64,000 bases of DNA, taken from Nitrospira sp. GTDB taxonomy: Bacteria > Nitrospirota > Nitrospiria > Nitrospirales > Nitrospiraceae. Where the stretch lies: the NCBI GenBank assembly GCA_024998565.1, contig JACOEM010000006.1, positions 186,001 to 250,000 on the forward strand. The letters are read 5' to 3'. The position numbers and the translations under genes were made by a program. Below are positions 1-64,000 of the stretch, one piece after another. The notes beneath the pieces are model-generated. The model was not told the origin of the DNA. It worked only from the letters and a program-made list of their open reading frames with translations, and searched no databases. The stretch's first letter is position 1; the number at the start of each line of letters is the position of its first letter.

Positions 1-1
1 C

Positions 2-190
2 ACGGTGCGCCCCAGGGTGATTGCCGGCCATCCGGCCGAGGCCATCGTTCGAGCTGCCCGGCGTGATGCCGCGGACCTGCTGGTGGTCGGATCTCGCGGC
101 CTGACCGGGATCAAGGCGGCCGCGCTCGGGAGCGTGTCCCAGGCGGTGGCGCAGTTGGCACCCTGTCCGGTCTTGATCGTGAAGGCGTAG
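2..190 (+). CDS. Universal stress protein (UspA family), C-terminal part, cut by window edge
   Basis: Only the last 62 codons are present; the frame is open to the left edge, so the true start lies outside. The visible part carries the UspA ATP-binding signature G-x2-G-x9-G-S (GSRGLTGIKAAALGSVSQAV) and the usual ending CPVLIVKA. Usp proteins are cytoplasmic dimers that bind ATP and help cells survive starvation or toxic stress; the client of this one is unknown. Two complete relatives, both two-domain Usp proteins, lie at 39.4 kb and 60.1 kb, so this may be the second domain of a similar protein. The family assignment is secure, the total length is not visible. Confidence 0.9.
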   Translation, partial: TVRPRVIAGHPAEAIVRAARRDAADLLVVGSRGLTGIKAAALGSVSQAVAQLAPCPVLIVKA

Positions 191-366
191 TCGGAGGTCG
201 AATGGGGAGGAAGCAGGGGCGGGATGTGGAGCCGAGTCCGAAGGGCGTGGCAGGTGAAGCCGAGAGCGCCGACCGCAAGGCCCTGCTTCGGCAGTTCGGC
301 TACAAATTGTCATGACCCAGAGGAGACAGGCGCGACGACGAACCCTCACAAGGAAGGAGGGGAAAG

Positions 367-789
367 ATGCGGATCTCATATGACATCACGCGAACGATGG
401 CACGCGGCCTCGTGCTGACCTGCGTGCTCCTGTTATTGGCCGGGGGATGGAGTACGGTCGCTGCGATCGAGAAGGACTGGCTTGATGCGATGGTCCAGGC
501 GGTCCTCGTGGAACAGGCGAAGGAAGGAGCGAGCGGTCACCTGTTCGCCCCCTATCTCGGACAACTCACGAGGGTACGCGCGCACCTCATCAACGGCGAG
601 AGTGAGGCGGTGTATCGGGCCATGAATCGGTTCATGGAGATGCTCCAGGCACGCGAAGTGGGGATTTCCGACGAGGCCGCGGATCGGCTGTTCGACTATT
701 GTTACCTCGTGACTCCGGCGCAGTATCACGATGTCTCTCGGCATCTGAACCGGCTTAGCAGGCAGGAGGTTGGTCCGCCGTCGGCCTGA
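367..789 (+). CDS. Small secreted protein of unknown function
   Basis: 140 residues. The start is fixed by a strong ribosome site (AAGGAAGGAGG) just upstream. Residues 1-34 form an Sec-type signal peptide: basic start, a hydrophobic stretch LVLTCVLLLLAGG, and cleavage likely after TVAA. The mature part is about 105 residues, charged and mostly helical in character, with no cysteines before a single late one and no motif I recognise. It stands alone between the Usp fragment and the convergent mlaC gene. Periplasmic location is inferred from the signal only; the function is unknown. Confidence 0.7.
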   Translation: MRISYDITRTMARGLVLTCVLLLLAGGWSTVAAIEKDWLDAMVQAVLVEQAKEGASGHLFAPYLGQLTRVRAHLINGESEAVYRAMNRFMEMLQAREVGISDEAADRLFDYCYLVTPAQYHDVSRHLNRLSRQEVGPPSA

Positions 790-881
790 GTTGCCACACG
801 CGAGGATGTATACGTCATATCCCACACTCCACTGGTTACGGTTCGAGGGGGTTGTGTGAAGGGAGTCCCCTGCAAGAATGA

Positions 882-900
882 GTAGGTCGCATTGACCTAC
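882..900. terminator. Inverted repeat between convergent genes, possible terminator
   Basis: A perfect 7-bp inverted repeat, GTAGGTC and GACCTAC, separated by 5 bases, lies between the convergent genes ending at 789 and 964. No T-run follows on either strand, so it is not a classic intrinsic terminator; it may be an operator or chance. Confidence 0.25.
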
Positions 901-963
901 CCGGAGGTCTCGGGATGGTTTGCCGTCTCGCTCGCGCGAATCCTCGAATTGGATCTCACGGTC

Positions 964-1617
964 TTACGTCTTCGCTTTCTCTTCGCTCACTCTCCGCGCT
1001 TTTAGTCGGCGCAAAAGTTCTTGGAACGACGACTCTCCGATGATCCTGCCGAATTGACTGCGATAGTTCATGACCAGGCTCACTCCATCGACAATCACGT
1101 CATAGGCATACCAGGTACCGCTCTTATTCGTCAGCCGATAATCCATCGGAAAGTCGAGCTTGTCGGATACCAGTCTGGTTCGGACTTCGGCATAGCCGTC
1201 GACGGTGCGCTCAGAGAGATAGACCACCCGTTCGCCTGCGTAGCCCTCGATCCTCGCCGCATATTGGTCCGAGAGAAACGTCTTGAACAGCTGTACGAAT
1301 TCCTGTCGTTCGGTTTGACTGAGCGGTTTCCAATGGGCGGCGAGCGTCCGTTTCGACATTTCTTCGTAGTCGAACCGCTCGGCGATGATGTTCTCCAGGA
1401 GATGCCGACGCTGTGTCAGGTGGCCGGGGCCCTTCAATTGTTGGTCGTCCAGAATGTGAAAGACCGCGTCGAGTGTCGCGCGAACGACGGCGGTCGGAGG
1501 GGCGTGCTCCGGCGCCGCCTGTCCGCTGCCGGCCGGTGCCCAGCCGATGATCAGGCTGATGAAGACCGCGTTGACGATGCCGGAGAGGCGTTTGGTGTCT
1601 CTTCTATGCGTCTGCAC
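964..1617 (-). CDS. mlaC: MlaC-like phospholipid-binding periplasmic protein (Ttg2D family)
   Basis: 217 residues. In the Mla pathway MlaC shuttles phospholipids across the periplasm between the outer-membrane MlaA complex and the inner-membrane MlaFEDB transporter. Residues 1-34 look like a signal peptide ending near SGQA. The MlaC fold fills the rest, with family hallmarks: an early ERFDYEEMSKRTLAAHW block, the middle KTFLSDQYAARIEGY block, and a late VDGVSLVMNYRSQF block that is highly typical. The other mla genes are not next to it, so it is an orphan here. The next gene upstream on the same strand ends only 28 bases away, so the two may be cotranscribed. The family call is strong; the actual lipid cargo is unknown. 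Confidence 0.88.
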   Translation of the reverse strand: MQTHRRDTKRLSGIVNAVFISLIIGWAPAGSGQAAPEHAPPTAVVRATLDAVFHILDDQQLKGPGHLTQRRHLLENIIAERFDYEEMSKRTLAAHWKPLSQTERQEFVQLFKTFLSDQYAARIEGYAGERVVYLSERTVDGYAEVRTRLVSDKLDFPMDYRLTNKSGTWYAYDVIVDGVSLVMNYRSQFGRIIGESSFQELLRRLKARRVSEEKAKT

Positions 1618-1645
1618 GCGTCACCTCCCGATAGGCATATTCCGG

Positions 1646-4600
1646 TTAGGTCAGAATCGCATGTGATGTTGCCGCATGATCGAGTACCTGCTGAATGTGC
1701 ACCTCGACCTGCCTGAGCACCGACGGAGAAACGGCATAGCCGTCGCTCTCGTAGGTCAGAATGGGCATACCCTGCTGGTTACTGAGCGGTTTTAGAATGG
1801 CCTCTGAAATCCGGAAGGGGAGGCAGTTGAACGGCCCGATGAGGATCAGTCCGTCATACCCTTCGCGGGCGGCATCGAGTCCCTTGCCGATGGTGGGCAG
1901 GAGTTCGCCCCAGATCGTGCGGGACACATGCTCGGCGCCCTTGTGAAAGACAGTGGCGGCGGCGTTCGGCCCTGCTACCAGGAGGCCGGTTTTCTGAAAC
2001 AGCCCGCGGTAATGTTCCTCCACACCCCGCAACATCTGATGCCCGGCCCATTGCTGCAGGTACCGTCGGCCTTCCGGCTCAAAGATTCTGGTGCAGGCTT
2101 TGGCCATGGCGAAGCCGCCCGGTTCCACTCCCCACTGCTTCGCAGTGGAGGCCATCTCGTCATAGGTGAAGTAGAGGAACAGATCACTCAGATCGACCGG
2201 CTTGAGGATGATGCCTCGCTCGGCATAGCGGTCGCGTACCCCGTCCATGAAAAACGAACTGAACCGGGTGAAGAAATCGCCGGCCACCACGACCCGCGGG
2301 CAGGTCAACGGATCTTTGAGTCGCGGGATTGCCGCCACGCGATCGATGAAGGCAGGCAACGTGGCATGAAATTCCTCCACCGACCGCGCATCCTCCACGA
2401 AGTGTTGCCACTCCTCCTTCAAGTGCTCGATGCTTCCTGGACTACCCACGACACGCAGGACATGGTCGATTTCCACCAGGATGTCTCCGATGACGATGGC
2501 CGGAGAGAAGGCCCGTGTCAGGCGTTCCTTGTCGAAACCGAGATACTGATTCTCCTCACGGGGATCGAAGAGGAAGACGTCGGCCAATCGCTGCTCGGTG
2601 ATGAACCGTTCCAAATAGCCCATGTAGGAATCACTCACGCAGGGGGCTCCGCCCCGCAGCATATAGAAGCCCGCAACCTCCTCGGGACGACGCTGCTCGC
2701 TGACCTGAAGCAGTTGCCCGATACAGATCGGCAACGGCAGACATTCGCGGCCGGATGTGTATTGGAGGCCCCGGTCGAGCTGCCCGCGGTTCAGTGGCAG
2801 GATGAGTCCGGGATGTAACCCGAGCCAGCGGGAAGCCATGGTGACTGCCTGGGTGTGGTACGGGGAAAAGTTCGGGAAATAGATCCTGACCTGCGGGTCT
2901 GTCAGTCGTACTTGCTCCCCGTTGGAACGGACGATCCGGCCTTCCGGGAGCAGCCGGCAGGCGGTGAACGACTCGCTGGGGCGATGGTGCTTGTCCTGGT
3001 AGTTGCCGATGATGTCGAGGAAGGCCTCCAGCCTGGTTTGGACACCGGCATCGGCGGTGTGCGCGTCGATCTCCAGAATCAGATAGGGTTTCGATCCCAT
3101 TTCGGAGGCGAGGGTGGCATGGGTAAAGGCATCGATGGTGCAACTGAAGTTGCTCACGCTCAGCAGGAACAGATTGGGATGCTGCTTGGCGATCGCCACA
3201 GCATTTAAAATCTGGTTCGCGAAGTGCCAGGACGTGGGACCTTCGCCGACGGGTAACAGACAGTCGGCGGGGATCACCGACACACCCATGCTGGAGAGTT
3301 TCTTGCTCACTGATTGCGAGGCTTCCGGCGTGAAGGCATTGTAGCTGTGACCGGCCAGGAGAATGGCAGGTTTGCCCGCCGAGACGGCGGCTTCAAGCGC
3401 CTGCCGTCCCAGCTCACAGAGCCTGCGTTCGGCGTCAGTCTGGGCATGGACCGCCGCCACCCAGGCGTTCTCGGCCACATCACGTGTGATCCCGAACTCC
3501 TGCACGACCGTGTCGATCAGGGCGGAGCAGCCTTCGTACCCGTTGGTGAAATCCAGCACGGGCGAGAGTAGCCGGCTGCCTGGAAAGGCTTTGGCCAAAA
3601 AATAGGGCTCCGCCTGGGTGATCGGGCAGAGGTACGAATCCCGGCAGTGATTCGGGTGAGGCATGCGCACCACATGCGGGATGAAGATGAGTTCGACTCC
3701 TCGACGCGTGAGATCGAGCACGGCCCCGTGGGCGATCTGCGCAGGGAAGCAGAATCCTGAGTTGGACGTGAGATCGCCTCGCGGGTCCACGTCCGAGAGC
3801 AGCACTTCCATGCCCAGGTGCGCAAAGAAGGTGGAATAGAGCGGAAACAGGGAATGGGTGGTCAGCGCCCTGGGAATGCCGATGCGTGTGCCGTTGGCCA
3901 CTGCGTTGGCGGTGGGGTGGCCTAAGGATTCACGCACGAAGGCTTTTGCGCTTTCATACGCCGGTCCGACTCCCCAGCGCTGACGCTCGACCCGCTCGTG
4001 CTGAGGTGTGGCGGCAGGCGGAAGGCTCGGGACTTGAAAGAGAACCTCGGCTCTCGTCTCGACCAGGTCTGTCACGGCGGCAGTGCGGGCCTTTCGTTTC
4101 CACACATTCTCGTAGAGGCTGCAACGGCCGCCGAAGGGAAAGCGGCGTCCCGCGACCATGAACCGGTCGATGCTGCAATACATCTTGCAGGCCCCACAGG
4201 TGAAGCGGCCGACCAATTGCATCTCCGGCCGGCTCAGCGTGAGGAGGTCGGCGGGAGGGCTCATCCGCGAGCCGGATCGCTTCAACGCGAGTAATCCGAC
4301 TCCGAGCGCTCCGAGCAATTCAGGGCTGGGCGGGATGACCACATCGCGGCCGACACTGTGGGCGAAGGCATAACCGACGGCGTGGTTGAGTGCGACGCCG
4401 CCTTGCAGAAAGACCTTCTTGCCCACGTAGCGTGGGCCCTTCACGCGGTTGAGATAGTTGCCGGCGATGGCATAGACCAGGCCCGCCACGATGTTGTCGC
4501 GAGGGTGGCCCTTCTGTTGGGCCAGCCGAATATCGCTATTGATGAAGGCGGCGCAGGTCGCCTTAAAATGCACGGGAGAGGGCGCGGCGATCGCCAGACC

Positions 4601-5899
4601 GGCGATGTCGGCGACGGTAATCCCGAGATCGCTCTGGGCGCTTTCTTCCAGGAACGATCCGGTGCCGGCCGAGCAGGCGTTGTTCATCGCATAGTCGATG
4701 GGCACGCCGTTGCGCAGGTAGATGTATTTGGAATCCTGCCCGCCGATCTCAAAAATCGTGTCCACATCCGGGTCGAAATGGGTCGCCCCCGCCGCATGGG
4801 CAGAAATCTCGTTATAGACATGTTCGGTGCCGAGATAGGCGCCGGCCAGCTCACGGGCTGAGCCGGTCGTGCCGACCAATCCGATCGGGCGGTTCCCGAC
4901 CGCATCGACGAGGGCTTGAAGGCATTCCCTGGTGGCTGCGACGGGATTTCCCTTTGTGCGCCCGTAATGGGATGCCACCACCTTGTGTGTCATGGGATCG
5001 AGCAGAATCGCCTTGGTCGTCGTCGAGCCGGCGTCGACGCCGAGGACCAGTGGTCCGTCTGGTGGTGCCTGCAAGGGTGGCGTGGCGATCACGTGCACCC
5101 GTTCGCCGTACTGATGGAGCGGCGGGAGATGGCCCAACTCCGGCTGCGCCGCGAGTTTAGGCAATCGTTCGTGGGGTTCGTCCCGGGTGAGCAGGGCGGT
5201 TCCCCAGGCCTCGAACCAGGGACTCTCGGGGAGAACCACAAACTCGGTCTGTGGGAGCTTGGCGCGCAGCGCGGCCAGCATCGCATCGTTGTGTGTGACG
5301 CCGCCGATCAGCAACACTCGTTTCGGCGCCTGTACGCCTTTTTCCAGCAGCGCGATCACTTTGTTGGCCATGCTGTCGTGGAGCGTATGCAGAACGTCTT
5401 CGGGCGTGGCCTCATTGCGGTTCAGCTTGTGCGTGATGTCCGATTTGCAGTGGACTGAACAGCGTGAGGCCAGCGGCACGACCTTGCCGTCGAACGACCG
5501 GCGGACCGCTTCCTCCATGCCCAAGCCCATCCGGCTGATCTGCTGCACGAAAAACTCGCCGCTTCCGGCCGCACATTTATTGTGAGACAGGACGTTGGTC
5601 AGTCTTCCGTCGACGAGCAAGTAGACCAGAAACGATTCCCCGCCGAGTGAGGCCACCGCATCGAACGTGCCCTCCACCTCGCGAAGCGCCCGCTGAATCG
5701 CCGCCACTTCGGGGACATGGCCGAGCTGGCCGGAGACCCCGAAATATTCCGCGTCGGCAAAGTCCGGTCGGGCCAGCACTTCGGTGAAGACTTCCAGCGG
5801 ACGGCCTTGGTGGGCCACGACCGTCGCATTTCTGGCGTCGCCGCGGATGGCCGCCACCTTCACCGTGAGGGCGCCGATGTTGATACCGACGTACGACAT
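1646..5899 (-). CDS. Acyl-CoA dehydratase activase-related protein (double BcrAD/BadFG ATPase plus DUF2229/HgdB-like region)
   Basis: 1417 residues. I start it at the ATG preceded by GAGGTGA with 6-base spacing; a GTG 63 codons further upstream keeps the frame open but adds a segment without family character. Order of parts: a first ASKHA-type ATPase (about 1-240, with CAAGSG at 109-114), a second one (about 285-560) with the phosphate loop DAGSTTTK at 289-296 and NACSAGTGSF around Cys409, the cysteine loop that holds the bridging [4Fe-4S] cluster in 2-hydroxyacyl-CoA dehydratase activators, then a cysteine-rich linker (FTCGACKMYC) and a long DUF2229/HgdB-like region. Activators use ATP to pump one electron into the dehydratase. 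In this fused family the substrate is unknown. It is long but of the usual size for the fused family. No separate dehydratase subunits are nearby. Confidence 0.85.
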   Translation of the reverse strand: MSYVGINIGALTVKVAAIRGDARNATVVAHQGRPLEVFTEVLARPDFADAEYFGVSGQLGHVPEVAAIQRALREVEGTFDAVASLGGESFLVYLLVDGRLTNVLSHNKCAAGSGEFFVQQISRMGLGMEEAVRRSFDGKVVPLASRCSVHCKSDITHKLNRNEATPEDVLHTLHDSMANKVIALLEKGVQAPKRVLLIGGVTHNDAMLAALRAKLPQTEFVVLPESPWFEAWGTALLTRDEPHERLPKLAAQPELGHLPPLHQYGERVHVIATPPLQAPPDGPLVLGVDAGSTTTKAILLDPMTHKVVASHYGRTKGNPVAATRECLQALVDAVGNRPIGLVGTTGSARELAGAYLGTEHVYNEISAHAAGATHFDPDVDTIFEIGGQDSKYIYLRNGVPIDYAMNNACSAGTGSFLEESAQSDLGITVADIAGLAIAAPSPVHFKATCAAFINSDIRLAQQKGHPRDNIVAGLVYAIAGNYLNRVKGPRYVGKKVFLQGGVALNHAVGYAFAHSVGRDVVIPPSPELLGALGVGLLALKRSGSRMSPPADLLTLSRPEMQLVGRFTCGACKMYCSIDRFMVAGRRFPFGGRCSLYENVWKRKARTAAVTDLVETRAEVLFQVPSLPPAATPQHERVERQRWGVGPAYESAKAFVRESLGHPTANAVANGTRIGIPRALTTHSLFPLYSTFFAHLGMEVLLSDVDPRGDLTSNSGFCFPAQIAHGAVLDLTRRGVELIFIPHVVRMPHPNHCRDSYLCPITQAEPYFLAKAFPGSRLLSPVLDFTNGYEGCSALIDTVVQEFGITRDVAENAWVAAVHAQTDAERRLCELGRQALEAAVSAGKPAILLAGHSYNAFTPEASQSVSKKLSSMGVSVIPADCLLPVGEGPTSWHFANQILNAVAIAKQHPNLFLLSVSNFSCTIDAFTHATLASEMGSKPYLILEIDAHTADAGVQTRLEAFLDIIGNYQDKHHRPSESFTACRLLPEGRIVRSNGEQVRLTDPQVRIYFPNFSPYHTQAVTMASRWLGLHPGLILPLNRGQLDRGLQYTSGRECLPLPICIGQLLQVSEQRRPEEVAGFYMLRGGAPCVSDSYMGYLERFITEQRLADVFLFDPREENQYLGFDKERLTRAFSPAIVIGDILVEIDHVLRVVGSPGSIEHLKEEWQHFVEDARSVEEFHATLPAFIDRVAAIPRLKDPLTCPRVVVAGDFFTRFSSFFMDGVRDRYAERGIILKPVDLSDLFLYFTYDEMASTAKQWGVEPGGFAMAKACTRIFEPEGRRYLQQWAGHQMLRGVEEHYRGLFQKTGLLVAGPNAAATVFHKGAEHVSRTIWGELLPTIGKGLDAAREGYDGLILIGPFNCLPFRISEAILKPLSNQQGMPILTYESDGYAVSPSVLRQVEVHIQQVLDHAATSHAILT

Positions 5900-6188
5900 G
5901 GAACAGTCACCTCGTAGGATGCAAATCCTTGCTTCTTGTGGAGCGCTATAACCAGGGAGCAGCAAGTCGCATACCTTCGCGCGTGCCTGTCCCCTGCAGG
6001 GATGATAGTCCATAGGAATTTGCATTACCGCGAACCGTAATGTTGTCGAGTCACAGTCCGGGGTGGGGGCGGATACCTCACTGCTCACATCGCGACTGGT
6101 GCGAATCGCGACAGAGGAGGCCGGTGGGGATGGGGAGGGAGAGGGCGAAAACGTGCACGAGCCGCGGCGGCACCACGGCCCCGATCAG

Positions 6189-6908
6189 TCATTCTGCGGG
6201 TAGGTCCTTGAACAGGTCGTCGAGCATGTGGGCCCACAAGCGGCGGGCGATTTCATCGAAGGGAATGCGGAACTCGCGAACGTCCTCACCCGCGAGGGTG
6301 GCTTCACCGGAGGATTCCCAGACGATCTCGCCCGTTCTGGTATCCCACAGTTGCAGGCTCATGCGGAGCATGGTGACGCGGGTTTGCAGGACACGGAGAC
6401 CAAAGAAGGAAAAGCGCCCGGACATGGATTGGTTGAAGGAGGCGAGGCTGGGTTGAAAGACATAGTTGGTGTGAATGGCCTGTCCGATTTTCTGGAGCCC
6501 CGCCCGATTAAGGATACCGGTTCTGACATAGGCGGTCACCATAGCGGCATACTCTTCCCCCAACTCTCCCCGGTTGATGCGGTTCAACGCTTCGTGGACC
6601 GGCAGAGCCGTGATCAGAGTCGGCCGCTGATCCAAGGCACTCGACAGTGAGCGGGAGACCTGATGGGCAAACCCTTCCAATCCGAATCCCACCACCGCGT
6701 TCAGGACGGCAACCTGCTCGTGCTTCAGCGTGGCCGGGTCAAAGGAGGTGGCCTTGGGGCGGAATGTCGTTTCTTCTCCCCACTGTTGCAGAGGCCCGAT
6801 ACAGCCGGCTGACAGCAAGAATCCCGCGAGCAGGAGCACCCATACGACTGATGGCCCCATGCGTCTCACCCGGACGGTTCCCCCCTCTTGCGATGGCGAG
6901 TTCATCAC
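6189..6908 (-). CDS. Outer-membrane-type lipoprotein of unknown function
   Basis: 239 residues from the first ATG; a GTG at codon 12 preceded by GAGGGGGGAA, or the ATG at codon 17, is also possible. The N-terminus carries a type II signal peptide with lipobox LSAGC, and Gly/Ile rather than Asp follows the cysteine, favouring the outer membrane. The rest resembles lipoproteins that assemble a curli/CsgG- or GNA1162-like alpha/beta domain: a regular pattern with RTGILNRAGLQKIGQAI and a late LQLWDTRTGEIVWESSGEA strand pair. That resemblance is a weak impression. The gene is divergent from the small gene at 7207 and stands apart from the long gene downstream. Confidence 0.7.
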   Translation of the reverse strand: MMNSPSQEGGTVRVRRMGPSVVWVLLLAGFLLSAGCIGPLQQWGEETTFRPKATSFDPATLKHEQVAVLNAVVGFGLEGFAHQVSRSLSSALDQRPTLITALPVHEALNRINRGELGEEYAAMVTAYVRTGILNRAGLQKIGQAIHTNYVFQPSLASFNQSMSGRFSFFGLRVLQTRVTMLRMSLQLWDTRTGEIVWESSGEATLAGEDVREFRIPFDEIARRLWAHMLDDLFKDLPAE

Positions 6909-7206
6909 CGTGATAGCCTCACAACAGATGCAATGATTGGTCCCGCATCCGGCTGGAGTTCAGGTGAGGAAATCCGCTACAAGCGCTCTGCCATGATGCT
7001 GCGAAAGGGCACAGGCATGAACTCGATAGCAGGGATGCCGGAGTCCCCTGTATCGGCGGCGCTACTCTCGCGGACACTCCATCGCGGCGAGTTTGCTGAA
7101 CAAACGGGCCGTCGATCCGATAGCTGGACAGGTGAGATTCAGCAGGCATCGCGATTGCTCACTCGACTGCATGGTACGGGTGATTGACACTTGTGAGGAG
7201 GACAGT

Positions 7207-7434
7207 ATGACGTGGACCATGCCGGATGCATTGCGGCTACTCGAGCTCTTCCATCAACGGGATTATGCCCAAGCCAGACCTCATCTGTACGTGAAGTCGT
7301 TGAAGTCGGATAGCTGGGTCCGGCCCAAAGGAATGCGAGTCATTCCGTCAAACCTCGACATCGAAATCCTGGGCATGGAAAGCGAGCAATGGGAAACGAT
7401 TCCCTTCAAGGATGTGAGTGTTGGACTGTGGTAA
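7207..7434 (+). CDS. Small conserved-looking protein, unknown
   Basis: 75 residues, start chosen by an excellent ribosome site (GAGGAGGACAGT then ATG). No signal peptide, no membrane segment. The sequence is well mixed and charged, with two tryptophans early and the ending KDVSVGLW. It ends where the ddh-like frame begins (GTG at 7428 inside its last codons), so the two form a translationally coupled pair. I do not recognise the family; the operon placement suggests a partner in amino-acid or cell-wall metabolism, but that is inference. The 298 bases upstream (6909-7206) hold no gene I can support. Confidence 0.6.
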   Translation: MTWTMPDALRLLELFHQRDYAQARPHLYVKSLKSDSWVRPKGMRVIPSNLDIEILGMESEQWETIPFKDVSVGLW

Positions 7435-8362
7435 TCCCAAAGGGTCGGAATGAAAAGAACACTCTCCGCATCGGGGTGGTGGGATTCGGAAAAGTCGGAC
7501 GGGCCTGCGCAGAATTGTTGCTCACGAGCAAGGATGTGGCCTTGGCGGCCATCGTTCGACGCCTCGACAGTCTCGCTCGGCCGTTGCCGGAGGTGTTCAG
7601 CAAGATTCCGGTCGTGTCGCACACGGCGCAGGTGCACGAGATGGATGCGGCGCTGTTGTGCGTGCCGATCGACCAGGTCGAAGGGGTTGCCCACGACTGT
7701 CTCCAGCATGGTCTCCCGATCATCGAATGCGCGCTCTTGCACGGAGAGGCGTTTCAAGCACATCGGGAAGCGATCAACCGGTTCGCCCTCGTTTCGATGT
7801 TCCGGCCATTGTGGGTGCCGGATGGGATCCAGGCGCGTTGTCCGTCATGCGCTCCCTGTTCGGGCTTCTCGCTCCGGAGGGCGAGAGCGAAATGAGGCAT
7901 CGGGTGGCCGCGAGCCTTCATCATACGGCGATGGCCCGCCGGGTAGCCGGGGTCAAGGATGCGCTGTGCACGGAACAGGTTGCGGCCAACGGGACGCGGC
8001 AACGGTATGTCTATGTTGAGTTGGAGAAGGGGGTCGATGCGGATCGCGTGGCCGCTGCGATTCGGGCCGATCCGCTCTTCCTCGGAGAGGAGGCGCTGGT
8101 ATTTCCGGTCGACAGTGTGGCCGCGCTCGAACAGGAAGGGCGCGGGGTCGCGCTTGAGCGGCGGAGTGCGCCGGGGCGCGCGGGGCATCAGCGGTTTCTC
8201 TTTGAAGCCCGCTTCGACGAAGCCGTTCTCACGGCGCACATGATGCTGGCTGCCGCCCGTGCGTTACCGGGATTGAGCCCCGGCGCGCATTCCCTTCTCG
8301 ATCTGCCCGTGAGCGCCTTGTGGGGAGAGCAGGCACCAACCGCCGAGCGAATCTGGTTATAG
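7428..8362 (+). pseudogene. ddh: Diaminopimelate dehydrogenase-like gene broken by a frameshift
   Basis: Two overlapping frames together give one protein of about 310 residues. The first frame has the Rossmann motif IGVVGFGKVGRACAE and runs to HREAINRFA; the second resumes with RFDVPAIVGAGWDPGALS, the AGWDPG block typical of meso-diaminopimelate D-dehydrogenase, and continues to the natural end at 8362. The switch falls at about 7785-7790, where GCCCTCGTTTC lacks one base compared with the expected Ala-Arg-Arg-Phe coding. The first frame stops at 7893-7895, and the second half has no ribosome site of its own. The intact enzyme would make meso-diaminopimelate from tetrahydrodipicolinate with NADPH and ammonia. 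Either a true one-base deletion or a sequencing error. Start GTG 7428 is preferred; ATG 7389 is possible. Confidence 0.75.
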
Positions 8363-8486
8363 CAGGATGCGGAAAAAGTCCGCCAGCGGCGTTCTCGCAT
8401 CGCTTTGCAGCTCACCGTACCACACGAGTACGATTCGCCTCTTCGCTCGCTGCGGCCTTGCTGGATGGCCTTTTTGCGCATCCTGC
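8360..8486 (+). repeat. Inverted-repeat element, family A, starting on the ddh stop codon
   Basis: The element starts with the stop codon of the preceding gene: TAGCAGGATGCGGAAAAAG. Its ends form a 23-bp imperfect inverted repeat (8362-8384 against 8463-8486). The interior carries CCGCCAGCGGCGTTCTCGC and CTGCGGCCTTGCTG, both found again in the elements at 56332 and 60948. The copy at 56332 matches over nearly the full length in the opposite direction. It may work as a gene-end terminator or be a non-autonomous mobile element. Confidence 0.8.
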
Positions 8487-8621
8487 GGGTGATCCTGATA
8501 CCGACACGGCGCACAAGTTGATCATAAGGTATTGCGCCACAATCGAGGTTTTCCGCAGCCTGATAGACCCAAGCGGGTGCGGCAACGTCATAATCCCCAA
8601 AGAAACATGAAGGAGTCTGTG

Positions 8622-9083
8622 ATGCCGTTCGAACTCGCCTGTAGCGCTTTCAAGGAGGGGGAACTCATTCCGAAGAAACATACCTGTGAAGGCGATGACC
8701 TGTCGCCCCCGTTGCGTTGGAACCATCCCCCCGCGGGCACGCGAAGTTTTGCGCTGATTGCCGACGATCCCGATGCGCCGGGTCGCACATGGGTGCATTG
8801 GGTCTTGTACAACATCCCGTTGGATCTTTGTGGCCTGGCCGAAGGGATTCCGACTCAGGAGACCTTGCCGAACGGGGCGCAGCAGGGCCTGAACGACAGC
8901 CGGGAAATCGGCTATGGCGGGCCATGTCCACCGCCCGGGAAACCGCACCGGTATTACTTCAAGTTGTATGCGTTGGATTGCGAGTTGGCGCTCAAATCGC
9001 GGGCCACCAAAGCTCAGGTGGTTGAGGCGATGAGGGGCCACGTGCTGGCCGAAGCTCAATTGATGGGACGGTTCGGGCGATAG
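8622..9083 (+). CDS. YbhB/YbcL-type phosphatidylethanolamine-binding (Raf kinase inhibitor-like) protein
   Basis: 153 residues; the ATG at 8622 has GAAGGAG seven bases ahead and beats the in-frame ATG at 8607. Bacterial PEBP-family proteins are small cytoplasmic or periplasmic ligand-binding proteins whose role is poorly known. The two family signatures are plain: the DDPDAPGRTWVHWVLYNIP strand-loop around residues 48-66 and the later YGGPCPPPGKPHRYYFKLYA block, which form the anion-binding pocket. There is no signal peptide, so it is probably cytoplasmic. It is a single gene downstream of the family A element. Confidence 0.93.
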   Translation: MPFELACSAFKEGELIPKKHTCEGDDLSPPLRWNHPPAGTRSFALIADDPDAPGRTWVHWVLYNIPLDLCGLAEGIPTQETLPNGAQQGLNDSREIGYGGPCPPPGKPHRYYFKLYALDCELALKSRATKAQVVEAMRGHVLAEAQLMGRFGR

Positions 9084-9154
9084 CATCCGTGCCCGAGCGT
9101 ATGGCTTGCTGTGTCACGATGCGGGACTGGGCATGAACGGCTGATGCGGGTCCC

Positions 9155-9508
9155 CTACTTGTGGCGCTTGTGAAGCGTGATGTGGTTGCCGTCCTGGTCG
9201 GCAATCACGGCCATTCGACAGACCGGCGTGTCAAATGTTTCGGTGACGAACGACACGGCCCGTTCTTTCATTTTGTAGACAAACCCATCCAGATCCGACA
9301 CCTCAAATGCGACGACGGCTCCTTTCGCTCCAGGAACACGCCCCATGTCCGTGGTCGTGATAGCAAAGGTTGAGCCCATGACGTCGTACTCCACCAAGAC
9401 GTCCCGGTAGTTTTCGCTGACATGCAAGCCCAGCACATGTTCATAGAAGGCTCTGGCCCGTGCCATATCTGAAACGGGATAGACGATGAAGGCTATCGAA
9501 GTAATCAT
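9155..9508 (-). CDS. VOC-superfamily (glyoxalase/bleomycin-resistance fold) protein
   Basis: 117 residues; start taken at the ATG preceded by AAAGGATT. It is one vicinal-oxygen-chelate domain with the usual beta-alpha-beta-beta-beta repeats: FIVYPVSDMARARAFYEHVL at the start and VCRMAVIADQDGNHITLHKR at the end, where an internal glutamate is replaced by the NHITLH strand. These proteins bind a divalent metal and act on small toxic or aromatic substrates, but subfamily function cannot be read here. It is convergent with the PEBP gene and lies 50 bases from the DUF2934 gene on the same strand, so the pair may be cotranscribed. Confidence 0.85.
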   Translation of the reverse strand: MITSIAFIVYPVSDMARARAFYEHVLGLHVSENYRDVLVEYDVMGSTFAITTTDMGRVPGAKGAVVAFEVSDLDGFVYKMKERAVSFVTETFDTPVCRMAVIADQDGNHITLHKRHK

Positions 9509-9557
9509 TGGCGGAATCCTTTCAGCACGGAACTCGCAGGAGGGGCCTCGTTCCAAT

Positions 9558-9818
9558 TCAAGAGAGGGTTACACCGGAAGGAGTTTGGCTCAAGATCTCG
9601 CGCTCGGCCTCAAGCCAATCCTCCAGCGCACAACCGTGTCGGTACCCATGTTCTGCATAGCGCTCATAGGCTCGCTGGGTAATCAGTGCGTTCAGGTCAT
9701 GGGAGGTCGAGACCGACGAGGCTGGTGATGAACCGGCCGCTTCCGAGGGCGTTGCCGATGTCCGCATGGCGGTCCGTCGCCTCTGTCCTTTGTTGTCTTG
9801 CGGGGATGGGGTCAGCAT
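9558..9818 (-). CDS. DUF2934 domain protein
   Basis: 86 residues, with ribosome site GGAAGGATG before the ATG. The first 40 residues are Ser/Thr/Pro-rich and probably disordered; residues 42-76 are a DUF2934 helix pair with the family pattern ITQRAYERYAEHGYRHG followed by LEDWLEAEREI. DUF2934 proteins are short cytoplasmic proteins of unknown role. The gene sits 15 bases downstream of the nucleotidyltransferase gene on the same strand, so it is likely expressed with it. Confidence 0.82.
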   Translation of the reverse strand: MLTPSPQDNKGQRRRTAMRTSATPSEAAGSSPASSVSTSHDLNALITQRAYERYAEHGYRHGCALEDWLEAEREILSQTPSGVTLS

Positions 9819-9833
9819 AGGGGCATCCTTCCA

Positions 9834-10829
9834 TCATGGTTGCACAGTCGGTTCAGGGCTGACGCCGACGAGAGGTTCCGGTGCGAAGGGACGGTCGAGA
9901 CATTCGAGGGGAAATGCGGGGATGCGACCGATTCGACGTAGGGTCTCCGCAACCCTGGCTGGTTGGCCCCAATCACTCCAGAGAACATCCTGTAACTCAA
10001 CGACGACTGCGGATTCAGTGGCCTGCTGGAGCAGGGTCGTCGACAGATTGTACGCGGGCATGTCCTCGTAAATAGCGTCGAGCACCGCTGTTTCCTGCGA
10101 CCGGCCGATCACACTACTGAGCCGTTCAAAGCGGCGCATTACGTCGGGAAAGCAACGCGTCCCCACCTGCCACAACAATTCGGCTCGCGCGGCAAACACA
10201 AAGGTGTTCCACAATGCGCCGTGGCGAAACGCCTGGACGGCCTGGATCCGGTCGGGCTTTTCGACAAATGAATGGACCTGGCATACTGGCGCATCATCCG
10301 GCGAAGAAAGCGCGGCGCCGGGCAGGATCCATCCATATTCCATTTCGAGTCGATCCGGTCGGACCCCCAGCAGCACCAGTCGATCGGGCATGGTCTCCGC
10401 CAGTTCGGCGATACGACAGACGGCCGCTAGAAAACGGTCTTCCGGATGGATGAAGTGGTCGGAGGGAAAGATGACGACCGTCGCCCCGGGGGCGCGGGCA
10501 TGAATGTAGGTCAAGGGGAGAAAGAGTCCTGCCGCCGTTTCGCAGTTGCGTGGCTGGTAGATGACCTGTCCGATGGTTCGCCCCTGTAGCTGTGTCAGGA
10601 TTTCGTCGCGATGATCACGCCCCACCACGGCGACGATGTGTTCCGGAGCTGTCACCAGGGCCGCGCGGTCCACGGTATGTTGAAACATGGAGCGGGAGCC
10701 GACGAAGGCGCAATACTGTTTGGGCCGGTTGAAGCCGAGCCAGCGATGAACGAGCGGCTGCATCCTGGTGCCTTCGCCTCCCGCAAGGACGATGGCCCAG
10801 CGGGAAGGGGATGGGTGCTGCTGATCCAT
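9834..10829 (-). CDS. Mannose-1-phosphate guanylyltransferase-like sugar nucleotidyltransferase
   Basis: 331 residues; ATG with AAAGGAACG upstream. It has the nucleotidyltransferase signature AGGEGTRMQPL near residues 14-24 and RPKQYCAF about 15 residues later, the latter typical of GDP-mannose pyrophosphorylases. Further blocks, VVIFPSDHFIHPEDRF, YGWILPG and VHSFVEKPDR with GALWNTFVF, match the ManC class. The enzyme would charge mannose-1-phosphate with GTP to make GDP-mannose for glycan synthesis. The C-terminal isomerase domain of bifunctional enzymes is absent. It groups with the DUF2934 gene downstream. Other hexose-phosphate substrates cannot be excluded. Confidence 0.85.
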   Translation of the reverse strand: MDQQHPSPSRWAIVLAGGEGTRMQPLVHRWLGFNRPKQYCAFVGSRSMFQHTVDRAALVTAPEHIVAVVGRDHRDEILTQLQGRTIGQVIYQPRNCETAAGLFLPLTYIHARAPGATVVIFPSDHFIHPEDRFLAAVCRIAELAETMPDRLVLLGVRPDRLEMEYGWILPGAALSSPDDAPVCQVHSFVEKPDRIQAVQAFRHGALWNTFVFAARAELLWQVGTRCFPDVMRRFERLSSVIGRSQETAVLDAIYEDMPAYNLSTTLLQQATESAVVVELQDVLWSDWGQPARVAETLRRIGRIPAFPLECLDRPFAPEPLVGVSPEPTVQP

Positions 10830-11098
10830 GACGTTCCTTTGACTGAGTTTAGTGGTCAGGGAGCGGAGGGGCTCAGGTAACAATCACTTGTCCAAAACTT
10901 GCAGCACAGTGCAAGGCGACTCATAGGCGGTGAAAAGCAAGAGCGAGGCCAGCAAACGTGAAGAGGCTTGTAGGCGGTATATGCGCATGAACGCACAACG
11001 CTCTCTGTGTTCCTGTTTCTGTGATCCGGTGGAGGTGTGGGGAACTCCGCGACAGAACCAGATGGTCGGGCTGTAGAGAAAAGTCTCAGGTCACTGCC

Positions 11099-11554
11099 AT
11101 GGATGAGAATGCCACAGGAGAAAAAGAGCCGGTCCTCTGGGAAGGTGGTGCGGCCTGGAGTCAATTCATCTGGCTCTATCTGATCGTGGGCATCATGATG
11201 CTGCGGGTTGCATTCCTAGTGAGGTCTGGCATGTCAGGATGGAGTGGCTGGCTGGTCGGCGCGGTCACGTTGTTGGGAATCGCCGCCGCATTGCGCCGGT
11301 GGGGGCGGTATGTCGTGACAAGCCGACGAGTCGTGCTGCGGAATGGCTGGACAGGACGCGACATTCAATCAATCGAGTATCGGGAGATCCTCGAGATCGC
11401 CATCAAGCAGGGGCCGCTGGCTGATCTGATGGGGATCGGGACCCTGGTCGTTCGAGGTCGGCAGGACGACGCGACGATTCGTTTCCCCGGAGTGTTTGAT
11501 CCGGAGGATGTGAAACAACGGATTCACGCCGCGCTGGCGGGGCGATCGGCCTGA
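11099..11554 (+). CDS. Membrane protein with bacterial PH (bPH2/YdbT-like) domain
   Basis: 151 residues; start at the ATG preceded by CAGGTCAC. Two hydrophobic segments (about residues 22-42 and 46-62) form a hairpin in the membrane. After this comes a bacterial pleckstrin-homology fold with the pattern RYVVTSRRVVLRNGW, then ILEIAIKQGPLADLMGIGTL, which is the diagnostic strand-turn region. Such proteins are cytoplasmic-facing membrane proteins of unclear role. In the ancestral order the capA gene probably followed directly; 20 bases later there is now only a capA relic. Confidence 0.85.
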   Translation: MDENATGEKEPVLWEGGAAWSQFIWLYLIVGIMMLRVAFLVRSGMSGWSGWLVGAVTLLGIAAALRRWGRYVVTSRRVVLRNGWTGRDIQSIEYREILEIAIKQGPLADLMGIGTLVVRGRQDDATIRFPGVFDPEDVKQRIHAALAGRSA

Positions 11555-11573
11555 GGATTCATCGGTGAGACCG

Positions 11574-11658
11574 ATGCAGATTGCATTGACGGGCGATGTG
11601 ATGCTGGGACGAATGGTGGATCAAGAGGTGATCCGGAACATAGAAGAGATATCCTAGC
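11574..11658 (+). pseudogene. Relic of a capA 5' end (27 codons)
   Basis: From the ATG, 66 bases match the start of the intact capA at 15210-15275 with only 5 differences, three of them synonymous, then similarity ends at once and the frame stops at TAG (11656-11658). The match begins exactly at the start codon and upstream sequences are unrelated. This marks the left edge of the inserted cassette. Confidence 0.85.
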
Positions 11659-11672
11659 GATGTTCAGTCCGA

Positions 11673-12938
11673 TCACTCTCCCTGGTGATTCGTCCTATGC
11701 GACAATCGAAGAGCCTGTGCGAGGGGGTGAAGGAGATAATCATACACTAGCCGGAGTGGCCTGATGAGACCGTAGAGGCAATGAAGCGCTTCGGGGAGTG
11801 AAAGAAAGCTATGGTCCCTGGCGTTAGGGATGAAGAGTCTTTCGAGGAAGCGACGGAGCGGCTCCAGATGATAAGGAAGCTTGTCTCGAAAACGTTCGCG
11901 GAGCTGTGAGTGAAATCGGGCTTGCTCCGATATCGAAACCGGTCGGCATGAACCGGACGCTCTGGCGTATAATTGCACAATAAACTCATTTCGCACCTGT
12001 GCCACAAGCGATGCAATCGACCGGTCATGCCCCACCCGTACTGATATCTCTGCCGGTATCGGAATTCCCAGGAGGTCGTGAGCGAGCGTGAGAGCGAAAG
12101 AAAGAGTTCCTCGCGCTCCGATTCTCGTAGCCTCTGTTAGGAGCCATTCCCAATTCAGCACGGGGTGTTCATGAAGAAATTGAGCAAGATCACACACCTT
12201 CGCTAGCCTAGACCGCTTCTCCCACGCGTCCTTCGCCACTTGCACGCAGAGAATCAGAAGCGAATCCTCGTCGGAAAGAGTGGGGACTAGTTCACCACAG
12301 AGTACCATCTTACTGCGACGTTGCCACAGATTCGAAAACTCAATCGAGTATGGAAAGATACGCGGGGTGAGTCCTTGGTGGAGATCAAGACAGTAACCAC
12401 CGCTTGAACTTATGAAATGCGATTCCCATTCACAATCCGCCGAAAGTTGGAATCCATCTGAAAGAAGAAGTTTCTTTGAACGATCATAGTCACGCCAGTC
12501 AACCAAGATGTCCAGATCGAGGAATTGGCGTAGGTTCAGGCTGCCATAGGCCGAAACTGCGAGCACCGGTCCTTTGTAAGGAATAGCAGCGACCTGGTTA
12601 GACTGAAACAGATTCAGGAGCTGGAGCAGTTCCTGCGCAAGATAGAAGTTTGCCAGGGCATTCGAGCAATAGCGGACCTTCACATAGTCCAGAATATGCT
12701 GAGGCACGACAGTTGAGCCAAGGGAGTGGAGTTGTTTGTAGAGAAGCGGCAGTACACCGTGATTGTGGGAGACAATAATAAGGTCGGACCAGTTCACATC
12801 TTCTCGGATAGAGGCACAAGTCTCGGGTGAGATCTCAGCGTTGAGCGGAGTTCTTGCAAGGTTTAGAAGGATAGCGCTTTCCCCCGATAGGCTGGCCGTA
12901 GGGTTGTCCGCAATTTCTCGGAACTTAACAGTTTTCAT
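11673..12938 (-). CDS. NTP_transf_5-type nucleotidyltransferase family protein
   Basis: 421 residues. The motif AIPYKGPVLAVSAYG (118-132) followed by LRQFLDLDILVD (136-147) is the signature of the uncharacterised nucleotidyltransferase family PF14907, whose two aspartates (here in DLDILVD) would bind metal and NTP. The remaining 270 residues are helical and family-typical. In known RiPP clusters, such as some lasso-peptide loci, proteins of this kind occur next to an HPr-kinase-like protein and are thought to modify the peptide. Here it is the last gene of the minus-strand cassette, 101 bases after the small Tat protein. The substrate is unknown; an exopolysaccharide-related role is an alternative because capA is adjacent. 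Confidence 0.75.
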   Translation of the reverse strand: MKTVKFREIADNPTASLSGESAILLNLARTPLNAEISPETCASIREDVNWSDLIIVSHNHGVLPLLYKQLHSLGSTVVPQHILDYVKVRYCSNALANFYLAQELLQLLNLFQSNQVAAIPYKGPVLAVSAYGSLNLRQFLDLDILVDWRDYDRSKKLLLSDGFQLSADCEWESHFISSSGGYCLDLHQGLTPRIFPYSIEFSNLWQRRSKMVLCGELVPTLSDEDSLLILCVQVAKDAWEKRSRLAKVCDLAQFLHEHPVLNWEWLLTEATRIGARGTLSFALTLAHDLLGIPIPAEISVRVGHDRSIASLVAQVRNEFIVQLYARASGSCRPVSISEQARFHSQLRERFRDKLPYHLEPLRRFLERLFIPNARDHSFLSLPEALHCLYGLIRPLRLVYDYLLHPLAQALRLSHRTNHQGE

Positions 12939-13039
12939 CGAGCCATTCCGTTTGACCCTCGAAGGATACTGCCCGAGGTTGAGCTCTGATTGATTCAGCG
13001 TTGAGCAACAATGGGGCGTATTCTTTAGCGACTAATAGA

Positions 13040-13387
13040 TCAACCTCGAAGCGTAGAGCACGTACCCTGAGTGGTAACTTTACGGCTGCCAAAAATCTTT
13101 CTCAGGTTGTCGAGTAGCTGATCCAAGAGACTCTGCTCACAGGGAGGCCTAATAACCGTAATTTGTCCTTCCGTCACAATGAACTGAGTGCTGTCAACTA
13201 CAGCCGTATCGCCCTTCGTATAGGTTTGAGCGAACGACATAGGAATAGCGGCCCCGCTCAGGACTAGGGCAACGGAAGGGACCGTGATCAGACTGTGCTT
13301 GACGACATGTGAGAGAAAGTGCCGTCGGTTCACTTCTCTGGCAAGCATTGATTGGTCTGGGTTGCTGCTGGTGAGTTGGTCAGTCAT
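13040..13387 (-). CDS. Small protein with twin-arginine signal, possible substrate of the cassette
   Basis: 115 residues, with GAGGAG as ribosome site. Residues 1-53 look like a Tat signal: NRRHFL at 20-25, then the hydrophobic stretch LITVPSVALVLSGAA and a cleavage point near SFA. The mature part of about 62 residues has two cysteines (83 and 110) and the hydrophilic ending TTQGTCSTLRG rich in Thr/Ser. I know no family for it. It sits between the PqqD-HprK fusion and the nucleotidyltransferase, the position a peptide substrate would have. The folded-export signal is unusual for a peptide precursor, so it may instead be an exported partner protein. Confidence 0.6.
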   Translation of the reverse strand: MTDQLTSSNPDQSMLAREVNRRHFLSHVVKHSLITVPSVALVLSGAAIPMSFAQTYTKGDTAVVDSTQFIVTEGQITVIRPPCEQSLLDQLLDNLRKIFGSRKVTTQGTCSTLRG

Positions 13388-13505
13388 AACTAATGCTCCT
13401 CGTGGGAGTGAGTATTGGGTCTACTGTGATTTACTTGGCACCTCTCCAGAATCGCTAAGACAAGGTCCTCTTCATTTTTGTCCTGTGCTAAGCAACAGCC
13501 AGTGG

Positions 13506-14735
13506 TTAGGGTGTCAGCTTGTTCATGAGTCGCACCGCCTCCTTAAGGTTAGAGTTGGGGAGTAGATAACCATCGATGGTCCTGATCCACTCGACAATCC
13601 GCGAGACCGCTGCCTGGTTGAGACGCTCCGGCAGGCTCAGACATTGCGCGAAGAGTCGTTGGAGAACCTCAACTCTGGGCAATGGTTGCAACTTGCTCTG
13701 AGCTGCTGGGTTATAGGCCGGAAAGACTATCCAGCGAACCTTATGCCCTTCCGGCCGATCAGGCCCTCTACTTTCAGGAGGTGGAGACAAGTAACGGATG
13801 TGCTTCCCGTCTTCCCGGAGATGGACCGTGGCCTGGTCCAGTTCTGGATAGTAAGGAGCCAGCACCGGCCAAGCTCCTTCTTTGGTTGCCATGGCGATCG
13901 GTATTGGCTGCACACGGAGTTCATTTCCTTCTAATGGCGCGCACTCGTCAGACAGATAATGCCAGCCATCATGGACTAGACCCGCAACGAGGCACGTCTT
14001 ACCACTACCGGATTCAGCTGGTAGCACGACACACTGGCCCTCACGTTCGACTACACCTCCGTGAATTTGGAATCGATAAGGGTGATCGTTCAATGCAATG
14101 CGCATCATGCAACATTTAACGGCAGGACCAAGACCGCTGAGGGTCTCGCAAAGTTCTTCCAGGGTACCATCTTGAAGAACTGCGTATCCCTTTTGGGTTT
14201 GAGCCAGGACCAACTCCGTACTGTAGAGGGTAATTCCATCACTCTCCAGGTGAGCAAGAATCGGATGAACCATGGCCTCCTGTGCGGCGCTGTCGTAACC
14301 AATGGTGAACAGTGTCCGCCGAAGTCGGTAGCTCCTCTGGCTGTGACGTTGCCGCTGGTCTACTTGGAGGTCAACCTGCGGCAGCGACCTCGCGGGGGGG
14401 CTCGTGAGAACGGGCCTGTTGCACTCGCTTCCACTAAGTAAACCGAGCGCCCACCATTGCCCGACTAGGTTGATGACCGTGTCTTGGGTCTGTTCGGGGG
14501 GGCTGTCGGTTATTTCAGCGAGTTCGGCTGCGATCGCTGCCACAGGGAGCCCGTCCTCCATGGCCATCCAGATCCATGTCGCGGATGTGTTGAACGCATA
14601 GATTTCCTGGCGACCCTCGCAGAAGACAACCCCTGCTTCATCCAAAGCGAAAAGATGGCAATCGGAAGCCTGGCGACAGGGACTCTCCAAGAAGTATTGG
14701 GTATGATCTATACGGGGTGCAGAAGTGAATGTCAT
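13506..14735 (-). CDS. PqqD-like domain fused to HPr-kinase-like P-loop domain
   Basis: 409 residues; ATG preceded by AAAAGG. Residues about 25-102 match the PqqD/RRE wing-helix fold (LDEAGVVFCEGRQEIYAFN, ATWIWMAMEDG, then helices ending GLL), the fold that binds leader peptides in RiPP pathways. Residues about 215-400 are an HPr-kinase/serine kinase-like domain: P-loop AESGSGKT at 240-247 and LSDE at 261-264 in the place of the usual Ser-Asp-Asp. Fused kinase-PqqD proteins are found in lasso-peptide-like and polysaccharide gene clusters and can phosphorylate a peptide. It is first in the minus-strand cassette. No lasso cyclase, B2 protease or exporter follows, so the pathway is either incomplete or different. 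Confidence 0.78.
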   Translation of the reverse strand: MTFTSAPRIDHTQYFLESPCRQASDCHLFALDEAGVVFCEGRQEIYAFNTSATWIWMAMEDGLPVAAIAAELAEITDSPPEQTQDTVINLVGQWWALGLLSGSECNRPVLTSPPARSLPQVDLQVDQRQRHSQRSYRLRRTLFTIGYDSAAQEAMVHPILAHLESDGITLYSTELVLAQTQKGYAVLQDGTLEELCETLSGLGPAVKCCMMRIALNDHPYRFQIHGGVVEREGQCVVLPAESGSGKTCLVAGLVHDGWHYLSDECAPLEGNELRVQPIPIAMATKEGAWPVLAPYYPELDQATVHLREDGKHIRYLSPPPESRGPDRPEGHKVRWIVFPAYNPAAQSKLQPLPRVEVLQRLFAQCLSLPERLNQAAVSRIVEWIRTIDGYLLPNSNLKEAVRLMNKLTP

Positions 14736-15209
14736 ATAGGGAGCCTTTTTGCGGGAGGCACGGTGTTACTTTTGTCGAACGCAAGAGTGATGCCGTTTTT
14801 CGGGAATGCCCGATAGGAATCCAACCACGAATGAGCGTTGACGGGAGTCTCTGTTCCACCGAGTCCTACACCTTTGCAGACGAGACTCGAAGCGCGCGTA
14901 AGTGCTCTTGCGCTACGTGTCTGATCGTGCCCACGATTGATAGACGAGAACGTGTGCGGAGCATCCTCAAACAGAGACTATGTAAGCTAGTGCAGGAGAT
15001 AGCGTGCCTAGGGTTCTTGAGTGAGAAATGGGGAGATTCTCCACAAGGTCTCATGGATTAGTTGTTGCGAAAAGCCGCAGCTGCCAATGAGTGTAGCAAA
15101 GGGGATGCAGTAGCCGGCAACCGCTAGGCAAGTTGCTGGCACCAGGATTGCGGTAGTCGTTCGCAAGAAGTCTTGGCTTTGTCGAAAAATCCCCACCGCA
15201 GGAGCACAG
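14736..15209. other. 474-base non-coding stretch at the cassette edge
   Basis: Short open frames exist on both strands (for example a 62-codon hydrophobic one at 15008-15196 on the minus strand) but none has a ribosome site. The region presumably holds the promoter of the PqqD-HprK gene and the junction with the host. No peptide precursor, repeat or terminator was recognised. Confidence 0.5.
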
Positions 15210-16199
15210 ATGCAACTTGCATTGACCGGCGATGTGATGCTGGGACGGATGGTGGATCAAGAGGTGATCGGGAACCAGTCCCTCTGGCCTGAGGCCGTCT
15301 GGGGCGATGTGTTGCCGATCCTGCTTGCGGCGGACCTGCGTGTCATCAACCTGGAATGCGTCATCAGCGCACGCGGGCGAGAATGGCATCCGCAATCGAA
15401 AGCGTTCCATTTCCGTGCCCACCCGAGAGCGATCGACTGTCTCAAGTCGGCAAGCATTGATGCGGTGACGTTAGCCAACAACCATGTCCTCGATTACGGG
15501 GCGGAGGCCTTGCTCGATTGCCTTGGACTGCTCGATCGGGCCGGCATCAGGCATGCGGGGGCCGGCCGGAACCTGGCGGCAGCGATGGAGCCGGCGTTCC
15601 TTCCGGTAGCAAGAGGTGGGGTTGCAGTGCTGGCGCTGACCGACAATGAGCCGGAATGGGAGGCCGCCGATGTCAAGCCGGGAGTCGTCTATGTGGCCTA
15701 CGACCATAGGGGGCTCAAGGAGCCCTATCGAGCGCGTGTGGCGGACGCGATCAAACGAGCCCGGAGTCAAGCCGGTCTTGTCTTGGTCAGCGCCCACGTC
15801 GGACCTAACTGGGGTGCGCCGTCAGTCGAGATGCGGGCGCTTGCTCGGGAGCTGCTTGATCTGGGAGCCGATTTCTATTGGGGACATTCCAATCACACGC
15901 CTCAAGGGATCGAACTCTACCGTGGGAAGGCGATTCTGTATTCGAGCGGCGATTTCATCGACGACTACATGGTGGATGAGCATGAACGCAACGATCTATC
16001 GTTCCTGTTCGTCCTTAACGTGGAGCCAGGCCGTGTCGCGCACATTCGGCTTCATCCCGTTCGCATTGAGCATTGTCGCGTGAGGCTCGCCCGGCATCAG
16101 GACGCCCTGTTTCTCCAGAAAACCATGCAGGCCAAGTGCGCCGCGCTGGGCACGCCCATCGCGTTTCACGACGGCGTCGGCTCAGTGATCATCGGATGA
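15210..16199 (+). CDS. CapA-family poly-gamma-glutamate synthesis-like metallophosphatase protein
   Basis: 329 residues; ATG with GGAG at the right distance. The CapA/PgsA metallophosphatase-like fold is complete: LTGDVMLGR (metal-site motif) at the start, NLECVIS, ANNHVLDYG, then SAHVGPNWG, GHSNHTPQGIELY and YSSGDFIDDY. CapA proteins take part in capsular poly-gamma-glutamate synthesis, though many members have other or unknown roles; there are no capB/capC genes here. No signal peptide is visible, so it may be cytoplasmic. The first 66 bases are duplicated at 11574, which shows that the cassette was inserted at this gene. Its present promoter lies in cassette-derived sequence. Confidence 0.85.
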   Translation: MQLALTGDVMLGRMVDQEVIGNQSLWPEAVWGDVLPILLAADLRVINLECVISARGREWHPQSKAFHFRAHPRAIDCLKSASIDAVTLANNHVLDYGAEALLDCLGLLDRAGIRHAGAGRNLAAAMEPAFLPVARGGVAVLALTDNEPEWEAADVKPGVVYVAYDHRGLKEPYRARVADAIKRARSQAGLVLVSAHVGPNWGAPSVEMRALARELLDLGADFYWGHSNHTPQGIELYRGKAILYSSGDFIDDYMVDEHERNDLSFLFVLNVEPGRVAHIRLHPVRIEHCRVRLARHQDALFLQKTMQAKCAALGTPIAFHDGVGSVIIG

Positions 16200-16241
16200 A
16201 TGAGCGAGTCGTTCCCGGCGGCGCGTAAGGGGACGGGTCGC

Positions 16242-16679
16242 TTAGTAAGGGCTCTTGCCGGGAGTGGTCTGGCTCTGCCGGAGGCTGGCGAGATAGGCCA
16301 GCAGGTCTGTGATGTCCTGGTCGCTCAGCGTGGTGTCCGGCAGCATGCCGCTTCCCGGATGTCCCTCACGAATGGCCCGGAAGCGGGCTTTGTTGTCTTT
16401 CAGGGTCAGCCCGGCGCGATTGCGAAGATCGGGAGCTCCAGCGGACAGTTTTGCGATCGCGGCCGCTGTGTCAGGCTTCAGTGAAGGTTTCTTGTCGAGC
16501 ACTCCGTCCACGCCGTGACAGTAGTGACAGATGCCCTTGCCGTTAAAGAGTGTTTGCCCCTGCCCGGCATTCCCCTTCAAGGCCGGAAGTTTCTCTCCGG
16601 GCTCGGCACCGCTTACGTTTCCAGCCGAGTGCATGAGGGCGACGAGAACGATTCCGGGAAGGAGAAGTCGGTTCCGCAT
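16242..16679 (-). CDS. Small c-type cytochrome
   Basis: 145 residues, ATG preceded by GGAGGATG. Residues 1-24 form a signal peptide cleaved after VSGA. One heme-binding motif CHYCH lies at 51-55, and a likely axial methionine at GMLPDTTLSDQDI, the usual GxxMP-type region of class I cytochrome c. It should be a soluble periplasmic electron carrier; its partner is not encoded nearby. It is convergent with capA and divergent from the small Cys protein gene at 16977. A second similar cytochrome is at 48190. Confidence 0.9.
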   Translation of the reverse strand: MRNRLLLPGIVLVALMHSAGNVSGAEPGEKLPALKGNAGQGQTLFNGKGICHYCHGVDGVLDKKPSLKPDTAAAIAKLSAGAPDLRNRAGLTLKDNKARFRAIREGHPGSGMLPDTTLSDQDITDLLAYLASLRQSQTTPGKSPY

Positions 16680-16976
16680 GGGGATGCATCCTCCTAAAGC
16701 AAGCGAGAGTTCAGTATGCCGCGAAGGTTCTGATAACACAATGCCCTGGAATCAGAGTTTACTCGGAGGAGATGCTGATCGAGTCTGTGATATGAAGGCC
16801 GGCGCCTCTGTATATAGACGACTGAAAAGCACCGACCGCATTTTGTTGTGTCGGACCTTTTCCCTGATCGTATCAGACAAATTCCTAGTGTGAAGTCTGC
16901 ACAGATCTGATAGGGTTGTGCCGCATTCAGTTAGAAATAGCCCAGCTATTGTCCGCTGCGATTCGGGGAGGTCACT

Positions 16977-17147
16977 ATGCGTAGTCCTCAACTCGAGCCC
17001 ACCACGACACGGACACTCACCTGTCTCCACATGCGACTCATCGATCGTATTCGCTGCGAGGATGAAACAGAACGTCCTCTCTATCGATGCCTCGAATGCG
17101 GAGCCGTCATTCACGATCCCCATACTGCCGCGAAGGCGTCCTCGTGA
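16977..17147 (+). CDS. 56-residue Cys/His protein, paralogue of the one at 21427
   Basis: A strong ribosome site (GGGGAGGTC) precedes the ATG. The protein has CLHMRLIDRI at 16-25 and RCLECGAVI at 37-45, giving Cys16, His18, Cys27, Cys38 and Cys41. The C-x2-C pair suggests a small zinc-ribbon-like fold. A second protein at 21427 has the same two blocks (CLHGRLVDRV and RCLECGAII) with a similar length and N-terminus, so the pair forms a family. No function is known to me. Overlapping antisense frames in this stretch have no ribosome site. Confidence 0.7.
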   Translation: MRSPQLEPTTTRTLTCLHMRLIDRIRCEDETERPLYRCLECGAVIHDPHTAAKASS

Positions 17148-17181
17148 CCCTGCCGGTCAGGCAGTTTGCGCAGGCCTCCGC

Positions 17182-18117
17182 CTAACGAAGAATTCCGCTC
17201 ACGATCAGTTCGACTGCCTGCTCAGGATTCAGCCCGCGGGCCATCAGCGTTTCCAATTCCTTCTTGTCCACGCTTCCGATCGCGGCCTCGTGTGTGACTT
17301 TCGCCTCCGGGTGAAAGACTTTCACAATCGGGATGGCGCTGGCATGGGCCCGGCCCTGCACGATTTCCATACAATCCACGTGGCCGCGGGCGCCTTTGGC
17401 ATGGGCTTCGGTGATGCCGGTAATCTCGGCGGAGGCGTCGCCTTCCAGCACCACGCGTGTTTTGATGAGGCTTCGTGATCGTTCGCCTCGAAGGATGACC
17501 GATTCTTTCAACGTGATGCGATCGGTCTGGTGCCCGAAGATTTTCGCACTGAGCTCGGCGAGACCCTCCTCCTCCACTTCGACGAGATAGTCGATGTCGA
17601 GGTTTCCCACTGAGCCGGAGAGCAAGGAGAAATCCGAGAAATAGCGGGCGCCCTTGCCGATCTTGATCGTGGCATGGGGCAGGACCTGCATGCCGCCGTG
17701 CAGGCCATGGTAGTGGCCCTCGGTATAGGCCAGCGACGCGCCGGGACCGATCGTCATCACCGCCTGCATGCGATGTTGGGCCGCTTGGGCCACGGGAAAG
17801 AGGCAATGAGAGAGCACTCGCGCCTGTGCCCCCTCCTGCACCTGCACGTCGATGGCGATCTGCTGCACCCCCGTGGGGTGAGTCAGACCGAAGCACATGT
17901 GAATCGGCTGATCGATGGTGACGCCCGCCTCAACCACTATTTGCCCGATAAGGGCGTCCGGGGTTTCTTCCAGTTCGACGCGCAGGCCGGGGACCGTCCG
18001 ACGGCTCAGGATGTGATGCCCTTGCGCGACGATATGGGCGATGCCCGAGTCGTCGAGGATGGACGGCTCGGCGCCCACCATGGGCAAGACGCGCATGAGT
18101 TGCTCAAGGTCGGACAT
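17182..18117 (-). CDS. SufB/SufD family Fe-S scaffold protein
   Basis: 311 residues from the ATG at 18117, which has GGAGG nine bases ahead; the frame is open for 40 more codons, but those overlap the sufC coding sequence. It contains the SufBD core beta-helix, with ARGHVDCMEIVQGRAHA and HPEAKVTHEAAIGSVDKKEL blocks and the ending LNPEQAVELIVSGIL, all typical. The acidic-cysteine site of SufB (Cys/His in VTHEA) appears partly kept. With SufC it forms the minimal scaffold for [Fe-S] assembly, resembling the short SufB of archaea and some deep-branching bacteria. It follows sufC with a 14-base overlap, so the two genes are translationally coupled. Confidence 0.85.
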   Translation of the reverse strand: MSDLEQLMRVLPMVGAEPSILDDSGIAHIVAQGHHILSRRTVPGLRVELEETPDALIGQIVVEAGVTIDQPIHMCFGLTHPTGVQQIAIDVQVQEGAQARVLSHCLFPVAQAAQHRMQAVMTIGPGASLAYTEGHYHGLHGGMQVLPHATIKIGKGARYFSDFSLLSGSVGNLDIDYLVEVEEEGLAELSAKIFGHQTDRITLKESVILRGERSRSLIKTRVVLEGDASAEITGITEAHAKGARGHVDCMEIVQGRAHASAIPIVKVFHPEAKVTHEAAIGSVDKKELETLMARGLNPEQAVELIVSGILR

Positions 18118-18832
18118 ACCCACAAACCTCCCCGTCGCATCGTACACAGGTTCGTCCGCGGAAATGATCCACGGCCTCGCGTGGGCTGCCGGAAAAGACA
18201 ATGCGTCCGGCGCAGAGTTGGGACGCTCGATCGGCAATGAGGGCCACCTCCTCCTGATGGGTGATCAAGAGGACCGATCCGCCGGCTTCCTTCAGCGCGC
18301 GGATGATGTCGATGATGTGATTGATCGAGAGCATATCGATGCCCGCCGCCGGCTCATCGAGGATCGCCAGCTTGGGTTTCATCGAGAGGACGGACGCAAG
18401 CTCAATCCGGTGGCGCTCACCGCCGCTCAACGCCTTGTCCAGCCGGCGCGTTAGGTAGCGGTCCGGATCGAGCCCCACCCGCTTCAGTGCCGGTTCGGGA
18501 TCGCATTCCGGTTTGCCCAGGCTGAGATATTCGCGCACCGTCACGCCTTCGAATCGGGCCGGCTCCTGCCAGGCGAGTGTCAGTCCCAACCGGGCGCGTT
18601 CATGCATCTTGAGAGGCAGAAGATCCGTTCCGTCCAATCGTGCCCGCCCGGCGCTTGGTCTATATCCTTCACAGCCCATCAGGACATAGGCGAGGGTGGT
18701 TTTGCCGGAACCGTTGGCGCCGAGCAGGGCATGGATTTCCCCGGCTTGGACCGCAAGGTCCAGCCGATCGAGAATCGAATGATGATCGACCTCAAAAGTG
18801 AGGCCATGAATGTCCAGCAGAGGAATAGACAT
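18104..18832 (-). CDS. sufC: SufC-like Fe-S assembly ATPase with cysteine-rich tail
   Basis: 242 residues from the ATG at 18832 (ATG at 18841 possible; neither has a clear ribosome site). ABC-ATPase features are all there: Walker A GANGSGKTT, Q-loop WQEPARFEGV, signature LSGGERHRIELA, Walker B LAILDEPAAGID, and H-loop ITHQ. The WQEP and AAGID wording is characteristic of SufC, which hydrolyses ATP to open the SufBD scaffold. The last 14 residues, TCVRCDGEVCGYVRP, add a C-x2-C plus Cys tail that ordinary SufC proteins do not carry, to my knowledge. The gene starts a two-gene suf operon. Confidence 0.88.
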   Translation of the reverse strand: MSIPLLDIHGLTFEVDHHSILDRLDLAVQAGEIHALLGANGSGKTTLAYVLMGCEGYRPSAGRARLDGTDLLPLKMHERARLGLTLAWQEPARFEGVTVREYLSLGKPECDPEPALKRVGLDPDRYLTRRLDKALSGGERHRIELASVLSMKPKLAILDEPAAGIDMLSINHIIDIIRALKEAGGSVLLITHQEEVALIADRASQLCAGRIVFSGSPREAVDHFRGRTCVRCDGEVCGYVRP

Positions 18833-19062
18833 GAGGCACATCAGTTAATCGGAATCGATGTGCATCAGGCGTGCCTGTGCTGGGGTGCACAATCCGTGGG
18901 CTCACCGTTGTCTTGAGGCTATTGAAAGTCGCGTTTTGCGGCATTCCGGCAGAGTCTTCTGGGGAGTTACTCCTCACCTCGGAAGAGCATCGGATCGTAC
19001 GCAATGGTCTTCCGATGAGCGGTTGGGGCGGACCGCGAGGGACTTCTCATGATTGGAAATCA

Positions 19063-19077
19063 TGGCACTATCGTTGC
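19063..19077 (+). promoter_or_regulatory. Sigma-54 -24/-12 promoter
   Basis: TGGCACTATCGTTGC matches the sigma-54 consensus TGGCAC-N5-TTGC exactly. It lies 82 bases before the ATG of the 129-residue protein at 19159, giving a leader of about 70 nt. No bEBP site was identified nearby. Confidence 0.72.
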
Positions 19078-19158
19078 GTCTATAGTGGCGCGTCTGGACG
19101 CAAACCATGATGAGTGTCAGTACGGTCATTCCCCATTAACCCCACAAGGAGGAAGGTC

Positions 19159-19548
19159 ATGGAAATCGGCATCAACCAATCGTGGTACGACATTGTCGAG
19201 ACCTATCCGAAGGCAGACAAGGTCGCGCAATATTTTTCAGGCAAAAAGGGAAAGGATCTCAAGATCTCGACCGGTACCATCACGTTAGGGCTTTTCGGCA
19301 AGCCCTTGCAGGAGTTTGCGGCCAATCCGGCGGACTTCATTCGGCGCGTACTGGAAAGTGACGGGAGAAAGGTGAACGGCGTGAAAGTCTTGTTTCGCAT
19401 GCCCACGAACAAACGCCTGAGCAAAGCGAGGGGCTGGGGCTTTTACGGGAAGTGTCACTGGGTGCATATCGACGAGCCGCCAGAGGACGAATCCTGTTGG
19501 ATCTGTTACGATTTTGAAGACCCTTGTTTCCTGACGCCATTGCGGTAG
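19159..19548 (+). CDS. Unknown 129-residue cytoplasmic protein, sigma-54 controlled
   Basis: ATG with a strong ribosome site (AAGGAGGAAGGTC). There is no signal peptide or membrane segment. The protein starts EIGINQSWYDIVETYPKAD and has a basic middle; near the C-terminus is ESCWICYDFEDPCF, with three cysteines that could bind metal (C-x2-C then Cys). I do not recognise the family. An exact sigma-54 promoter sits in front of it, which suggests expression under a specific stress or nutrient signal. It is transcribed alone. Confidence 0.65.
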   Translation: MEIGINQSWYDIVETYPKADKVAQYFSGKKGKDLKISTGTITLGLFGKPLQEFAANPADFIRRVLESDGRKVNGVKVLFRMPTNKRLSKARGWGFYGKCHWVHIDEPPEDESCWICYDFEDPCFLTPLR

Positions 19549-19877
19549 CGCGGGGAGGTCAGTGGGGAGCAGCCACATAAGTTCAGTGGCCCCCCGAGTA
19601 GTTCATCGTCAACTCGGACTGCCGAGCGTGTCCGTGGGGAGCTGTGGTGTCAACCCGTTGCTTTATGCAACGAAGGAGGCTGCTGTGGAGCATGCTTCGA
19701 GGGGTGCGTATAGGATGACGAAGAAACCCATTGCTGAGTTCGATTGACCTCGCCAGTAACAAGGCCTGCGGCTGGTTGTTGCAGCAATGACTGCCATCCA
19801 GTAGAGTAATTAAGATTTGCTCCGCATGCCGTGGCCGGAGCCCCTTCTTCTCACACCACTTCTCGGGAGAAACAACG
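19549..19877. other. 329-base stretch without a supported gene
   Basis: Only very short open frames; one with a ribosome-site-like AAGGAGG and a GTG start would give about 20 residues and is not called. No repeat or terminator was recognised. It is presumably the 5' region of the DUF2238 pair. Confidence 0.4.
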
Positions 19878-20516
19878 GTGGGTTGGAACAAGCTGATTTC
19901 GATCGGGCTGCTCCTGTGGTATCTGGCTGTGTCCGTCTGGATGGCGCAGGCGCCGGTGGATCCGCAGTTCTGGTTGCTCGCGAGCATTCTGCCGGCGCTG
20001 TTCGTCGTGCTGTTGATTGTGACCCATCGGTACCTTCCCTTGTCGCATACCTCCCATGCGCTCATTACGGCCTTTCTCACGCTCCACACGATCGGCGTGC
20101 ATTACACCTACGCCGAGGTACCTGTCGGAGTATGGATGGACCAGGTGCTACATCTCGGGCGGAATCACTTCGACCGGATCGTGCATTTCAGCTTCGGCTT
20201 CTTGCTGGCCTATCCGATGGAGGAGCTGTTTCGTCTGAGCGCGAGCATCCAAGGGTGGGTCGTGTACTATCTTCCCGTGATGACGGTTCTTGGACTGAGC
20301 GGACTCTGGGAAATCATCGAATCGTGGGTGGCGCGCGCCGTGCATCCGGAATTGGGGGTGACGTATTTAGGTTCGCAGGGAGATATCTGGGATGCGCAGA
20401 AGGACATGGCGGCCGCGCTCTACGGCTCGTTGTTGTGCATGACGCTGCTCCTGGTGGTGCGCGCCCTGCGAGGGGCGGAGTCGGCGCTGGAATCCGAGGC
20501 GGCGCTTTCCGAGTAG
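19878..20516 (+). CDS. DUF2238 membrane protein, first of a tandem pair
   Basis: 212 residues from a GTG (CGGGAGAAACAAC ahead). Five or six hydrophobic helices with the DUF2238 (YjdF) marker residues: HTIGVHYTYAEVPVG, then HFDRIVHFSFGFLLAYPM and the later QGDIWDAQKDMAAALYGS. The conserved His, Asp and Glu residues lie in or near the membrane, so a metal or small-molecule site is plausible, but family function is unknown. The next gene, 10 bases on, is a full-length paralogue; the two probably act as a heteromer or are a recent duplication. Confidence 0.83.
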   Translation: MGWNKLISIGLLLWYLAVSVWMAQAPVDPQFWLLASILPALFVVLLIVTHRYLPLSHTSHALITAFLTLHTIGVHYTYAEVPVGVWMDQVLHLGRNHFDRIVHFSFGFLLAYPMEELFRLSASIQGWVVYYLPVMTVLGLSGLWEIIESWVARAVHPELGVTYLGSQGDIWDAQKDMAAALYGSLLCMTLLLVVRALRGAESALESEAALSE

Positions 20517-20526
20517 ACGGCATGGC

Positions 20527-21168
20527 ATGGGTGTGAGGGCGAGGGATCAGAGCGGAGTGAGGCCGAACGATCGCCCGATCGTGACGGGGCTGCTCATCAC
20601 CTATGCGCTGTTCTGGATCGGTCTGGCCATTGCACCGGTGGATAGGCAGGATTGGTTCCTGGAGAATCTGCTCGCGGTCGCCCTCGTGGCCGTGCTCGTC
20701 CTGACCTATCGGCGGTTCGCATTTTCCCTCCCTTCCTATTGTCTGATCCTGGCGTTTCTGCTGCTCCACGCGATCGGCGCCCATTACACCTATTCTGAAG
20801 TTCCCTTCGGGTTTTGGCTGAAAGATGCGCTGGCGTTGAGTCGAAACCCGTTCGATCGCCTCGTGCATTTTGCCTATGGGTTGCTCCTGGTCTACCCGCT
20901 GCGCGAAGTGCTCATGCGTCTGGCCGGCGTGCGGGGGATGTGGGTGAGTTATCTGGCGATCAGCGGGATTCTGGCGCAGAGCGGATTCTTCGAAGTGATC
21001 GAGGCGATCGTCGCAATGATCGTCAGCCCTGAACTCGGCAGTCTGTATCTGGGGACGCAAGGCGACGAATGGGATGCGCAGAAGGATATGGCGGCCGCGT
21101 TTTTCGGTGCGCTTCTGACCATCACCGGCACGATATTCCTGCCTCGGGATGAACGGCTCTCTACCTAA
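20527..21168 (+). CDS. DUF2238 membrane protein, second of a tandem pair
   Basis: 213 residues. It shares HAIGAHYTYSEVPFG, FDRLVHFAYGLLLVYPL and QGDEWDAQKDMAAAFFGA with the gene before it, but overall they differ well beyond a recent copy. Hydrophobic helices match in number and position. ATG at 20527 has only a weak ribosome site, consistent with coupling to the upstream gene 10 bases away. The stop codon TAA is also the first three bases of an inverted-repeat element. Confidence 0.83.
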   Translation: MGVRARDQSGVRPNDRPIVTGLLITYALFWIGLAIAPVDRQDWFLENLLAVALVAVLVLTYRRFAFSLPSYCLILAFLLLHAIGAHYTYSEVPFGFWLKDALALSRNPFDRLVHFAYGLLLVYPLREVLMRLAGVRGMWVSYLAISGILAQSGFFEVIEAIVAMIVSPELGSLYLGTQGDEWDAQKDMAAAFFGALLTITGTIFLPRDERLST

Positions 21169-21344
21169 CCCGGACTCTTCATGAATCCCTGCTTCGGCGT
21201 TCGATTCTGTCTCCCGGCGAGGCTGTTCTCGTTCGGCCTCCTCGACGGACTACCAGTACGCCTGCGTCGGCCTCACGTGCGAGCAGCCTCGGCGGGCTTC
21301 CGTCTCGAACGTCTCGCGACGGTATTCATGAATAGTCCAGGTTA
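21166..21344 (+). repeat. Inverted-repeat element, family B, starting on the DUF2238 stop codon
   Basis: Ends: TAACCCGGACTCTTCATGA... (21166-21186) and its inverse at 21324-21344, 19 of 21 positions paired. The element begins with the TAA stop of the preceding gene. The ends resemble those of the element at 42145 (TARCCCG...TTCATGA). About 137 bases of GC-rich interior have no open frame. Confidence 0.75.
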
Positions 21345-21426
21345 ACGGAATCACTCGGGTGATTCTGTTATGATCCGGAGCAGATGTGGGTCAACGATAC
21401 TGCTCGGGCTCATGACGGAGGGCGCC

Positions 21427-21600
21427 ATGAATAGTCCACGACTCGATCTGCCGCCCAGGACTCCCGCACCCGCCTCCCACTGCCTCCATGGCCGTCTCGT
21501 TGATCGCGTCCTCACGGACTCAGGCGAAGAAACCGGCACCGTTCGCTGTTTGGAGTGCGGCGCAATCATTCCCGCTCCGATTCCTGCATCGGCGCGGTAA
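21427..21600 (+). CDS. 57-residue Cys/His protein, paralogue of the one at 16977
   Basis: ATG at 21427 is preceded by GGAGGGCG; the frame is open 19 codons further upstream without a ribosome site. The protein shows CLHGRLVDRV at 19-28 and RCLECGAII at 40-48. Compared with the copy at 16977, the Cys at position 27 is missing, leaving C-x-H and C-x2-C as the shared metal-ligand candidates. The first residues (MNSPRLDLP against MRSPQLEPT) also align. No known family comes to mind. Confidence 0.72.
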   Translation: MNSPRLDLPPRTPAPASHCLHGRLVDRVLTDSGEETGTVRCLECGAIIPAPIPASAR

Positions 21601-21716
21601 GTGTTTCCTCGCTGGCTTCAGCGCAGGAAGTCGTCATATCCTCTCATTCTGCGCGACTTCCTGCCGTTTCCCGGCCCTGCTCAAGGACATCCCTCGTTCC
21701 GCCAGCCTGGTCATTG

Positions 21717-22154
21717 TTACGGCCAATAATTGGCGCGTGCTTTGACGTAGCCGAAAACGATATCCCGCCGCGCGACCATGCCGATGAGCTTCTGGTCCTT
21801 TACGACCGGGAGCCGGATCAGGTGCCGTTCCTGGAGGACATGAATCAGGTTCATCAGCGGCATGTCTTCGGTGGTGGTGATGACGTCGCGGGTCATGATC
21901 TCCGAGACGGATACTTCGCGAAGATCCCTCCCCTGCTCGACGGCTTTCAGCAGGTCGAATTCGGTCACCAGCCCTCGCAAGGTACCATCCGTTTCAGTGA
22001 CCGGGACACTCCCGAAATTGTGCTCGCTCAAGAGTTCTGCCACGACCATGGCGCTGGATGCCGGGCTGACCGTGACGACGGCATCCTCCATGATCTGACG
22101 GACGATGAGTGTTTTGGGGTCGCAGGCGTGGACGAAATATTCTGTGGCTCTCAT
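21717..22154 (-). CDS. CBS-domain-pair protein
   Basis: 145 residues, ATG with an ideal ribosome site (AAGGAGGGTCCT). Two CBS motifs make one Bateman module: VVAELLSEHNFGSVPVTETDG with LRGLVTEFDLL, and LMNLIHVLQERHLIRLPVVKD with LIGMVARRDI. CBS pairs bind adenine nucleotides and sense energy state; a stand-alone pair is a regulatory subunit of unknown target. Its N-terminus (ACDPKTLIVRQIMEDA) matches the paralogue at 41715 (ACDPKTLTVGQLMQDA). An exact sigma-54 promoter lies 80 bases upstream. Confidence 0.9.
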   Translation of the reverse strand: MRATEYFVHACDPKTLIVRQIMEDAVVTVSPASSAMVVAELLSEHNFGSVPVTETDGTLRGLVTEFDLLKAVEQGRDLREVSVSEIMTRDVITTTEDMPLMNLIHVLQERHLIRLPVVKDQKLIGMVARRDIVFGYVKARANYWP

Positions 22155-22234
22155 AGGACCCTCCTTCCGTTCCACGGTGGAGTGAAGTGACAGGACTCTA
22201 TGATTCAGGTGAAAGTTCCCCGCTTCGCAGGAGA

Positions 22235-22249
22235 GCAAGCTTAGTGCCA
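22235..22249 (-). promoter_or_regulatory. Sigma-54 promoter of the CBS gene
   Basis: On the minus strand this reads TGGCACTAAGCTTGC, an exact TGGCAC-N5-TTGC match, followed by T. It points at the CBS gene starting at 22154 and diverges from the sigma-54 site at 22542. Confidence 0.75.
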
Positions 22250-22450
22250 CTCCCTGTCTCTTCAAACCCACCAAGGCGGGAGAGGAATGAATCGCTTCGA
22301 TCCTGGAGGCTGTGCGCGAACTGTTTGAAAGCATGGCAGTCCTGTCGGAAATGCGCGGGTGGCGAGCGATACCAGGTGGAAAGACCGTTGCGTTCATCTT
22401 GGTCGGCAGGCAGGCGTTGTGGATATTTGCGCCAGCGTTCAGCACCGGTG

Positions 22451-22469
22451 CTGCGGAAATTCTCCGCAG
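22451..22469. promoter_or_regulatory. Palindrome between divergent sigma-54 promoters, possible activator site
   Basis: CTGCGGA and TCCGCAG are separated by 5 bases. The centre is about 90 bases upstream of the plus-strand promoter and about 210 upstream of the minus-strand one, a normal place for an enhancer-binding activator. The activator itself is not known. Confidence 0.45.
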
Positions 22470-22541
22470 TCGTAGCCGGCACTGAAGCCTCCGTCGACCT
22501 CTGAAGCCCCTGTGTTGTGCTGATCGCGACGGGAGGAATGG

Positions 22542-22556
22542 TGGCACGCCTGTTGC
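22542..22556 (+). promoter_or_regulatory. Sigma-54 promoter of the lipoprotein-flavodoxin group
   Basis: TGGCACGCCTGTTGC is an exact consensus match including the G after TGGCAC. It lies 51 bases before the ATG of the small lipoprotein at 22607. Confidence 0.78.
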
Positions 22557-22606
22557 GCCTGATGGGGGCGAGGTCTGAACAGCAAACCGACGCCTGTTGG
22601 AGGAAC

Positions 22607-22783
22607 ATGATGAGCGTCGCACGGAACATCGTTGTGCTGGTTGTGTTTATCGGAGGATGGTCGGTGGCTGCCTGTGCCCCGCCGACTCCGAAAGTTACCC
22701 CATCGGTTGCGCCACCCATGATCGAGCGGGAACCGGTTGCGCCGGTTCGTCAGCAGGACCAGCCGTTCCATCCGATGGTGTAG
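22607..22783 (+). CDS. 58-residue lipoprotein
   Basis: ATG-ATG start after GGAGG. A short hydrophobic stretch, NIVVLVVFIGGWSV, leads to a lipobox VAAC, after which about 35 residues rich in proline and valine follow (PPTPKVTPSV...). This looks like an outer-membrane small lipoprotein that could span part of the periplasm. It is preceded by an exact sigma-54 promoter and followed 27 bases later by the flavodoxin-fold gene, so the two are probably cotranscribed. The function is unknown. Confidence 0.65.
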   Translation: MMSVARNIVVLVVFIGGWSVAACAPPTPKVTPSVAPPMIEREPVAPVRQQDQPFHPMV

Positions 22784-22810
22784 GACGGTCTAGGGTTCGA
22801 TCGAGGTGCC

Positions 22811-23398
22811 ATGGGTAAATTCATTACCATCATTCAGGGCCATCCCGATGCGCAGACTCGACATTTCTGCCATGCCTTGGCGGACGAATATGCCAAGGGT
22901 TGCGAAGACGGCGGGCATGAAGTGCGACGTATCGAGGTGGCCCGGCTGGAGTTCCCTTTGTTGCGGACGAAAGACGAGTTTGAAAAGGGCACGCCGCCCG
23001 ATTCGATCAAGCAGGCTCAGGATGCCATCCGGTGGGCGGATCATCTCGTCATCGTCTATCCGCTCTGGTTGGGGTCGATGCCGGCGCTCCTCAAAGCGTT
23101 TCTCGAACAGGTCTTTCGTCCCGGCGTGGCCTTTGAGTATCAAGCGCAGGGGAAAATGGCGAAGCAACTCTTCACGGGGAAGTCGGCTCGCATCGTGGTG
23201 ACCATGGGTATGCCGGCATTGGTGTACCGATGGTTTTTTCTGGCTCACAGCGTGAAGAGTCTCGAACGGAACATTCTCGGCTTCTGCGGGATCAAGCCGA
23301 CGAGAGCCACCTTGATCGGTCAGGTGGAAGGCATGAATGAGCGCCAACGGGCGAGCTGGTTGGACGAGATGAGGGGCTTGGGCGACGTGGGGAAGTGA
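22811..23398 (+). CDS. NAD(P)H dehydrogenase (quinone)-like flavodoxin-fold protein
   Basis: 195 residues. Flavodoxin_2 fold: IIQGHPDAQTRHFCHAL (FMN phosphate loop) at the start, then HLVIVYPLWLGSMPALLKAFLEQVF (the WxxxPAxLK stretch of KefF/MdaB/NQO-type enzymes) and RIVVTMGMPALVYRW. Such enzymes transfer two electrons from NAD(P)H to quinones and other electrophiles and protect from redox stress; some regulate K+ efflux channels. A sigma-54 promoter ahead of the lipoprotein gene probably also drives this gene. KefF-like partnership is not supported by a kef gene nearby. Confidence 0.88.
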   Translation: MGKFITIIQGHPDAQTRHFCHALADEYAKGCEDGGHEVRRIEVARLEFPLLRTKDEFEKGTPPDSIKQAQDAIRWADHLVIVYPLWLGSMPALLKAFLEQVFRPGVAFEYQAQGKMAKQLFTGKSARIVVTMGMPALVYRWFFLAHSVKSLERNILGFCGIKPTRATLIGQVEGMNERQRASWLDEMRGLGDVGK

Positions 23399-23453
23399 GC
23401 CTGCCCCGTTGATCTTCCGGGTTCGGGCTTGTGTCCAGGAGGGAGGAGGATTC

Positions 23454-24089
23454 ATGTCGCGGATCAAAGAACTCAGAGCGTCGATCGAGAAAAAAATGGA
23501 TGCGCTGGAACAGCAGGCGCTGGCGCTGGAAGCCCAGCTCACGCAGGGCAAGGATCAGGCGATCCAGCGGCTGGAAGAGGGTAAACAACAGTTGCGCGAC
23601 GTGGTTGCGTCGGTGCAGGCGGACCTGAAACGGTCGACGGGCGTGGCCGACCATGTCAGGACGGAGGTGCAGGCCAAACTCGAGCACCTCCAGGTGCAGT
23701 TGGCGCTGGGCAAGGCAGACGCGCGTGATGTATACGAAGAACAGCGAGCCAAGATTTTCAAAGCTCTGAGCGAGTTTGAGACCATGGCCGATCAGAAACT
23801 GACTGGAGCCGCATTGGACTCGGGGCGGCTTTGGGAAGAACTGGTGGGACGGTCCAATAGGCTCGAAGCCGAGTTCGAGGCGCTCACACATCGGTTGTCG
23901 GTGGAGAGCAGACAGCAACTCACGATCGTCGAGGCAACCAAGCAAGAGCTCCTGCAGAAATTGCGCGCCTATCGTGACGATCTGCGGGTGAAGCGGCAGA
24001 TGGTGCGTGCCCGGGCCGATACGTTTGACATCGACTTGCGGGACGGGTTGGAGCAGATCAAGACGGCATTTCGCCGGTTGTTTGGGTAA
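23454..24089 (+). CDS. Coiled-coil cytoplasmic protein
   Basis: 211 residues; ATG with GGAGGATT. Almost the whole chain is one long alpha helix with heptad-like spacing of Leu and Ala (KKMDALEQQALALEAQL, then QADLKRS and later EALTHRLSVESRQQL). No signal peptide and no cysteines. It follows the flavodoxin-fold gene with 55 bases between, so probably belongs to the same transcript. The function is unknown; a structural or chromosome/cell-envelope-associated role is only a guess from the coiled coil. Confidence 0.75.
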   Translation: MSRIKELRASIEKKMDALEQQALALEAQLTQGKDQAIQRLEEGKQQLRDVVASVQADLKRSTGVADHVRTEVQAKLEHLQVQLALGKADARDVYEEQRAKIFKALSEFETMADQKLTGAALDSGRLWEELVGRSNRLEAEFEALTHRLSVESRQQLTIVEATKQELLQKLRAYRDDLRVKRQMVRARADTFDIDLRDGLEQIKTAFRRLFG

Positions 24090-24238
24090 TCGACCCTCTC
24101 CATGAGCGTTCCCTGCGCCCTTTGGGGCTTGAACCCTGTGCGCCTTCCCATCAAGATATCGTGGCGCATGATCGGTCACACGGCTCTCGCTGTGCGGCGG
24201 GTCCTGCCATGTGAAGCGAACGATCTTGGGAGGTGACG

Positions 24239-25690
24239 ATGGTTCAGCCTGATTGTGCCGGACGGACGCGCGGCGCGCGCCTGTTGCGTGGGTTGTCGAT
24301 ACTCCTGCTGTGCGTCGGGGTGCTGCCCGGCTGCCAGACGGTCGGGTCGTTCAACGTGAATACCGTATTGGATCTTCACGATGCGGACGTGGGTGACGGC
24401 GTCTGCGACGCCAATGTGTCGCAAGGCGGCGCGCAATGTTCTTTGCGGGCGGCGATCGAAGAGGCCAACGCCTTTGCGCCCGGGAGCCGGATCGGAATCA
24501 CGTTCTCAGTCTCCGGCGACTTTGAACTGAGTCTGCCTGCCGGTCACGAGGGTGCCGGGAATAGTTTATTCATCGCGGGCGGGCGTTTCGTGGACCTGTT
24601 TGCGGGGAACAATCCGGCCGATCACATCATCCGGCCGGCCCGCGCGCAGACGTCGCGCCTGTTCACGATCGATGGCGCCCTGGTTCGCCTGTCCGGCGTG
24701 ACGCTGGCTCAGGGTGGAGTCGGCGACACCGACGGTCACGGCGGGGCGATATCGGTCGAAGGGGTCGCGCCCCGGGTGGAGATCGTGAATGCTGTGATTG
24801 AACATAACAGCGCCTCGTGGAGGGGCGGCGGCATCTATGCTGAAGGTGGCGGCAACTCGTCGCTCGTCATTACGGACAGTCTGATCCGTAATAACGAGGC
24901 CGGTGGTGGAGGGCAGGGGGGCGGCGGGGGCATCTGGGCGCAGGTTGGATTTTTTGCGCTCAACCGCTCGACTGTCTCGGAAACGATCGACGGCGGGCAG
25001 GGAGGCGGGCTGCTCCTCTCGGTCGACGAAGCGGAGATCGTCCAGTCAGCCATTACACAGAACCGCGGCGGGAACGGCGCCGGAATCAAGGTCGACCAGG
25101 GAACGGTGCGGATCGGACGGAGCACCATCAGCCAGAATGTTGCGGCCAACACGGGCGGCGGGATTGCAGTGGTGAATGGAGACGTGACGCTCCGGGATGT
25201 CACGCTGGCGGGCAATCAAGCAGCGGCGAACGCAGGTGGATTCTGGAGAGCTGCGAATGCCGGCGGGGTGGTGCGTCTGCGCAACACCATCTTAGCCGGG
25301 AACACAAGTCCCGCTCACCGTGACTGCGACGGGGCGATCACCTCCGACGGTTTCAATCTGATCGGCACAACCGGCGGCTGTGACATGGACGCGCAGGGAA
25401 CCGATCTCACCGGCAGCGACGAACACCCGCGTGATCCTCAATTAAGCGGGAGTCTCTCTCTGAATGGCGGCACTACGGATAATCTGTTGCCCTTGGAGGG
25501 GAGCGTCGTCATCGATGCCGGGGGTAGCTGTGCAGTTGCGGACCAACGTGGTCGCCCGCGCCCCGTCAATGGCGATGGGCAAGACGGAGCGCAGTGTGAT
25601 ATCGGCGCAGTAGAGTGGCAACCCGGCATCGGGCCCGGCGGCGGTGAAGGGGGAGGCGCCGTGGGAGGTGCGGGCCGGGGCCGCAGGTGA
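24239..25690 (+). CDS. CSLREA-domain lipoprotein with right-handed beta-helix
   Basis: 483 residues; ATG 24239 has GGGAGGTG seven bases ahead and is preferred to the GTG two codons earlier. The lipobox VLPGC follows a hydrophobic stretch. Residues about 40-75 hold the CSLREA domain (FNVNTVLDLHDADVGDGVCD, then CSLRAAIEEANA). From about 110 to 420 a regular series of short beta strands with GGG and N-ladder turns gives a pectate-lyase-like beta helix. The end (VAWQ-type GAVEWQPG followed by Gly-rich tail) looks like a cell-surface anchor region of the choice-of-anchor class. It is probably a large surface adhesin-like or glycan-binding protein; the substrate is unknown. Confidence 0.83.
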   Translation: MVQPDCAGRTRGARLLRGLSILLLCVGVLPGCQTVGSFNVNTVLDLHDADVGDGVCDANVSQGGAQCSLRAAIEEANAFAPGSRIGITFSVSGDFELSLPAGHEGAGNSLFIAGGRFVDLFAGNNPADHIIRPARAQTSRLFTIDGALVRLSGVTLAQGGVGDTDGHGGAISVEGVAPRVEIVNAVIEHNSASWRGGGIYAEGGGNSSLVITDSLIRNNEAGGGGQGGGGGIWAQVGFFALNRSTVSETIDGGQGGGLLLSVDEAEIVQSAITQNRGGNGAGIKVDQGTVRIGRSTISQNVAANTGGGIAVVNGDVTLRDVTLAGNQAAANAGGFWRAANAGGVVRLRNTILAGNTSPAHRDCDGAITSDGFNLIGTTGGCDMDAQGTDLTGSDEHPRDPQLSGSLSLNGGTTDNLLPLEGSVVIDAGGSCAVADQRGRPRPVNGDGQDGAQCDIGAVEWQPGIGPGGGEGGGAVGGAGRGRR

Positions 25691-25732
25691 GGTGCCCCAG
25701 GCCCCGACGGTGGCATGAGAACGCGCATCGCG

Positions 25733-26662
25733 TTAGGGATTGTGCAGCAGTTTCCGGCACTCGGCTAGGAGATAGATCGGTCGCGTGTCCTTTCCTTTTT
25801 TATCCGGATTGTGGCCGATGGCCATGCCGGTCAACACCATGGTCGGGGGGCACATCCAATCGTAGGTGAGCATTTTGACGAGTGGAATCCCCGGTGGATA
25901 ACTGGGAATGATATCGGTCTCTCGAAAGTAGTTCTTGCTGGAATTGGGTGGATCAGACCGTTCGCCGTTCTCGATGGCTACGGCAGGGCCGTGCAGGAAA
26001 CGAAAACCGGAGAGTGCCTGCCTCGTGTTCGGAGAGTTTTCGTACTCCTTGATGCCGTAGAAGATTTCGATATCCGATCCGCTGACCTCGTACAATGTTC
26101 CTTCGCGCTCGTAGTTGAACAGGAAGTCGGTCTTCTCAGCAGGAGAAGCCAGTTTCCCGTCGGCCCCCAGATCTCTGCAGGAAAACCGGAACGATTGCCA
26201 TGTCCGATTGTTGATTTCCTTGATCGACGCTCCCGAGACCACCCCGTTCCGGAAGAGATCCAGGCAAGAGATGAACTTGCTCTCGACCACCGGGTTCGTG
26301 TGGTTCTCGAGATCGTTGCAAGCCACCCAGTGTGACCCGACGAACATTACTTTGATTTTATGCGGGACACAGCCCGCTACTACGAAGGTGCGACCGTCGT
26401 TGGAGGTGTATTGCTTGTCCTTGGCGTCCAGCGGAGTCTTGTCGATGTAGTACCCGGTTTCCTGATGGATCGTGGCGGTCACATCCGATCCGGTCTTGGC
26501 CCAGAAGCCGTCGGCGAGCACGATCCCCTCATGATGCTCGTAAAACGCGCCGGCGCCGGCAGCCACGGTCTCCTTTATCGTGAGGTCAGTCGCGCCGCAC
26601 ACCGAGGCCAGTCCGATAGACGCCAGTGTCATTGAGACGGAGGTCAGCAGCGATCGATCCAT
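25733..26662 (-). CDS. Secreted protein of unknown function
   Basis: 309 residues, ATG after GAGGAGATG. A signal peptide (residues 1-23, cleaved near VCGA) is followed by a mature part with at least seven cysteines (VAGCVPHKIK, SCLDL, FSCRDLG, DWMCPPT, AECRKL), likely forming disulfides in the periplasm or outside. No family is recognised. It is followed downstream on the opposite strand by the CSLREA gene, and lies 31 bases after the tail-fibre-like gene on the same strand, so the two may be expressed together. Confidence 0.7.
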   Translation of the reverse strand: MDRSLLTSVSMTLASIGLASVCGATDLTIKETVAAGAGAFYEHHEGIVLADGFWAKTGSDVTATIHQETGYYIDKTPLDAKDKQYTSNDGRTFVVAGCVPHKIKVMFVGSHWVACNDLENHTNPVVESKFISCLDLFRNGVVSGASIKEINNRTWQSFRFSCRDLGADGKLASPAEKTDFLFNYEREGTLYEVSGSDIEIFYGIKEYENSPNTRQALSGFRFLHGPAVAIENGERSDPPNSSKNYFRETDIIPSYPPGIPLVKMLTYDWMCPPTMVLTGMAIGHNPDKKGKDTRPIYLLAECRKLLHNP

Positions 26663-26693
26663 GGCATCTCCTCTCTGTGCCGTCCGCGGGCGC

Positions 26694-27443
26694 TCAGTGT
26701 CCGTCCTTGCGGGAGTGTGAAAGGTCGCGTGTCTGCTCCACTCGCGCGAGTTGTTGTTGCAGCGACTCAATGGTCTTGTGTTGCTCGATCAGATGCAGGG
26801 TCAGCTCCTCAATCTTGCGTAAGAGCCTGGCTTGCATGGCGCCAAGGCCGATGCCCTGCTGCTCCGCTTCAACGGCGCTGGGCATATCCGGCAGGTGGCG
26901 ATGGATCTTGATGAAGCCCTCGACCTCAGGGAGGGTCTTGAGCTGATAGTCGGGCTGAAACACGTAGTCTGCCCAGTCTTTGATCTGTCTGATCCGCACT
27001 TCTTCAGCCAGGATCTTTCCGCCCACCGCAAGCTGGTAGCCCGTGGGAAGCCGTTCAGTGAGATTGTTGACGCCGACGGCGATCCCGCGCCCAACGGCAA
27101 GGTCGTAGACCCCGTCCGGCACCAGGTCGGTTCTGCTGGCGGCGCCGCCCAGATACACTCGCTTGGTATCGGCCTGCAGGACTGTGGCCGTGGCGTCTCT
27201 GAAGGTCGAGCGAAGGCTCAGCAGAATCTCCTCATCGCCCGACAGGGGTCGTTGGAGTTCAAGAAGGGGTTTCTTGCCTCCGCCCGCCGGCGGCTCGAAA
27301 CCCAGGGCGACGCTTCCCGGTCGCCAGACGTTTCCGGTTGGATTCTGCGCGCCGCTCCATTGCTGGGCGTAGCCGGCGTTGTTCAGCGACCCGAGCAGCA
27401 GTAGAGTGGCACAGATCGTTTTCAGATAACTATACGTAGCCAT
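26694..27443 (-). CDS. Secreted protein with S74-like/tail-fibre C-terminal region
   Basis: 249 residues from the ATG with GGAGGTTCC; a longer open frame upstream lacks a ribosome site. Residues 1-26 form a signal peptide (cleaved at GYAQ). The C-terminal half reads GKILAEEVRIRQIKDWADYVF, LPEVEGFIKIHRHLPDMPS, then a coiled coil MQARLLRKIEELTLHLIEQ, the usual pattern of cell-surface or fibre proteins with an endosialidase-type chaperone tail. It may form trimeric surface fibres. Not of prophage origin on context, since no other phage gene is near. Its promoter region has an operator-like palindrome at 27567. Confidence 0.78.
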   Translation of the reverse strand: MATYSYLKTICATLLLLGSLNNAGYAQQWSGAQNPTGNVWRPGSVALGFEPPAGGGKKPLLELQRPLSGDEEILLSLRSTFRDATATVLQADTKRVYLGGAASRTDLVPDGVYDLAVGRGIAVGVNNLTERLPTGYQLAVGGKILAEEVRIRQIKDWADYVFQPDYQLKTLPEVEGFIKIHRHLPDMPSAVEAEQQGIGLGAMQARLLRKIEELTLHLIEQHKTIESLQQQLARVEQTRDLSHSRKDGH

Positions 27444-27566
27444 GCGGAACCTCCTCCATGAGTCGAATGTCGCGGACTGGCGCGTCGTGACCGAATGACG
27501 TCCAGGGTGGTAGCAAAGATCCTGCCGCATGGCTTTAGTGTACGGATTCTCCGTTTTATGTACGTA

Positions 27567-27579
27567 ATACACGGTGTAT
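27567..27579. promoter_or_regulatory. Operator-like palindrome upstream of fibre-type gene
   Basis: ATACAC-G-GTGTAT is a perfect palindrome with one centre base. It lies about 125 bases upstream of the gene starting at 27443 and 155 upstream of the divergent methyltransferase gene. A dimeric repressor could bind it; the regulator is unknown. Confidence 0.35.
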
Positions 27580-27732
27580 GGACGGTGAATGTCGCTGAGA
27601 CCTGTATCTCTCTCGATACGCTTCGTGCAGAAGAGATACGCCGGAGCCGGTCCGCCCTGCCGTCTGGTTGACAGCGCCCGCGTCCCCGCGTAGCCTCTTT
27701 TTATTTCTTCAATCATTGAAAGGACAGCAAAC

Positions 27733-28746
27733 ATGGCCACGCGGCATCTCGCTCCAGATCGGATCATGCAACTGGGGTTCGGCTTTTGGGGATCGAAGAC
27801 CTTGCTGAGCGCCGTCGAACTGGGACTGTTTACGGAACTCGCCAAACGGTCGCTCGATGCCAAGGCGCTTGCGAAGCGGCTGGAGCTGCATCCGCGAAGC
27901 GCGAGGGACTTTTTCGACGCATTGGTCGCTCTCGGGATGCTGAAGCGGGTGGGGACGCGTTATGCCAATACCTCTGAGACCGCGCTTTTTCTGGATCGCG
28001 CCAAACCGTCCTATGTCGGGGGCATACTCGAAATGGCCAACGTCAGGCTGTATCCGTTCTGGGGATCGCTCACGGAAGGGCTCCGGACCGGGAAGCCGCA
28101 GAATGAGGTGAAGACGGGAGAAGATTTCTTCGGCACGTTGTATGCGGATCCGCAGCGGCTGGAAGGATTTCTCAAAGCTATGACCGGGCTCAGTCAGGGC
28201 ACGGCGCGGGCCATCGCGGCCAAGTTCCCGTGGGCGCGGCATCGTTCCTTCGTCGATATCGGCTGCGCGCAGGGTGGTGTGGCGGCGGAGATCGCGCTGG
28301 CCCACAAGCATCTGTCGGGACAGGGGATGGATCTTCCGGTCGTGCGTCCGATCTTCGAGGCCTATGCGAAGTCCAGGAAGCTGGAGAAGCGGCTCGCGTT
28401 TCATGCGGGAGATTTCTTCAACGATGCGCTCCCGAAGGCCGATGTCCTCATCATGGGACACATCCTCCATGACTGGGATCTCAACGAGAAGATGATGCTG
28501 TTGCGCAAAGCCTACGCCGCGTTGCCCGCGGGCGGAGCGTTGATCGTCCATGAAGCGCTGATCGACGATGCCCGCAAACAGAATGCGTTCGGATTGTTGA
28601 TGAGCCTGAACATGCTGATCGAAACGCCCGGCGGATTCGATTTCACCGGCGCGGATTGCATTCAGTGGATGAAGAAGGCCGGCTTCAAGCGAACCAAGGT
28701 GGAAAAACTGGCGGGGCCGGATTCAATGGTGATCGCGATCAAATGA
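27733..28746 (+). CDS. SAM-dependent O-methyltransferase (acetylserotonin/hydroxyindole type)
   Basis: 337 residues, ATG after AAAGGACAGC. An N-terminal winged-helix dimerisation domain ([41 protein letters not shown]) is followed by a class I SAM methyltransferase fold: [19 protein letters not shown] (motif I, near residue 175), then the [20 protein letters not shown] stretch, where HDW is the family signature, and [14 protein letters not shown]. Such enzymes methylate hydroxyls of aromatic or polyketide small molecules. No biosynthetic cluster is seen next to it, so the substrate is unknown. Confidence 0.88.
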
Positions 28747-28805
28747 TGAAGCGAGGGTTCGGTGGGAAGTCGTGTGCGCGCGGCGAGTTTCTCCGTGCCG
28801 ACGCC

Positions 28806-28835
28806 TTGACAAGCGGGAACCGAGAAGCGTAGCTT
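28806..28835 (+). promoter_or_regulatory. Sigma-70-like promoter ahead of a short terminated transcript
   Basis: TTGACA at 28806-28811 is an exact -35; TAGCTT at 28830-28835 with 18-base spacing is an imperfect -10. It lies downstream of the methyltransferase stop and precedes no ORF before the terminator at 28882. Confidence 0.4.
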
Positions 28836-28841
28836 CACCCC

Positions 28842-28920
28842 GTTTCAACATACCAAGAGGCCAAAGAGCGTTCCGCTCCAGAGCCCGAACGACCCGTTGT
28901 TGGGTGGTTCGGGCTTTTTT
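28842..28920 (+). ncRNA. Candidate small RNA of about 80 nt
   Basis: A promoter-like TTGACA-N18-TAGCTT and a strong intrinsic terminator delimit about 80 nt with no open reading frame of note. It could be a trans-acting small RNA or a leader of the gene at 28973 that ends early. Evidence is only from layout; no known RNA family was recognised. Confidence 0.35.
28882..28920 (+). terminator. Rho-independent terminator
   Basis: AGCCCGAAC pairs perfectly with GTTCGGGCT (28907-28915), with inner ACCC/GGGT pairing, and is followed by TTTTTT. It is the only classical intrinsic terminator I found in the window, and lies between the methyltransferase gene and the gene at 28973. Confidence 0.9.
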
Positions 28921-28972
28921 ATTGTCCATAGCCATGGGCGACGCAGTCCCATGCATGTCGGTGAGGTCTTCT

Positions 28973-29839
28973 ATGTCTCGACAGCACGTTCTCCGTTATT
29001 TCCTGCTGCTTGCCGGTTGGTCGGCGCTGCTTGTTCCTGTGAGTGATAGCCATGCGGAGTATGAAGTCATCGACGTGTCGGACGGAGGCACGATTAAGGG
29101 GCAAGCCATCTGGAAAGGGGCGATCCCCGACGTTCCGCCGCTGAAGGTCTTTGCCGATCTGGACACCTGCGGGACGCAGGTGCCCTCGCCGGTTCTCCGG
29201 ATCGATCCGGCCACGAACGGAGTCCAAGACGTGCTCGTGTATCTCGAGCGGGTCGAGCGGGGAAAAACGGCCGAGACAGCATACCGGCTCCCGATGGGTG
29301 CCCATAGGGGGGAGACCACGGCGCGACCCTGTCAGTTTCAGCACTCTGTGTTTCCGTTTGTCCGTACGACCGCCGTTGCACTGATCAATCGTGAGCCGGT
29401 GCTCCACAATCCGCACTTCTTCAGCGACAAACAGGCCAGCCTCTTTAACCTCGCGATGCCGACCGCGGACCGGGAATTGACGACGACGTTGCTGCGCGCG
29501 CGCGGCGTCGGGCTGCGGCTGCAATGTGACGTGCACGTCCATATGAACGCTTGGGCAGCGGCGTTCGACCATCCCTATTTCACCGTGACCGATGAGCATG
29601 GACGCTTCGAAATCAGCGGTGTTCCATCGGGCTCCTACACGTTGGTCGCCTGGCATTCCGGCTACAACATCGTGAAGTTCGCCTCCTTCCGTCCGGTTTA
29701 CGACGAGCCTCATGTTGTCCGGCACACGGTGACGATCACGCCGAAAGAGCAGGTGGAGCATCGGTTTGAGTTTCCTGTCCGATCGGTGGAGGTCGATTGG
29801 AAGATCGCCGGCGGGGCAGATGAACATCCACCGGAATAA
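28973..29839 (+). CDS. Secreted protein with carboxypeptidase-regulatory-like domain
   Basis: 288 residues from the ATG preceded by GGTGAGG; the frame is open upstream but without ribosome site. A signal peptide (cleaved after SHA) precedes a beta-sandwich-like mature part that begins VIDVSDGGTIKGQAIWKG. The later block LQCDVHVHMNAWAAAF plus FEISGVPSGSYTLVAWHSGY is typical of plastocyanin-like/carboxypeptidase-regulatory domain proteins found beside cytochromes; the Cys and three His could ligate copper. It precedes, by 77 bases, the single-heme barrel-like protein, and probably works with it in periplasmic redox or metal handling. Confidence 0.78.
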   Translation: MSRQHVLRYFLLLAGWSALLVPVSDSHAEYEVIDVSDGGTIKGQAIWKGAIPDVPPLKVFADLDTCGTQVPSPVLRIDPATNGVQDVLVYLERVERGKTAETAYRLPMGAHRGETTARPCQFQHSVFPFVRTTAVALINREPVLHNPHFFSDKQASLFNLAMPTADRELTTTLLRARGVGLRLQCDVHVHMNAWAAAFDHPYFTVTDEHGRFEISGVPSGSYTLVAWHSGYNIVKFASFRPVYDEPHVVRHTVTITPKEQVEHRFEFPVRSVEVDWKIAGGADEHPPE

Positions 29840-29916
29840 TCGATGGCTGAAACAGCTGGCCGGTGACGCCGGCCGGACCGCGGGTCGTACGGTTCGTAGA
29901 GGGGGGTACTGATTCG

Positions 29917-31383
29917 ATGCAGACATCAAGGTTACGTGCAAGGACCGCAATCGTGATGGTCATTGCCCTCATCGCGCTGATGAGTTATGAACTGAGTGGG
30001 CTGGTTCCGCGGGCCGATGCGATTCCCGCCTTCGCACGCAAATACGATTTCAAATGCAACGTCTGCCACGTGCCGGGTTTTCCGAAACTGAACGACTTCG
30101 GCAATCTGTTCAGGGACCGTGGCTACCAGTTGGGGTCGGATGCGGACTCGCCCGTCCATGAAGGGATCGGCATGGGCTATTGGCCGGTCTCGCTGCGGAC
30201 GACCGTGGGGTATCAGGCCGCGAATGTGCGAACGGACGGAAGCGGGGTGACGACAGGCGGCTTCGGGTTTACCGGACTGGACCTGCTGAGTTTCGGCACG
30301 CTGGACCGCAATCTCGCATTCGGCGTCGTGTTCACGCCGGGGCTAGGCAGCGCAGGGTTCGGGACGGGGGCGTCGGACGGTGACCTGGAGAGCGCGTTCG
30401 TCCGCCTCATGAGGCTCGAACGGTTCGTAGGGGTGAAGAGCGCGAGCGGCGATTACCTGTTGAACCTCAAGGTCGGGAAATTCGAACTCGACCTGCCGTT
30501 CAGCGAAAAGCGCAGCCCGACTCTGAACACCACCTTTGCGATGTACCATTACATGCCGGGAACGCCCTACACGGCGACCATCGGCGGCACCTCTACCAGT
30601 TCGTACCTCAATCCCAATACCTTTGCCATCGGGGAGAATCAGCCCGGTGCGGAACTCTCCGGTATCAAGAAGACCTCGATGACCGACGGCTACTTCCGCT
30701 ACTCTTTCTCCGCATTGGCCACAAACACGTTTTCCGGCCCGCTGAGTGGTTGTCCGTCAGGCACCACCTGTGGAACGGGTGGAAAGAACGTCAATTTTTA
30801 CGGCCACGTCACCCAATCGTTCGGCGGGTATGGCATCGTGACCGGCCAACGAATCGGTCTCTTCGGTGCCTACGGGACGGCACCGACGCTGGTCAATCCC
30901 ACCTGTCCGACTTGCCAGGCCGTGGCGGGCAGCGGGCAGCCGTTCAGCCGTTTCGGCGTGGATGTCAGTCTGACGTTGAACGGAGAGTGGAACCTCTTTG
31001 GCGCGTGGATGATGGGAAACGACAGCAAGAATATGTTCGTCTCGCAAGGCATTGCGGATGCGCAGAATGCATCATGGAACGGCGCCTTTGTCGAACTCGA
31101 TTATGCGCCCGCCCTGCTCCCCCTGCTGAATATGCCGGACTGGTTTTTTGCCTACCGGTATGATCTCATTCGTAACAACCGGCAGGGCGATCCGACATTC
31201 GCCAAGAACTATAACAACGTCGATTCACATACGTTTCTGGTGCGGTACTTCATCCATCATTCCACCAGGACCGACCTGGCGCTGCATGCCGAGTACAATA
31301 CCTACCGTACGACCGGTGTCGGCGCCAACGGCGGCGATCTCCTGGGGCAAACGATGCTGATCGGATTCGACTTTGCCTACTGA
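29917..31383 (+). CDS. Single-heme cytochrome with barrel-like C-terminal part
   Basis: 488 residues, ATG after AGAGGGGGG. A signal anchor (residues 8-34, up to ADA) is followed at once by the heme motif CNVCH at 47-51, in a KYDFKCNVCHVPGFPKLN context that I associate with outer-membrane electron-transfer proteins. The other 420 residues alternate hydrophobic/polar strands with aromatic girdle ends, end in a strand with final aromatic residues (LIGFDFAY), and look like an outer-membrane beta barrel. It could carry electrons across the outer membrane or bind a metal. It is downstream of the copper-type protein at 28973. The barrel is inferred from pattern only. Confidence 0.75.
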   Translation: MQTSRLRARTAIVMVIALIALMSYELSGLVPRADAIPAFARKYDFKCNVCHVPGFPKLNDFGNLFRDRGYQLGSDADSPVHEGIGMGYWPVSLRTTVGYQAANVRTDGSGVTTGGFGFTGLDLLSFGTLDRNLAFGVVFTPGLGSAGFGTGASDGDLESAFVRLMRLERFVGVKSASGDYLLNLKVGKFELDLPFSEKRSPTLNTTFAMYHYMPGTPYTATIGGTSTSSYLNPNTFAIGENQPGAELSGIKKTSMTDGYFRYSFSALATNTFSGPLSGCPSGTTCGTGGKNVNFYGHVTQSFGGYGIVTGQRIGLFGAYGTAPTLVNPTCPTCQAVAGSGQPFSRFGVDVSLTLNGEWNLFGAWMMGNDSKNMFVSQGIADAQNASWNGAFVELDYAPALLPLLNMPDWFFAYRYDLIRNNRQGDPTFAKNYNNVDSHTFLVRYFIHHSTRTDLALHAEYNTYRTTGVGANGGDLLGQTMLIGFDFAY

Positions 31384-31416
31384 GCGCAGAGCCGGGGAAG
31401 GACGGCGATTTTCAGG

Positions 31417-32241
31417 ATGAAGAAGCGGGTCTTTCGATGGCGAGGTGCCGCCGCTGTGTTGGCCGGATGCCTGGCTTTGGTCGGCTGTTCGACTGTGGGG
31501 CCAGGCATGGGAAAGACCTGCTTCTCGTGCGACGAGCAGCGATTGGTGAGACTTGTGCCACTTGCACACATCTCGGGGGCTGATCAGGGTGGGAGGTTCC
31601 GGCATCCGTTGGATTTGACACTTGCGGAGTGGGAGGCAACGGCACGAAGTGTGATGGTACGTAGTGTTCACAGTCCCTTGCTCGGGCCATCGTACCAGGG
31701 AGCCACAGAGCCGCTGTTTCTCGACGAAGAGGTCCGCTATCTGGGAGCTTCGCTGCAACAAGCGTTTCAGCAGGCAACGGCGCAAGAACAGGTCGTCTTT
31801 GCCTTGGCGAGGCCGTCGGAGGCGGGGTTGGACCAGTTGACCTCCGGAGCCTGGTTTGTCGAGGCGGGGCGAATCCATCTACGGTTGGCCAATTGCCGGG
31901 TCGCCGTGACTATCCCCTCGATCAGGAGGCAGATCTGGAAAGATCCGTTGTTTGCGCAAACCGGAACGTTCTACGAAATGGTGCCGGGTGAGCGGCAGGC
32001 CTTGGTGACCCCTTCACGGGCCGGAGGCAATCCCTTTCGTCCGGAGCCGGTCGAACTCGCGATCGATTATCACGGCACGACCGGAGAGGAGGCGCCGGCT
32101 TCTTCGGGCAGTGCTTTCCCGTCGGCTCCAGTCCGGTTGTTGGAGGAGCAGCTTGGCTTGCTGAAGCGCCTTCGTGAGCAGGGCGTGATTACGGAGGAAG
32201 AGTACCGATCGAAGAAACAACAACTCCTGGATCGTCTGTAA
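31417..32241 (+). CDS. Lipoprotein with C-terminal SHOCT domain
   Basis: 274 residues. The lipobox LVGC follows a hydrophobic stretch; Cys, Ser and Thr follow, favouring the outer membrane. The middle (residues 60-190) has no known domain but two Cys in CFSCDEQ. The last 30 residues, LLKRLREQGVITEEEYRSKK, are a clear SHOCT domain, a short helical oligomerisation module. It follows the heme protein with 33 bases between, so it may belong to that group. The function is unknown. Confidence 0.8.
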   Translation: MKKRVFRWRGAAAVLAGCLALVGCSTVGPGMGKTCFSCDEQRLVRLVPLAHISGADQGGRFRHPLDLTLAEWEATARSVMVRSVHSPLLGPSYQGATEPLFLDEEVRYLGASLQQAFQQATAQEQVVFALARPSEAGLDQLTSGAWFVEAGRIHLRLANCRVAVTIPSIRRQIWKDPLFAQTGTFYEMVPGERQALVTPSRAGGNPFRPEPVELAIDYHGTTGEEAPASSGSAFPSAPVRLLEEQLGLLKRLREQGVITEEEYRSKKQQLLDRL

Positions 32242-32361
32242 GTGTGGGTATCTTTCCTGCCGGACTGAAGAGACTGGGGTGGGTGGCAGGAGAGAAACCT
32301 GATTTGTCCCTCGCTCTTCGGCTAAGATGCGGGGAATGAATGCCCATGCGAAAGGAATCTC

Positions 32362-33165
32362 ATGAGCATGCCCTCCACTCCGGCCTCTCCTCGCTGGTCT
32401 CTTCCAAAACAGGATGACTGGTCGACTCCCTTTGCCGAGGTCTTGCTGGAGCAGCTGGATCTGCGTCCGGGCCTGACGATTCTTGATATCGCGTCGGGAC
32501 ACGGCATTCCGGCCTTCTATCTGGCGGAGCAGGTCGGTGAGGCCGGCACCGTGGTCGGTATCGATGCCAGCCGTAGCCAGGTCGCGAGTGCGCGCGCCGT
32601 TCAGCGGGGTGAGCTTCCCTGGCTGCGGTTCGAATGTCAGGATATGCGTGCCATGCCTGCATCGCTCCCCGCCTTTCAACGTATCACCGGCAATCTCTCC
32701 GTCATGTTTCTGCGCCCGAACCGCTTTGAGGCGATGCGCGGATTGCTCGACCATCTGGAACCGGGCGGTCAGGTGGTGTTGACGTTCCCTTCCCTCGGCA
32801 CGTTCGACTCCATCTGGTGCCGGATCGATCAGGAAATGGGGCGATACGGACTTGTCATCGAGCGGGAACGATTGGCGGCCCACGTGGCGGAGCGGCCTTC
32901 GGCGGCAGAGGCGCGTGGATGGCTGGAGCGGCTTGAACTGGAGCGAATCGTCGTCGTCGAGCAGCCGTTGGAGGTTGTCAGCGAGGCTGGTCAACGGTTT
33001 CTCCGGCATCCGCTCCTCCGAGGCGGCTTTCTCGACGATGCCTATGAATGTTTCGACGATCAGCGGCTGGCGGAGGAGGTGATGACGTGCGTCTCACTGG
33101 ATCTGGAGAGTATGACTCCGTTGATCGCCCAGCGATGTGTGCTGGCCGGCTGGAAACGGGTTTAG
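32362..33165 (+). CDS. Class I SAM-dependent methyltransferase
   Basis: 267 residues, ATG after AAAGGAATC. Motif I is LDIASGHGIPAFYLA (about residues 40-54), followed by GIDASRSQV (motif II Asp at the adenosine ribose) and the acidic stretch CQDMRAMPASLPAF. The C-terminal third (EARGWLERLELERIVV) fits UbiE/COQ5-like methyltransferases. The substrate is not readable from the sequence. It is convergent with the TerC gene (19 bases). Confidence 0.85.
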   Translation: MSMPSTPASPRWSLPKQDDWSTPFAEVLLEQLDLRPGLTILDIASGHGIPAFYLAEQVGEAGTVVGIDASRSQVASARAVQRGELPWLRFECQDMRAMPASLPAFQRITGNLSVMFLRPNRFEAMRGLLDHLEPGGQVVLTFPSLGTFDSIWCRIDQEMGRYGLVIERERLAAHVAERPSAAEARGWLERLELERIVVVEQPLEVVSEAGQRFLRHPLLRGGFLDDAYECFDDQRLAEEVMTCVSLDLESMTPLIAQRCVLAGWKRV

Positions 33166-33184
33166 CCGAACGAATGCTGCTGAG

Positions 33185-33961
33185 TCACGCGCCCTGCGGC
33201 CGCTGATCGCTGGGGTAGCGGCTGTGGAGTTTGACCGGCGCCGCTCGCTTTTTTCGCATGCGAATGTTGAGCATTTCGACCGTGACGGAGAAGGCCATGG
33301 AGAAGTAAATATAGCCTTTCGGCACGTGCACGTCGAACCCTTCGACCATCAAGGTCACACCCACGAGAATTAGAAACGAGAGAGCCAGAATTTTGATCGT
33401 GGGGTGTTCATCCACAAAATCCCCGATGGCTTTGGCTGCCATCAACATCACTACCACGGCGAGAATGATGGCGACTGCCATGATCGAGACATGTTCGACC
33501 AAGCCGACCGCCGTAATCACCGAATCCAACGAAAAGACGATATCCAGGAGCGCGATCTGAACGAGCACCATCCCCAGGCTGGCAGCGGCGGCCGGGGTCT
33601 CGCCGCCCTCGATCCCCTCCAGGCTGTTGTGGATTTCGTGCGTGGCCTTGGCCATGAGGAACAGGCCGCCGCCGACCAGAATCAGATCCCGCCCGGACAC
33701 GCCGTGGCCCAAGATCGTCACCCAGGGATGGGTGAGTCCCATGACCCAGGAGATGGAAAACAAGAGTCCCAGGCGCGCCATCATGGCCAGGCCTAAGCCC
33801 ACTCGGCGTGCGACGGCGCGTTGATGCTCGGGGAGCCGTCCGACGAGGACGGAGAGAAAGATAATGTTGTCGATCCCCAGCACGATTTCCAGCGCGGTCA
33901 AGGTTCCCAGGGCGATCCATATTTCCGGATTGGCAAGCCAGTCCAACATCAGCGGCTCCAT
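33185..33961 (-). CDS. TerC-family integral membrane protein
   Basis: 258 residues, about seven hydrophobic helices. The family hallmark EIVLGIDNIIFLSVL lies at residues 23-37, followed by RRVGLGLAMMARLGLLFSI and LLDIVFSLDSVITAVG, the second copy of the acidic site. TerC/YkoY/Alx proteins are linked to metal (Mn) export and to tellurite or pH stress; here a Mn or general divalent-cation role is the best guess. The start is uncertain: no ribosome site is visible. It ends with a short basic tail. Confidence 0.9.
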   Translation of the reverse strand: MEPLMLDWLANPEIWIALGTLTALEIVLGIDNIIFLSVLVGRLPEHQRAVARRVGLGLAMMARLGLLFSISWVMGLTHPWVTILGHGVSGRDLILVGGGLFLMAKATHEIHNSLEGIEGGETPAAAASLGMVLVQIALLDIVFSLDSVITAVGLVEHVSIMAVAIILAVVVMLMAAKAIGDFVDEHPTIKILALSFLILVGVTLMVEGFDVHVPKGYIYFSMAFSVTVEMLNIRMRKKRAAPVKLHSRYPSDQRPQGA

Positions 33962-34159
33962 TCGTGAAAGAGAGGGCGAGCGGGTCGCTCTATCATGCGA
34001 GGATGTGTAGCATACGATACGTATCGAGGAAGTCTACCGTTCCAGGCGGGTCTGCGCAATGAAAACCAGTCGATAGGCGGTGTGGCACGAACGAATGGAT
34101 CGACCGCGGAGGTGGCTGAGGGAACGGCGTTCCGTCTGGAAGAGTCGGAGGCGTGCCGG

Positions 34160-35224
34160 CTAGATTGGCCGTTCGGGACGGGAAGCGCGGTGTTGAAGCG
34201 TTTCGAGAAACAGCAGGTTCAGGTCCTGGGTCATCAGGTTGACGTGGGTCTTGAGCAGTCCCAGCATCTCGCCGCGATGACGCAGCTCGTTGATTCGATA
34301 GATCCCGCCTCTGCCGAAATACAGGCCGGTCAGCCGTTGTTCTTCTTTCGAGCCCGGTTTCCCCAGACGGGTGCGCCAGGTCCCGATGATATTGTCTCGA
34401 CGGCTCCGTTTGCCGTTCGGGCGGACCGGCCCGTTCAGATACTGCCAGACCGGCTGCGGGAACTGCCGGCTGATGGTTCCGCCTTGCCACACGTCTGCCA
34501 TGAGATTCCGCCCGTGCTTGAACTCATAGGCCTGGTCGCCGCCCAACGCGGCCACGCCGAACCCCAACGCGGCCACGCTTCCGGACAGATCGATCAGGCC
34601 GGAGAGCATCTCCGACCCCAGCAGCAGGAACGTTCCCGCAAAGACACCGGAAATGGAGTCGGCCAGAATGGCCATGATGGTCCGTCCCTGCTGGATGTCG
34701 TTTCGGACTTCCTCAAGCTGCGACGCCAGATCCTCGGTCCTTGCCTTCTCGCATTCCAATTCGGCGGCGATGCTGTTGGCTTCGAAGAGCGCGAGGAGCA
34801 GGCGATCGGACAATTCCTGTCGTACCGCCAGGGAGTGTAGCAACGCGCCTTCCATTCCTCCCGCCATCTCACCTGCCAGCAATTGGGATTCCACGAGGAG
34901 GTCATGGACGCCGATGATGACGGCGATTTCCCTTGCCCGTGGTGAGAACCGTGAAGGGGTGACGGGTTCGGTGCGCGAGGATTTCGTGAGGCCGTCGATT
35001 CGATAGGTTGCGCCCGTGGCCGGCAGGGTCACGACTTGGGTCGGCGCACTGGTCGTGGGAACGCAATGGCTTTCGGTGATGTCGTCATCGTCATCGCCTG
35101 CCCGGACATGAAATCCGCCGGCGCAGCCCTGCATCAGCGTGAGCAGCAGGCAGCAAGCGAGGATGCCGGGATGGGTTCGATATGACTGAGCTGTGTCCGC
35201 CGGCACGGTAGCCATTCGCGTCAT
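34160..35224 (-). CDS. Large lipoprotein of unknown function
   Basis: 354 residues; the initial ATG has no clear ribosome site and codon 4 (ATG) is an alternative. A hydrophobic stretch leads to lipobox LMQGC. The middle part has a coiled-coil-like region (ELECEKARTEDLASQLEEV) and a hydrophobic segment (SGVFAGTFLLLGSEMLSGL) that may enter the membrane again. It then has DVWQGGTISRQFPQPVW near the end. No family was recognised. It stands alone, with a non-coding region upstream. Confidence 0.6.
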   Translation of the reverse strand: MTRMATVPADTAQSYRTHPGILACCLLLTLMQGCAGGFHVRAGDDDDDITESHCVPTTSAPTQVVTLPATGATYRIDGLTKSSRTEPVTPSRFSPRAREIAVIIGVHDLLVESQLLAGEMAGGMEGALLHSLAVRQELSDRLLLALFEANSIAAELECEKARTEDLASQLEEVRNDIQQGRTIMAILADSISGVFAGTFLLLGSEMLSGLIDLSGSVAALGFGVAALGGDQAYEFKHGRNLMADVWQGGTISRQFPQPVWQYLNGPVRPNGKRSRRDNIIGTWRTRLGKPGSKEEQRLTGLYFGRGGIYRINELRHRGEMLGLLKTHVNLMTQDLNLLFLETLQHRASRPERPI

Positions 35225-35675
35225 GAACGGTGTCTGCCGAAAGGGAGGTCAATCGGGACGCACGCATGCAATCAGCACTGCGCCTGCCTGCCCGGGACCC
35301 TCTGTGTTCCGGCAACAGGACATGAGCTCCCGCGCGGATAGGTTCTCTCCCGGCCTGAAGGACGCAGATATCCTGTCATCGACGGTACCGGAGAAAAATG
35401 AAGCGGGCATGAAGGGCGGATGAACGGTTGATGAATCCGGCACCGGACCGGACGGCGCAGATCTCGATGGCGGCAGGACCGGGCAGGGCTGAGCGATGAC
35501 GGAGCACGTCCGCAGATAAGAGCGTATGGCCTAAAATCGAGAGTGGGCGTCTCTACTCTCAGCTATACGCCACCAGCCATACGCTCTGACCCCGACGAGA
35601 TACGCCTCACGATTCACGCTTCACGGATGTCGAGCACACCGCTGGCGGACTTTTTCCGCATCAGTCATGACCCTG
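35225..35675. other. 450-base stretch without a supported gene
   Basis: It holds the family A-like remnant at 35640-35678 and beside it a motif TACGCCACCAGCCATACGC that resembles CATACGCCATCAGCCATCAG at 53701; both occur near gene ends. No open reading frame with a ribosome site was found. Confidence 0.45.
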
Positions 35676-35678
35676 TTA
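35640..35678 (-). repeat. Degenerate family A element on the stop codon of the CBS gene
   Basis: Read on the minus strand the CBS gene ends TAA-CAGGGTCATGACTGATGCGG and goes on with AAAAAGTCCGCCAGCGG. This is the start of a family A element with a 6-base change near the edge; the far end is missing or diverged. It suggests decay of an older element. Confidence 0.5.
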
Positions 35679-36530
35679 AGTGGTCGATTCCCGCTTTAAA
35701 AAGTCCGGGCGATCCCGGATGGCGACCATCTTCACCAGGTCGCGGATCGACAGGACTCCGACGACCTTCTCATGTTCCGTGACAGCCAGGTGGCGGATTC
35801 GTTTCGCGGACATCCGTTCACTGGCATCGCGGATGGTGCGATTGATGTCGATGTCGAGCAACGGCGAATTCATGAGCGCACCGACCCGTAGGGCCTGCGG
35901 ATCGAGTTGGTAGGCCAGCAGCTTGCGCACCAGGTCGCCCTCGGTGATGATGCCCACAAGCTCATCGGCTTCCATGACGAACAGCGCCCCGATGCGTTTG
36001 TCCGCCATGCGTTGCGCCGCTTCGAGGGCGGTTTCGTCGCTGCCGATGGTTTCGATGGCAGTTTTCATCAGGACACTCAACGGGCGGTAGACATTGGTGA
36101 GCGCCTGCACCGGCCCGCCGTCTGCATCGACGAAGTGCCTCACCAGGTCGCGTATAGAGATGATGCCGAGCACATCCGTGCCTTCGGTCACCACGAGGTG
36201 CCGCACGTTTTTACTTTGCATCAAATGACTGGCATCGACCATCGGACGAGTCGGCGCAATCGTGATGAGCGGACTGCTCATGATGTCCGCCATGCTGGTT
36301 CGAGAGGGCACGCGGCCCGGCGCCAGCACCTTGGCGACGAGATCGGTTTCGGTGACGATTCCCGCAATCCGGCAATCGTTGTGCGGACGATCGAAGCATT
36401 CGATCAGCACAGAACCGACGCTTCGCGTCCGCATTTGGGTGGCGACGGTCACGACGGAGGTATCCTGCGGGACCACCTCCAATTGGCGGTGCATATAGTC
36501 ACTGACGTGCTGGCCCGATACGGTCGTCAT
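35676..36530 (-). CDS. Tandem CBS protein (two Bateman modules)
   Basis: 284 residues, ATG after AAGGAGC. Four CBS motifs in two pairs: VATQMRTRSVGSVLIEC with IAGIVTETDLV, then LMQSKNVRHLVVTEGTDV with GIISIRDLV, ADKRIGALFVMEADEL with GIITEGDLV, and SERMSAKRIRHLAVTEHEKV with GVLSIRDLV. These bind adenine nucleotides; the partner is unknown. It lies in the same direction as the P-type ATPase and Usp genes, 92 bases from the ATPase, and may regulate ion transport or stress responses. Confidence 0.92.
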   Translation of the reverse strand: MTTVSGQHVSDYMHRQLEVVPQDTSVVTVATQMRTRSVGSVLIECFDRPHNDCRIAGIVTETDLVAKVLAPGRVPSRTSMADIMSSPLITIAPTRPMVDASHLMQSKNVRHLVVTEGTDVLGIISIRDLVRHFVDADGGPVQALTNVYRPLSVLMKTAIETIGSDETALEAAQRMADKRIGALFVMEADELVGIITEGDLVRKLLAYQLDPQALRVGALMNSPLLDIDINRTIRDASERMSAKRIRHLAVTEHEKVVGVLSIRDLVKMVAIRDRPDFLKRESTT

Positions 36531-36622
36531 AAAAGCTCCTTTTCTTCAACATGAATGTCGCTGGTTGGCATTGCGAACGTGCACGATTGTCTCTCATCGG
36601 TCTCAATCGATCCAGGCATACG

Positions 36623-39421
36623 TCACGTCCCACGGTCGGGTTGCAGAGAGAGTTGAGCGCCCATTCGCCCGCGGACGAATTTCTGAAGTTCGTCTGCCAG
36701 GAGCAAGCCGATGGCCCCGAGCGCCAGCGGTCCGAAGATCCAGGCCGGCAGCGAGGCGGTGCCCAAGACCAGATGTCCGACAGGGCTGTAGGTCATGACG
36801 AGCAGGATGGTCAGTTCGACGGCGACACCTCCCAGGATCAAGGGATTGCTGAACCAGCCGAGCCGGAACGCCGAGATGCGGTCGGAGCGGCAGGCAAAGA
36901 CATTTGCGACCTGTGCCGCCACGATCCCGGCGAACGTGACCGTGGTCGCTTCCTTGTATAACGAAGAATTCCAATCGAGCGGATCTCCCCAACTCCAGCC
37001 GTAGCTTGTCAGATAGAGAAAAAACCCTCCCATGGCAATGCCGGCTTCGATCAATCCCAGAAAGGCGTAGGCTCTCAGGAGCACATCTCGGCTGAGGAGT
37101 CGTTCGGTGCGGGGTCGCGGGGGATCGTCCATCACCCCGCCCTCCGGCGGTTCTGCGGCCAGGGCCAGTGCCGGGACCATGTCGGTTCCCAAATCGACGG
37201 CCAGAATTTGCGGGATCGTGAGGGCGAGCGGCATCGACGAGAGTCCGAAGCCCAGATACGGCACGATTTCCGGGACGTTGCTGGCCAACACATACGTGAC
37301 GAACTTGCGAATATTGGTATAGACGGCCCGTCCTTCTTCGATGGCATGGACAATGGTGGCAAAATTGTCGTCGAGCAGAATCATGGAAGCCGTCTCTTTG
37401 GCCACATCCGTTCCGGCAATCCCCATGGCGATGCCGATGTCGGCAGTTTTCAATGCCGGCGCGTCATTGACCCCGTCGCCCGTCACGGCGACTACTTCGC
37501 GCATTTCCTTGAGTGCCGAGACGATGCGCATTTTATGCCGGGGCGCCATGCGGGCAAAGATCGGATCCGGTTCGCCGGGAGTGGTCGGGGTGAGCAGTCG
37601 GCGCAGCTGATCGTCGCTGAATGTGTCGATGTGCGCCCCTTCGATGACCGGGACGAAATGGCCCGGCGGCGTGGCTATCGTTTCCGGAGCCAGCCCGACC
37701 CTGCGCGCGACGGCCAATGCCGTCAAGGGATGGTCGCCGGTAATCATCATGACGCGGACCCCGGCCCGCCGGCATTTTTTGATCGCGTCCGGCACTTCAC
37801 GGTGTGGCGGGTCCATCATGGCGACGAGTCCGAGAAACGTCAGTCCCTGCTCGACCGTGTCGGCCTCCAATTGCTCCACCCCGCGTTCGACTTCCCGCAT
37901 GGCCACGGCCAGCACCCGGTAGGCCTGCTGAGCAAAGGCCTGACTCTGGGCCAGCACCTTTTTGCGTCCATCGACCGTGAGTTCGGCCGGTGTCGCTGAT
38001 CCCTGCTGCCTGGTGCACAACGGCAGGACCGATTCCGGCGCGCCTTTGGTGAAGGCGAGCAGCCGACCTTCGCTCCAGTGCAGCGTCGTCATTCGTTTAC
38101 GATCGGCATCGAAGGGGATTTCGCCCATGCGCCGGAGCGGCGGGCGATGGAGGAGTCCGTGGTCCGCAGCAAAGTCCAGCAGGGCCGTCTCAGTGGGATC
38201 GCCGGTGGTGCGGCTACGCCCGTCCGGGTGCCGCGTGCGTTTGGCGTTGTTGCAATGAACGATGGCGTCGAACAGGGGACGCCATCGTTCCGATTCGGGG
38301 GCGGTAATGAGACGATTCCTGGTGAACAAACAGCCTTCTCGCGATTCGACGACGAGGTCATCCACGTAGAGCCTGTCGAGCCGCATCCGGTTTTCCGTTA
38401 ATGTCCCGGTCTTGTCGGTGCAGATCACGGTCGTGCACCCCAGTGTTTCAACGGACGCGAGGTGTTTGATGAGCGCTTTGCGCGTAGCCATGCGCTGACT
38501 GCCGATCGCGAGTGCGAGGGTGACGGTCGGCAGGAGTCCTTCGGGCACATTGGCGACGATGATGCCGATGCCGAAAATCGCGCTGGTCCAGAAGCTCAAT
38601 CCCATCCCGAGGCCGATGATGAAAAAGACCAGCCCCATCAGGAAGGAGAGTGCGGCGACGACATGCGTCACCTTCACGATCTCCTGTTGGAGCGGGCTCA
38701 ACCCGGTGTGTACCGTTGTCGTGAGATGCGCGATTTTTCCGAATTCGGTGTTGAGCCCGGTGGCAAAGACGACTCCCTGACCATGGCCGGAAAGGACCGT
38801 GGTTCCGGCGAAAGCCAGATTCGCAATGTCGAGCGGATGGCCGTCGGTGATGGGATCGGCCGACCGTCGCTGCGGTTTCGATTCGCCGGTGAGCGAGGAG
38901 TTATCGACGCGCATGCCGACGGCTTCGGTGAGTCTCGCATCGGCGGGAATCTGTTCGCCTTCTTCCAGCACGAGCACATCGCCCGGTACCAGTTCGCTGC
39001 GGGCGATCTGTTGCTGTTGCCCGTCGCGAAGGACCCAGGCTTGGGCCGGCAGCATGCTGCGTAACGCCTGAACCGCGCGTTCGGCCTTGTACTCCTGCAG
39101 AAAGGCGAAAATGGCATTGATCAGAATCACGCCGAGGATGGCCCACCCCAATGTCGCCATGCCTTCGCCGGAGTGGAGGGCGTCGGCGAGGAACGCCAGG
39201 CCGGCCGCCAGGCACAGGAGCAGCGCCAGGAAATGCGTGAATTGACGCGCAAAGCGGCTGATGAGCGGCATCCCGCGCAACGCCTGCAGACTATTCGGCC
39301 CGTACCGGAGGGTTCGTCGCCGGACGTCGTCCGACGAGAGGCCCTGCGGGGTGGTGGCGAGCGCGCGATACACCTGGCTCGGAGCCAGGCGGCAGACTTC
39401 TAGCGCAGTCAGTTCAGGCAC
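36623..39421 (-). CDS. P2-type cation-transporting ATPase
   Basis: 932 residues from a GTG that overlaps the end of the usp gene by 8 bases and has GAGG six bases upstream. It carries an N-terminal cation ATPase domain, actuator TGES at 178-181, the membrane motif ANVPEGLLPT at 290-299, the phosphorylated Asp336 in DKTGTLTENR, and the hinge TGDGVNDAPAL. The PEGLL motif points to the P2 class (Ca2+ or Na+/K+-like); the ion cannot be decided from sequence. Ten membrane helices are visible in total. It is coupled to the Usp gene upstream (overlap) and followed by the tandem CBS gene, an arrangement that links ion homeostasis with stress sensing. Confidence 0.92.
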   Translation of the reverse strand: MPELTALEVCRLAPSQVYRALATTPQGLSSDDVRRRTLRYGPNSLQALRGMPLISRFARQFTHFLALLLCLAAGLAFLADALHSGEGMATLGWAILGVILINAIFAFLQEYKAERAVQALRSMLPAQAWVLRDGQQQQIARSELVPGDVLVLEEGEQIPADARLTEAVGMRVDNSSLTGESKPQRRSADPITDGHPLDIANLAFAGTTVLSGHGQGVVFATGLNTEFGKIAHLTTTVHTGLSPLQQEIVKVTHVVAALSFLMGLVFFIIGLGMGLSFWTSAIFGIGIIVANVPEGLLPTVTLALAIGSQRMATRKALIKHLASVETLGCTTVICTDKTGTLTENRMRLDRLYVDDLVVESREGCLFTRNRLITAPESERWRPLFDAIVHCNNAKRTRHPDGRSRTTGDPTETALLDFAADHGLLHRPPLRRMGEIPFDADRKRMTTLHWSEGRLLAFTKGAPESVLPLCTRQQGSATPAELTVDGRKKVLAQSQAFAQQAYRVLAVAMREVERGVEQLEADTVEQGLTFLGLVAMMDPPHREVPDAIKKCRRAGVRVMMITGDHPLTALAVARRVGLAPETIATPPGHFVPVIEGAHIDTFSDDQLRRLLTPTTPGEPDPIFARMAPRHKMRIVSALKEMREVVAVTGDGVNDAPALKTADIGIAMGIAGTDVAKETASMILLDDNFATIVHAIEEGRAVYTNIRKFVTYVLASNVPEIVPYLGFGLSSMPLALTIPQILAVDLGTDMVPALALAAEPPEGGVMDDPPRPRTERLLSRDVLLRAYAFLGLIEAGIAMGGFFLYLTSYGWSWGDPLDWNSSLYKEATTVTFAGIVAAQVANVFACRSDRISAFRLGWFSNPLILGGVAVELTILLVMTYSPVGHLVLGTASLPAWIFGPLALGAIGLLLADELQKFVRGRMGAQLSLQPDRGT

Positions 39422-40319
39422 GCCATCCTCGTACGATGAGCACCGAACAGGGAGCATATTTCAGCAGCGTTTCCGAAACGCTGCCCAATTGAAGCCGTTC
39501 GGATCCCGTCAAGCCTCGTGAGCCTGCCACGAGCAGATCCACCTTGTTTGACGCGACCTGCTGGATGATCGTGTCGGTCACATGATCGACCTTCACCTGC
39601 GTCGTGACGGCGCAACCTTCGGCCAGGAACCGATCGCGTAACTGCTCTACGACCTGTTCGGCGGCCTGACGTTTCGGGACCGCGATCTGCTCCACCTGGT
39701 CCTTCGACAGGTACTTGGCCGCCAGTTCCGTCAGGGCCGGTTCGACGACCGACAGTACCGTGACGTGCGCGGACTCCGGAAGAAGGCGCTGGCAGAGAAA
39801 GCGACAGGCGCCTTGGGAGTGTTTCGAGGCATCCGCCGCAAAGAGCACGTGGGAGAGGGTTGTGAGCGGCCGCTTGACCACCAGTACCGGGCAGGCAGCC
39901 AAGGCGCTGACTTTACGGGACACACTGCCCAGGAGGTAATGTTCTGCGTCGCTCAGGCCGCGCGAGCCGAGGACAAGCAGATCGGTTTTTTTCTGCTTGG
40001 CCAGCTTCGTGATGGTATCGGCTACGCGGCCATGGGCGAGGATCGTGTCGATGGCCGTGCGAGGCTTCGTGGTGGCCTGCTTCAAGGCGATTTTCGCCAG
40101 ACCTTCGAAGCGCCGCAGAATCTGGTCGCCGGCCTTCGTCATGGCGGCGATGGCTTGTTTCGAGACAGCCGCGTGTTTACGGGCGGAGGATTTCAGCGAT
40201 GCGCTGTCCACGACATGAACCAACGTGACGGAGTCGGGCGGGCGGCTGGCGACCGCTTCCAGCATCTGCACGCTCCACTCGGCGAACTCCGATCCATCCA
40301 CCGCGATCATCATCTTCAT
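39414..40319 (-). CDS. Two-domain universal stress protein
   Basis: 301 residues, start at ATG preceded by GGGAG. Two UspA domains: each has the ATP-binding loop (GSRGLSDAEHYLLGSVSRKV; GSRGLTGSERLQLGSVSETL) and the N-terminal strand MIAVDGSEF or VLFAADASKH. The second domain ends in CSVLIVRGW. Its stop overlaps the ATPase start by 8 bases, showing translational coupling. Such tandem Usp proteins act as pseudo-dimers and often sit next to transporters. Confidence 0.93.
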   Translation of the reverse strand: MKMMIAVDGSEFAEWSVQMLEAVASRPPDSVTLVHVVDSASLKSSARKHAAVSKQAIAAMTKAGDQILRRFEGLAKIALKQATTKPRTAIDTILAHGRVADTITKLAKQKKTDLLVLGSRGLSDAEHYLLGSVSRKVSALAACPVLVVKRPLTTLSHVLFAADASKHSQGACRFLCQRLLPESAHVTVLSVVEPALTELAAKYLSKDQVEQIAVPKRQAAEQVVEQLRDRFLAEGCAVTTQVKVDHVTDTIIQQVASNKVDLLVAGSRGLTGSERLQLGSVSETLLKYAPCSVLIVRGWRA

Positions 40320-40582
40320 GTGTGTTTCTCCCAGGTTGCAGTACCGCTTCGGGATAGGGTTTGCATCGGGTATGCCTGAATGCGGTCTCATCATGAAGCG
40401 GTAATTGCGTGCGATGCCAGGCGGTTGGCAGGCTTGCCGGTCGGTCGTGGTGGGCCGTTGCGGCGTTTTGCAGCAGTCGGCGGGACGATATTGGGGTAAT
40501 TGGCCTCAGTGAGAGGGGAGATCCGACCCACGATGGGTGGGAGGACATGCGTCTGTGCACCTCGGCTGATCGATCGGCGTTC

Positions 40583-40597
40583 AGGCATCACGATTGC
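40583..40597 (+). promoter_or_regulatory. Sigma-54-like promoter, near-consensus
   Basis: AGGCATCACGATTGC: spacing is right (GG-N10-GC) and TTGC is exact; two positions of TGGCAC differ. It lies 29 bases before the ATG at 40626. Confidence 0.4.
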
Positions 40598-40625
40598 GTG
40601 AGAAGGCCGGAGGGAGGGATGCGCA

Positions 40626-41159
40626 ATGTTTGAGAGACGAGTCATTGCGATGATGATCGGGATGGTGGCGTTGGGTCTATGGCTGGCCTGGGTAGAGCCG
40701 GTCGCTGCGGGGGTGACGACACGTGTGGTTCCAAGCGGTGATGCGATCGAACTGGAAATCCCAACCGACGCCGGCACGCAGAAAGAAACCCTTCCCCTTT
40801 ATCAGAGCGGGAAGATCCACTATTTCAGCGCCGGCATCGGTCAGGTCGAGCGTGAAGCGGCGTACCCGCCGTTTCCCTTGAAACTCGTGTTCACAGCAGG
40901 CGGGAAGCCGTTCGTGACGGGGGTGGAGGTCGTGCTTCGTCATGGCAAGGGTGCGACGCTGCTGACGGTTCCGCGGGAGCAGGTGACGGGCCCCTGGCTC
41001 TTTATCGATCTGCCCGATGGGACGTACGAGGTGGCGGCCACGTTGGGCGGCCAGATACAACAGGTGAAAGGGATTAAAGTCCGGCGAGGACATGTCACTA
41101 CGCAACATGTTCGCTGGGCCGAAGACCGGAGTCCTGCCCTGCCTGCGCAGGCGGAGTAA
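40626..41159 (+). CDS. Periplasmic protein of unknown function
   Basis: 177 residues, ATG after GGAGGGATG. Residues 1-27 form a signal peptide cleaved near VAAG. The mature part is beta-rich: TTRVVPSGDAIELEIPT, then VTGVEVVLRHGKGATLLTV and LFIDLPDGTYEVAATLG, which resembles the carboxypeptidase-regulatory-type or transthyretin-like sandwich. No heme or Cys. It stands between the divergent Usp gene and the CBS gene at 41204. The function is unknown. Confidence 0.7.
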   Translation: MFERRVIAMMIGMVALGLWLAWVEPVAAGVTTRVVPSGDAIELEIPTDAGTQKETLPLYQSGKIHYFSAGIGQVEREAAYPPFPLKLVFTAGGKPFVTGVEVVLRHGKGATLLTVPREQVTGPWLFIDLPDGTYEVAATLGGQIQQVKGIKVRRGHVTTQHVRWAEDRSPALPAQAE

Positions 41160-41203
41160 GCGGGGGCGTTGCGGACAGCATGGGTAGACAAGGAGGGAGC
41201 GGT

Positions 41204-41677
41204 ATGGTGAAGAAGCGGAAAGCCCCGGCGAGACGACCGGCCACGGCAGGACGCAGACGCGCGGCATTCGAAGACCTCACGGTCGGCGACATTGTGAATA
41301 CGCGCGTCCAAGCCGCGCGTCTCGACATGAAAGGCGACCGCGTGGCGAAGTTGCTGCTGAAAGAGGGCAGTCACGTGCCGGTTGTGGATCAGGCGAAACA
41401 GCTCATGGGGGTCGTGAGCGAACATGATCTGTTGTCGGCGCTCGATGAGGGCCAGGCCTGGAGTGCTCAGACGGCTAAGGATCTCATGACCGACAATCCC
41501 TACTCGGTGCCGCCGGAAACCAGTCTCTCCACCCTGATACATGTTCTGACGGAGAGCGATCTCATGTCCGTGCCGGTCGTAACTGCGGAGAATCGACTCG
41601 TGGGGGTGGTGACGCGTCGTGATGTGGTGCGTGCCGCGCTCGCTCCCAGAACGAAACAACGGGCGAAAGGCCGGTAG
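41204..41677 (+). CDS. CBS-domain-pair protein with basic N-terminus
   Basis: 157 residues, start at ATG preceded by AAGGAGGGAGC. The first 25 residues are very basic (VKKRKAPARRPATAGRRR), unlike the other CBS proteins here, so nucleic-acid contact is possible. The rest is one Bateman module with VAKLLLKEGSHVPVVDQAK and LIHVLTESDLMSVPVVTAE motifs. It is 37 bases ahead of another CBS gene, in the same direction, so they may form heteromers. Confidence 0.88.
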   Translation: MVKKRKAPARRPATAGRRRAAFEDLTVGDIVNTRVQAARLDMKGDRVAKLLLKEGSHVPVVDQAKQLMGVVSEHDLLSALDEGQAWSAQTAKDLMTDNPYSVPPETSLSTLIHVLTESDLMSVPVVTAENRLVGVVTRRDVVRAALAPRTKQRAKGR

Positions 41678-41714
41678 GAATTGATCTATTGCATGTGTGG
41701 AGAGGGGGCGACCT

Positions 41715-42149
41715 ATGCGCCGTATCGACTTGCTCACTCAAGCCTGTGACCCGAAAACGTTGACGGTCGGCCAGCTCATGCAGGATGCGTTGTTTACCTG
41801 TACGGCACGGACGGACGCGCTGACGATCGGTCGGCTGATGACCAAGCAAAATTTCGGCGGCTTGCCTGTCGTGGGAGAGGATGGCTCTCTGGTCGGGCTC
41901 GTGACGGAATACGATCTCCTGCAAGCCATGATCGAAGGGCGGGATTTGCGCAAGGTGCTGGCTTCGGAAATCATGACGACGCAGCCCCTGACGGCTCAGG
42001 AGAACATGACGTTGGAGGAGGTCGCGAACCTGTTCCAGGATCGGTACGTGACGCGTCTGCCGGTGGTGCGGGGCAAGCAGCTCGTCGGCATCGTTGCCAG
42101 GCGGGACTTGTTGCACGGGTATATGAAGGCCTCGGCATATTGGTCCTAG
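41715..42149 (+). CDS. CBS-domain-pair protein
   Basis: 144 residues, ATG after GAGAGGGGGCG. It is closely similar to the CBS protein at 21717 (ACDPKTLTVGQLMQDA start, then EHNFGS/KQNFGG-type loop and VARRDLLHGYMKA end against VARRDIVFGYVKA). One Bateman module. The stop codon TAG lies inside a perfect 21-bp inverted repeat end (42145-42165). Its gene pair with 41204 suggests joint action; the target is unknown. Confidence 0.9.
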   Translation: MRRIDLLTQACDPKTLTVGQLMQDALFTCTARTDALTIGRLMTKQNFGGLPVVGEDGSLVGLVTEYDLLQAMIEGRDLRKVLASEIMTTQPLTAQENMTLEEVANLFQDRYVTRLPVVRGKQLVGIVARRDLLHGYMKASAYWS

Positions 42150-42288
42150 CCCGCATTATTCATGACGGTTCGTCGCGAAAGTGCGGAGTCGCACAGCGAG
42201 ACGAGCGGCGAGCCCGCCCGCCGACAGGCTGGTCGCAGCTGCGAATCCGCGATTGCAGCAGAAACGCTCATGAATAATGCGGGCTAGG
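42145..42288 (+). repeat. Inverted-repeat element, family B, on the CBS stop codon
   Basis: A perfect 21-bp inverted repeat (CCTAGCCCGCATTATTCATG at 42145 onward, inverse at 42268-42288) with about 102 bases between. TAG at 42147-42149 is the stop of the CBS gene. The edge TARCCCG...TTCATGA is shared with the element at 21166. It is directly joined to the next element. Confidence 0.85.
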
Positions 42289-42473
42289 AGCCTGTCCGAC
42301 ATTGACCGTTCGGCTGCGGCAAACGATCCACGATCATCTGCGTCGTTCTCGGCCCGAAAAAATCCTCAACGTATTTCAGCGAATACGCTTCCGGTTTTTC
42401 CAGGCCTGCGGCCTCGCATCTGGTCGCGCCTCCTTGGCCTCGCTACGAAGGCCATGTCGGACAGGCTCCTAGC
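42283..42473 (+). repeat. Inverted-repeat element, third family, in tandem with the previous one
   Basis: A perfect 20-bp inverted repeat: GCTAGGAGCCTGTCCGACAT at 42283-42302 and its inverse at 42454-42473. About 150 bases inside are without an open frame. It shares the CTAG edge with the element before it, so the two may have inserted one at the edge of the other. It lies in the gap between two convergent genes. Confidence 0.85.
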
Positions 42474-42543
42474 ATGATGCCGGAACAGGCTGTGACCTGA
42501 GATTGTCCTTTCCGATCCCTCCCGGAGAGCCAAACTCCTGTCC

Positions 42544-43746
42544 TTAACCGGTGTGCCGGCGTTGTGTCACGGGAGAGAACAGGGTTCCGATGATCGCGAG
42601 CAGAGCGAAGCACGCGCCCGCGTAGAATGTGAATGCCGCGCCGAGTCGATCCCATAAGAATCCTGCGAGGAGGCTGGCGATGAGCATGGCGAGCCCGCAG
42701 GCCAGGTTGAAGCAGCCGTAGGCTGTCCCGCGCAGATCGATCGGTGCCACGTCTGCGACCATGGTGGCCAGCAGGCCTTGTGTCATCCCCATGTGAATGC
42801 CCCACAGCGCCACGCCTGCCAGAATCACGCTCCAATGATCGTTCATGGCCAGGACCAGATCGGCCGCAACCAGCACCAGCAGACCGAGCGCGAGCAGTGT
42901 CCGGTGGTGCATCCTGTCGGAGAGCTTGCCGAATGGATAGGCGGAGGACGCATACACCAGGTTCATGGCGACCATAACGAGGGGAATGAAGGCGATGGGA
43001 ATACCGCTTTGTTGTGCGCGCAGGACGAGAAAGGCTTCGCTAAAGCGCGCCAGCGTAAACACGGAGCCGATCCCCACGACCCGCCAATAGGCCGACCCCA
43101 AGCGCGCGAAATTGTCCCGGGTGATCGGATTGGCCCTTTGTGGCGTCTGGCGGGACTCAGGCTCCTGTATGCCGAACAGCAGCAGCGCGACGGCCATCAT
43201 GCCCGGCACGACGGCCACCCAGAAGACCGCACGAAAATCATCGGCCCAGAGCAGCATCAATCCGACCGCGAGCAGGGGGCCGAGAAAGGCCCCCACCGTA
43301 TCGAGCGATTGCCGCAAGCCGAACGCTGCGCCACGGAGATGCGCCGGCGCAATGTCCGCCACTAACGCATCGCGAGGCGCGCCTCGCACGCCTTTTCCCA
43401 CTCGATCCAGCAAGCGTGCGGTCAACAATGTGTCGATGTCCGGCGCGATCGCGAAGAGCGGTTTGGTCAACGCGCCTACGGCATAGCCGAATAGGGCCAG
43501 CCCCTTCCGTCTACCAAGATAGTCGCTCAATGTCCCGGAAAAGACTTTGACCACGAGTGCCAGGGACTCGGCCAAACCCTCCACTATGCCGACCGCGATC
43601 GTGCCGGCGCCAAGTGTCGTGACCATGAACAAGGGCAGCAGGCTGTGAATCATTTCCGAGGAAATGTCCATCAGTAGGCTGACGAAGCCCAGTATCCAGA
43701 TGCCGGAGGGCATCCGGCGAAGTGAATGGGACGGAGATGTGTCCAT
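42544..43746 (-). CDS. Major facilitator superfamily transporter
   Basis: 400 residues from the ATG at 43746; TTG at 43758 and GTG at 43749 keep the frame open and no ribosome site decides. Twelve hydrophobic helices. Between helices 2 and 3 there is DYLGRRKGLALFGYAVG, the MFS loop-2 motif (G-x3-D/G-R-R), and in the fourth helix region DRVGKGVRGAPRDALVADIAP, typical of RhmT/Bcr-like MFS members. The transported compound is unknown. It is convergent with the CBS gene, separated by the two repeat elements. Confidence 0.85.
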   Translation of the reverse strand: MDTSPSHSLRRMPSGIWILGFVSLLMDISSEMIHSLLPLFMVTTLGAGTIAVGIVEGLAESLALVVKVFSGTLSDYLGRRKGLALFGYAVGALTKPLFAIAPDIDTLLTARLLDRVGKGVRGAPRDALVADIAPAHLRGAAFGLRQSLDTVGAFLGPLLAVGLMLLWADDFRAVFWVAVVPGMMAVALLLFGIQEPESRQTPQRANPITRDNFARLGSAYWRVVGIGSVFTLARFSEAFLVLRAQQSGIPIAFIPLVMVAMNLVYASSAYPFGKLSDRMHHRTLLALGLLVLVAADLVLAMNDHWSVILAGVALWGIHMGMTQGLLATMVADVAPIDLRGTAYGCFNLACGLAMLIASLLAGFLWDRLGAAFTFYAGACFALLAIIGTLFSPVTQRRHTG

Positions 43747-43838
43747 CACGGCCGACAAGTCGAGGCGATGAGACGGCTACCGGGCGTTCTGCTACCTGCC
43801 GGATTATAGGGAAGCTACTCCGAGCTGTCATGTCACAC

Positions 43839-44249
43839 TCACCAGGTCTGGGAAGACGTGATCAGTTCCTGCCCCTGTCTCCAGTCGTAACGCACAGCAT
43901 CGGTGAGCCGGCCCGTTTCATCGCGGTCGACCCACATCTCCCACTGTCCATCCTGATTGGCGTCGTACCAGTAAAACAATGGAACCAAGGCGACATCGGG
44001 TTCCTCGGACGCAGGGTCGTCATAGGCAATTCCCAGGATGTGTCGAGCCGTACGGTAGTCCACCTGGCCGTTGCCTCGAAGCGAGTAGTCGCGAAAGAGC
44101 AAGCCGATGATCGTGTCGGACGATTGCGCGACTAACAACTCTTCACCTGGCTCATTGGGAAGTGACGAATCGGCGTGAGAAGTACTCGGCCAGGCCGGAC
44201 ACAATGTCAGCACGGCGGACAGGCATATCGTCAGTATCGTCCTGTTCAT
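43839..44249 (-). CDS. Small secreted protein with EF-hand-like segment
   Basis: 136 residues from the ATG with GGGAGGGATC. A signal peptide ends near SHA. The mature part includes DANQDGQWEMWVDRDETG, a pattern of acidic residues reminiscent of a calcium-binding (EF-hand or dockerin-like) loop, though spaced a little unusually (D-x-N-x-D-G-x-W-E). A second, weaker DYSLRGNGQVDYRTARHI precedes it. It could be a periplasmic Ca-binding protein; no family was recognised. It is 92 bases upstream of the MFS gene on the same strand. Confidence 0.65.
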   Translation of the reverse strand: MNRTILTICLSAVLTLCPAWPSTSHADSSLPNEPGEELLVAQSSDTIIGLLFRDYSLRGNGQVDYRTARHILGIAYDDPASEEPDVALVPLFYWYDANQDGQWEMWVDRDETGRLTDAVRYDWRQGQELITSSQTW

Positions 44250-44742
44250 GGGATCCCTCCCTTCACTCGCATGAGCGGTCGAGACGAGCATGACTCTGCA
44301 TACTCAATCTTTGCGCTGCTCACGGAAGTAGGCCCCTGGATACCTACCTAGTTAGGGACGGCTTAAACCCTAAGTGTGAAGTAGGCAAGGTGGCTCGTCT
44401 GCGCACGGATCAACGATCTATGTAGTTGATATGACAGCGAGCCTCTGCCATCAGACCGATCGATGTGCAGCCGTCAGTGAGGAAATGTCCCTTGCCGGGG
44501 TGGAGCGGTAGGAATGCGTAACCGGGGAGGCTAAACGATGGCATCCATCGGGGGACGAGGCATGTGCATGATGACCGCCATGCCGACGAGGCAGATCACT
44601 ACTCCCACAACATCGAATCGAGCCGGCCTGGTACCGTCTGCGCCGCAGCCCCACAGCAGCGAGCGAATGATGAACATTCTGCCTGGGACTGCGTACGTAC
44701 GGCCGGGCCGGCGATTTTTACACTGATGGGTCGCTGGTTCCC
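44250..44742. other. 493-base stretch without a supported gene
   Basis: It holds the promoter region of the gene at 44249 and the 3' region of the pentapeptide gene. Short open frames (for example 44538-44726) have no ribosome site. No repeat family or terminator was recognised. Confidence 0.45.
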
Positions 44743-46173
44743 CTATTTTCGCAGCCGCGGGCGTGGTTGTGCGCAGGGCTTCGGCCTCTGGAGCTCGGAC
44801 GGAATCCTGGTCGCCTCATCGAGGCAGGCTGCATCCAGCTGCGCTTGAACCAGCCCCAGTGCGCCGCTCAGGTTCGCCCCTCGCAAGTCGGCCTGGCCAA
44901 GATCGGTATTGTTCAGCAAGGCTCCCGTCAAATCGGACGCACTGAGATTGGCTCCGCGCAGATTGGTTTCCTGGAGATTGGTTTGAACCACGACGGCGTG
45001 GCTGATGTCGGCCTGGCTCAGATCGGCGGCCACCAGATTCGCCAATTCCAGATTGGCTTCGCTGAGCCGGGCCTGCTGCAGATGGGCGTTCGGAGCGTAG
45101 ATTTCGGTGAGGTCGGATTTCCGGAGATCGGCTCGCGCGAGTTGCGTCCCGATGAGGACGGCATGATGCAGGTTGGCCCCGTGCAGATTGGCGGCCGACA
45201 GGTTGGCCTTGTACAGCACGGTCATCGTGAGTGTGGCCGAGTCCAGCCTGGCTTTCACGAGGTTGGCTCCCTCCATGTTCGCATTTTCAAGATTGGCGCG
45301 CTGCAGGTTGGCGCCGCCAAGATGCGTAAAGCGAAAATCCGCGCCACGAAGGCTGGCCTCATGGAGGTCCGCATGCGCCAGCGAGGCATCGTCCAAGTAG
45401 GCGCTCTCCAGATCTGCTTCGACGAGGGATGCCCCGTCGAGGTTGGCGCTGTCCAGCAAGGCACCTTGCAGATTGGCCCGGCGTAAATTGGCCTGGCGCA
45501 AATTGGTCCGGCGGAGGTCGGTTCCGGCGAGGTCGGCGTCGGTGAGATTGGCCTTCGACAGATTCGCGCCATAAAAATAGCCGTCCAGGAGGGTGGCGTG
45601 GCTGAGGTCCGCGCCCTGCAAATCCGCATCCTCAAAATGAGCCCGCTCCAGCAGCGCTTCCCGGAAGAGCGCGCCTTGCAGGTTGGCTCCGTAAAACGCC
45701 GCTTCGTCGGCGGCGATGCGATTGAGATGGGCCTTCACCAGCAGGGCCTTGCGCAGATCGGCGCCTTCAAGATTGGCATCGTCCAGTACAGCCTGGGAGA
45801 GGTCCGCGCCTTTGAGGTGCGCCTGCACTAGACTCGCGGTGCGAAGATTCGAGCCTTTCAGGAGCGCCCCTTCGAGATTGATCCGTTCGAGGTTGGCTCC
45901 TACCAGTCGAAGTTGTCGAAGGTCGGTGCGGCAGAGATTGGCCCGGCGGCCGTCGGGGGAGTCCCGGTCTTCCAACCAGCGGGCATGGGACTGGAGCACC
46001 TTGTCCAAAATTTTTGACGCCGGACGCGTCTGCTTGAACGCGCTCTCGCAGGTATTACCGGAGGAGGGTTTGGGTACCGGCTTGGGTTCGGCGTCGGCAC
46101 CGGTCGGGAGGGAGAGTAACGCGGCCACCACCCAACCTGCGACGAGGGTGCGGGGAACAGACTGCTGGTTCAT
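44743..46173 (-). CDS. Secreted pentapeptide-repeat protein
   Basis: 476 residues from the ATG with ideal ribosome site GAAGGAGG. A signal peptide (cleaved near GADA) is followed by a proline-rich link. From about residue 75 to 445 the chain is an almost unbroken series of A(D/N)LxxA-type pentapeptides (for example ANLERINLEGALLKGSNLR), which fold into a right-handed quadrilateral beta helix. Secreted pentapeptide proteins are uncommon; the cytoplasmic ones bind DNA gyrase. The end has two Cys (AACLDEATR, PCAQPR) that may form a disulfide. The function is unknown. Confidence 0.9.
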   Translation of the reverse strand: MNQQSVPRTLVAGWVVAALLSLPTGADAEPKPVPKPSSGNTCESAFKQTRPASKILDKVLQSHARWLEDRDSPDGRRANLCRTDLRQLRLVGANLERINLEGALLKGSNLRTASLVQAHLKGADLSQAVLDDANLEGADLRKALLVKAHLNRIAADEAAFYGANLQGALFREALLERAHFEDADLQGADLSHATLLDGYFYGANLSKANLTDADLAGTDLRRTNLRQANLRRANLQGALLDSANLDGASLVEADLESAYLDDASLAHADLHEASLRGADFRFTHLGGANLQRANLENANMEGANLVKARLDSATLTMTVLYKANLSAANLHGANLHHAVLIGTQLARADLRKSDLTEIYAPNAHLQQARLSEANLELANLVAADLSQADISHAVVVQTNLQETNLRGANLSASDLTGALLNNTDLGQADLRGANLSGALGLVQAQLDAACLDEATRIPSELQRPKPCAQPRPRLRK

Positions 46174-46240
46174 GAACGGGCCTCCTTCAAGAAGATTCGG
46201 TGCTGCGGTCAATGGCATGGTTCCGGGAGCATCATGCGGC

Positions 46241-47575
46241 TCATGTGTGTAAATCGACCTGTTCCGCCAATTCGATGAGAGCCGGCGCGATCCGGACGTC
46301 GTATGGATCGGCGCGGTCGATCCGGCGCAACGGGGCCGGCAGTTGTGTCAATGAGAGCCGAGCATATCGTCGAACGTCTTCCAGCGACGGAGGGGATGCG
46401 ACGCGGTGACCTCCCTGCATCACGCGGTCCAGCAGGGGCCGGCCTTCTCGGCAGTCTCCCTCGACCGTGATGATATCACCGTTCAGGCGTCCGTCGGTTC
46501 CGATCCGGCGGTAGACCTGTTTTCGACCCGGCCAGGTGGCCTTGCCTTCGGAACGTTTGCGGCAGGGTCTGCCGGCATATTCCTGAAGTTTGTAGGCGCA
46601 GTCCAGGTATGGAGCATCGGCCGACGTGGTCATGGCCGTGCCGATCGCAAAACTGTCGATCGGTGCCTGTCCCGTCACCAGCGCCTGGATGCGTGCCTCG
46701 TCAAGATTTCCGCTGGCGAGGATTTGGGTGGCGGTGAGGCCTCCGCGATCGAGAATGTGCCGAACCTTGCGCGCGTGATCGGCCAGGTCTCCGCTATCGA
46801 GCCGGACGCCGTGGATGGAGATGCCTTGTGCGTTCAAGCGACCCGCCAGGGAGACCACCTTCTCCGCCGCCGCTTCCGTGTCATAGGTGTCGATGAGGAG
46901 CACGACGTTGCGCGGTTGCGCCTCCGCGATGTGGATGAAGGCCTCCGCCTCGTCGAGATGAGCCTGGACGAACGAATGGGCCATCGTCCCGTAGATCGGG
47001 ATGCCGAAGCGGGCGCCGGCTGATACGTTCGACGTGCCCGCGAGTCCGGCGAGGTATGCGGCGCGGGCGGCGAGGAGGCCCGCTTCCGCCCCATGCGCGC
47101 GGCGCAGGCCGAAATCGATCAGGGGTTTGTCGCCGGCGACCAAGACTGACCGGCAGGCTTTGGAGGCCACCATCGTTTGGAAGTTCAGGAGATTCATCAC
47201 CCGTGTTTCGACGAGTTGCGCTTGCGGCAGCGGCGCGGTAATGCGGAGGATCGGCTCGTGTGGAAAGAAGAGACTCCCCTCCGGCATCGCGTGGACCTCG
47301 CCGGTAAAGCGCATCGCGCGGAGCGCGTTGAGCGACGCCGGGCTGAATCCGCCGGTCTGATCGAGCCAGGCGATGTCGGCGTCTGAGAACTGAAACTCCT
47401 CCAGGTAGTTCAAGACCTGCTCCAGCCCCGCGGCCATGAAGAAGTTGCGTTGCGGCGGCAGTTTCCGGACGAAGAATTCAAAGACGGCGATGTCCGTCAT
47501 TCCCTGGGCGAGATAGGCTTGTGCCATCGTGAGTTCGTAGAGGTCGGTGAGCAGCGCGTCCGAGGTGATGTTCAT
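46241..47575 (-). CDS. pncB: Nicotinate phosphoribosyltransferase
   Basis: 444 residues; the ATG overlaps the stop codon of the pncA gene (ATGA), which decides the start. Family blocks are clear: LLTDLYELTMAQAY at the start, the FFMAAGLEQVLNYL region, DFGLRRAHGAEAG (PRPP-binding region), YGTMAHSFVQAH (catalytic His) and IHGVRLDSGDL. It converts nicotinate and PRPP to nicotinate mononucleotide in the Preiss-Handler NAD salvage route. The size is usual for the group. It is translated together with the nicotinamidase, so the pair turns nicotinamide into NAD precursor. Confidence 0.95.
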   Translation of the reverse strand: MNITSDALLTDLYELTMAQAYLAQGMTDIAVFEFFVRKLPPQRNFFMAAGLEQVLNYLEEFQFSDADIAWLDQTGGFSPASLNALRAMRFTGEVHAMPEGSLFFPHEPILRITAPLPQAQLVETRVMNLLNFQTMVASKACRSVLVAGDKPLIDFGLRRAHGAEAGLLAARAAYLAGLAGTSNVSAGARFGIPIYGTMAHSFVQAHLDEAEAFIHIAEAQPRNVVLLIDTYDTEAAAEKVVSLAGRLNAQGISIHGVRLDSGDLADHARKVRHILDRGGLTATQILASGNLDEARIQALVTGQAPIDSFAIGTAMTTSADAPYLDCAYKLQEYAGRPCRKRSEGKATWPGRKQVYRRIGTDGRLNGDIITVEGDCREGRPLLDRVMQGGHRVASPPSLEDVRRYARLSLTQLPAPLRRIDRADPYDVRIAPALIELAEQVDLHT

Positions 47576-48153
47576 GCGGCCAATCGCTCCAGGCAAAGGG
47601 GAATGGCGCCGGCCAACACCATCGCTTCTTCGGCGCGCCGGCCGTCATCGGGAAGCACATTGACCGGCCGGATGGCATCGACCAACAGGCAGACCTCATA
47701 CCCGAGGGTCCGGGCATCCCGCACGGTTTCGAGCACGCAATAGTCTGTGGCCAGCCCTCCTATGAACAACCGGACAATGCGGGCGGTCCGAAGGCGATCG
47801 TGCAACGGAGTGCCTTGGAAGCCGGAGTAGGCCTCGCGCGTAGGGTCGGTGCCTTTCGAGATTACAATGACGGATGGAGGAAGCCGGAGGTCGTCGGGAA
47901 ATTGTGCTCCTGGCGTGCGCGCGACGCAGTGCGGCGGCCAAGGCCCTCCCTGTGTGTGGAAAGAGCAGTGGTCGGGCGGGTGCCAATCCCGTGTGGCGAA
48001 CACCGGCAGGCCATGTTCGGCAAACAGAGCCAGATACCGCCGCAAGACCGGAATCACGTCCTGGCCGCCGGGCACCGCCAGTGCGCCATTCGCGACAAAA
48101 TCGTTCTGAACGTCCACAATGAGGAGTGCATCGCCTGGATGAAGAGGTGTCAT
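47572..48153 (-). CDS. pncA: Nicotinamidase (isochorismatase family)
   Basis: 193 residues. Catalytic triad residues are recognised: Asp in IVDVQNDF at residue 14, Lys in VISKGTDP, and Cys in GGLATDYCVLETV. The metal site region is WHPPDHCSFH. It hydrolyses nicotinamide to nicotinate and ammonia. The next gene, pncB, overlaps by 4 bases and uses the product, so this is an NAD-salvage operon. The cytochrome gene ends 36 bases ... upstream lies the next minus-strand gene group. Pyrazinamidase activity would be expected but is not testable here. Confidence 0.92.
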   Translation of the reverse strand: MTPLHPGDALLIVDVQNDFVANGALAVPGGQDVIPVLRRYLALFAEHGLPVFATRDWHPPDHCSFHTQGGPWPPHCVARTPGAQFPDDLRLPPSVIVISKGTDPTREAYSGFQGTPLHDRLRTARIVRLFIGGLATDYCVLETVRDARTLGYEVCLLVDAIRPVNVLPDDGRRAEEAMVLAGAIPLCLERLAA

Positions 48154-48189
48154 ACGGAGTCCCTTCGCGGAACTCGTCCGCCCGGCATT

Positions 48190-48570
48190 CTACTGGCCCT
48201 GCTGCACGAGCAGGCGGATGTAGGCCAGCACGTCCTGCCTTTCCGTTTCGGTCAGTTGCCCCTGCCAGGAATGCATCGGGCTGAAGACGATGCCGTGTTC
48301 GATCGTTCTGAGCAACTCCTCGTCGGACTTGAGGAAGGACTTGAACCGGTGGAAATTGGCCGGCGGAACCGTTAATGCGGCGGCATCGGGGCCGTCGCCC
48401 CATCCGCCACGACCGTGGCAAGCGAAGCAATGACGCTCGTAGACCGCCTTCCCTCGGGTGACGTCCGGCGGAAAGTCCTGTGCCGTCGCCGAGCCACAGG
48501 CGGCTGCGAGGGTCACGGCAAGCGAGACGACGAAGGAATATCGGGAGCCGGCAGTCATGACGATCTGCAT
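48190..48570 (-). CDS. Small c-type cytochrome
   Basis: 126 residues from the ATG at 48570 (an ATG 4 codons later is possible). Signal peptide to about residue 31 (ATAQ); heme motif CFACH at 48-52; likely axial Met in FSPMHSWQG. The C-terminal helix reads ERQDVLAYIRLLVQQG, the usual class I cytochrome c end. It is a soluble periplasmic electron carrier. It belongs to the same strand group as pncA, the zinc ribbon and the Lon-like protease, without evident functional link. Confidence 0.9.
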   Translation of the reverse strand: MQIVMTAGSRYSFVVSLAVTLAAACGSATAQDFPPDVTRGKAVYERHCFACHGRGGWGDGPDAAALTVPPANFHRFKSFLKSDEELLRTIEHGIVFSPMHSWQGQLTETERQDVLAYIRLLVQQGQ

Positions 48571-48587
48571 GAGTCTCTGTGTCTCCC

Positions 48588-48752
48588 TCAGCTTTTCTTG
48601 GTTGTGTGCGCGATGAACGACGAAAAGTGTTGTTGCAGTTTGGTGCTGCCGCAGGCGGGACATTGTACCTCGCCTTGTTCATGTTGCTTCAACGTCACGA
48701 TGATCAGCGATTCTTTTCCGCAGTCCAGACAGGTGTAGTCGTACATGGGCAT
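48588..48752 (-). CDS. FmdB-type zinc-ribbon protein
   Basis: 54 residues from the ATG with GAGG upstream. Cys8, Cys11, Cys31 and Cys34 form a zinc ribbon; MPMYDYTCLDCGKES is the family's typical start. These small proteins are thought to be regulatory. It lies 16 bases after the Lon-like protease gene, so is probably in its operon. Confidence 0.88.
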   Translation of the reverse strand: MPMYDYTCLDCGKESLIIVTLKQHEQGEVQCPACGSTKLQQHFSSFIAHTTKKS

Positions 48753-48768
48753 AGGGACCTCGTTCTGT

Positions 48769-51183
48769 TTACCCCTTGACCTTCTCAGGCTCTTCTTCGC
48801 CTTCTCCCCAATTCGCGACAATCTGCGCCATCTCATCCAGGCGCGCGGCGGTTCGACCATAGATGCTCTCAGGCGGGAAGGTTCCTTCCGGTCCGCGTTC
48901 CCCGGCGGGGACGCCGATGAGCAACTCAAGCGCCTGTTCGACATGGTCCACGCCATACACGGCAAACTTTCCCTCTTCCACGGCCGCGACGACTTCCCGG
49001 TTCAGCGCCAGGTGTTTCGTGTTTCGAGCGGGGATGAGCACCCCTTGCGTACCGGTCAGGCCGTGCCGCTTGCACGACTCAAAGAACCCTTCGATCTTCT
49101 CGTTCACGCCCCCGATGGGTTGGATTTCACCGAGTTGGTTCACCGAGCCGGTGACGGCCAGCGATTGCCGGACGGGAAGGTCGGCGAGGCTTGAAAGGAC
49201 GGCCGTGAGTTCGGCCACGGCGGCACTGTCTCCCTCGATTTCGGAGTAGGTCTGTTCGAAGGTAAGGGTGGCGCTGAGCGCGAACGGCTGCATCCCCGCG
49301 AATTTTCCCGCCAGGAATCCGGCCAGCGTCATGACCCCCTTGCTGTGGATGTTACCCGCGAGTTCGACCTCGCGTTGAATATCGATCACGCCTTTGGTGC
49401 CGACATAGGTGCGGGCGGTGATCCTGGTGGGACGGCCGAAGGCATAATCGCCCAGCTCATAGACGGACAGCCCGTTGACCTGACCGACGACCTCGCCTTG
49501 CAGATCCACCATCAGAGTCCCTTCGCGGATTTCATCCTGGATCCATTGCTCAGGCAGATCGGCACGGTGTCGCTGGTGCGCCAGGGCCGATTCAACATCC
49601 GCGCGTGTCACGAAGGAGTGCCCGTCTTTCCTGGCCCAATAGCCGGCTTCGCGAATGAGGTCGCTGACCAGACTGAATCGCAAGGATAGCCGATCGTGCC
49701 GGTCGGCATAACGAAACCCCTGACGGATGACTTCCGCCACGGCGTCGGCGCCGAAATGCGGCAGTCCTTCCTCTTTGCACAATTTGGCGACGAAGCGCGC
49801 ATATTGCCGCTCCTGCCGCTCATCGTGCGGGACCTCCACATCGAAATCGGCTTTCACCTTGAAGAGTTTGGAGAAATCCTCCTCATAGGCTTGCAGCAAG
49901 TGATAGATGCCTGCTGTGCCGACCAGGATCACCTTGACCGAGACGGGAATCGGTTCCGGCCGCAGGCCCGCCGTGGCGAATCCATAGAACTCGGCCGGGT
50001 CCTCGATGGTGACGGCGCCGGTCTTGATGACGCGCTTCAAGGCGTCCCAGGAAAACGGCTGTCGGAGGAGATCCAGTGCCTGGAGAATCAGGTAGCCGCC
50101 GTTGGCCTGCAACATGGCCCCGGCCCGGATTTCGGTAAAATCGGTATACATCACGCCAAGGTGCGCCCGGCGCTCGATTTTTCCGATGAGGTTGCTATAA
50201 GTCGGGTGGGATTCATCCACCACCGGCGCTCCGGCGGCGACTTCCCGGGCCACGATGAGGTTGACGGCGAACCGGGTCATGTCCGGGCGACGGGTTTGTT
50301 CCAACCCCGGAATCGGCAGCACGGGACCGCTGTGAGGCAGGAAGTCTTTGTATTGGTGAATGATGTCGTGATGGACCCGCTGCAGGTACGTCGTCACGGG
50401 TCGTAGGTCTTGATAGGCCCGCTGCAGCGTTTCGTAGGCCCCTTGCATGACGTTGGCGACGATCTGGTGGTCGAGATGATGCAGCGCCTGCTCGGCTTCC
50501 CGTTCGAGGGTGTGCATCCGGACGTGAAACTCCCGTAGGTCGCTCTCGAGCGACTGTCGTTTTCCCGTGAGTTCCTGCTGAACCTGCTCGGAGAGTTCCT
50601 CCATTTCCTTTTCGGTCATCGGGCGGTCGTCTTTCAGCGGGACCAGCCCGAAGCCGACCGGCGTTTCTTCGAACCCGAATCCGCGCTGGTGACAGAGCGC
50701 GGTGAGGTCGTGGAAGAGGGCCTTCTTTTTCCCTTCCGTCTCTTCGATGATCTTCGCCTTGGCATCGAGGTACTTCTTGCCTTCGAAGGCCGCGGGAATG
50801 TCCCGGCGAAGGCCCTCGATGAAGGTGCTCATCTCACGTTTAAACGATGCGCCCTGCCCGGCCGGAAACGAGAGGCAAGTCGGGCGGGACGCGTCTTGAA
50901 AGTTGTGGACGTAACACCAGTCGGATGGGGCCGGTGCCGTTTGGGCCAGCCGCTTCACCATTTGTCTGACGAGTGTACCCTTGCCCGTCCCGACCGGCCC
51001 GGAGACGAAGATGTTGAAGCCGGGACTCTTCATCTGGAGGCCGAAGTCCAGGGCCTCGACCGCCCGTTCCTGCCCGATCGTGTCATCGAGCGGTTCGACC
51101 TCGCTCGTATCATCGAATCCCAGGCGACCGGGGTCCACCTGCGGAGCCAACAGACTAGGGGGAAGCTTCTGTTTGTCCGACAT
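48769..51183 (-). CDS. Lon-like ATP-dependent protease (LonB/YcbZ-type)
   Basis: 804 residues. A AAA+ domain begins near residue 30 with Walker A SGPVGTGKGTLV around 61-71 and includes the arginine-rich YTDFTEIRAGAMLQANGGYLIL stretch (Walker B/sensor). The C-terminal Lon protease domain has the catalytic Ser653 in EGDSAAVAEL and Lys696 in GGVNEKIEGFF. It differs from classical Lon by lacking the N-terminal substrate-binding domain, as do the LonB/YcbZ proteins. It would degrade misfolded or specific proteins in stress. It is 11 bases downstream of the ribosome hibernation-factor-like gene, so the two are coexpressed. Confidence 0.9.
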   Translation of the reverse strand: MSDKQKLPPSLLAPQVDPGRLGFDDTSEVEPLDDTIGQERAVEALDFGLQMKSPGFNIFVSGPVGTGKGTLVRQMVKRLAQTAPAPSDWCYVHNFQDASRPTCLSFPAGQGASFKREMSTFIEGLRRDIPAAFEGKKYLDAKAKIIEETEGKKKALFHDLTALCHQRGFGFEETPVGFGLVPLKDDRPMTEKEMEELSEQVQQELTGKRQSLESDLREFHVRMHTLEREAEQALHHLDHQIVANVMQGAYETLQRAYQDLRPVTTYLQRVHHDIIHQYKDFLPHSGPVLPIPGLEQTRRPDMTRFAVNLIVAREVAAGAPVVDESHPTYSNLIGKIERRAHLGVMYTDFTEIRAGAMLQANGGYLILQALDLLRQPFSWDALKRVIKTGAVTIEDPAEFYGFATAGLRPEPIPVSVKVILVGTAGIYHLLQAYEEDFSKLFKVKADFDVEVPHDERQERQYARFVAKLCKEEGLPHFGADAVAEVIRQGFRYADRHDRLSLRFSLVSDLIREAGYWARKDGHSFVTRADVESALAHQRHRADLPEQWIQDEIREGTLMVDLQGEVVGQVNGLSVYELGDYAFGRPTRITARTYVGTKGVIDIQREVELAGNIHSKGVMTLAGFLAGKFAGMQPFALSATLTFEQTYSEIEGDSAAVAELTAVLSSLADLPVRQSLAVTGSVNQLGEIQPIGGVNEKIEGFFESCKRHGLTGTQGVLIPARNTKHLALNREVVAAVEEGKFAVYGVDHVEQALELLIGVPAGERGPEGTFPPESIYGRTAARLDEMAQIVANWGEGEEEPEKVKG

Positions 51184-51194
51184 CGTCCGGGCTC

Positions 51195-51740
51195 CTACAG
51201 TTCCAGCGCGTGGGGTGGTTGAACGATGGTGGCATGCAGGCCCTTCTCGCCCGGTTCGCTCTCGAAGATAACCTCCTGTCCGTCCTCCATGTCATTGAAC
51301 GGGATGCCCTTCACCGCATTCTTATGGAAATACACTTCGCCGCCGCCGTCCTTCAGGATGAAACCATAGCCGAGGTGCGGGAATACTTTGCTCACCACGC
51401 CGCGGAGCTGGGGCAGCGGTTCGATGCGCACGACTTTGTCGGCCCGCTTCTCGCGAAATTTCCGCAGTTCGATCGCCACGGCGTCGAAGGCGGCCCGGAT
51501 CGCCTCCTCGAATGTTTTGTCCTCCTTGCGGGAGGTGATGGTGTGACGGGTCGGCACCGTGACCAGCACAAGCGCTTCTGCCACGTTGTCCAATTTTTTA
51601 TGATGGCGATTTTTCGTCAGGGTGACGCGTCCATGGATAATGTCGTCGTGGCCACGCTGCAAGGTGGCCATCCGTTCTTCGATCTCGGTTTTCCAGCGCG
51701 GGGTCATGGCGATATTGCGGCTCTCAACTTCCAGGTTCAT
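51195..51740 (-). CDS. HPF/RaiA-type ribosome-hibernation factor fused to a cold-shock domain
   Basis: 181 residues; RBS GAGAGGAGG upstream. Residues 1-105 are a ribosomal S30AE domain (MNLEVESRNIAMTPRWKTEI, VTLTKNRHHKKLDNVAEAL), the module that occupies the decoding centre and silences 70S ribosomes in starvation. Residues 113-170 are a cold-shock-like domain (GVVSKVFPHLGYGFILKDGG, GEVYFHKNAVKG), an RNA-binding fold. Such fusions are known. The gene is upstream of the Lon-like protease and zinc ribbon, giving a stress operon; a weak sigma-54-like element lies 49-63 bases before its start. Confidence 0.93.
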   Translation of the reverse strand: MNLEVESRNIAMTPRWKTEIEERMATLQRGHDDIIHGRVTLTKNRHHKKLDNVAEALVLVTVPTRHTITSRKEDKTFEEAIRAAFDAVAIELRKFREKRADKVVRIEPLPQLRGVVSKVFPHLGYGFILKDGGGEVYFHKNAVKGIPFNDMEDGQEVIFESEPGEKGLHATIVQPPHALEL

Positions 51741-51788
51741 GCGGCCTCCTCTCGTCTCAGATGAACAGTCTGTGCATCTGCTGTCTCA

Positions 51789-51803
51789 GCAAAGCACATG
51801 CCC
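51789..51803 (-). promoter_or_regulatory. Weak sigma-54-like element upstream of the HPF gene
   Basis: On the minus strand this reads GGGCATGTGCTTTGC: spacing right, TTGC exact, two mismatches in TGGCAC. It lies about 50 bases from the start codon. Low-confidence. Confidence 0.3.
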
Positions 51804-52023
51804 TTCGTACAGGTGGGAACGCGGGGCGGGGATGGAGCTGAACCGGCTGAAAGTGGGGCATTTGCGCGACTTCAGCCGGCGGGGTGATGGTGGCCTTTCG
51901 GGGCACTGGCGCATAATTCCTCACTGCCTCCAGAGGGGCTGAAGCTCAATGCGCCAGTTGCGGGTTCCGTTGCGGGCTGAAGCGGGCATATTTTCTGGAA
52001 CATGTCTTGCGTCGGACCGCGGT

Positions 52024-53109
52024 ATGCCGGTGTTGAAGAAATCTGCCCTTGAGACCTACCTCAAGGCCCGGTTCGGGCCGAGCGCGGAATTGCTCGCCTA
52101 GGGACCGATCGGCAAGGAGACGAGCGGCGCGCGGTATAAGCAATACGGCTATGGTGCGCCTGTCCGGCTGACCTTCCGCCAGGGGGGCAAGACCCGCCGG
52201 GTGGTGTTGGGCACGATGAGTCCCGGTCCATTCGGCCATGAACATCCGGCCGACCGGGCTCAGGCGATGTTGTGGGACTATGACTGCTACGGCCGCCTGC
52301 CGGGGCATATCGACGCGCTGGATGTGGGGGCCTTCACCGCGCGGGGCGAGTTGATGTCCGTGGCGGCGGCCAAGGAATTCTTTTTACTCACCGAATGGTC
52401 GGAGGGAGCGACCTATCACAAGGATCTCGAACGCATGGCAGGGGCGACCAAGCCGACTGCGCTCGACCGGAAGCGGACCGGAGCGTTGGCCGGATATCTG
52501 GCCGACATTCACCGGGTGAAACAGACCGATCCGCAACTCTATCGGCGGCGGTTGCGGGAATTGCTCGGCCATGGCGAATGTATCATGGGCCTCACCGATA
52601 GTTACCCCGATCGGTTTGCCTTCATCACGGAAGACCTTCTGCCGCGAATCGAGGTGGCCTGCAATGTGTGGCGATGGCGACTGCGCAGCCGGCATGCGCG
52701 ACTGTCGCAGGTGCATGGGGATTTCCATCCCTGGAATGTGCTGTTTCGCCACGGGACGGATTTTTCCGTATTGGACCGATCACGCGGGGAGTGGGGTGAG
52801 CCGGCGGACGACGTGACGTCGATGTCGATCAATTATCTGTTTTTCTCGCTGTGCCGGCACGGGACGTTGAAGGGCGCGCTGGAAGTGGCCTTTCATTCAT
52901 TCTGGGAGACCTACCTCGCCAGGAGCCGCGATCACGAGGTGTTGGAGGCGTCAGCGCCGTTTTTCGCGTTTCGCGGGTTGGTGCTGGCGAGTCCGCTCTG
53001 GTATCCGAAACTCACCGTGACTGTGCGGCGGAAAATCTTCCGGTTCATCGAGAATGTCCTGGCGACGGCGCGCTTCGACCCGGCGGATGTGAACCGCTAT
53101 TGCGAATAA
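52024..53109 (+). pseudogene. APH/choline-kinase-like phosphotransferase with an internal amber codon
   Basis: An open frame from ATG 52024 is broken by TAG at 52099-52101, then continues in the same frame to the TAA at 53107-53109. The C-terminal part is well kept: LSQVHGDFHPWNVLF (catalytic HGDxxxxN loop) and DRSRGEWGEPADDVTSMS (metal-site region). The N-lobe part after the stop (KQYGYGAPVRLTFRQGG) also reads as normal coding. TTG to TAG would be one base change. A downstream GTG at 52201 could start a shorter protein that misses part of the N-lobe, with only a poor ribosome site. It is followed 8 bases later by the APS-kinase-like gene. Confidence 0.72.
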
Positions 53110-53117
53110 GTGATGTG

Positions 53118-53645
53118 ATGACTCCCTTACCATTTGCCCTGTGGCTGACCGGTCTTCCCGCTTCCGGGAAAAGCTCGATCGTTGCGCGGTTGTTACCCAG
53201 GCTCGAATCGTGGGGAGTGCCGGTCGAAGTCCTGGAGTCCGATGCGGTCCGCCGCATTGTGACCCCCAAGGCCAGCTACTCCAACGAAGAACGTGACCTG
53301 TTCTATCGCGCCTTGGCGTTCATGGGGTCGCGACTGGTTGCGCATGGGGTGAGTGTGATCTTCGACGCGACGGCGAGCCGGCGGGAGTATCGGGAGTTTG
53401 CGCGCAGCTTGATTCCCAGCCTGTTGGAAGTCTCCATCGAGTGTCCGCTGGAGGTCTGCATGCAGCGCGACAAGAAGGGGACTTACCGGCGAGGCTTGCA
53501 GGGCGAGTCGTCCACCGTGCCCGGGTTGCAGACACCCTACGAAGCACCGGTCTCGCCGGCTCTGGCCATTGACACGATGGTCGTGTCGCCGGATGCCGCA
53601 GCGGAACAGATCCTCGCGCTGATCCAATCTCGTCTTGAGGCCTGA
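53118..53645 (+). CDS. APS-kinase-like P-loop kinase
   Basis: 175 residues from the ATG at 53118. P-loop GLPASGKSS near residue 12 and a following DAVRRIVTPKASYSNEERDL, the APS-binding region of adenylylsulfate kinases (CysC) with the later ATASRREYREFAR helix. CysC would phosphorylate APS to PAPS; the P-loop differs from the usual GLSGAGKST form, so a shikimate-like or other small-molecule kinase is possible. It follows the broken phosphotransferase by 8 bases and both could act on the same substrate. The expected sulfate genes are absent nearby. Confidence 0.7.
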   Translation: MTPLPFALWLTGLPASGKSSIVARLLPRLESWGVPVEVLESDAVRRIVTPKASYSNEERDLFYRALAFMGSRLVAHGVSVIFDATASRREYREFARSLIPSLLEVSIECPLEVCMQRDKKGTYRRGLQGESSTVPGLQTPYEAPVSPALAIDTMVVSPDAAAEQILALIQSRLEA

Positions 53646-53811
53646 CCAGTTTTCTTCGTTGCCTCGCTTAGCACCAAATCGTCCGCACCTCCTTACCGCC
53701 ATACGCCATCAGCCATCAGCTCTTTTTCTGATCCTCAGTCAGCCTCTTGCCGAGTTCGGCAGCCTTCTATAGGATGAGGCTGCTGTCGAGCTCCTTACCG
53801 TGAGGGCATCC

Positions 53812-55722
53812 ATGCCCGCGTCACTCAGCCACATACATCCCGATACCCCGATGGGGGCCAATCTGATTGCCGGCGGCGCGACGTTCCGTTGTTGGGCTCC
53901 GCATGCCAAGTCCGTCCACGTGGTCGGCGATTTCAACCATCAGGCACGGAACGAAGCGAGTTTGCTGACGCGGGACGCGCAGGGGCATTGGCGCGGGTTC
54001 ATCCCTGGGGTGAAGGATCGCCAGCGCTACATGTTCTACGTGGTCGGCGAGGGGAGTGAGGGGCTCAAGCGGGACCCCTATGCCCGAGAGTTGGAATCGC
54101 CCTTCCCCAGCCAATGTATCATTCGTCACCCCGACTTCCCCTGGCATGAGTGCGGCTATGTCGTGCCGTGTTTTCACGAATACGTCATCTATCAACTCCA
54201 TGTGGGGACGTTCTTCACCCCGAATCTCCCGCAGAAGGGCGGCACCTTTCTCGATGTGGCTCGCAAGCTGCCCTATCTCGCCGACCTCGGGCTGAACGCG
54301 CTGCAACTGATGCCCATTCAGGAGTTTCAGACCAGCTTCAGCCTGGGTTACAACGGCACCGACTATTTTTCTCCCGAAATGGACTTCGCCGTGGCGGATG
54401 CCGATCTGGCTCCCTACGTGGCGGCAGTCAACCGGCTGCTCGAGGAGAAAGGATTGCGCCCGTACCAGGTGAAGGAGCTCAGGGGGGAAATGAATCAGCT
54501 CAAGGCGCTGATCGATCTCGCCCATGTCTATGGCCTGGCGGTGCTGCTCGATGTGGTCTACAACCATGCGGGCGGAGACTTCGGGGACCAGAGCCTGTAT
54601 TTCTTCGATCGACAAAATCCGGCCGGCGGGCAGCGCAACTCGCTGTACTTCACCGATGTAGGCCATGCCGGCGGGCTTGTGTTCGACTTTGCCAAACCGG
54701 AGGTGCGCGACTTCCTGATTCAGAACGCCAAATTCTTTCTGACTGAATACCGTGTCGATGGATTCCGGTACGACCAGGTGAGCGTGATCGATCACGACGG
54801 GGCGCCCGAGGGCTGGCGTTTTTGCCAGGACCTGACCTCGACGGTGCATGCACAGCGGCCGGAGACGTTGCACCATGCGGAATATTGGGATGTGAATCCG
54901 TTCATCGTCGCGCCGCGGCCGGTCGGGGCCGGGTTCGACACCACCTTGACCGACGGCCTGCGGATTGCGATTCGCGATGTCATCGGCAACGCGAGCGCAC
55001 CCGACGAGCGCCCACTGAATATGACAGGGCTGGCGAGAAGCTTGTGGCCCGAGGGGTTCAACGAGTCCTGGCGGTTTGTGCAGGGGCCGGAGAATCACGA
55101 CATCGTTTACCGGGGGCGTGAGCAGCGCATCGCCCGGCTTGGCGATCCGGACCACCCCCGATCCTGGTTTGCGCGCAGCCGTGCGCGGGTCGCGACCGGC
55201 CTGAGCCTCACGGCTCCCGGGATTCCCATGCTGTTCATGGGACAGGAATTTCTGGAGGACAAGCAGTGGGCGGACGACTTCGTGACACACCGCGAGTTGC
55301 TGCTCCATTGGGCCGGTCTCGATCAGGGCGACCGGCAGATGATCGACCATTTGCGGTTCACACGGGAACTGTTGCATTTGCGCCGTCGATTGCCGGCGCT
55401 GCGCGGACAAGGGTTTCGCGCGGCGCATGTGCACGATCAGAACCGGGTCTTGACGTTTCATCGCTGGGTGGAAGGCGAAGGGCACGACCTGTTAGTGGTG
55501 GTGCACCTGGCCGACTTCACCCGCGTCGGGTATCGACTCGGATTCCCAGGCGGGGGTGACTGGCGCGAACTGTTCAATAGCGATGCCTATGAAAATTGGA
55601 TCAATGCCGGCGTGGCCGGCAACAGCGGGCGCGTGACCGCCGGTCCGCAATCCCTGCATGGCTTCTCCTATTCGGCCGCGGTGGTGCTCCCCGCCAATAG
55701 TATGCTGATATTTGCGCGTTAG
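53812..55722 (+). CDS. GH13 glucan branching-type enzyme (GlgB/TreZ-like)
   Basis: 636 residues from the ATG at 53812, chosen over GTG 53800 by GAGGG ahead. Residues 10-100 form a CBM48 sandwich (ATFRCWAPHAKSVHVVGDFN), then a GH13 barrel with YQLHVGTFF, the catalytic Asp in RVDGFRYDQVS, the acid/base Glu in HHAEYWDVNP, and NHD in GPENHDIVYR. The C-terminal sheet is complete. It would act on alpha-glucans; branching enzyme is the best guess, malto-oligosyltrehalose trehalohydrolase the alternative. Standing alone, without glg or tre genes near it. Confidence 0.88.
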   Translation: MPASLSHIHPDTPMGANLIAGGATFRCWAPHAKSVHVVGDFNHQARNEASLLTRDAQGHWRGFIPGVKDRQRYMFYVVGEGSEGLKRDPYARELESPFPSQCIIRHPDFPWHECGYVVPCFHEYVIYQLHVGTFFTPNLPQKGGTFLDVARKLPYLADLGLNALQLMPIQEFQTSFSLGYNGTDYFSPEMDFAVADADLAPYVAAVNRLLEEKGLRPYQVKELRGEMNQLKALIDLAHVYGLAVLLDVVYNHAGGDFGDQSLYFFDRQNPAGGQRNSLYFTDVGHAGGLVFDFAKPEVRDFLIQNAKFFLTEYRVDGFRYDQVSVIDHDGAPEGWRFCQDLTSTVHAQRPETLHHAEYWDVNPFIVAPRPVGAGFDTTLTDGLRIAIRDVIGNASAPDERPLNMTGLARSLWPEGFNESWRFVQGPENHDIVYRGREQRIARLGDPDHPRSWFARSRARVATGLSLTAPGIPMLFMGQEFLEDKQWADDFVTHRELLLHWAGLDQGDRQMIDHLRFTRELLHLRRRLPALRGQGFRAAHVHDQNRVLTFHRWVEGEGHDLLVVVHLADFTRVGYRLGFPGGGDWRELFNSDAYENWINAGVAGNSGRVTAGPQSLHGFSYSAAVVLPANSMLIFAR

Positions 55723-55976
55723 TGCCCTCCGGTTTCCTTTCCCTGCATCTCCATGTGGTCTCTTTCCCTGGTCTACGGGCCCGTCCTTACGAACCCGTCG
55801 CCTTTGCGCGCCACAAGAGTTCTTCGTAGAGCGGACGACCGCAGGCTGAGGTCGTATCTCCGCTACAAAATGGCAGCAGGAGCGACAGACTGCCGGTGCG
55901 ATGGGGCGTAGAGTCTCGATGTGCGCGACACGCCGTTCATGTTCGACCGTATCCCTGCAATCGAGAGGAGGTCACG

Positions 55977-56294
55977 ATGAACATGCGTAGTGTAATGTGT
56001 GTCACGCTGATCTGGATGGGAATGGTCGGCCCGGTTCTCGGATTTCAGACCGCCGCAGTGTTTCCCGTCAGCCGGGTCGAGCACGTGGATCTCCGCAATC
56101 AACTGCTGACCTTTAAGACCCAGGACGGTCAATTGCGGATGTTGCGAGTGGCCGATTCGGTGGCAATGCGGCGTGAGTGGCTGAGTAAAGGGGATCTGGT
56201 CAGCATCGAGGTCGATCTCGACGACCAGATTGTGAACATCGTGAAGGTGGATCGAGGATCCGAGCCCGATCGACAGATGTCACGTCGCAAATGA
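55977..56294 (+). CDS. Small secreted protein of unknown function
   Basis: 105 residues, ATG with ideal GAGAGGAGGTC. A signal peptide is cleaved near VLGF. The mature 80 residues form alternating strands (VSRVEHVDLRNQLLTFKTQ, then LVSIEVDLDDQIVNIVKVD), which looks like a small beta-barrel. No cysteines. It is convergent with the methyltransferase-like gene through a family A element. The function is unknown. Confidence 0.68.
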   Translation: MNMRSVMCVTLIWMGMVGPVLGFQTAAVFPVSRVEHVDLRNQLLTFKTQDGQLRMLRVADSVAMRREWLSKGDLVSIEVDLDDQIVNIVKVDRGSEPDRQMSRRK

Positions 56295-56331
56295 GGAGTG
56301 ACAGATTTGTGTGAGTGCTCAGGATCGCCTC

Positions 56332-56458
56332 GCAGGATGCGCAAAAGGGCGGCTCAGCAAGGCCGCAGCAAGCGAAGGAGCGAATCGTACTCGCGCCGTA
56401 CGGTGAGCCGCTGAGCGCCGCGAGAACGCCGCTGGCGGACTTTTTCCGCATCCTGCTA
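56332..56458 (-). repeat. Inverted-repeat element, family A, on the stop codon of the 56456 gene
   Basis: Read on the minus strand it starts TAGCAGGATGCGGAAAAAG, with TAG (56458-56456) the stop of the minus-strand gene. It matches the element at 8360 over its whole length, allowing for some differences. It fills the gap between convergent genes. Confidence 0.85.
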
Positions 56459-57307
56459 GGTCGTCCACCAGGAGGCGACCGGGGGATGGGGCCGCGGACG
56501 CAATGGACGCGGATGAACCCAGCGGCCTTGTGAACGAAGCCCCGCCCGTCGGCAGTATGCGGCAGCGACATCCGCTTCATCTGTGCCTTGATTCACCATG
56601 AACAGGGTTCCCCCCACCGAGAGGTTACGCACGATACGGGCAAAGAGCCGTTCAGGAGAAAATACGGTCAACGGGAGCCGCCAGGCGAGAACGGGTGCCG
56701 GCGTGACAAATGGAAACCAGGCCGTGATGACATCTATCTGTTCGTCCATCTCGCAGTAGTCGGCGGTCACGAACGAGGTCTGCGGAAGATCCGCGACGTA
56801 TCCGGCGGCCGCGTCGTAGCGGCTGTAGCCGGTCGGATAGAGGCGGTAACCCTCGACATCCACGCCGGTCAGTTTCGCCGGTCGGAAAAACCGGTGTAGC
56901 GTCCGCGCATACCAGAAGTTGGCACAGCCCACATCCGTGACAAGACCGCCCGTGGGGATGGGTCGGTCCGTTGCCGTCCAAGCCTGGTCCAGCAGATCGA
57001 GATAGGCGTAGTTGGCCAGCGACGTGTGTCGTCCGTAGCGGGATTCGAAGCAGACACCATAACGGGCCTGCAGGGATTCGATACAAGCCGACTGCCAGGT
57101 CTCCAGATCTGTGAGACGGCCGACCGGCACTTCATGGTAAGGCTTTCTCGACCAGCGTATCCGTTCCGAGAGGCCGAACCACAGTGCATGATAGAGCGAC
57201 CGGCACCGTTGTCCGAGTGAGTAGCGGGACGATGATGGCTGCAGGCCGGATGGCGAATCCTCTAGCTCGCAGGCGGATCGGGATCTCGCCGGAGTAGTCG
57301 TGTCCAT
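56456..57307 (-). CDS. SAM-dependent methyltransferase-like protein
   Basis: 283 residues. The motif GGLVTDVGCANFWYARTLHR followed by TGVDVEGYRLY is a methyltransferase motif I/II pair with a changed Gly-rich loop (GCANFWYA rather than GxGxG). The chain is otherwise helical and ends in a basic PRPLRPRPHPPVASWW tail. A start with a ribosome site could not be found, so the 5' end is uncertain. It is transcribed toward the family A element that carries its stop codon. The substrate is unknown. Confidence 0.68.
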   Translation of the reverse strand: MDTTTPARSRSACELEDSPSGLQPSSSRYSLGQRCRSLYHALWFGLSERIRWSRKPYHEVPVGRLTDLETWQSACIESLQARYGVCFESRYGRHTSLANYAYLDLLDQAWTATDRPIPTGGLVTDVGCANFWYARTLHRFFRPAKLTGVDVEGYRLYPTGYSRYDAAAGYVADLPQTSFVTADYCEMDEQIDVITAWFPFVTPAPVLAWRLPLTVFSPERLFARIVRNLSVGGTLFMVNQGTDEADVAAAYCRRAGLRSQGRWVHPRPLRPRPHPPVASWWTT

Positions 57308-57366
57308 AGGAAACAGTCTCGCTCACCCTCCCGGCGCTGCCAATGAAAAGTTAAAAGGTCTGCGGG

Positions 57367-58272
57367 CTAGGGACGCACGAACCGGAGTAGGTTCTCGCCT
57401 GCGGCAAGGCGGGAGAATTTCCGCTTCAACTCATTTACTCGATCGAGGTAGGTTTTTGCGCTGTGATCGCCGCACCGTTGCTGCGGGGCCAGTCGAAAGC
57501 CGCGGGCGACGTACGCGTGGCCGGCGCCGGCTCCGCAGAGATGAATCAGGGCGGCCAGATCCTGCTTCTGCCGGAAGGTGGGGCCGGGCCTTCGATGCGG
57601 ACCGATTGCGTGCGCCACGGCGCGGTCCAGCAGGGCGGAGGTCAACTCGATGGCATGGCTCGGCAGGACGCGGCTGTAAAAGGAATTGAACCAGCAGGAG
57701 TGAGGATCGTTCCAGGGGCCCTCCTGGACGACACGATGGTCATGAATGCAGTATCGCTTTCCTTCTTGAAACGTCGCGTCGGTGATCTGGAACATGCCGA
57801 CCGCGCTCGATGCCGGACGATACATCTCCAGCGGATTCCAGGTCAGTCGCCAGCGCCAGTAGGTCCGCGCGACCGGATTGCCTGCGCTTTCGACCTGTGC
57901 CAGCGCGGCCAGCAGATCCGGCGTCATGACCGCGGTGGAATGTGTGCGGAACAGCGGACCGTATTCCTTCCACGTTTCATACGGATGCTTATCCAGTGCG
58001 TCGTCGAGCGCAAAGAACATTTCCGTCGGTTTGTGAATCGTGTGGTAGACCCAGTTCACGCCCGCGCCGAGCAAGAGTAGGATAGCCAGGCTGACCACAA
58101 GCCTGGCCGTGAACGGCAAGCGCCGCAGGGCGGCGAGGAGGGCTCGATATCTATGTCGCCAGGCGCGTCCGCGTCGGCGAACGGCCACAATCGTGCTCCT
58201 GCGTCCGCGCCTCCTGCGACGGATCACAGCCTGCGGATGCGAGCGGGAAGGCATGAGCTCACTATAACTCAA
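57367..58272 (-). CDS. Membrane-anchored lytic transglycosylase (SLT) protein
   Basis: 301 residues. A basic N-terminus (RRRRRGRRS) is followed by a membrane segment (residues 55-75) and a periplasmic SLT-type domain: LLAALAQVESAGNPVAR (catalytic Glu in QVESAGN) and SSAVGMFQITDATF. It would cleave peptidoglycan to make anhydromuropeptides, probably during wall growth or assembly of a secretion structure. The catalytic Glu is present, so it seems intact. It is 59 bases upstream of the methyltransferase-like gene on the same strand, so the pair may be cotranscribed. Confidence 0.88.
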   Translation of the reverse strand: MSYSELMPSRSHPQAVIRRRRRGRRSTIVAVRRRGRAWRHRYRALLAALRRLPFTARLVVSLAILLLLGAGVNWVYHTIHKPTEMFFALDDALDKHPYETWKEYGPLFRTHSTAVMTPDLLAALAQVESAGNPVARTYWRWRLTWNPLEMYRPASSAVGMFQITDATFQEGKRYCIHDHRVVQEGPWNDPHSCWFNSFYSRVLPSHAIELTSALLDRAVAHAIGPHRRPGPTFRQKQDLAALIHLCGAGAGHAYVARGFRLAPQQRCGDHSAKTYLDRVNELKRKFSRLAAGENLLRFVRP

Positions 58273-58492
58273 AAAAGGGGAGACGGAGGATTGGTCATCT
58301 TCTTGCTCGCGGAAGGTGTGATCAGACCATGCTCAGCCGATGTCTGGGATGGAGTTCATGCCAGCCAGGTCGCCGATCAAAGCAGGAAGTGATATCCTCA
58401 CCGACGAAGAATAATAATTGTGACCTGTGCATACTCCGTCGCGTAGCGCGGTATGTGCGAGGAAGGACTAGGCGGATTTTGCACTGCGGGAT

Positions 58493-58816
58493 ATGCAATA
58501 TCTGAGGATAACATGCCGGCACCGATTTGCCTTTGGGCTGAAGGCACTGACCATGCTCACGCTGATCAGTTTCGCGACGGTGTCGCATGCCGGCACGAAA
58601 CGACCGCCTGAGTCCCATCGCTCAGGGGTGAAGCCTCAAAAGAATGGATTCTGTTCTGCGGAAGCTCCAATCAAGGGCAATTTCACGACCCATAGCGGTG
58701 AGCGTTGCATCTATCACATGCCCGGTCAGCGCTTTTATGAGAAGACAATTCCCGAGCGGTGTTACGCCAACGAAGCCGAGGCCATTCGGGATGGTTGTCG
58801 TAAGTCGAAGGTGTGA
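58493..58816 (+). CDS. Small secreted protein with sunset-like domain
   Basis: 107 residues; no clear ribosome site at the ATG, which is chosen because the next 33 residues form a signal peptide. The rest (IKGNFTTHSGERCIYHMPGQ, then YEKTIPERCYANEAEAIRDG) looks like the sunset domain at the end of some secreted nucleases, with the Y-H-x-P-G-x-x-(Y/F)-Y core. It has Cys pairs that could form a disulfide. Stand-alone sunset-like proteins are short and of unknown function. Confidence 0.65.
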   Translation: MQYLRITCRHRFAFGLKALTMLTLISFATVSHAGTKRPPESHRSGVKPQKNGFCSAEAPIKGNFTTHSGERCIYHMPGQRFYEKTIPERCYANEAEAIRDGCRKSKV

Positions 58817-58907
58817 GCTGGTGACGTGCCCGCCAATCCCTCTCTTGTGTCCCCGTGAAATTGCATCTACCGGTCAACGATGATTTTCTATCGTTCACTC
58901 TTCGCGG

Positions 58908-59378
58908 TTATGATCCTGGCTCAGACTGGTGTTTCGCTGCAGGGAGCTCCTTCACCATCTTCCGATGCGGGATGCCGGCGTCCATGAAGGGCTCGCCGAC
59001 TACGTGGAACCCGGCCCGTTCATAAAATCCAAGCGCATGGGTCTGTGCTGACAAGCTCACGCGCGGGAGCCCTTGCCTAACCGCCAGATCCAGCAGTGTC
59101 TGGAGAAGGGCCCGTCCGACGCCGCGCCCGCGCCAGTCCTTGAGCACCGCCATTCTGCCGATGGTGCCATTCCGTTGCATGCGCGCCGTGCCGATGGCCT
59201 CTCCTCGGTCATTCCACGCCAGCACATGGGCGCAAGATGAATCGAGCCCATCCCACTCCAGTTCCACCGGCACTCCCTGCTCGTGGATAAACACCGTTTC
59301 GCGAATCGCCCTGATGGCCGACCCTGTGGTGGCCCAGTCGGTAAGTTCTACCCGTCCTGTGTTGTGATGTTGCGGCAT
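58908..59378 (-). CDS. GNAT-family N-acetyltransferase (ElaA-like)
   Basis: 156 residues. The acetyl-CoA loop VLKDWRGRGVGRALLQTL (Q/R-x2-G-x-G/A pattern) is clear, followed by LSAQTHALGFYERAGFHVVG, the usual last beta-strand region. The N-terminus FIHEQGVPVELEWDGLD matches ElaA-type acetyltransferases. Its substrate is unknown. Single gene, divergent from the small gene at 59561. Confidence 0.9.
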   Translation of the reverse strand: MPQHHNTGRVELTDWATTGSAIRAIRETVFIHEQGVPVELEWDGLDSSCAHVLAWNDRGEAIGTARMQRNGTIGRMAVLKDWRGRGVGRALLQTLLDLAVRQGLPRVSLSAQTHALGFYERAGFHVVGEPFMDAGIPHRKMVKELPAAKHQSEPGS

Positions 59379-59560
59379 GATTTCCTGGCCTCATTCATTG
59401 GGTCGGTCTTCTGCATCTGACTCCGATCGACAGCGCGTCTCAAATGTAATTCTCTTTTGGAGGATCGGCAACCACATGGTACCGTTCATCATGATGGTCT
59501 GCCTGTGAAACGACGCAGGCGCGTGCCGACTGGCTCCGGTTCACCGATGGGAGGTCATCC

Positions 59561-59824
59561 GTGAAGACTCAACGTCGAACCTATGATGTCGTGGCGGGGC
59601 GGAGGATCCGGTCCGGATTGTGGCATTCCTGGTGTCAGGCCGGTGGAAGGCCTGAAGCCCAGCGGCTGTTCGGTTGGTCGTTTCTGCGCTCGGTGTGGTC
59701 GTTGCTCTGCAAAGTGACCTGGGGTCGGCTCGGTCGTGAGCAGGAGCGTCGCTCCTCCTGGGGACACACATCGGTCGGGTGCACCGCGCCGCGATCCACG
59801 GCCATCTATGGTCGTATGAACTGA
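59561..59824 (+). CDS. Small basic protein, uncertain
   Basis: 87 residues from GTG 59561, with a good ribosome site (GGGAGGTC). It is rich in Arg and Trp, with no family match I know and no signal peptide. Coding character is weak, so it might be chance. Confidence 0.4.
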   Translation: MKTQRRTYDVVAGRRIRSGLWHSWCQAGGRPEAQRLFGWSFLRSVWSLLCKVTWGRLGREQERRSSWGHTSVGCTAPRSTAIYGRMN

Positions 59825-60040
59825 CCGGCGGTATTCCGTTCGGTTGATTGCCATTCAGCCCGCTCGTTGTTCTGCCTGCTGTGTCTCCGTCCTTTTTTCG
59901 GTTCTTCGCTCAAAGCATAGGCATCTGGCCCCGACGGCAACCTTCCTGTGACCTTCCAAAGGGTGAAGAGGGGCTTGCCGTATTTCTGTGGAAAGAAGCT
60001 ATTGACCCGCCGATCCGTTGAGGCGAAGATGCGGCAGCGT

Positions 60041-60055
60041 TGGCACAAAGCCTGC
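60041..60055 (+). promoter_or_regulatory. Sigma-54-like promoter of the Usp gene
   Basis: TGGCACAAAGCCTGC: TGGCAC is exact, one mismatch in TTGC (C for the first T). It lies 40 bases before the ATG of the Usp gene at 60096. Confidence 0.5.
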
Positions 60056-60095
60056 TACTCAAGTCTGTAACGGATTGAACGATGAGGGGCGACCT

Positions 60096-60950
60096 ATGAA
60101 AGTGTTGATTGCGACGGATGGATCCAAGTATGGCAAGTGGGCGACCGAGTGGGTGGCGAGAATGCCCTTTGCCGACAAGCCGGAAGTGAGCGTCCTGCAT
60201 GTGACGGATGTCGAGGCCCTGCGCGCGCCGTTCATGTTTCAGCCGGTGGTGATCGGCAATGAGCCGTTTATTCAGGAAGAAATCAAACGGATCGAAGCCC
60301 GTGGAAAGACGGCCATGGCCGAGGCTAAGGCTCAGATGGCGTCGCTCAAGTTAAAAGGCAAGCTGGTGTCTGAGCGCGGGGCAGCCGGCTCGACCATTCT
60401 CGATCGTGCGCCGCAGCGTGACGGGCTGGTGGCAATCGGGAGCCGGGGGCTGGATGCGCTCGACCGGTTCATGCTCGGGAGTGTCTCGACTCAGGTGACG
60501 TTGCATGCGCCCTGCTCGGTTCTCATTGTGAAGGAAGAGCCGCGCCCGCTGAGCCGGATTCTCTTCGCAGCCGACGGGTCCAAGGCCTCGGAGAAGGCGT
60601 TGCGGTTCCTGCTGACCAAACTGCATCCGGAAGAGCGGGAAGGCCTGGAGCCGATCGATGTGGTGGTGATGCACGCCATGCCGTTCCTGAAGTATCCGGA
60701 ACTCAAAGAGGCCGGCGCCCGCCTGGTCGAGCAATGCGCGAACAAGCTGCTGAAGGCCGGGTATGTGGTCGATGAAGTGGTCCAGCTGGGAAAACCGGCC
60801 GATGAGATCTTGAAAGTAGCGACGAAGAAGAAAGTCGATCTGATCGTGACCGGGGCCAAAGGCATGGGGGCCGTCGCCAGGTTCCTGCTGGGCAGTGTTT
60901 CGACCAAGGTTGTGCAGCACAGCACTTGCTCGGTGCTCGTGGTCCGTTAG
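60096..60950 (+). CDS. Two-domain universal stress protein
   Basis: 284 residues, ATG after GAGGGGCG. First domain with MKVLIATDGSKYGKWATEW and GSRGLDALDRFMLGSVSTQV; second with RILFAADGSKASEKAL and GAKGMGAVARFLLGSVSTKV, ending CSVLVVR. It is a pseudo-dimer like the one at 39414. A near-exact sigma-54 promoter lies ahead. The stop TAG is the first part of a family A-like element. Confidence 0.94.
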   Translation: MKVLIATDGSKYGKWATEWVARMPFADKPEVSVLHVTDVEALRAPFMFQPVVIGNEPFIQEEIKRIEARGKTAMAEAKAQMASLKLKGKLVSERGAAGSTILDRAPQRDGLVAIGSRGLDALDRFMLGSVSTQVTLHAPCSVLIVKEEPRPLSRILFAADGSKASEKALRFLLTKLHPEEREGLEPIDVVVMHAMPFLKYPELKEAGARLVEQCANKLLKAGYVVDEVVQLGKPADEILKVATKKKVDLIVTGAKGMGAVARFLLGSVSTKVVQHSTCSVLVVR

Positions 60951-61187
60951 GCAGGCTGATGAGAAAGGCCGCCAGCGGCGTTCTCGCGTCGTTCAGAGGC
61001 TCGATGTACGGCCACGGGACAAGTGCCTGTCTTGGCAGGCTCGGGGTGGGTGGGTAAGAACGACCGCCTCGCCTCTGGGACACTGGGCGCTCACCGTCTC
61101 GCGCCCGTCCGCAGATGTGACGCTCATTACTCTTCGCGTCGCGGACCTTGCTGCGGCCTTGCTGGACGGTCTTTCTCAACAGCCTGC
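60948..61187 (+). repeat. Longer inverted-repeat element, family A-like, on the Usp stop codon
   Basis: Starts on the stop TAG: TAGGCAGGCTGATGAGAAAGG. End repeats (60951-60973 and 61164-61187) pair with few differences. It shares CCGCCAGCGGCGTTCTCGC and CTTGCTGCGGCCTTGCTGG with the other A elements but is about 110 bases longer in the middle. Confidence 0.75.
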
Positions 61188-61270
61188 GGCAGGTTCTGGG
61201 AACGTCTGTGGCTCTGCTGGTTCCTCCCGGGGCAACTAAGACTGCTGTGGCATTTCACCCCGCTCTCAGG

Positions 61271-61301
61271 GCCGGTAGCGTAGCAAAACGCTGCTACCGG
61301 C
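61271..61301 (+). promoter_or_regulatory. Hairpin in the leader of the efflux genes
   Basis: GCCGGTAGC pairs with GCTACCGGC across the GTAGCAAAACGCT region. It lies about 100 bases before the start at 61393. No T-run follows. Confidence 0.4.
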
Positions 61302-61342
61302 ATCCCATTCCTCTCGAAATCCGGACTCTCTCACGGCATGGT

Positions 61343-61368
61343 CCCTGCTGTTCTCAGGAACAGCAGGG
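61343..61368 (+). promoter_or_regulatory. Strong hairpin just before the efflux adaptor gene
   Basis: CCCTGCTGTTC and GAACAGCAGGG are a perfect 11-bp stem with a TCAG loop, 25 bases before the ATG. It could be a regulator-binding palindrome or an mRNA leader structure; metal-responsive control is only a guess. Confidence 0.5.
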
Positions 61369-61392
61369 TCGCGCAAGGCAGATGATCGACGC

Positions 61393-62631
61393 ATGACAGA
61401 CACAGCGGGGGTTTTCAGGCGGAATTCCAACGGACAGCATCGGCGATCCGGTGACTGGCGTTCTCTTGCGGGACGATGCCTGGTGATCGGGCTGGTACTG
61501 ATCCTGGCGGCAGCCTGCGATCGGGATGCGCCCGTGGCGCCGACGGCCGGTAAGCCGGTGAACAGAGCCGCCAACGGGATGGTGCAGCTGACCGATCCTG
61601 AAATTGCCCGGGCCGGCATCGAGGTGATGACGGTCAAGAAAGAGCCGTTTACCTTCCATCGCGAATTTCCCGCGACCGTGCAAGCCAACGAGAATGAACT
61701 GGCGGAGGTCACGACTCTCATTCGAGGGAGGGTCGTCGAGGTGCTGGTCGATGTGGGGAAAGATGTGAAGAAGGGTGAGCGGTTGGCTCTGCTCGACAGT
61801 ACCGATCTCGGGATGGCCGAAGGCGCGTACCTCAAGTCGGCGGCGAGGCAACATGAAGCGCAGCTGGCCTTTGAACGGGCGGAAAATCTTCATGAGCATC
61901 GTGCGATCAGTCTGGCCGAACTGCAACGCCGGGAAGCGGAAATGAAAACCGCGCGAGCCGATGCGCGGGAAGCCTCGCATCGGCTCGCGCTGCTCGGCGT
62001 GCCGGCCCAGGAAATCCAACGGCTCGAACGCGAGCAGACGATCCGTTCCGACGTGGCGATTCGAGCGCCATTTGCGGGCCGTGTGATCATGCGTAATATC
62101 ACGCGCGGGGAGGTGGTGGAGACCTCGCGGAACTGTTTCACCATCGCCGACCTGTCCGATGTCTGGGTGGTGGCCAACGTGCCGGAAAAGGACGTGCGCT
62201 TTATTCGTCCGAAGGACCGGGTTCATGTGATGGTTCCGGCCTATCCGCACGGGCTGTTCTCCGGCACCGTGACCTACGTCAGCGATGTCCTCGACCCGTC
62301 GACCAGGACGATGCGCGTCCGTGTCACCGTGCTCAATCCCGATCGGACCTTGAAGCCGGAGATGTTCGCCATGGTCCGTGTGTTCGCGTCGCCTCAACCG
62401 GAGGCGTTGGCGGTGCCGCTCACGGCCGTGCAGCAGGACGGCACGGGCAAATTGCTGTTCGTGCGTCGACCGGACAATCGGTTTGAATCGCGCCGGGTTC
62501 TCCTGGGAGACGAACTGGATGGAAAGGCGCTCGTCCTGGAGGGGCTGCACGAGGGGGAAGACGTGGTCGTCAAAGGAGCCTTCGCGATCAAGTCGGAGTT
62601 CGATATCCACAAAATCGAGCCCACGCCATGA
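61393..62631 (+). CDS. RND efflux periplasmic adaptor (CusB/CzcB-type), lipoprotein
   Basis: 412 residues; lipobox LAAAC after a hydrophobic stretch, so it is anchored to a membrane. Then HlyD/membrane-fusion blocks: IRGRVVEVLVDVGKDVKKGE (biotinyl-lipoyl-like), a coiled-coil hairpin (EAQLAFERAENLHEHR, EMKTARADAREASHRL), beta barrel (VIMRNITRGEVVETS) and the membrane-proximal region. CusB/CzcB adaptors connect an inner-membrane RND pump to an outer-membrane channel and export Cu, Ag, Zn, Co or Cd. The metal-binding Met cluster of CusB is not evident. It overlaps the next gene by ATGA. Confidence 0.9.
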   Translation: MTDTAGVFRRNSNGQHRRSGDWRSLAGRCLVIGLVLILAAACDRDAPVAPTAGKPVNRAANGMVQLTDPEIARAGIEVMTVKKEPFTFHREFPATVQANENELAEVTTLIRGRVVEVLVDVGKDVKKGERLALLDSTDLGMAEGAYLKSAARQHEAQLAFERAENLHEHRAISLAELQRREAEMKTARADAREASHRLALLGVPAQEIQRLEREQTIRSDVAIRAPFAGRVIMRNITRGEVVETSRNCFTIADLSDVWVVANVPEKDVRFIRPKDRVHVMVPAYPHGLFSGTVTYVSDVLDPSTRTMRVRVTVLNPDRTLKPEMFAMVRVFASPQPEALAVPLTAVQQDGTGKLLFVRRPDNRFESRRVLLGDELDGKALVLEGLHEGEDVVVKGAFAIKSEFDIHKIEPTP

Positions 62632-64000
62632 TTGCCTCACTGTTGGAGTTCTCGCTCCGCCAATCGATCCTCGTCATCGGACTGGCCTGCATGTTCTCCG
62701 TGGCCGGGCTGTTCGCCTTTCAATCCATTCCCATCGATGCCTACCCCGATGTGACCAATGTGCAGGTGCAGGTGTTGACGGAAGCGCCGGGCCTCTCTCC
62801 CGTTGAAGTGGAACGCTTCATCACCTATCCGATCGAACTGCAGATGAACGGCCTGCCGGGTCTGACGGAAATCCGCTCGTTGTCCAAGTTCGCGCTCTCT
62901 CAGCTGACGGTGGTGTTCGAAGACGATGTGGATGTGTACTTTGCCCGCCAGTTGGTGTTGGAGCGGATCATGGCGGTCAAGGAGCGGTTGCCGGCGGGCA
63001 TCGATCCGGTCCTGGCGCCGGTCACGACCGGGCTGGGGGAGATTTACCAATACTATCTCGAAGGCCCGCAAGCCCATGCGACCGATGCCGTGATAGTGGA
63101 GGCCGAGCTGACGAATCAGCGGACGGTACAGGACTGGGTGCTGCGCCCCTTGCTGAAAAGTGTGCCGGGCGTGATCGATGTGAACGGTCTGGGCGGATTC
63201 GTGAAGCAGTTCCACGTGTTGGTGGATCCCGACAAGTTACGCAAATACAGCCTGACGCTGCACGACATCTATGAGGCGGTGCAGAAGAACAATGCCAATT
63301 CCGGCGGCAACGTGCTGGAGCGGCATGCGGAACGCGCGATTGTGCGGGGGCTGGGACTCATCAAAACCCTGCCCGACATCGAACGTATCGTCGTGAAGGA
63401 AGCGGGCGGCACACCCGTGTTCGTCCGTGATGTGGCAGAGGTGCGTATCGGTCATGCGGTGCGCCATGGCGCGGCCGTGTTGAACGGCGAGCGGGAGGTG
63501 GTGGCGGGCACGGTGTTGATGCTGCGCGGAGGCAATGCACGTGAAGTCGTCCAAGCCGTGAAACGCCGGGTCGACACGATTCAGCAGGACGGGTTGTTGT
63601 CGGAAGGCCTCAAGATCATCCCGTTTTATGACCGGATCGAGCTCGTGACAGCGGCCATCAATACCGTGCGCGATGCCTTGATCGAGGGCATCGTCCTGGT
63701 GACCGTTGTGTTTTTCCTGTTTCTGGGCCATGTGCGGAGCGCGATCGTCGTCACCGTGTCTCTGTTGGTTACGCCGCTGATGACGTTCCTGGTGATGCAA
63801 CGCGTGGGGCTCTCCGCCAACCTCATGACCTTGGGCGGCCTGGCGATCGGGATCGGGGAAATTGCCGACGGATCGTTGGTCGTGGTGGAGAATGTCTATC
63901 GCCATCTCTCAGAAAATCATTTGCATCAGCGGTCCCGGCTGGAGGTGATTTTCCGGGCCACCAGCGAAGTAGGGCGGCCGATCGTGTTCGGGATCCTGAT
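62628..64000 (+). CDS. Heavy-metal RND efflux pump (CusA/CzcA-type), N-terminal part
   Basis: 457 codons are visible; the gene runs off the right edge. MIASLLEFSLRQSILVIGLA is the typical first membrane helix; then the first periplasmic loop with the LRKYSLTLHDIYEAVQ stretch, and helices ending ANLMTLGGLAIGIGEIADG, which carries the conserved Asp of the proton relay. It exports a divalent or monovalent metal across the inner membrane. Its ATG overlaps the stop of the adaptor gene (ATGA). The metal cannot be decided from the part seen. Confidence 0.92.
   Translation, partial: MIASLLEFSLRQSILVIGLACMFSVAGLFAFQSIPIDAYPDVTNVQVQVLTEAPGLSPVEVERFITYPIELQMNGLPGLTEIRSLSKFALSQLTVVFEDDVDVYFARQLVLERIMAVKERLPAGIDPVLAPVTTGLGEIYQYYLEGPQAHATDAVIVEAELTNQRTVQDWVLRPLLKSVPGVIDVNGLGGFVKQFHVLVDPDKLRKYSLTLHDIYEAVQKNNANSGGNVLERHAERAIVRGLGLIKTLPDIERIVVKEAGGTPVFVRDVAEVRIGHAVRHGAAVLNGEREVVAGTVLMLRGGNAREVVQAVKRRVDTIQQDGLLSEGLKIIPFYDRIELVTAAINTVRDALIEGIVLVTVVFFLFLGHVRSAIVVTVSLLVTPLMTFLVMQRVGLSANLMTLGGLAIGIGEIADGSLVVVENVYRHLSENHLHQRSRLEVIFRATSEVGRPIVFGIL

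Follow-up and report, generated by a model that had tools for sequence, protein, structure and literature searches.

The closest described systems pair an HprK-like kinase with an NTP transferase. In the linear polyphosphorylated peptides (LPP) of Popov et al. 2026, described as restricted to Bacillota, the HprK-like kinase LppK adds several phosphates to Ser3 of the core and accepts neither Thr nor Tyr, and LppN gave no detectable product in the published test (PMC13381572). In the paeninodin and pseudomycoidin pathways, an HprK-like kinase is followed by a nucleotidyltransferase, together with a PqqD-type B1 protein, and in pseudomycoidin the latter enzyme decorates the phosphate with one or two hexoses, giving a phosphoglycosylated product (PMC8498205). 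The RRE of lasso and LPP systems binds a leader of the form [Y/W]xxPx[L/V/I/F/A] (PMC13381572). RiPP precursors are described as rarely having signal peptides, and the signals on record are of the Sec or lipoprotein types (PMC12452194, PMC12636315).

The window, by which we mean the whole 64,000-nucleotide stretch of Nitrospira DNA that was analysed (genome G000, contig C6), contains a locus that shares features with each of these systems. The initial annotation had called attention to three genes, and all three reading frames were found at their positions, on the minus strand. First in reading order is the PqqD-HprK fusion (14735-13506); the Tat-signal protein, which has two Cys, comes next (13387-13040), and the NTP_transf_5 enzyme is last (12938-11673). 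The spacers are 118 bp between the fusion and the Tat gene and 101 bp between the Tat gene and the NTP_transf_5 gene. Their features are as follows.

13506 to 14735, minus strand: fusion of a PqqD (RRE) domain and an HprK-type kinase, 409 aa (Pfam, NCBIfam and structure-profile matches)
14436 to 14627, minus strand: PqqD/RRE domain, residues 37-100 (Pfam PF05402, E 8.3e-9)
13515 to 14075, minus strand: HprK-like kinase domain, residues 221-407 (NCBIfam HprK_rel_A)
13040 to 13387, minus strand: Tat-signal small protein P0002, 115 aa, with Cys83 and Cys110, the likely substrate
13229 to 13387, minus strand: residues 1-53, predicted to be the Tat signal peptide, with SFA as its last residues and Q-T-Y as the mature N terminus (from sequence)
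13313 to 13327, minus strand: twin-arginine motif RRHFL
13271 to 13288, minus strand: ITVPSV, an RRE-docking-type motif, (hydrophobic)xxPx(hydrophobic), whose Pro is the 17th residue from the first Arg
11673 to 12938, minus strand: NTP_transf_5 nucleotidyltransferase-fold enzyme P0001, 421 aa, with a KG...DLD motif (Pfam)

We propose that the three genes form a cassette for the modification and export of a small protein, similar to RiPP tailoring, in which the leader is the Tat signal peptide itself; we would put the probability of this reading at roughly 0.7.

The likeness to LPP lies in the combination of an RRE, an HprK-like kinase and an NTP transferase without a macrolactam cyclase, and in a small precursor whose leader is conserved and holds a docking motif of the YxxPx type, and whose C-terminal part varies. 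Phosphorylation takes place near the N terminus of the core in LPP, and by analogy we propose the same here. The differences are several. The RRE of LPP is discrete, whereas here it is fused to the kinase; LPP clusters carry the SpI-like peptidase LppS and the MsbA-like exporter LppD, and a Pfam scan of the flanking genes here found neither, the nearest ABC gene to the cassette being SufC-like and beside SufD. The LPP leader reads YxxPxVLxHQxIxFETxxS, whereas P0002 has only ITVPSV within the Tat signal; no Tat signal has been reported for LPP, whereas here it constitutes the leader. Finally, LPP are found in Bacillota and the present cassettes in Alphaproteobacteria and Nitrospirota. With paeninodin and pseudomycoidin the locus shares an HprK-like kinase, a nucleotidyltransferase and a PqqD-type B1 part, but the kinase and B1 are fused, and there is no lasso cyclase, B2 peptidase or lasso-type precursor. 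A lasso cluster was in fact considered and rejected: neither a macrolactam cyclase (asparagine synthetase-like) nor B2 was present among the flanking proteins scanned. The initial annotation had noted the absence of a lasso cyclase, a protease and an exporter; the flanking genes, where scanned with Pfam, likewise include no cyclase, B2-type peptidase or dedicated exporter. Judged by the published features of those classes, the cassette falls outside both the LPP and the lasso classes, yet by analogy it would work like both.

Two further comparisons are useful. The same genome has, on contig C16, a separate, genus-wide split cassette (L042), whose genes for PqqD, an HprK_rel_A-like kinase and NTP_transf_5 follow one another as in the C6 cassette; in it, however, PqqD is unfused, a B2-like Transglut_core3 gene takes the place of the Tat small protein, and the kinase lies outside the clade of the Tat-associated fusions. 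The only good Transglut_core3 (B2) match of the genome is this one beside the split cassette. The MNIO-modified RiPPs (bufferins, DybA) offer a precedent for cytoplasmic modification of a precursor with a general export signal, but their enzymes are iron oxidases and their signals Sec or lipoprotein rather than Tat (PMC12452194, PMC12636315); the word "Tat" is absent from the texts of both papers.

How did the cassette arrive at this location? The evidence is in its borders:

11640 to 15205, no strand: inserted cassette, about 3.57 kb, with the empty site seen in G019 (L172) and G023 (L171)
11570 to 11639, plus strand: left 70-bp direct repeat, a remnant of the start of capA
15206 to 15275, plus strand: right 70-bp direct repeat, the start of the intact capA (15210-16199)

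In G019 the two flanks adjoin each other and have 70 bp in common, and in the window these 70 bp stand on either side of the insert. The G+C content of the insert is about 53%, vs about 60% in the flanks. On these comparisons, the cassette is a horizontally acquired insert in capA, accompanied by a 70-bp duplication. A second genome, G010, shares the left junction; its capA is decayed, its fusion is 72% identical, and a contig gap covers the place of the small gene. In a tree of the kinases, the fusions of the window and G010 form a single clade together with those of the Alphaproteobacteria (support 99/97), apart from the split Nitrospirota kinases. A search of genome contigs recovered a relative of the fusion in only one MAG of the same genus (Nitrospira), and a search of viral contigs recovered no relative. 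CapA was also examined as a partner of the MslH epimerase type and rejected, its score being 97.5 bits vs a cut-off of 700; the gene is an interrupted resident neighbor.

The fusion matches HprK_rel_A (TIGR04352) with E 5e-29 and 101 bits, below the equivalog cut-off of 200 bits, and on this score it is a relative of that family and not an equivalog. A profile of 16 fusions matched, in the PDB, lasso B1/PqqD proteins (TfuB1, 2.2e-9) and HPr kinases (3tqf, 8.7e-5); single-sequence PDB searches gave no match. An alignment of the 16 fusions shows H225, the Walker A sequence GSGKT (243-247), D263 and K285 to be conserved, with T247 being T or S. The NTP_transf_5 enzyme matches PF14907 over residues 47-291 (E 2.2e-57; 194.9 bits vs a gathering cut-off of 31.2), and the KG...DLD motif of the nucleotidyltransferase is intact. 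Against G010, the one close relative, dN/dS is 0.22 for the fusion and 0.37 for the NTP_transf_5 gene, values which place both genes under purifying selection. Structure predictions for the fusion (P0003, from two sequences) and for P0001 (from a single sequence) each had a mean pLDDT of 35.

P0002 has no family in Pfam or NCBIfam. That it is a gene is suggested by a clear GAGGAG upstream of its ATG and by shuffling of the gap, in which an ATG reading frame as long as P0002 arose in 15 of 2000 trials. Its RRHFL is followed by a hydrophobic stretch and a predicted cleavage site after SFA, and the genome has two TatC matches. Given the RRxFL motif, the hydrophobic core, the cleavage site and a translocon in the genome, P0002 fits a Tat substrate, export itself being predicted. 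By eye and by alignment, P0002 looks akin to Nitrospirota Cys-pair proteins with a C...C-Trp end, but homology is not claimed because, without P0002 in the profile, the E value is 3.4, which is not significant. A match to P0002 in G026 (E 0.009) contains one stop.

The docking motif within the Tat signal would be the element that ties the small protein to the fusion. Of 22 distinct substrates, 20 have Pro as residue 17 when the first Arg of the RR pair is taken as residue 1, and of 47 distinct control Tat signals from Nitrospirota none does; the p value obtained, 2e-15, is too strong, since the rows are not independent of one another and a filter requiring a leader Pro was used to gather part of the alphaproteobacterial set. 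The first six alphaproteobacterial cases and P0002 were picked without this filter, and all fit the motif. The Nitrospirota signals read YVLPIV, YVIPTV, YTIPAM, YVLPLA, YIVPLV and YMLPVV; Methylobacterium has YTAPVL, and rhizobia have VTPPAV and similar sequences. At the first motif position P0002 has Ile vs the Tyr of its Nitrospirota relatives. A leader profile made only from the Alphaproteobacteria gave P0002 14.7 bits (E 0.005) among 5536 ORFs. All ORFs scoring above P0002, as well as the next below it, were Tat proteins of PqqD-HprK-type loci, and the best control Tat signal scored 7.5 bits. Just beyond the leader, the mature +2 residue is Ser in the aligned alphaproteobacterial cases, and P0002 has Thr and Tyr at mature +2 and +3.

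If the small protein belongs with the enzymes, it should recur beside them, and it does. Relatives were collected by tblastn of the fusion against plasmids, so that the sample outside Nitrospirota consists of plasmid records only. Full-length relatives of the fusion occur on plasmids of Ensifer, Sinorhizobium, Rhizobium, Novosphingobium, Leisingera and others; in the Sinorhizobium cassette (L058) the kinase occupies 3623-4723, NTP_transf_5 4710-5792 and the Tat gene 5995-6306. Sixteen PqqD-HprK loci on alphaproteobacterial plasmids were compared, a set that includes near relatives and is not independent. A short Tat-signal protein is encoded no more than 2.5 kb away at 15/16, with a frameshift in one case, and NTP_transf_5 is likewise present at 15/16; the Methylosinus locus is without both. 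Four other Nitrospirota genomes (family f32) have PqqD, HprK, a Tat protein of about 75 aa and NTP_transf_5, which is the order in the window. The combination of kinase, NTP_transf_5 and Tat small protein therefore recurs in Alphaproteobacteria and in two parts of Nitrospirota. No B2 peptidase was found beside the 15 plasmid and the four Nitrospirota Tat-protein loci, whereas lasso-like clusters with the same kinase do carry this leader peptidase. Where the sequence extends far enough for a decision, the Tat protein occurs without B2 at 20 loci, B2 without the Tat protein at 10, and the two together at none. As to whether the small protein is conserved with the other two genes, its leader and position are; the mature parts are highly variable and cannot be aligned across groups, being too diverged for cross-group homology to be demonstrated from sequence. 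These comparisons lend support to the earlier suggestion of a modification system acting on an exported protein rather than on a classical peptide.

The steps would be as follows. The PqqD domain of the fusion would bind the Tat signal through ITVPSV in its hydrophobic core, and the attached HprK-type kinase would then phosphorylate a hydroxyl residue near the mature start, for which T55 and Y56 (mature +2 and +3) are candidates. NTP_transf_5 would extend this phosphate, most likely with a sugar and less likely with a nucleotide. The modified protein would leave by the general Tat translocon, and an ordinary signal peptidase would cut off the leader. A dedicated B2 or SpI protease and an ABC exporter would be unneeded because the leader, as a Tat signal, comes with a signal peptidase and a translocon. 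Of the phosphorylation/nucleotidylation put forward in the initial annotation, phosphorylation is kept as the best reading; the second enzyme is more probably an extender of the phosphate, as with the hexose of pseudomycoidin, than a nucleotidylator. Several facts are against this reading: LppK takes Ser and not Thr or Tyr, whereas P0002 has Thr/Tyr at the positions in question; the docking motif of P0002 has Ile in place of Tyr; LppN yielded no product in its test; and the mature parts do not align across groups.

It is conceivable that nothing is modified covalently, and that the fusion is a chaperone: bound to the Tat signal, it would spend ATP on retaining or proofreading the protein before export. 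A leader motif within the hydrophobic core suits a signal-binding chaperone, and PqqD-type domains are peptide chaperones. We consider this improbable, given that NTP_transf_5 accompanies the kinase in all but one of the alphaproteobacterial loci, the HprK-specific catalytic residues are retained, and the characterized relatives are kinases. A different proposal keeps the mechanism of modification and changes the role: the mature protein would be a secreted, bacteriocin-like product, a Gram-negative relative of LPP and lasso peptides, rather than a structural or functional protein of the envelope. The enzyme set does match lasso and LPP clusters, and patchy distribution, horizontal transfer and highly variable mature parts are in keeping with antagonism. 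However, no immunity gene or dedicated exporter is present among the flanking genes scanned, Tat export alone ends in the periplasm, and several of the substrates are Gly/Lys-rich proteins with up to about 95 mature residues, so that an antagonistic role seems unlikely to us.

The Tat protein might also be a chance neighbor, unrelated to a kinase/NTP_transf_5 pair whose target is another. The homology of P0002 is weak, both to the Nitrospirota family and to the alphaproteobacterial leader (the E values of 3.4 and 0.005 above), yet recurrence at many loci without B2, identical gene order in other Nitrospirota, and a motif found in none of the control Tat signals make coincidence very unlikely. 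Finally, a low-G+C insertion bordered by a capA remnant could be an insert in decay with no present function, and such cassettes can degrade, as in Ensifer adhaerens Casida A (L065), which has a truncated kinase and a frameshifted Tat gene. In the window the three frames are intact, the catalytic residues are kept, and dN/dS between two species is that given above; we regard decay as extremely unlikely. A cassette that modifies and exports its small protein through the Tat signal is the reading we retain.

On balance, we also favor a broader proposal: that Gram-negative phyla export a widespread and undescribed class of small proteins, which an RRE-kinase and its NTP_transf_5 partner, as a pair that reads the Tat signal, phosphorylate or phosphoglycosylate. 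One peptide would serve as both RiPP leader and export signal, and the general route of Tat and signal peptidase would replace the dedicated RiPP protease and exporter. The system had been called possibly new, and this may stand for its Tat-signal substrate, which is not described for an RRE-kinase in the literature searched, a partial sample; the pair of kinase and NTP transferase is already used by LPP and by paeninodin and pseudomycoidin. As a rule, modification guided by a leader and export by Tat are regarded as two matters, and they would join if a Tat signal is an RRE leader. If so, small "hypothetical" proteins of rhizobia, roseobacters, Nitrospira and relatives could be predicted to be exported in modified form, NTP_transf_5, a poorly understood family, would gain a natural substrate, and it would be explained why these clusters are without the protease and exporter sought by RiPP genome-mining tools. 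Orphan Tat proteins with the same leader, located away from the kinase, occur in Sinorhizobium (pSymB and chromosome) and in G257, a distribution to be expected if an enzyme guided by the leader acts on them in trans.

The cassette of a PqqD-HprK fusion, a Tat-signal small protein and an NTP_transf_5 enzyme lies between two copies of a 70-bp direct repeat of the start of capA, one on each side:

11570-11639, first copy of the repeat
15206-15275, second copy of the repeat

Sites lacking the cassette are present in other genomes of the genus. The capA gene is intact in the window and decayed in G010, a close relative with the same left junction and a fusion at 72% identity. Ensifer adhaerens Casida A carries a cassette of this kind that is decaying (L065, 5007-7220): its kinase no longer has the PqqD half, and a frameshift interrupts its Tat gene.

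Genes for HprK-type or HprK-like proteins occur in other settings in this genome, in the genus and in Nitrospirota, as follows:

L042 (contig C16 of the same genome), 8955-12612, a split cassette of Transglut_core3 resembling the lasso leader peptidase B2, PqqD, an HprK_rel_A-like kinase and NTP_transf_5
L047, 9108-14655, and L048, 4496-10089, grouped PqqD-like, radical SAM-like, HprK-like and NTP_transf_5 genes
L112 (genome G384), 3758-8092, consecutive PqqD, HprK, Transglut_core3, NTP_transf_5 and ABC transporter-like genes
L166 (genome G257), 1314-7342, PqqD and an HprK-like protein of 605 aa within a glycosyltransferase cluster

The split cassette, found genus-wide and flanked by pur genes and a thioredoxin-like gene, is a lasso-like set in which no cyclase was recognised. 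The groups at L047 and L048, each in a closed genome of the genus, were identified by reading the sequence and may represent another peptide-modification locus. The row in G384 is probably a phosphorylated lasso-type cluster in Nitrospirota.

G257 also carries orphan Tat small proteins. The Nitrospirota Tat small proteins (L107-L110 and L164, 6321-6557) have a conserved C-terminal segment that contains a Cys pair and finishes in Trp (e.g., CNSFVEKVFNPSCW). In Sinorhizobium meliloti, orphan Tat small proteins (L057, L059, L063 and L226) share the same leader, a Tat signal with an RRE-docking-type motif; they are encoded on pSymB and at other sites in the chromosome, distant from the kinase, and several have GWGNG/Gly-rich mature parts.
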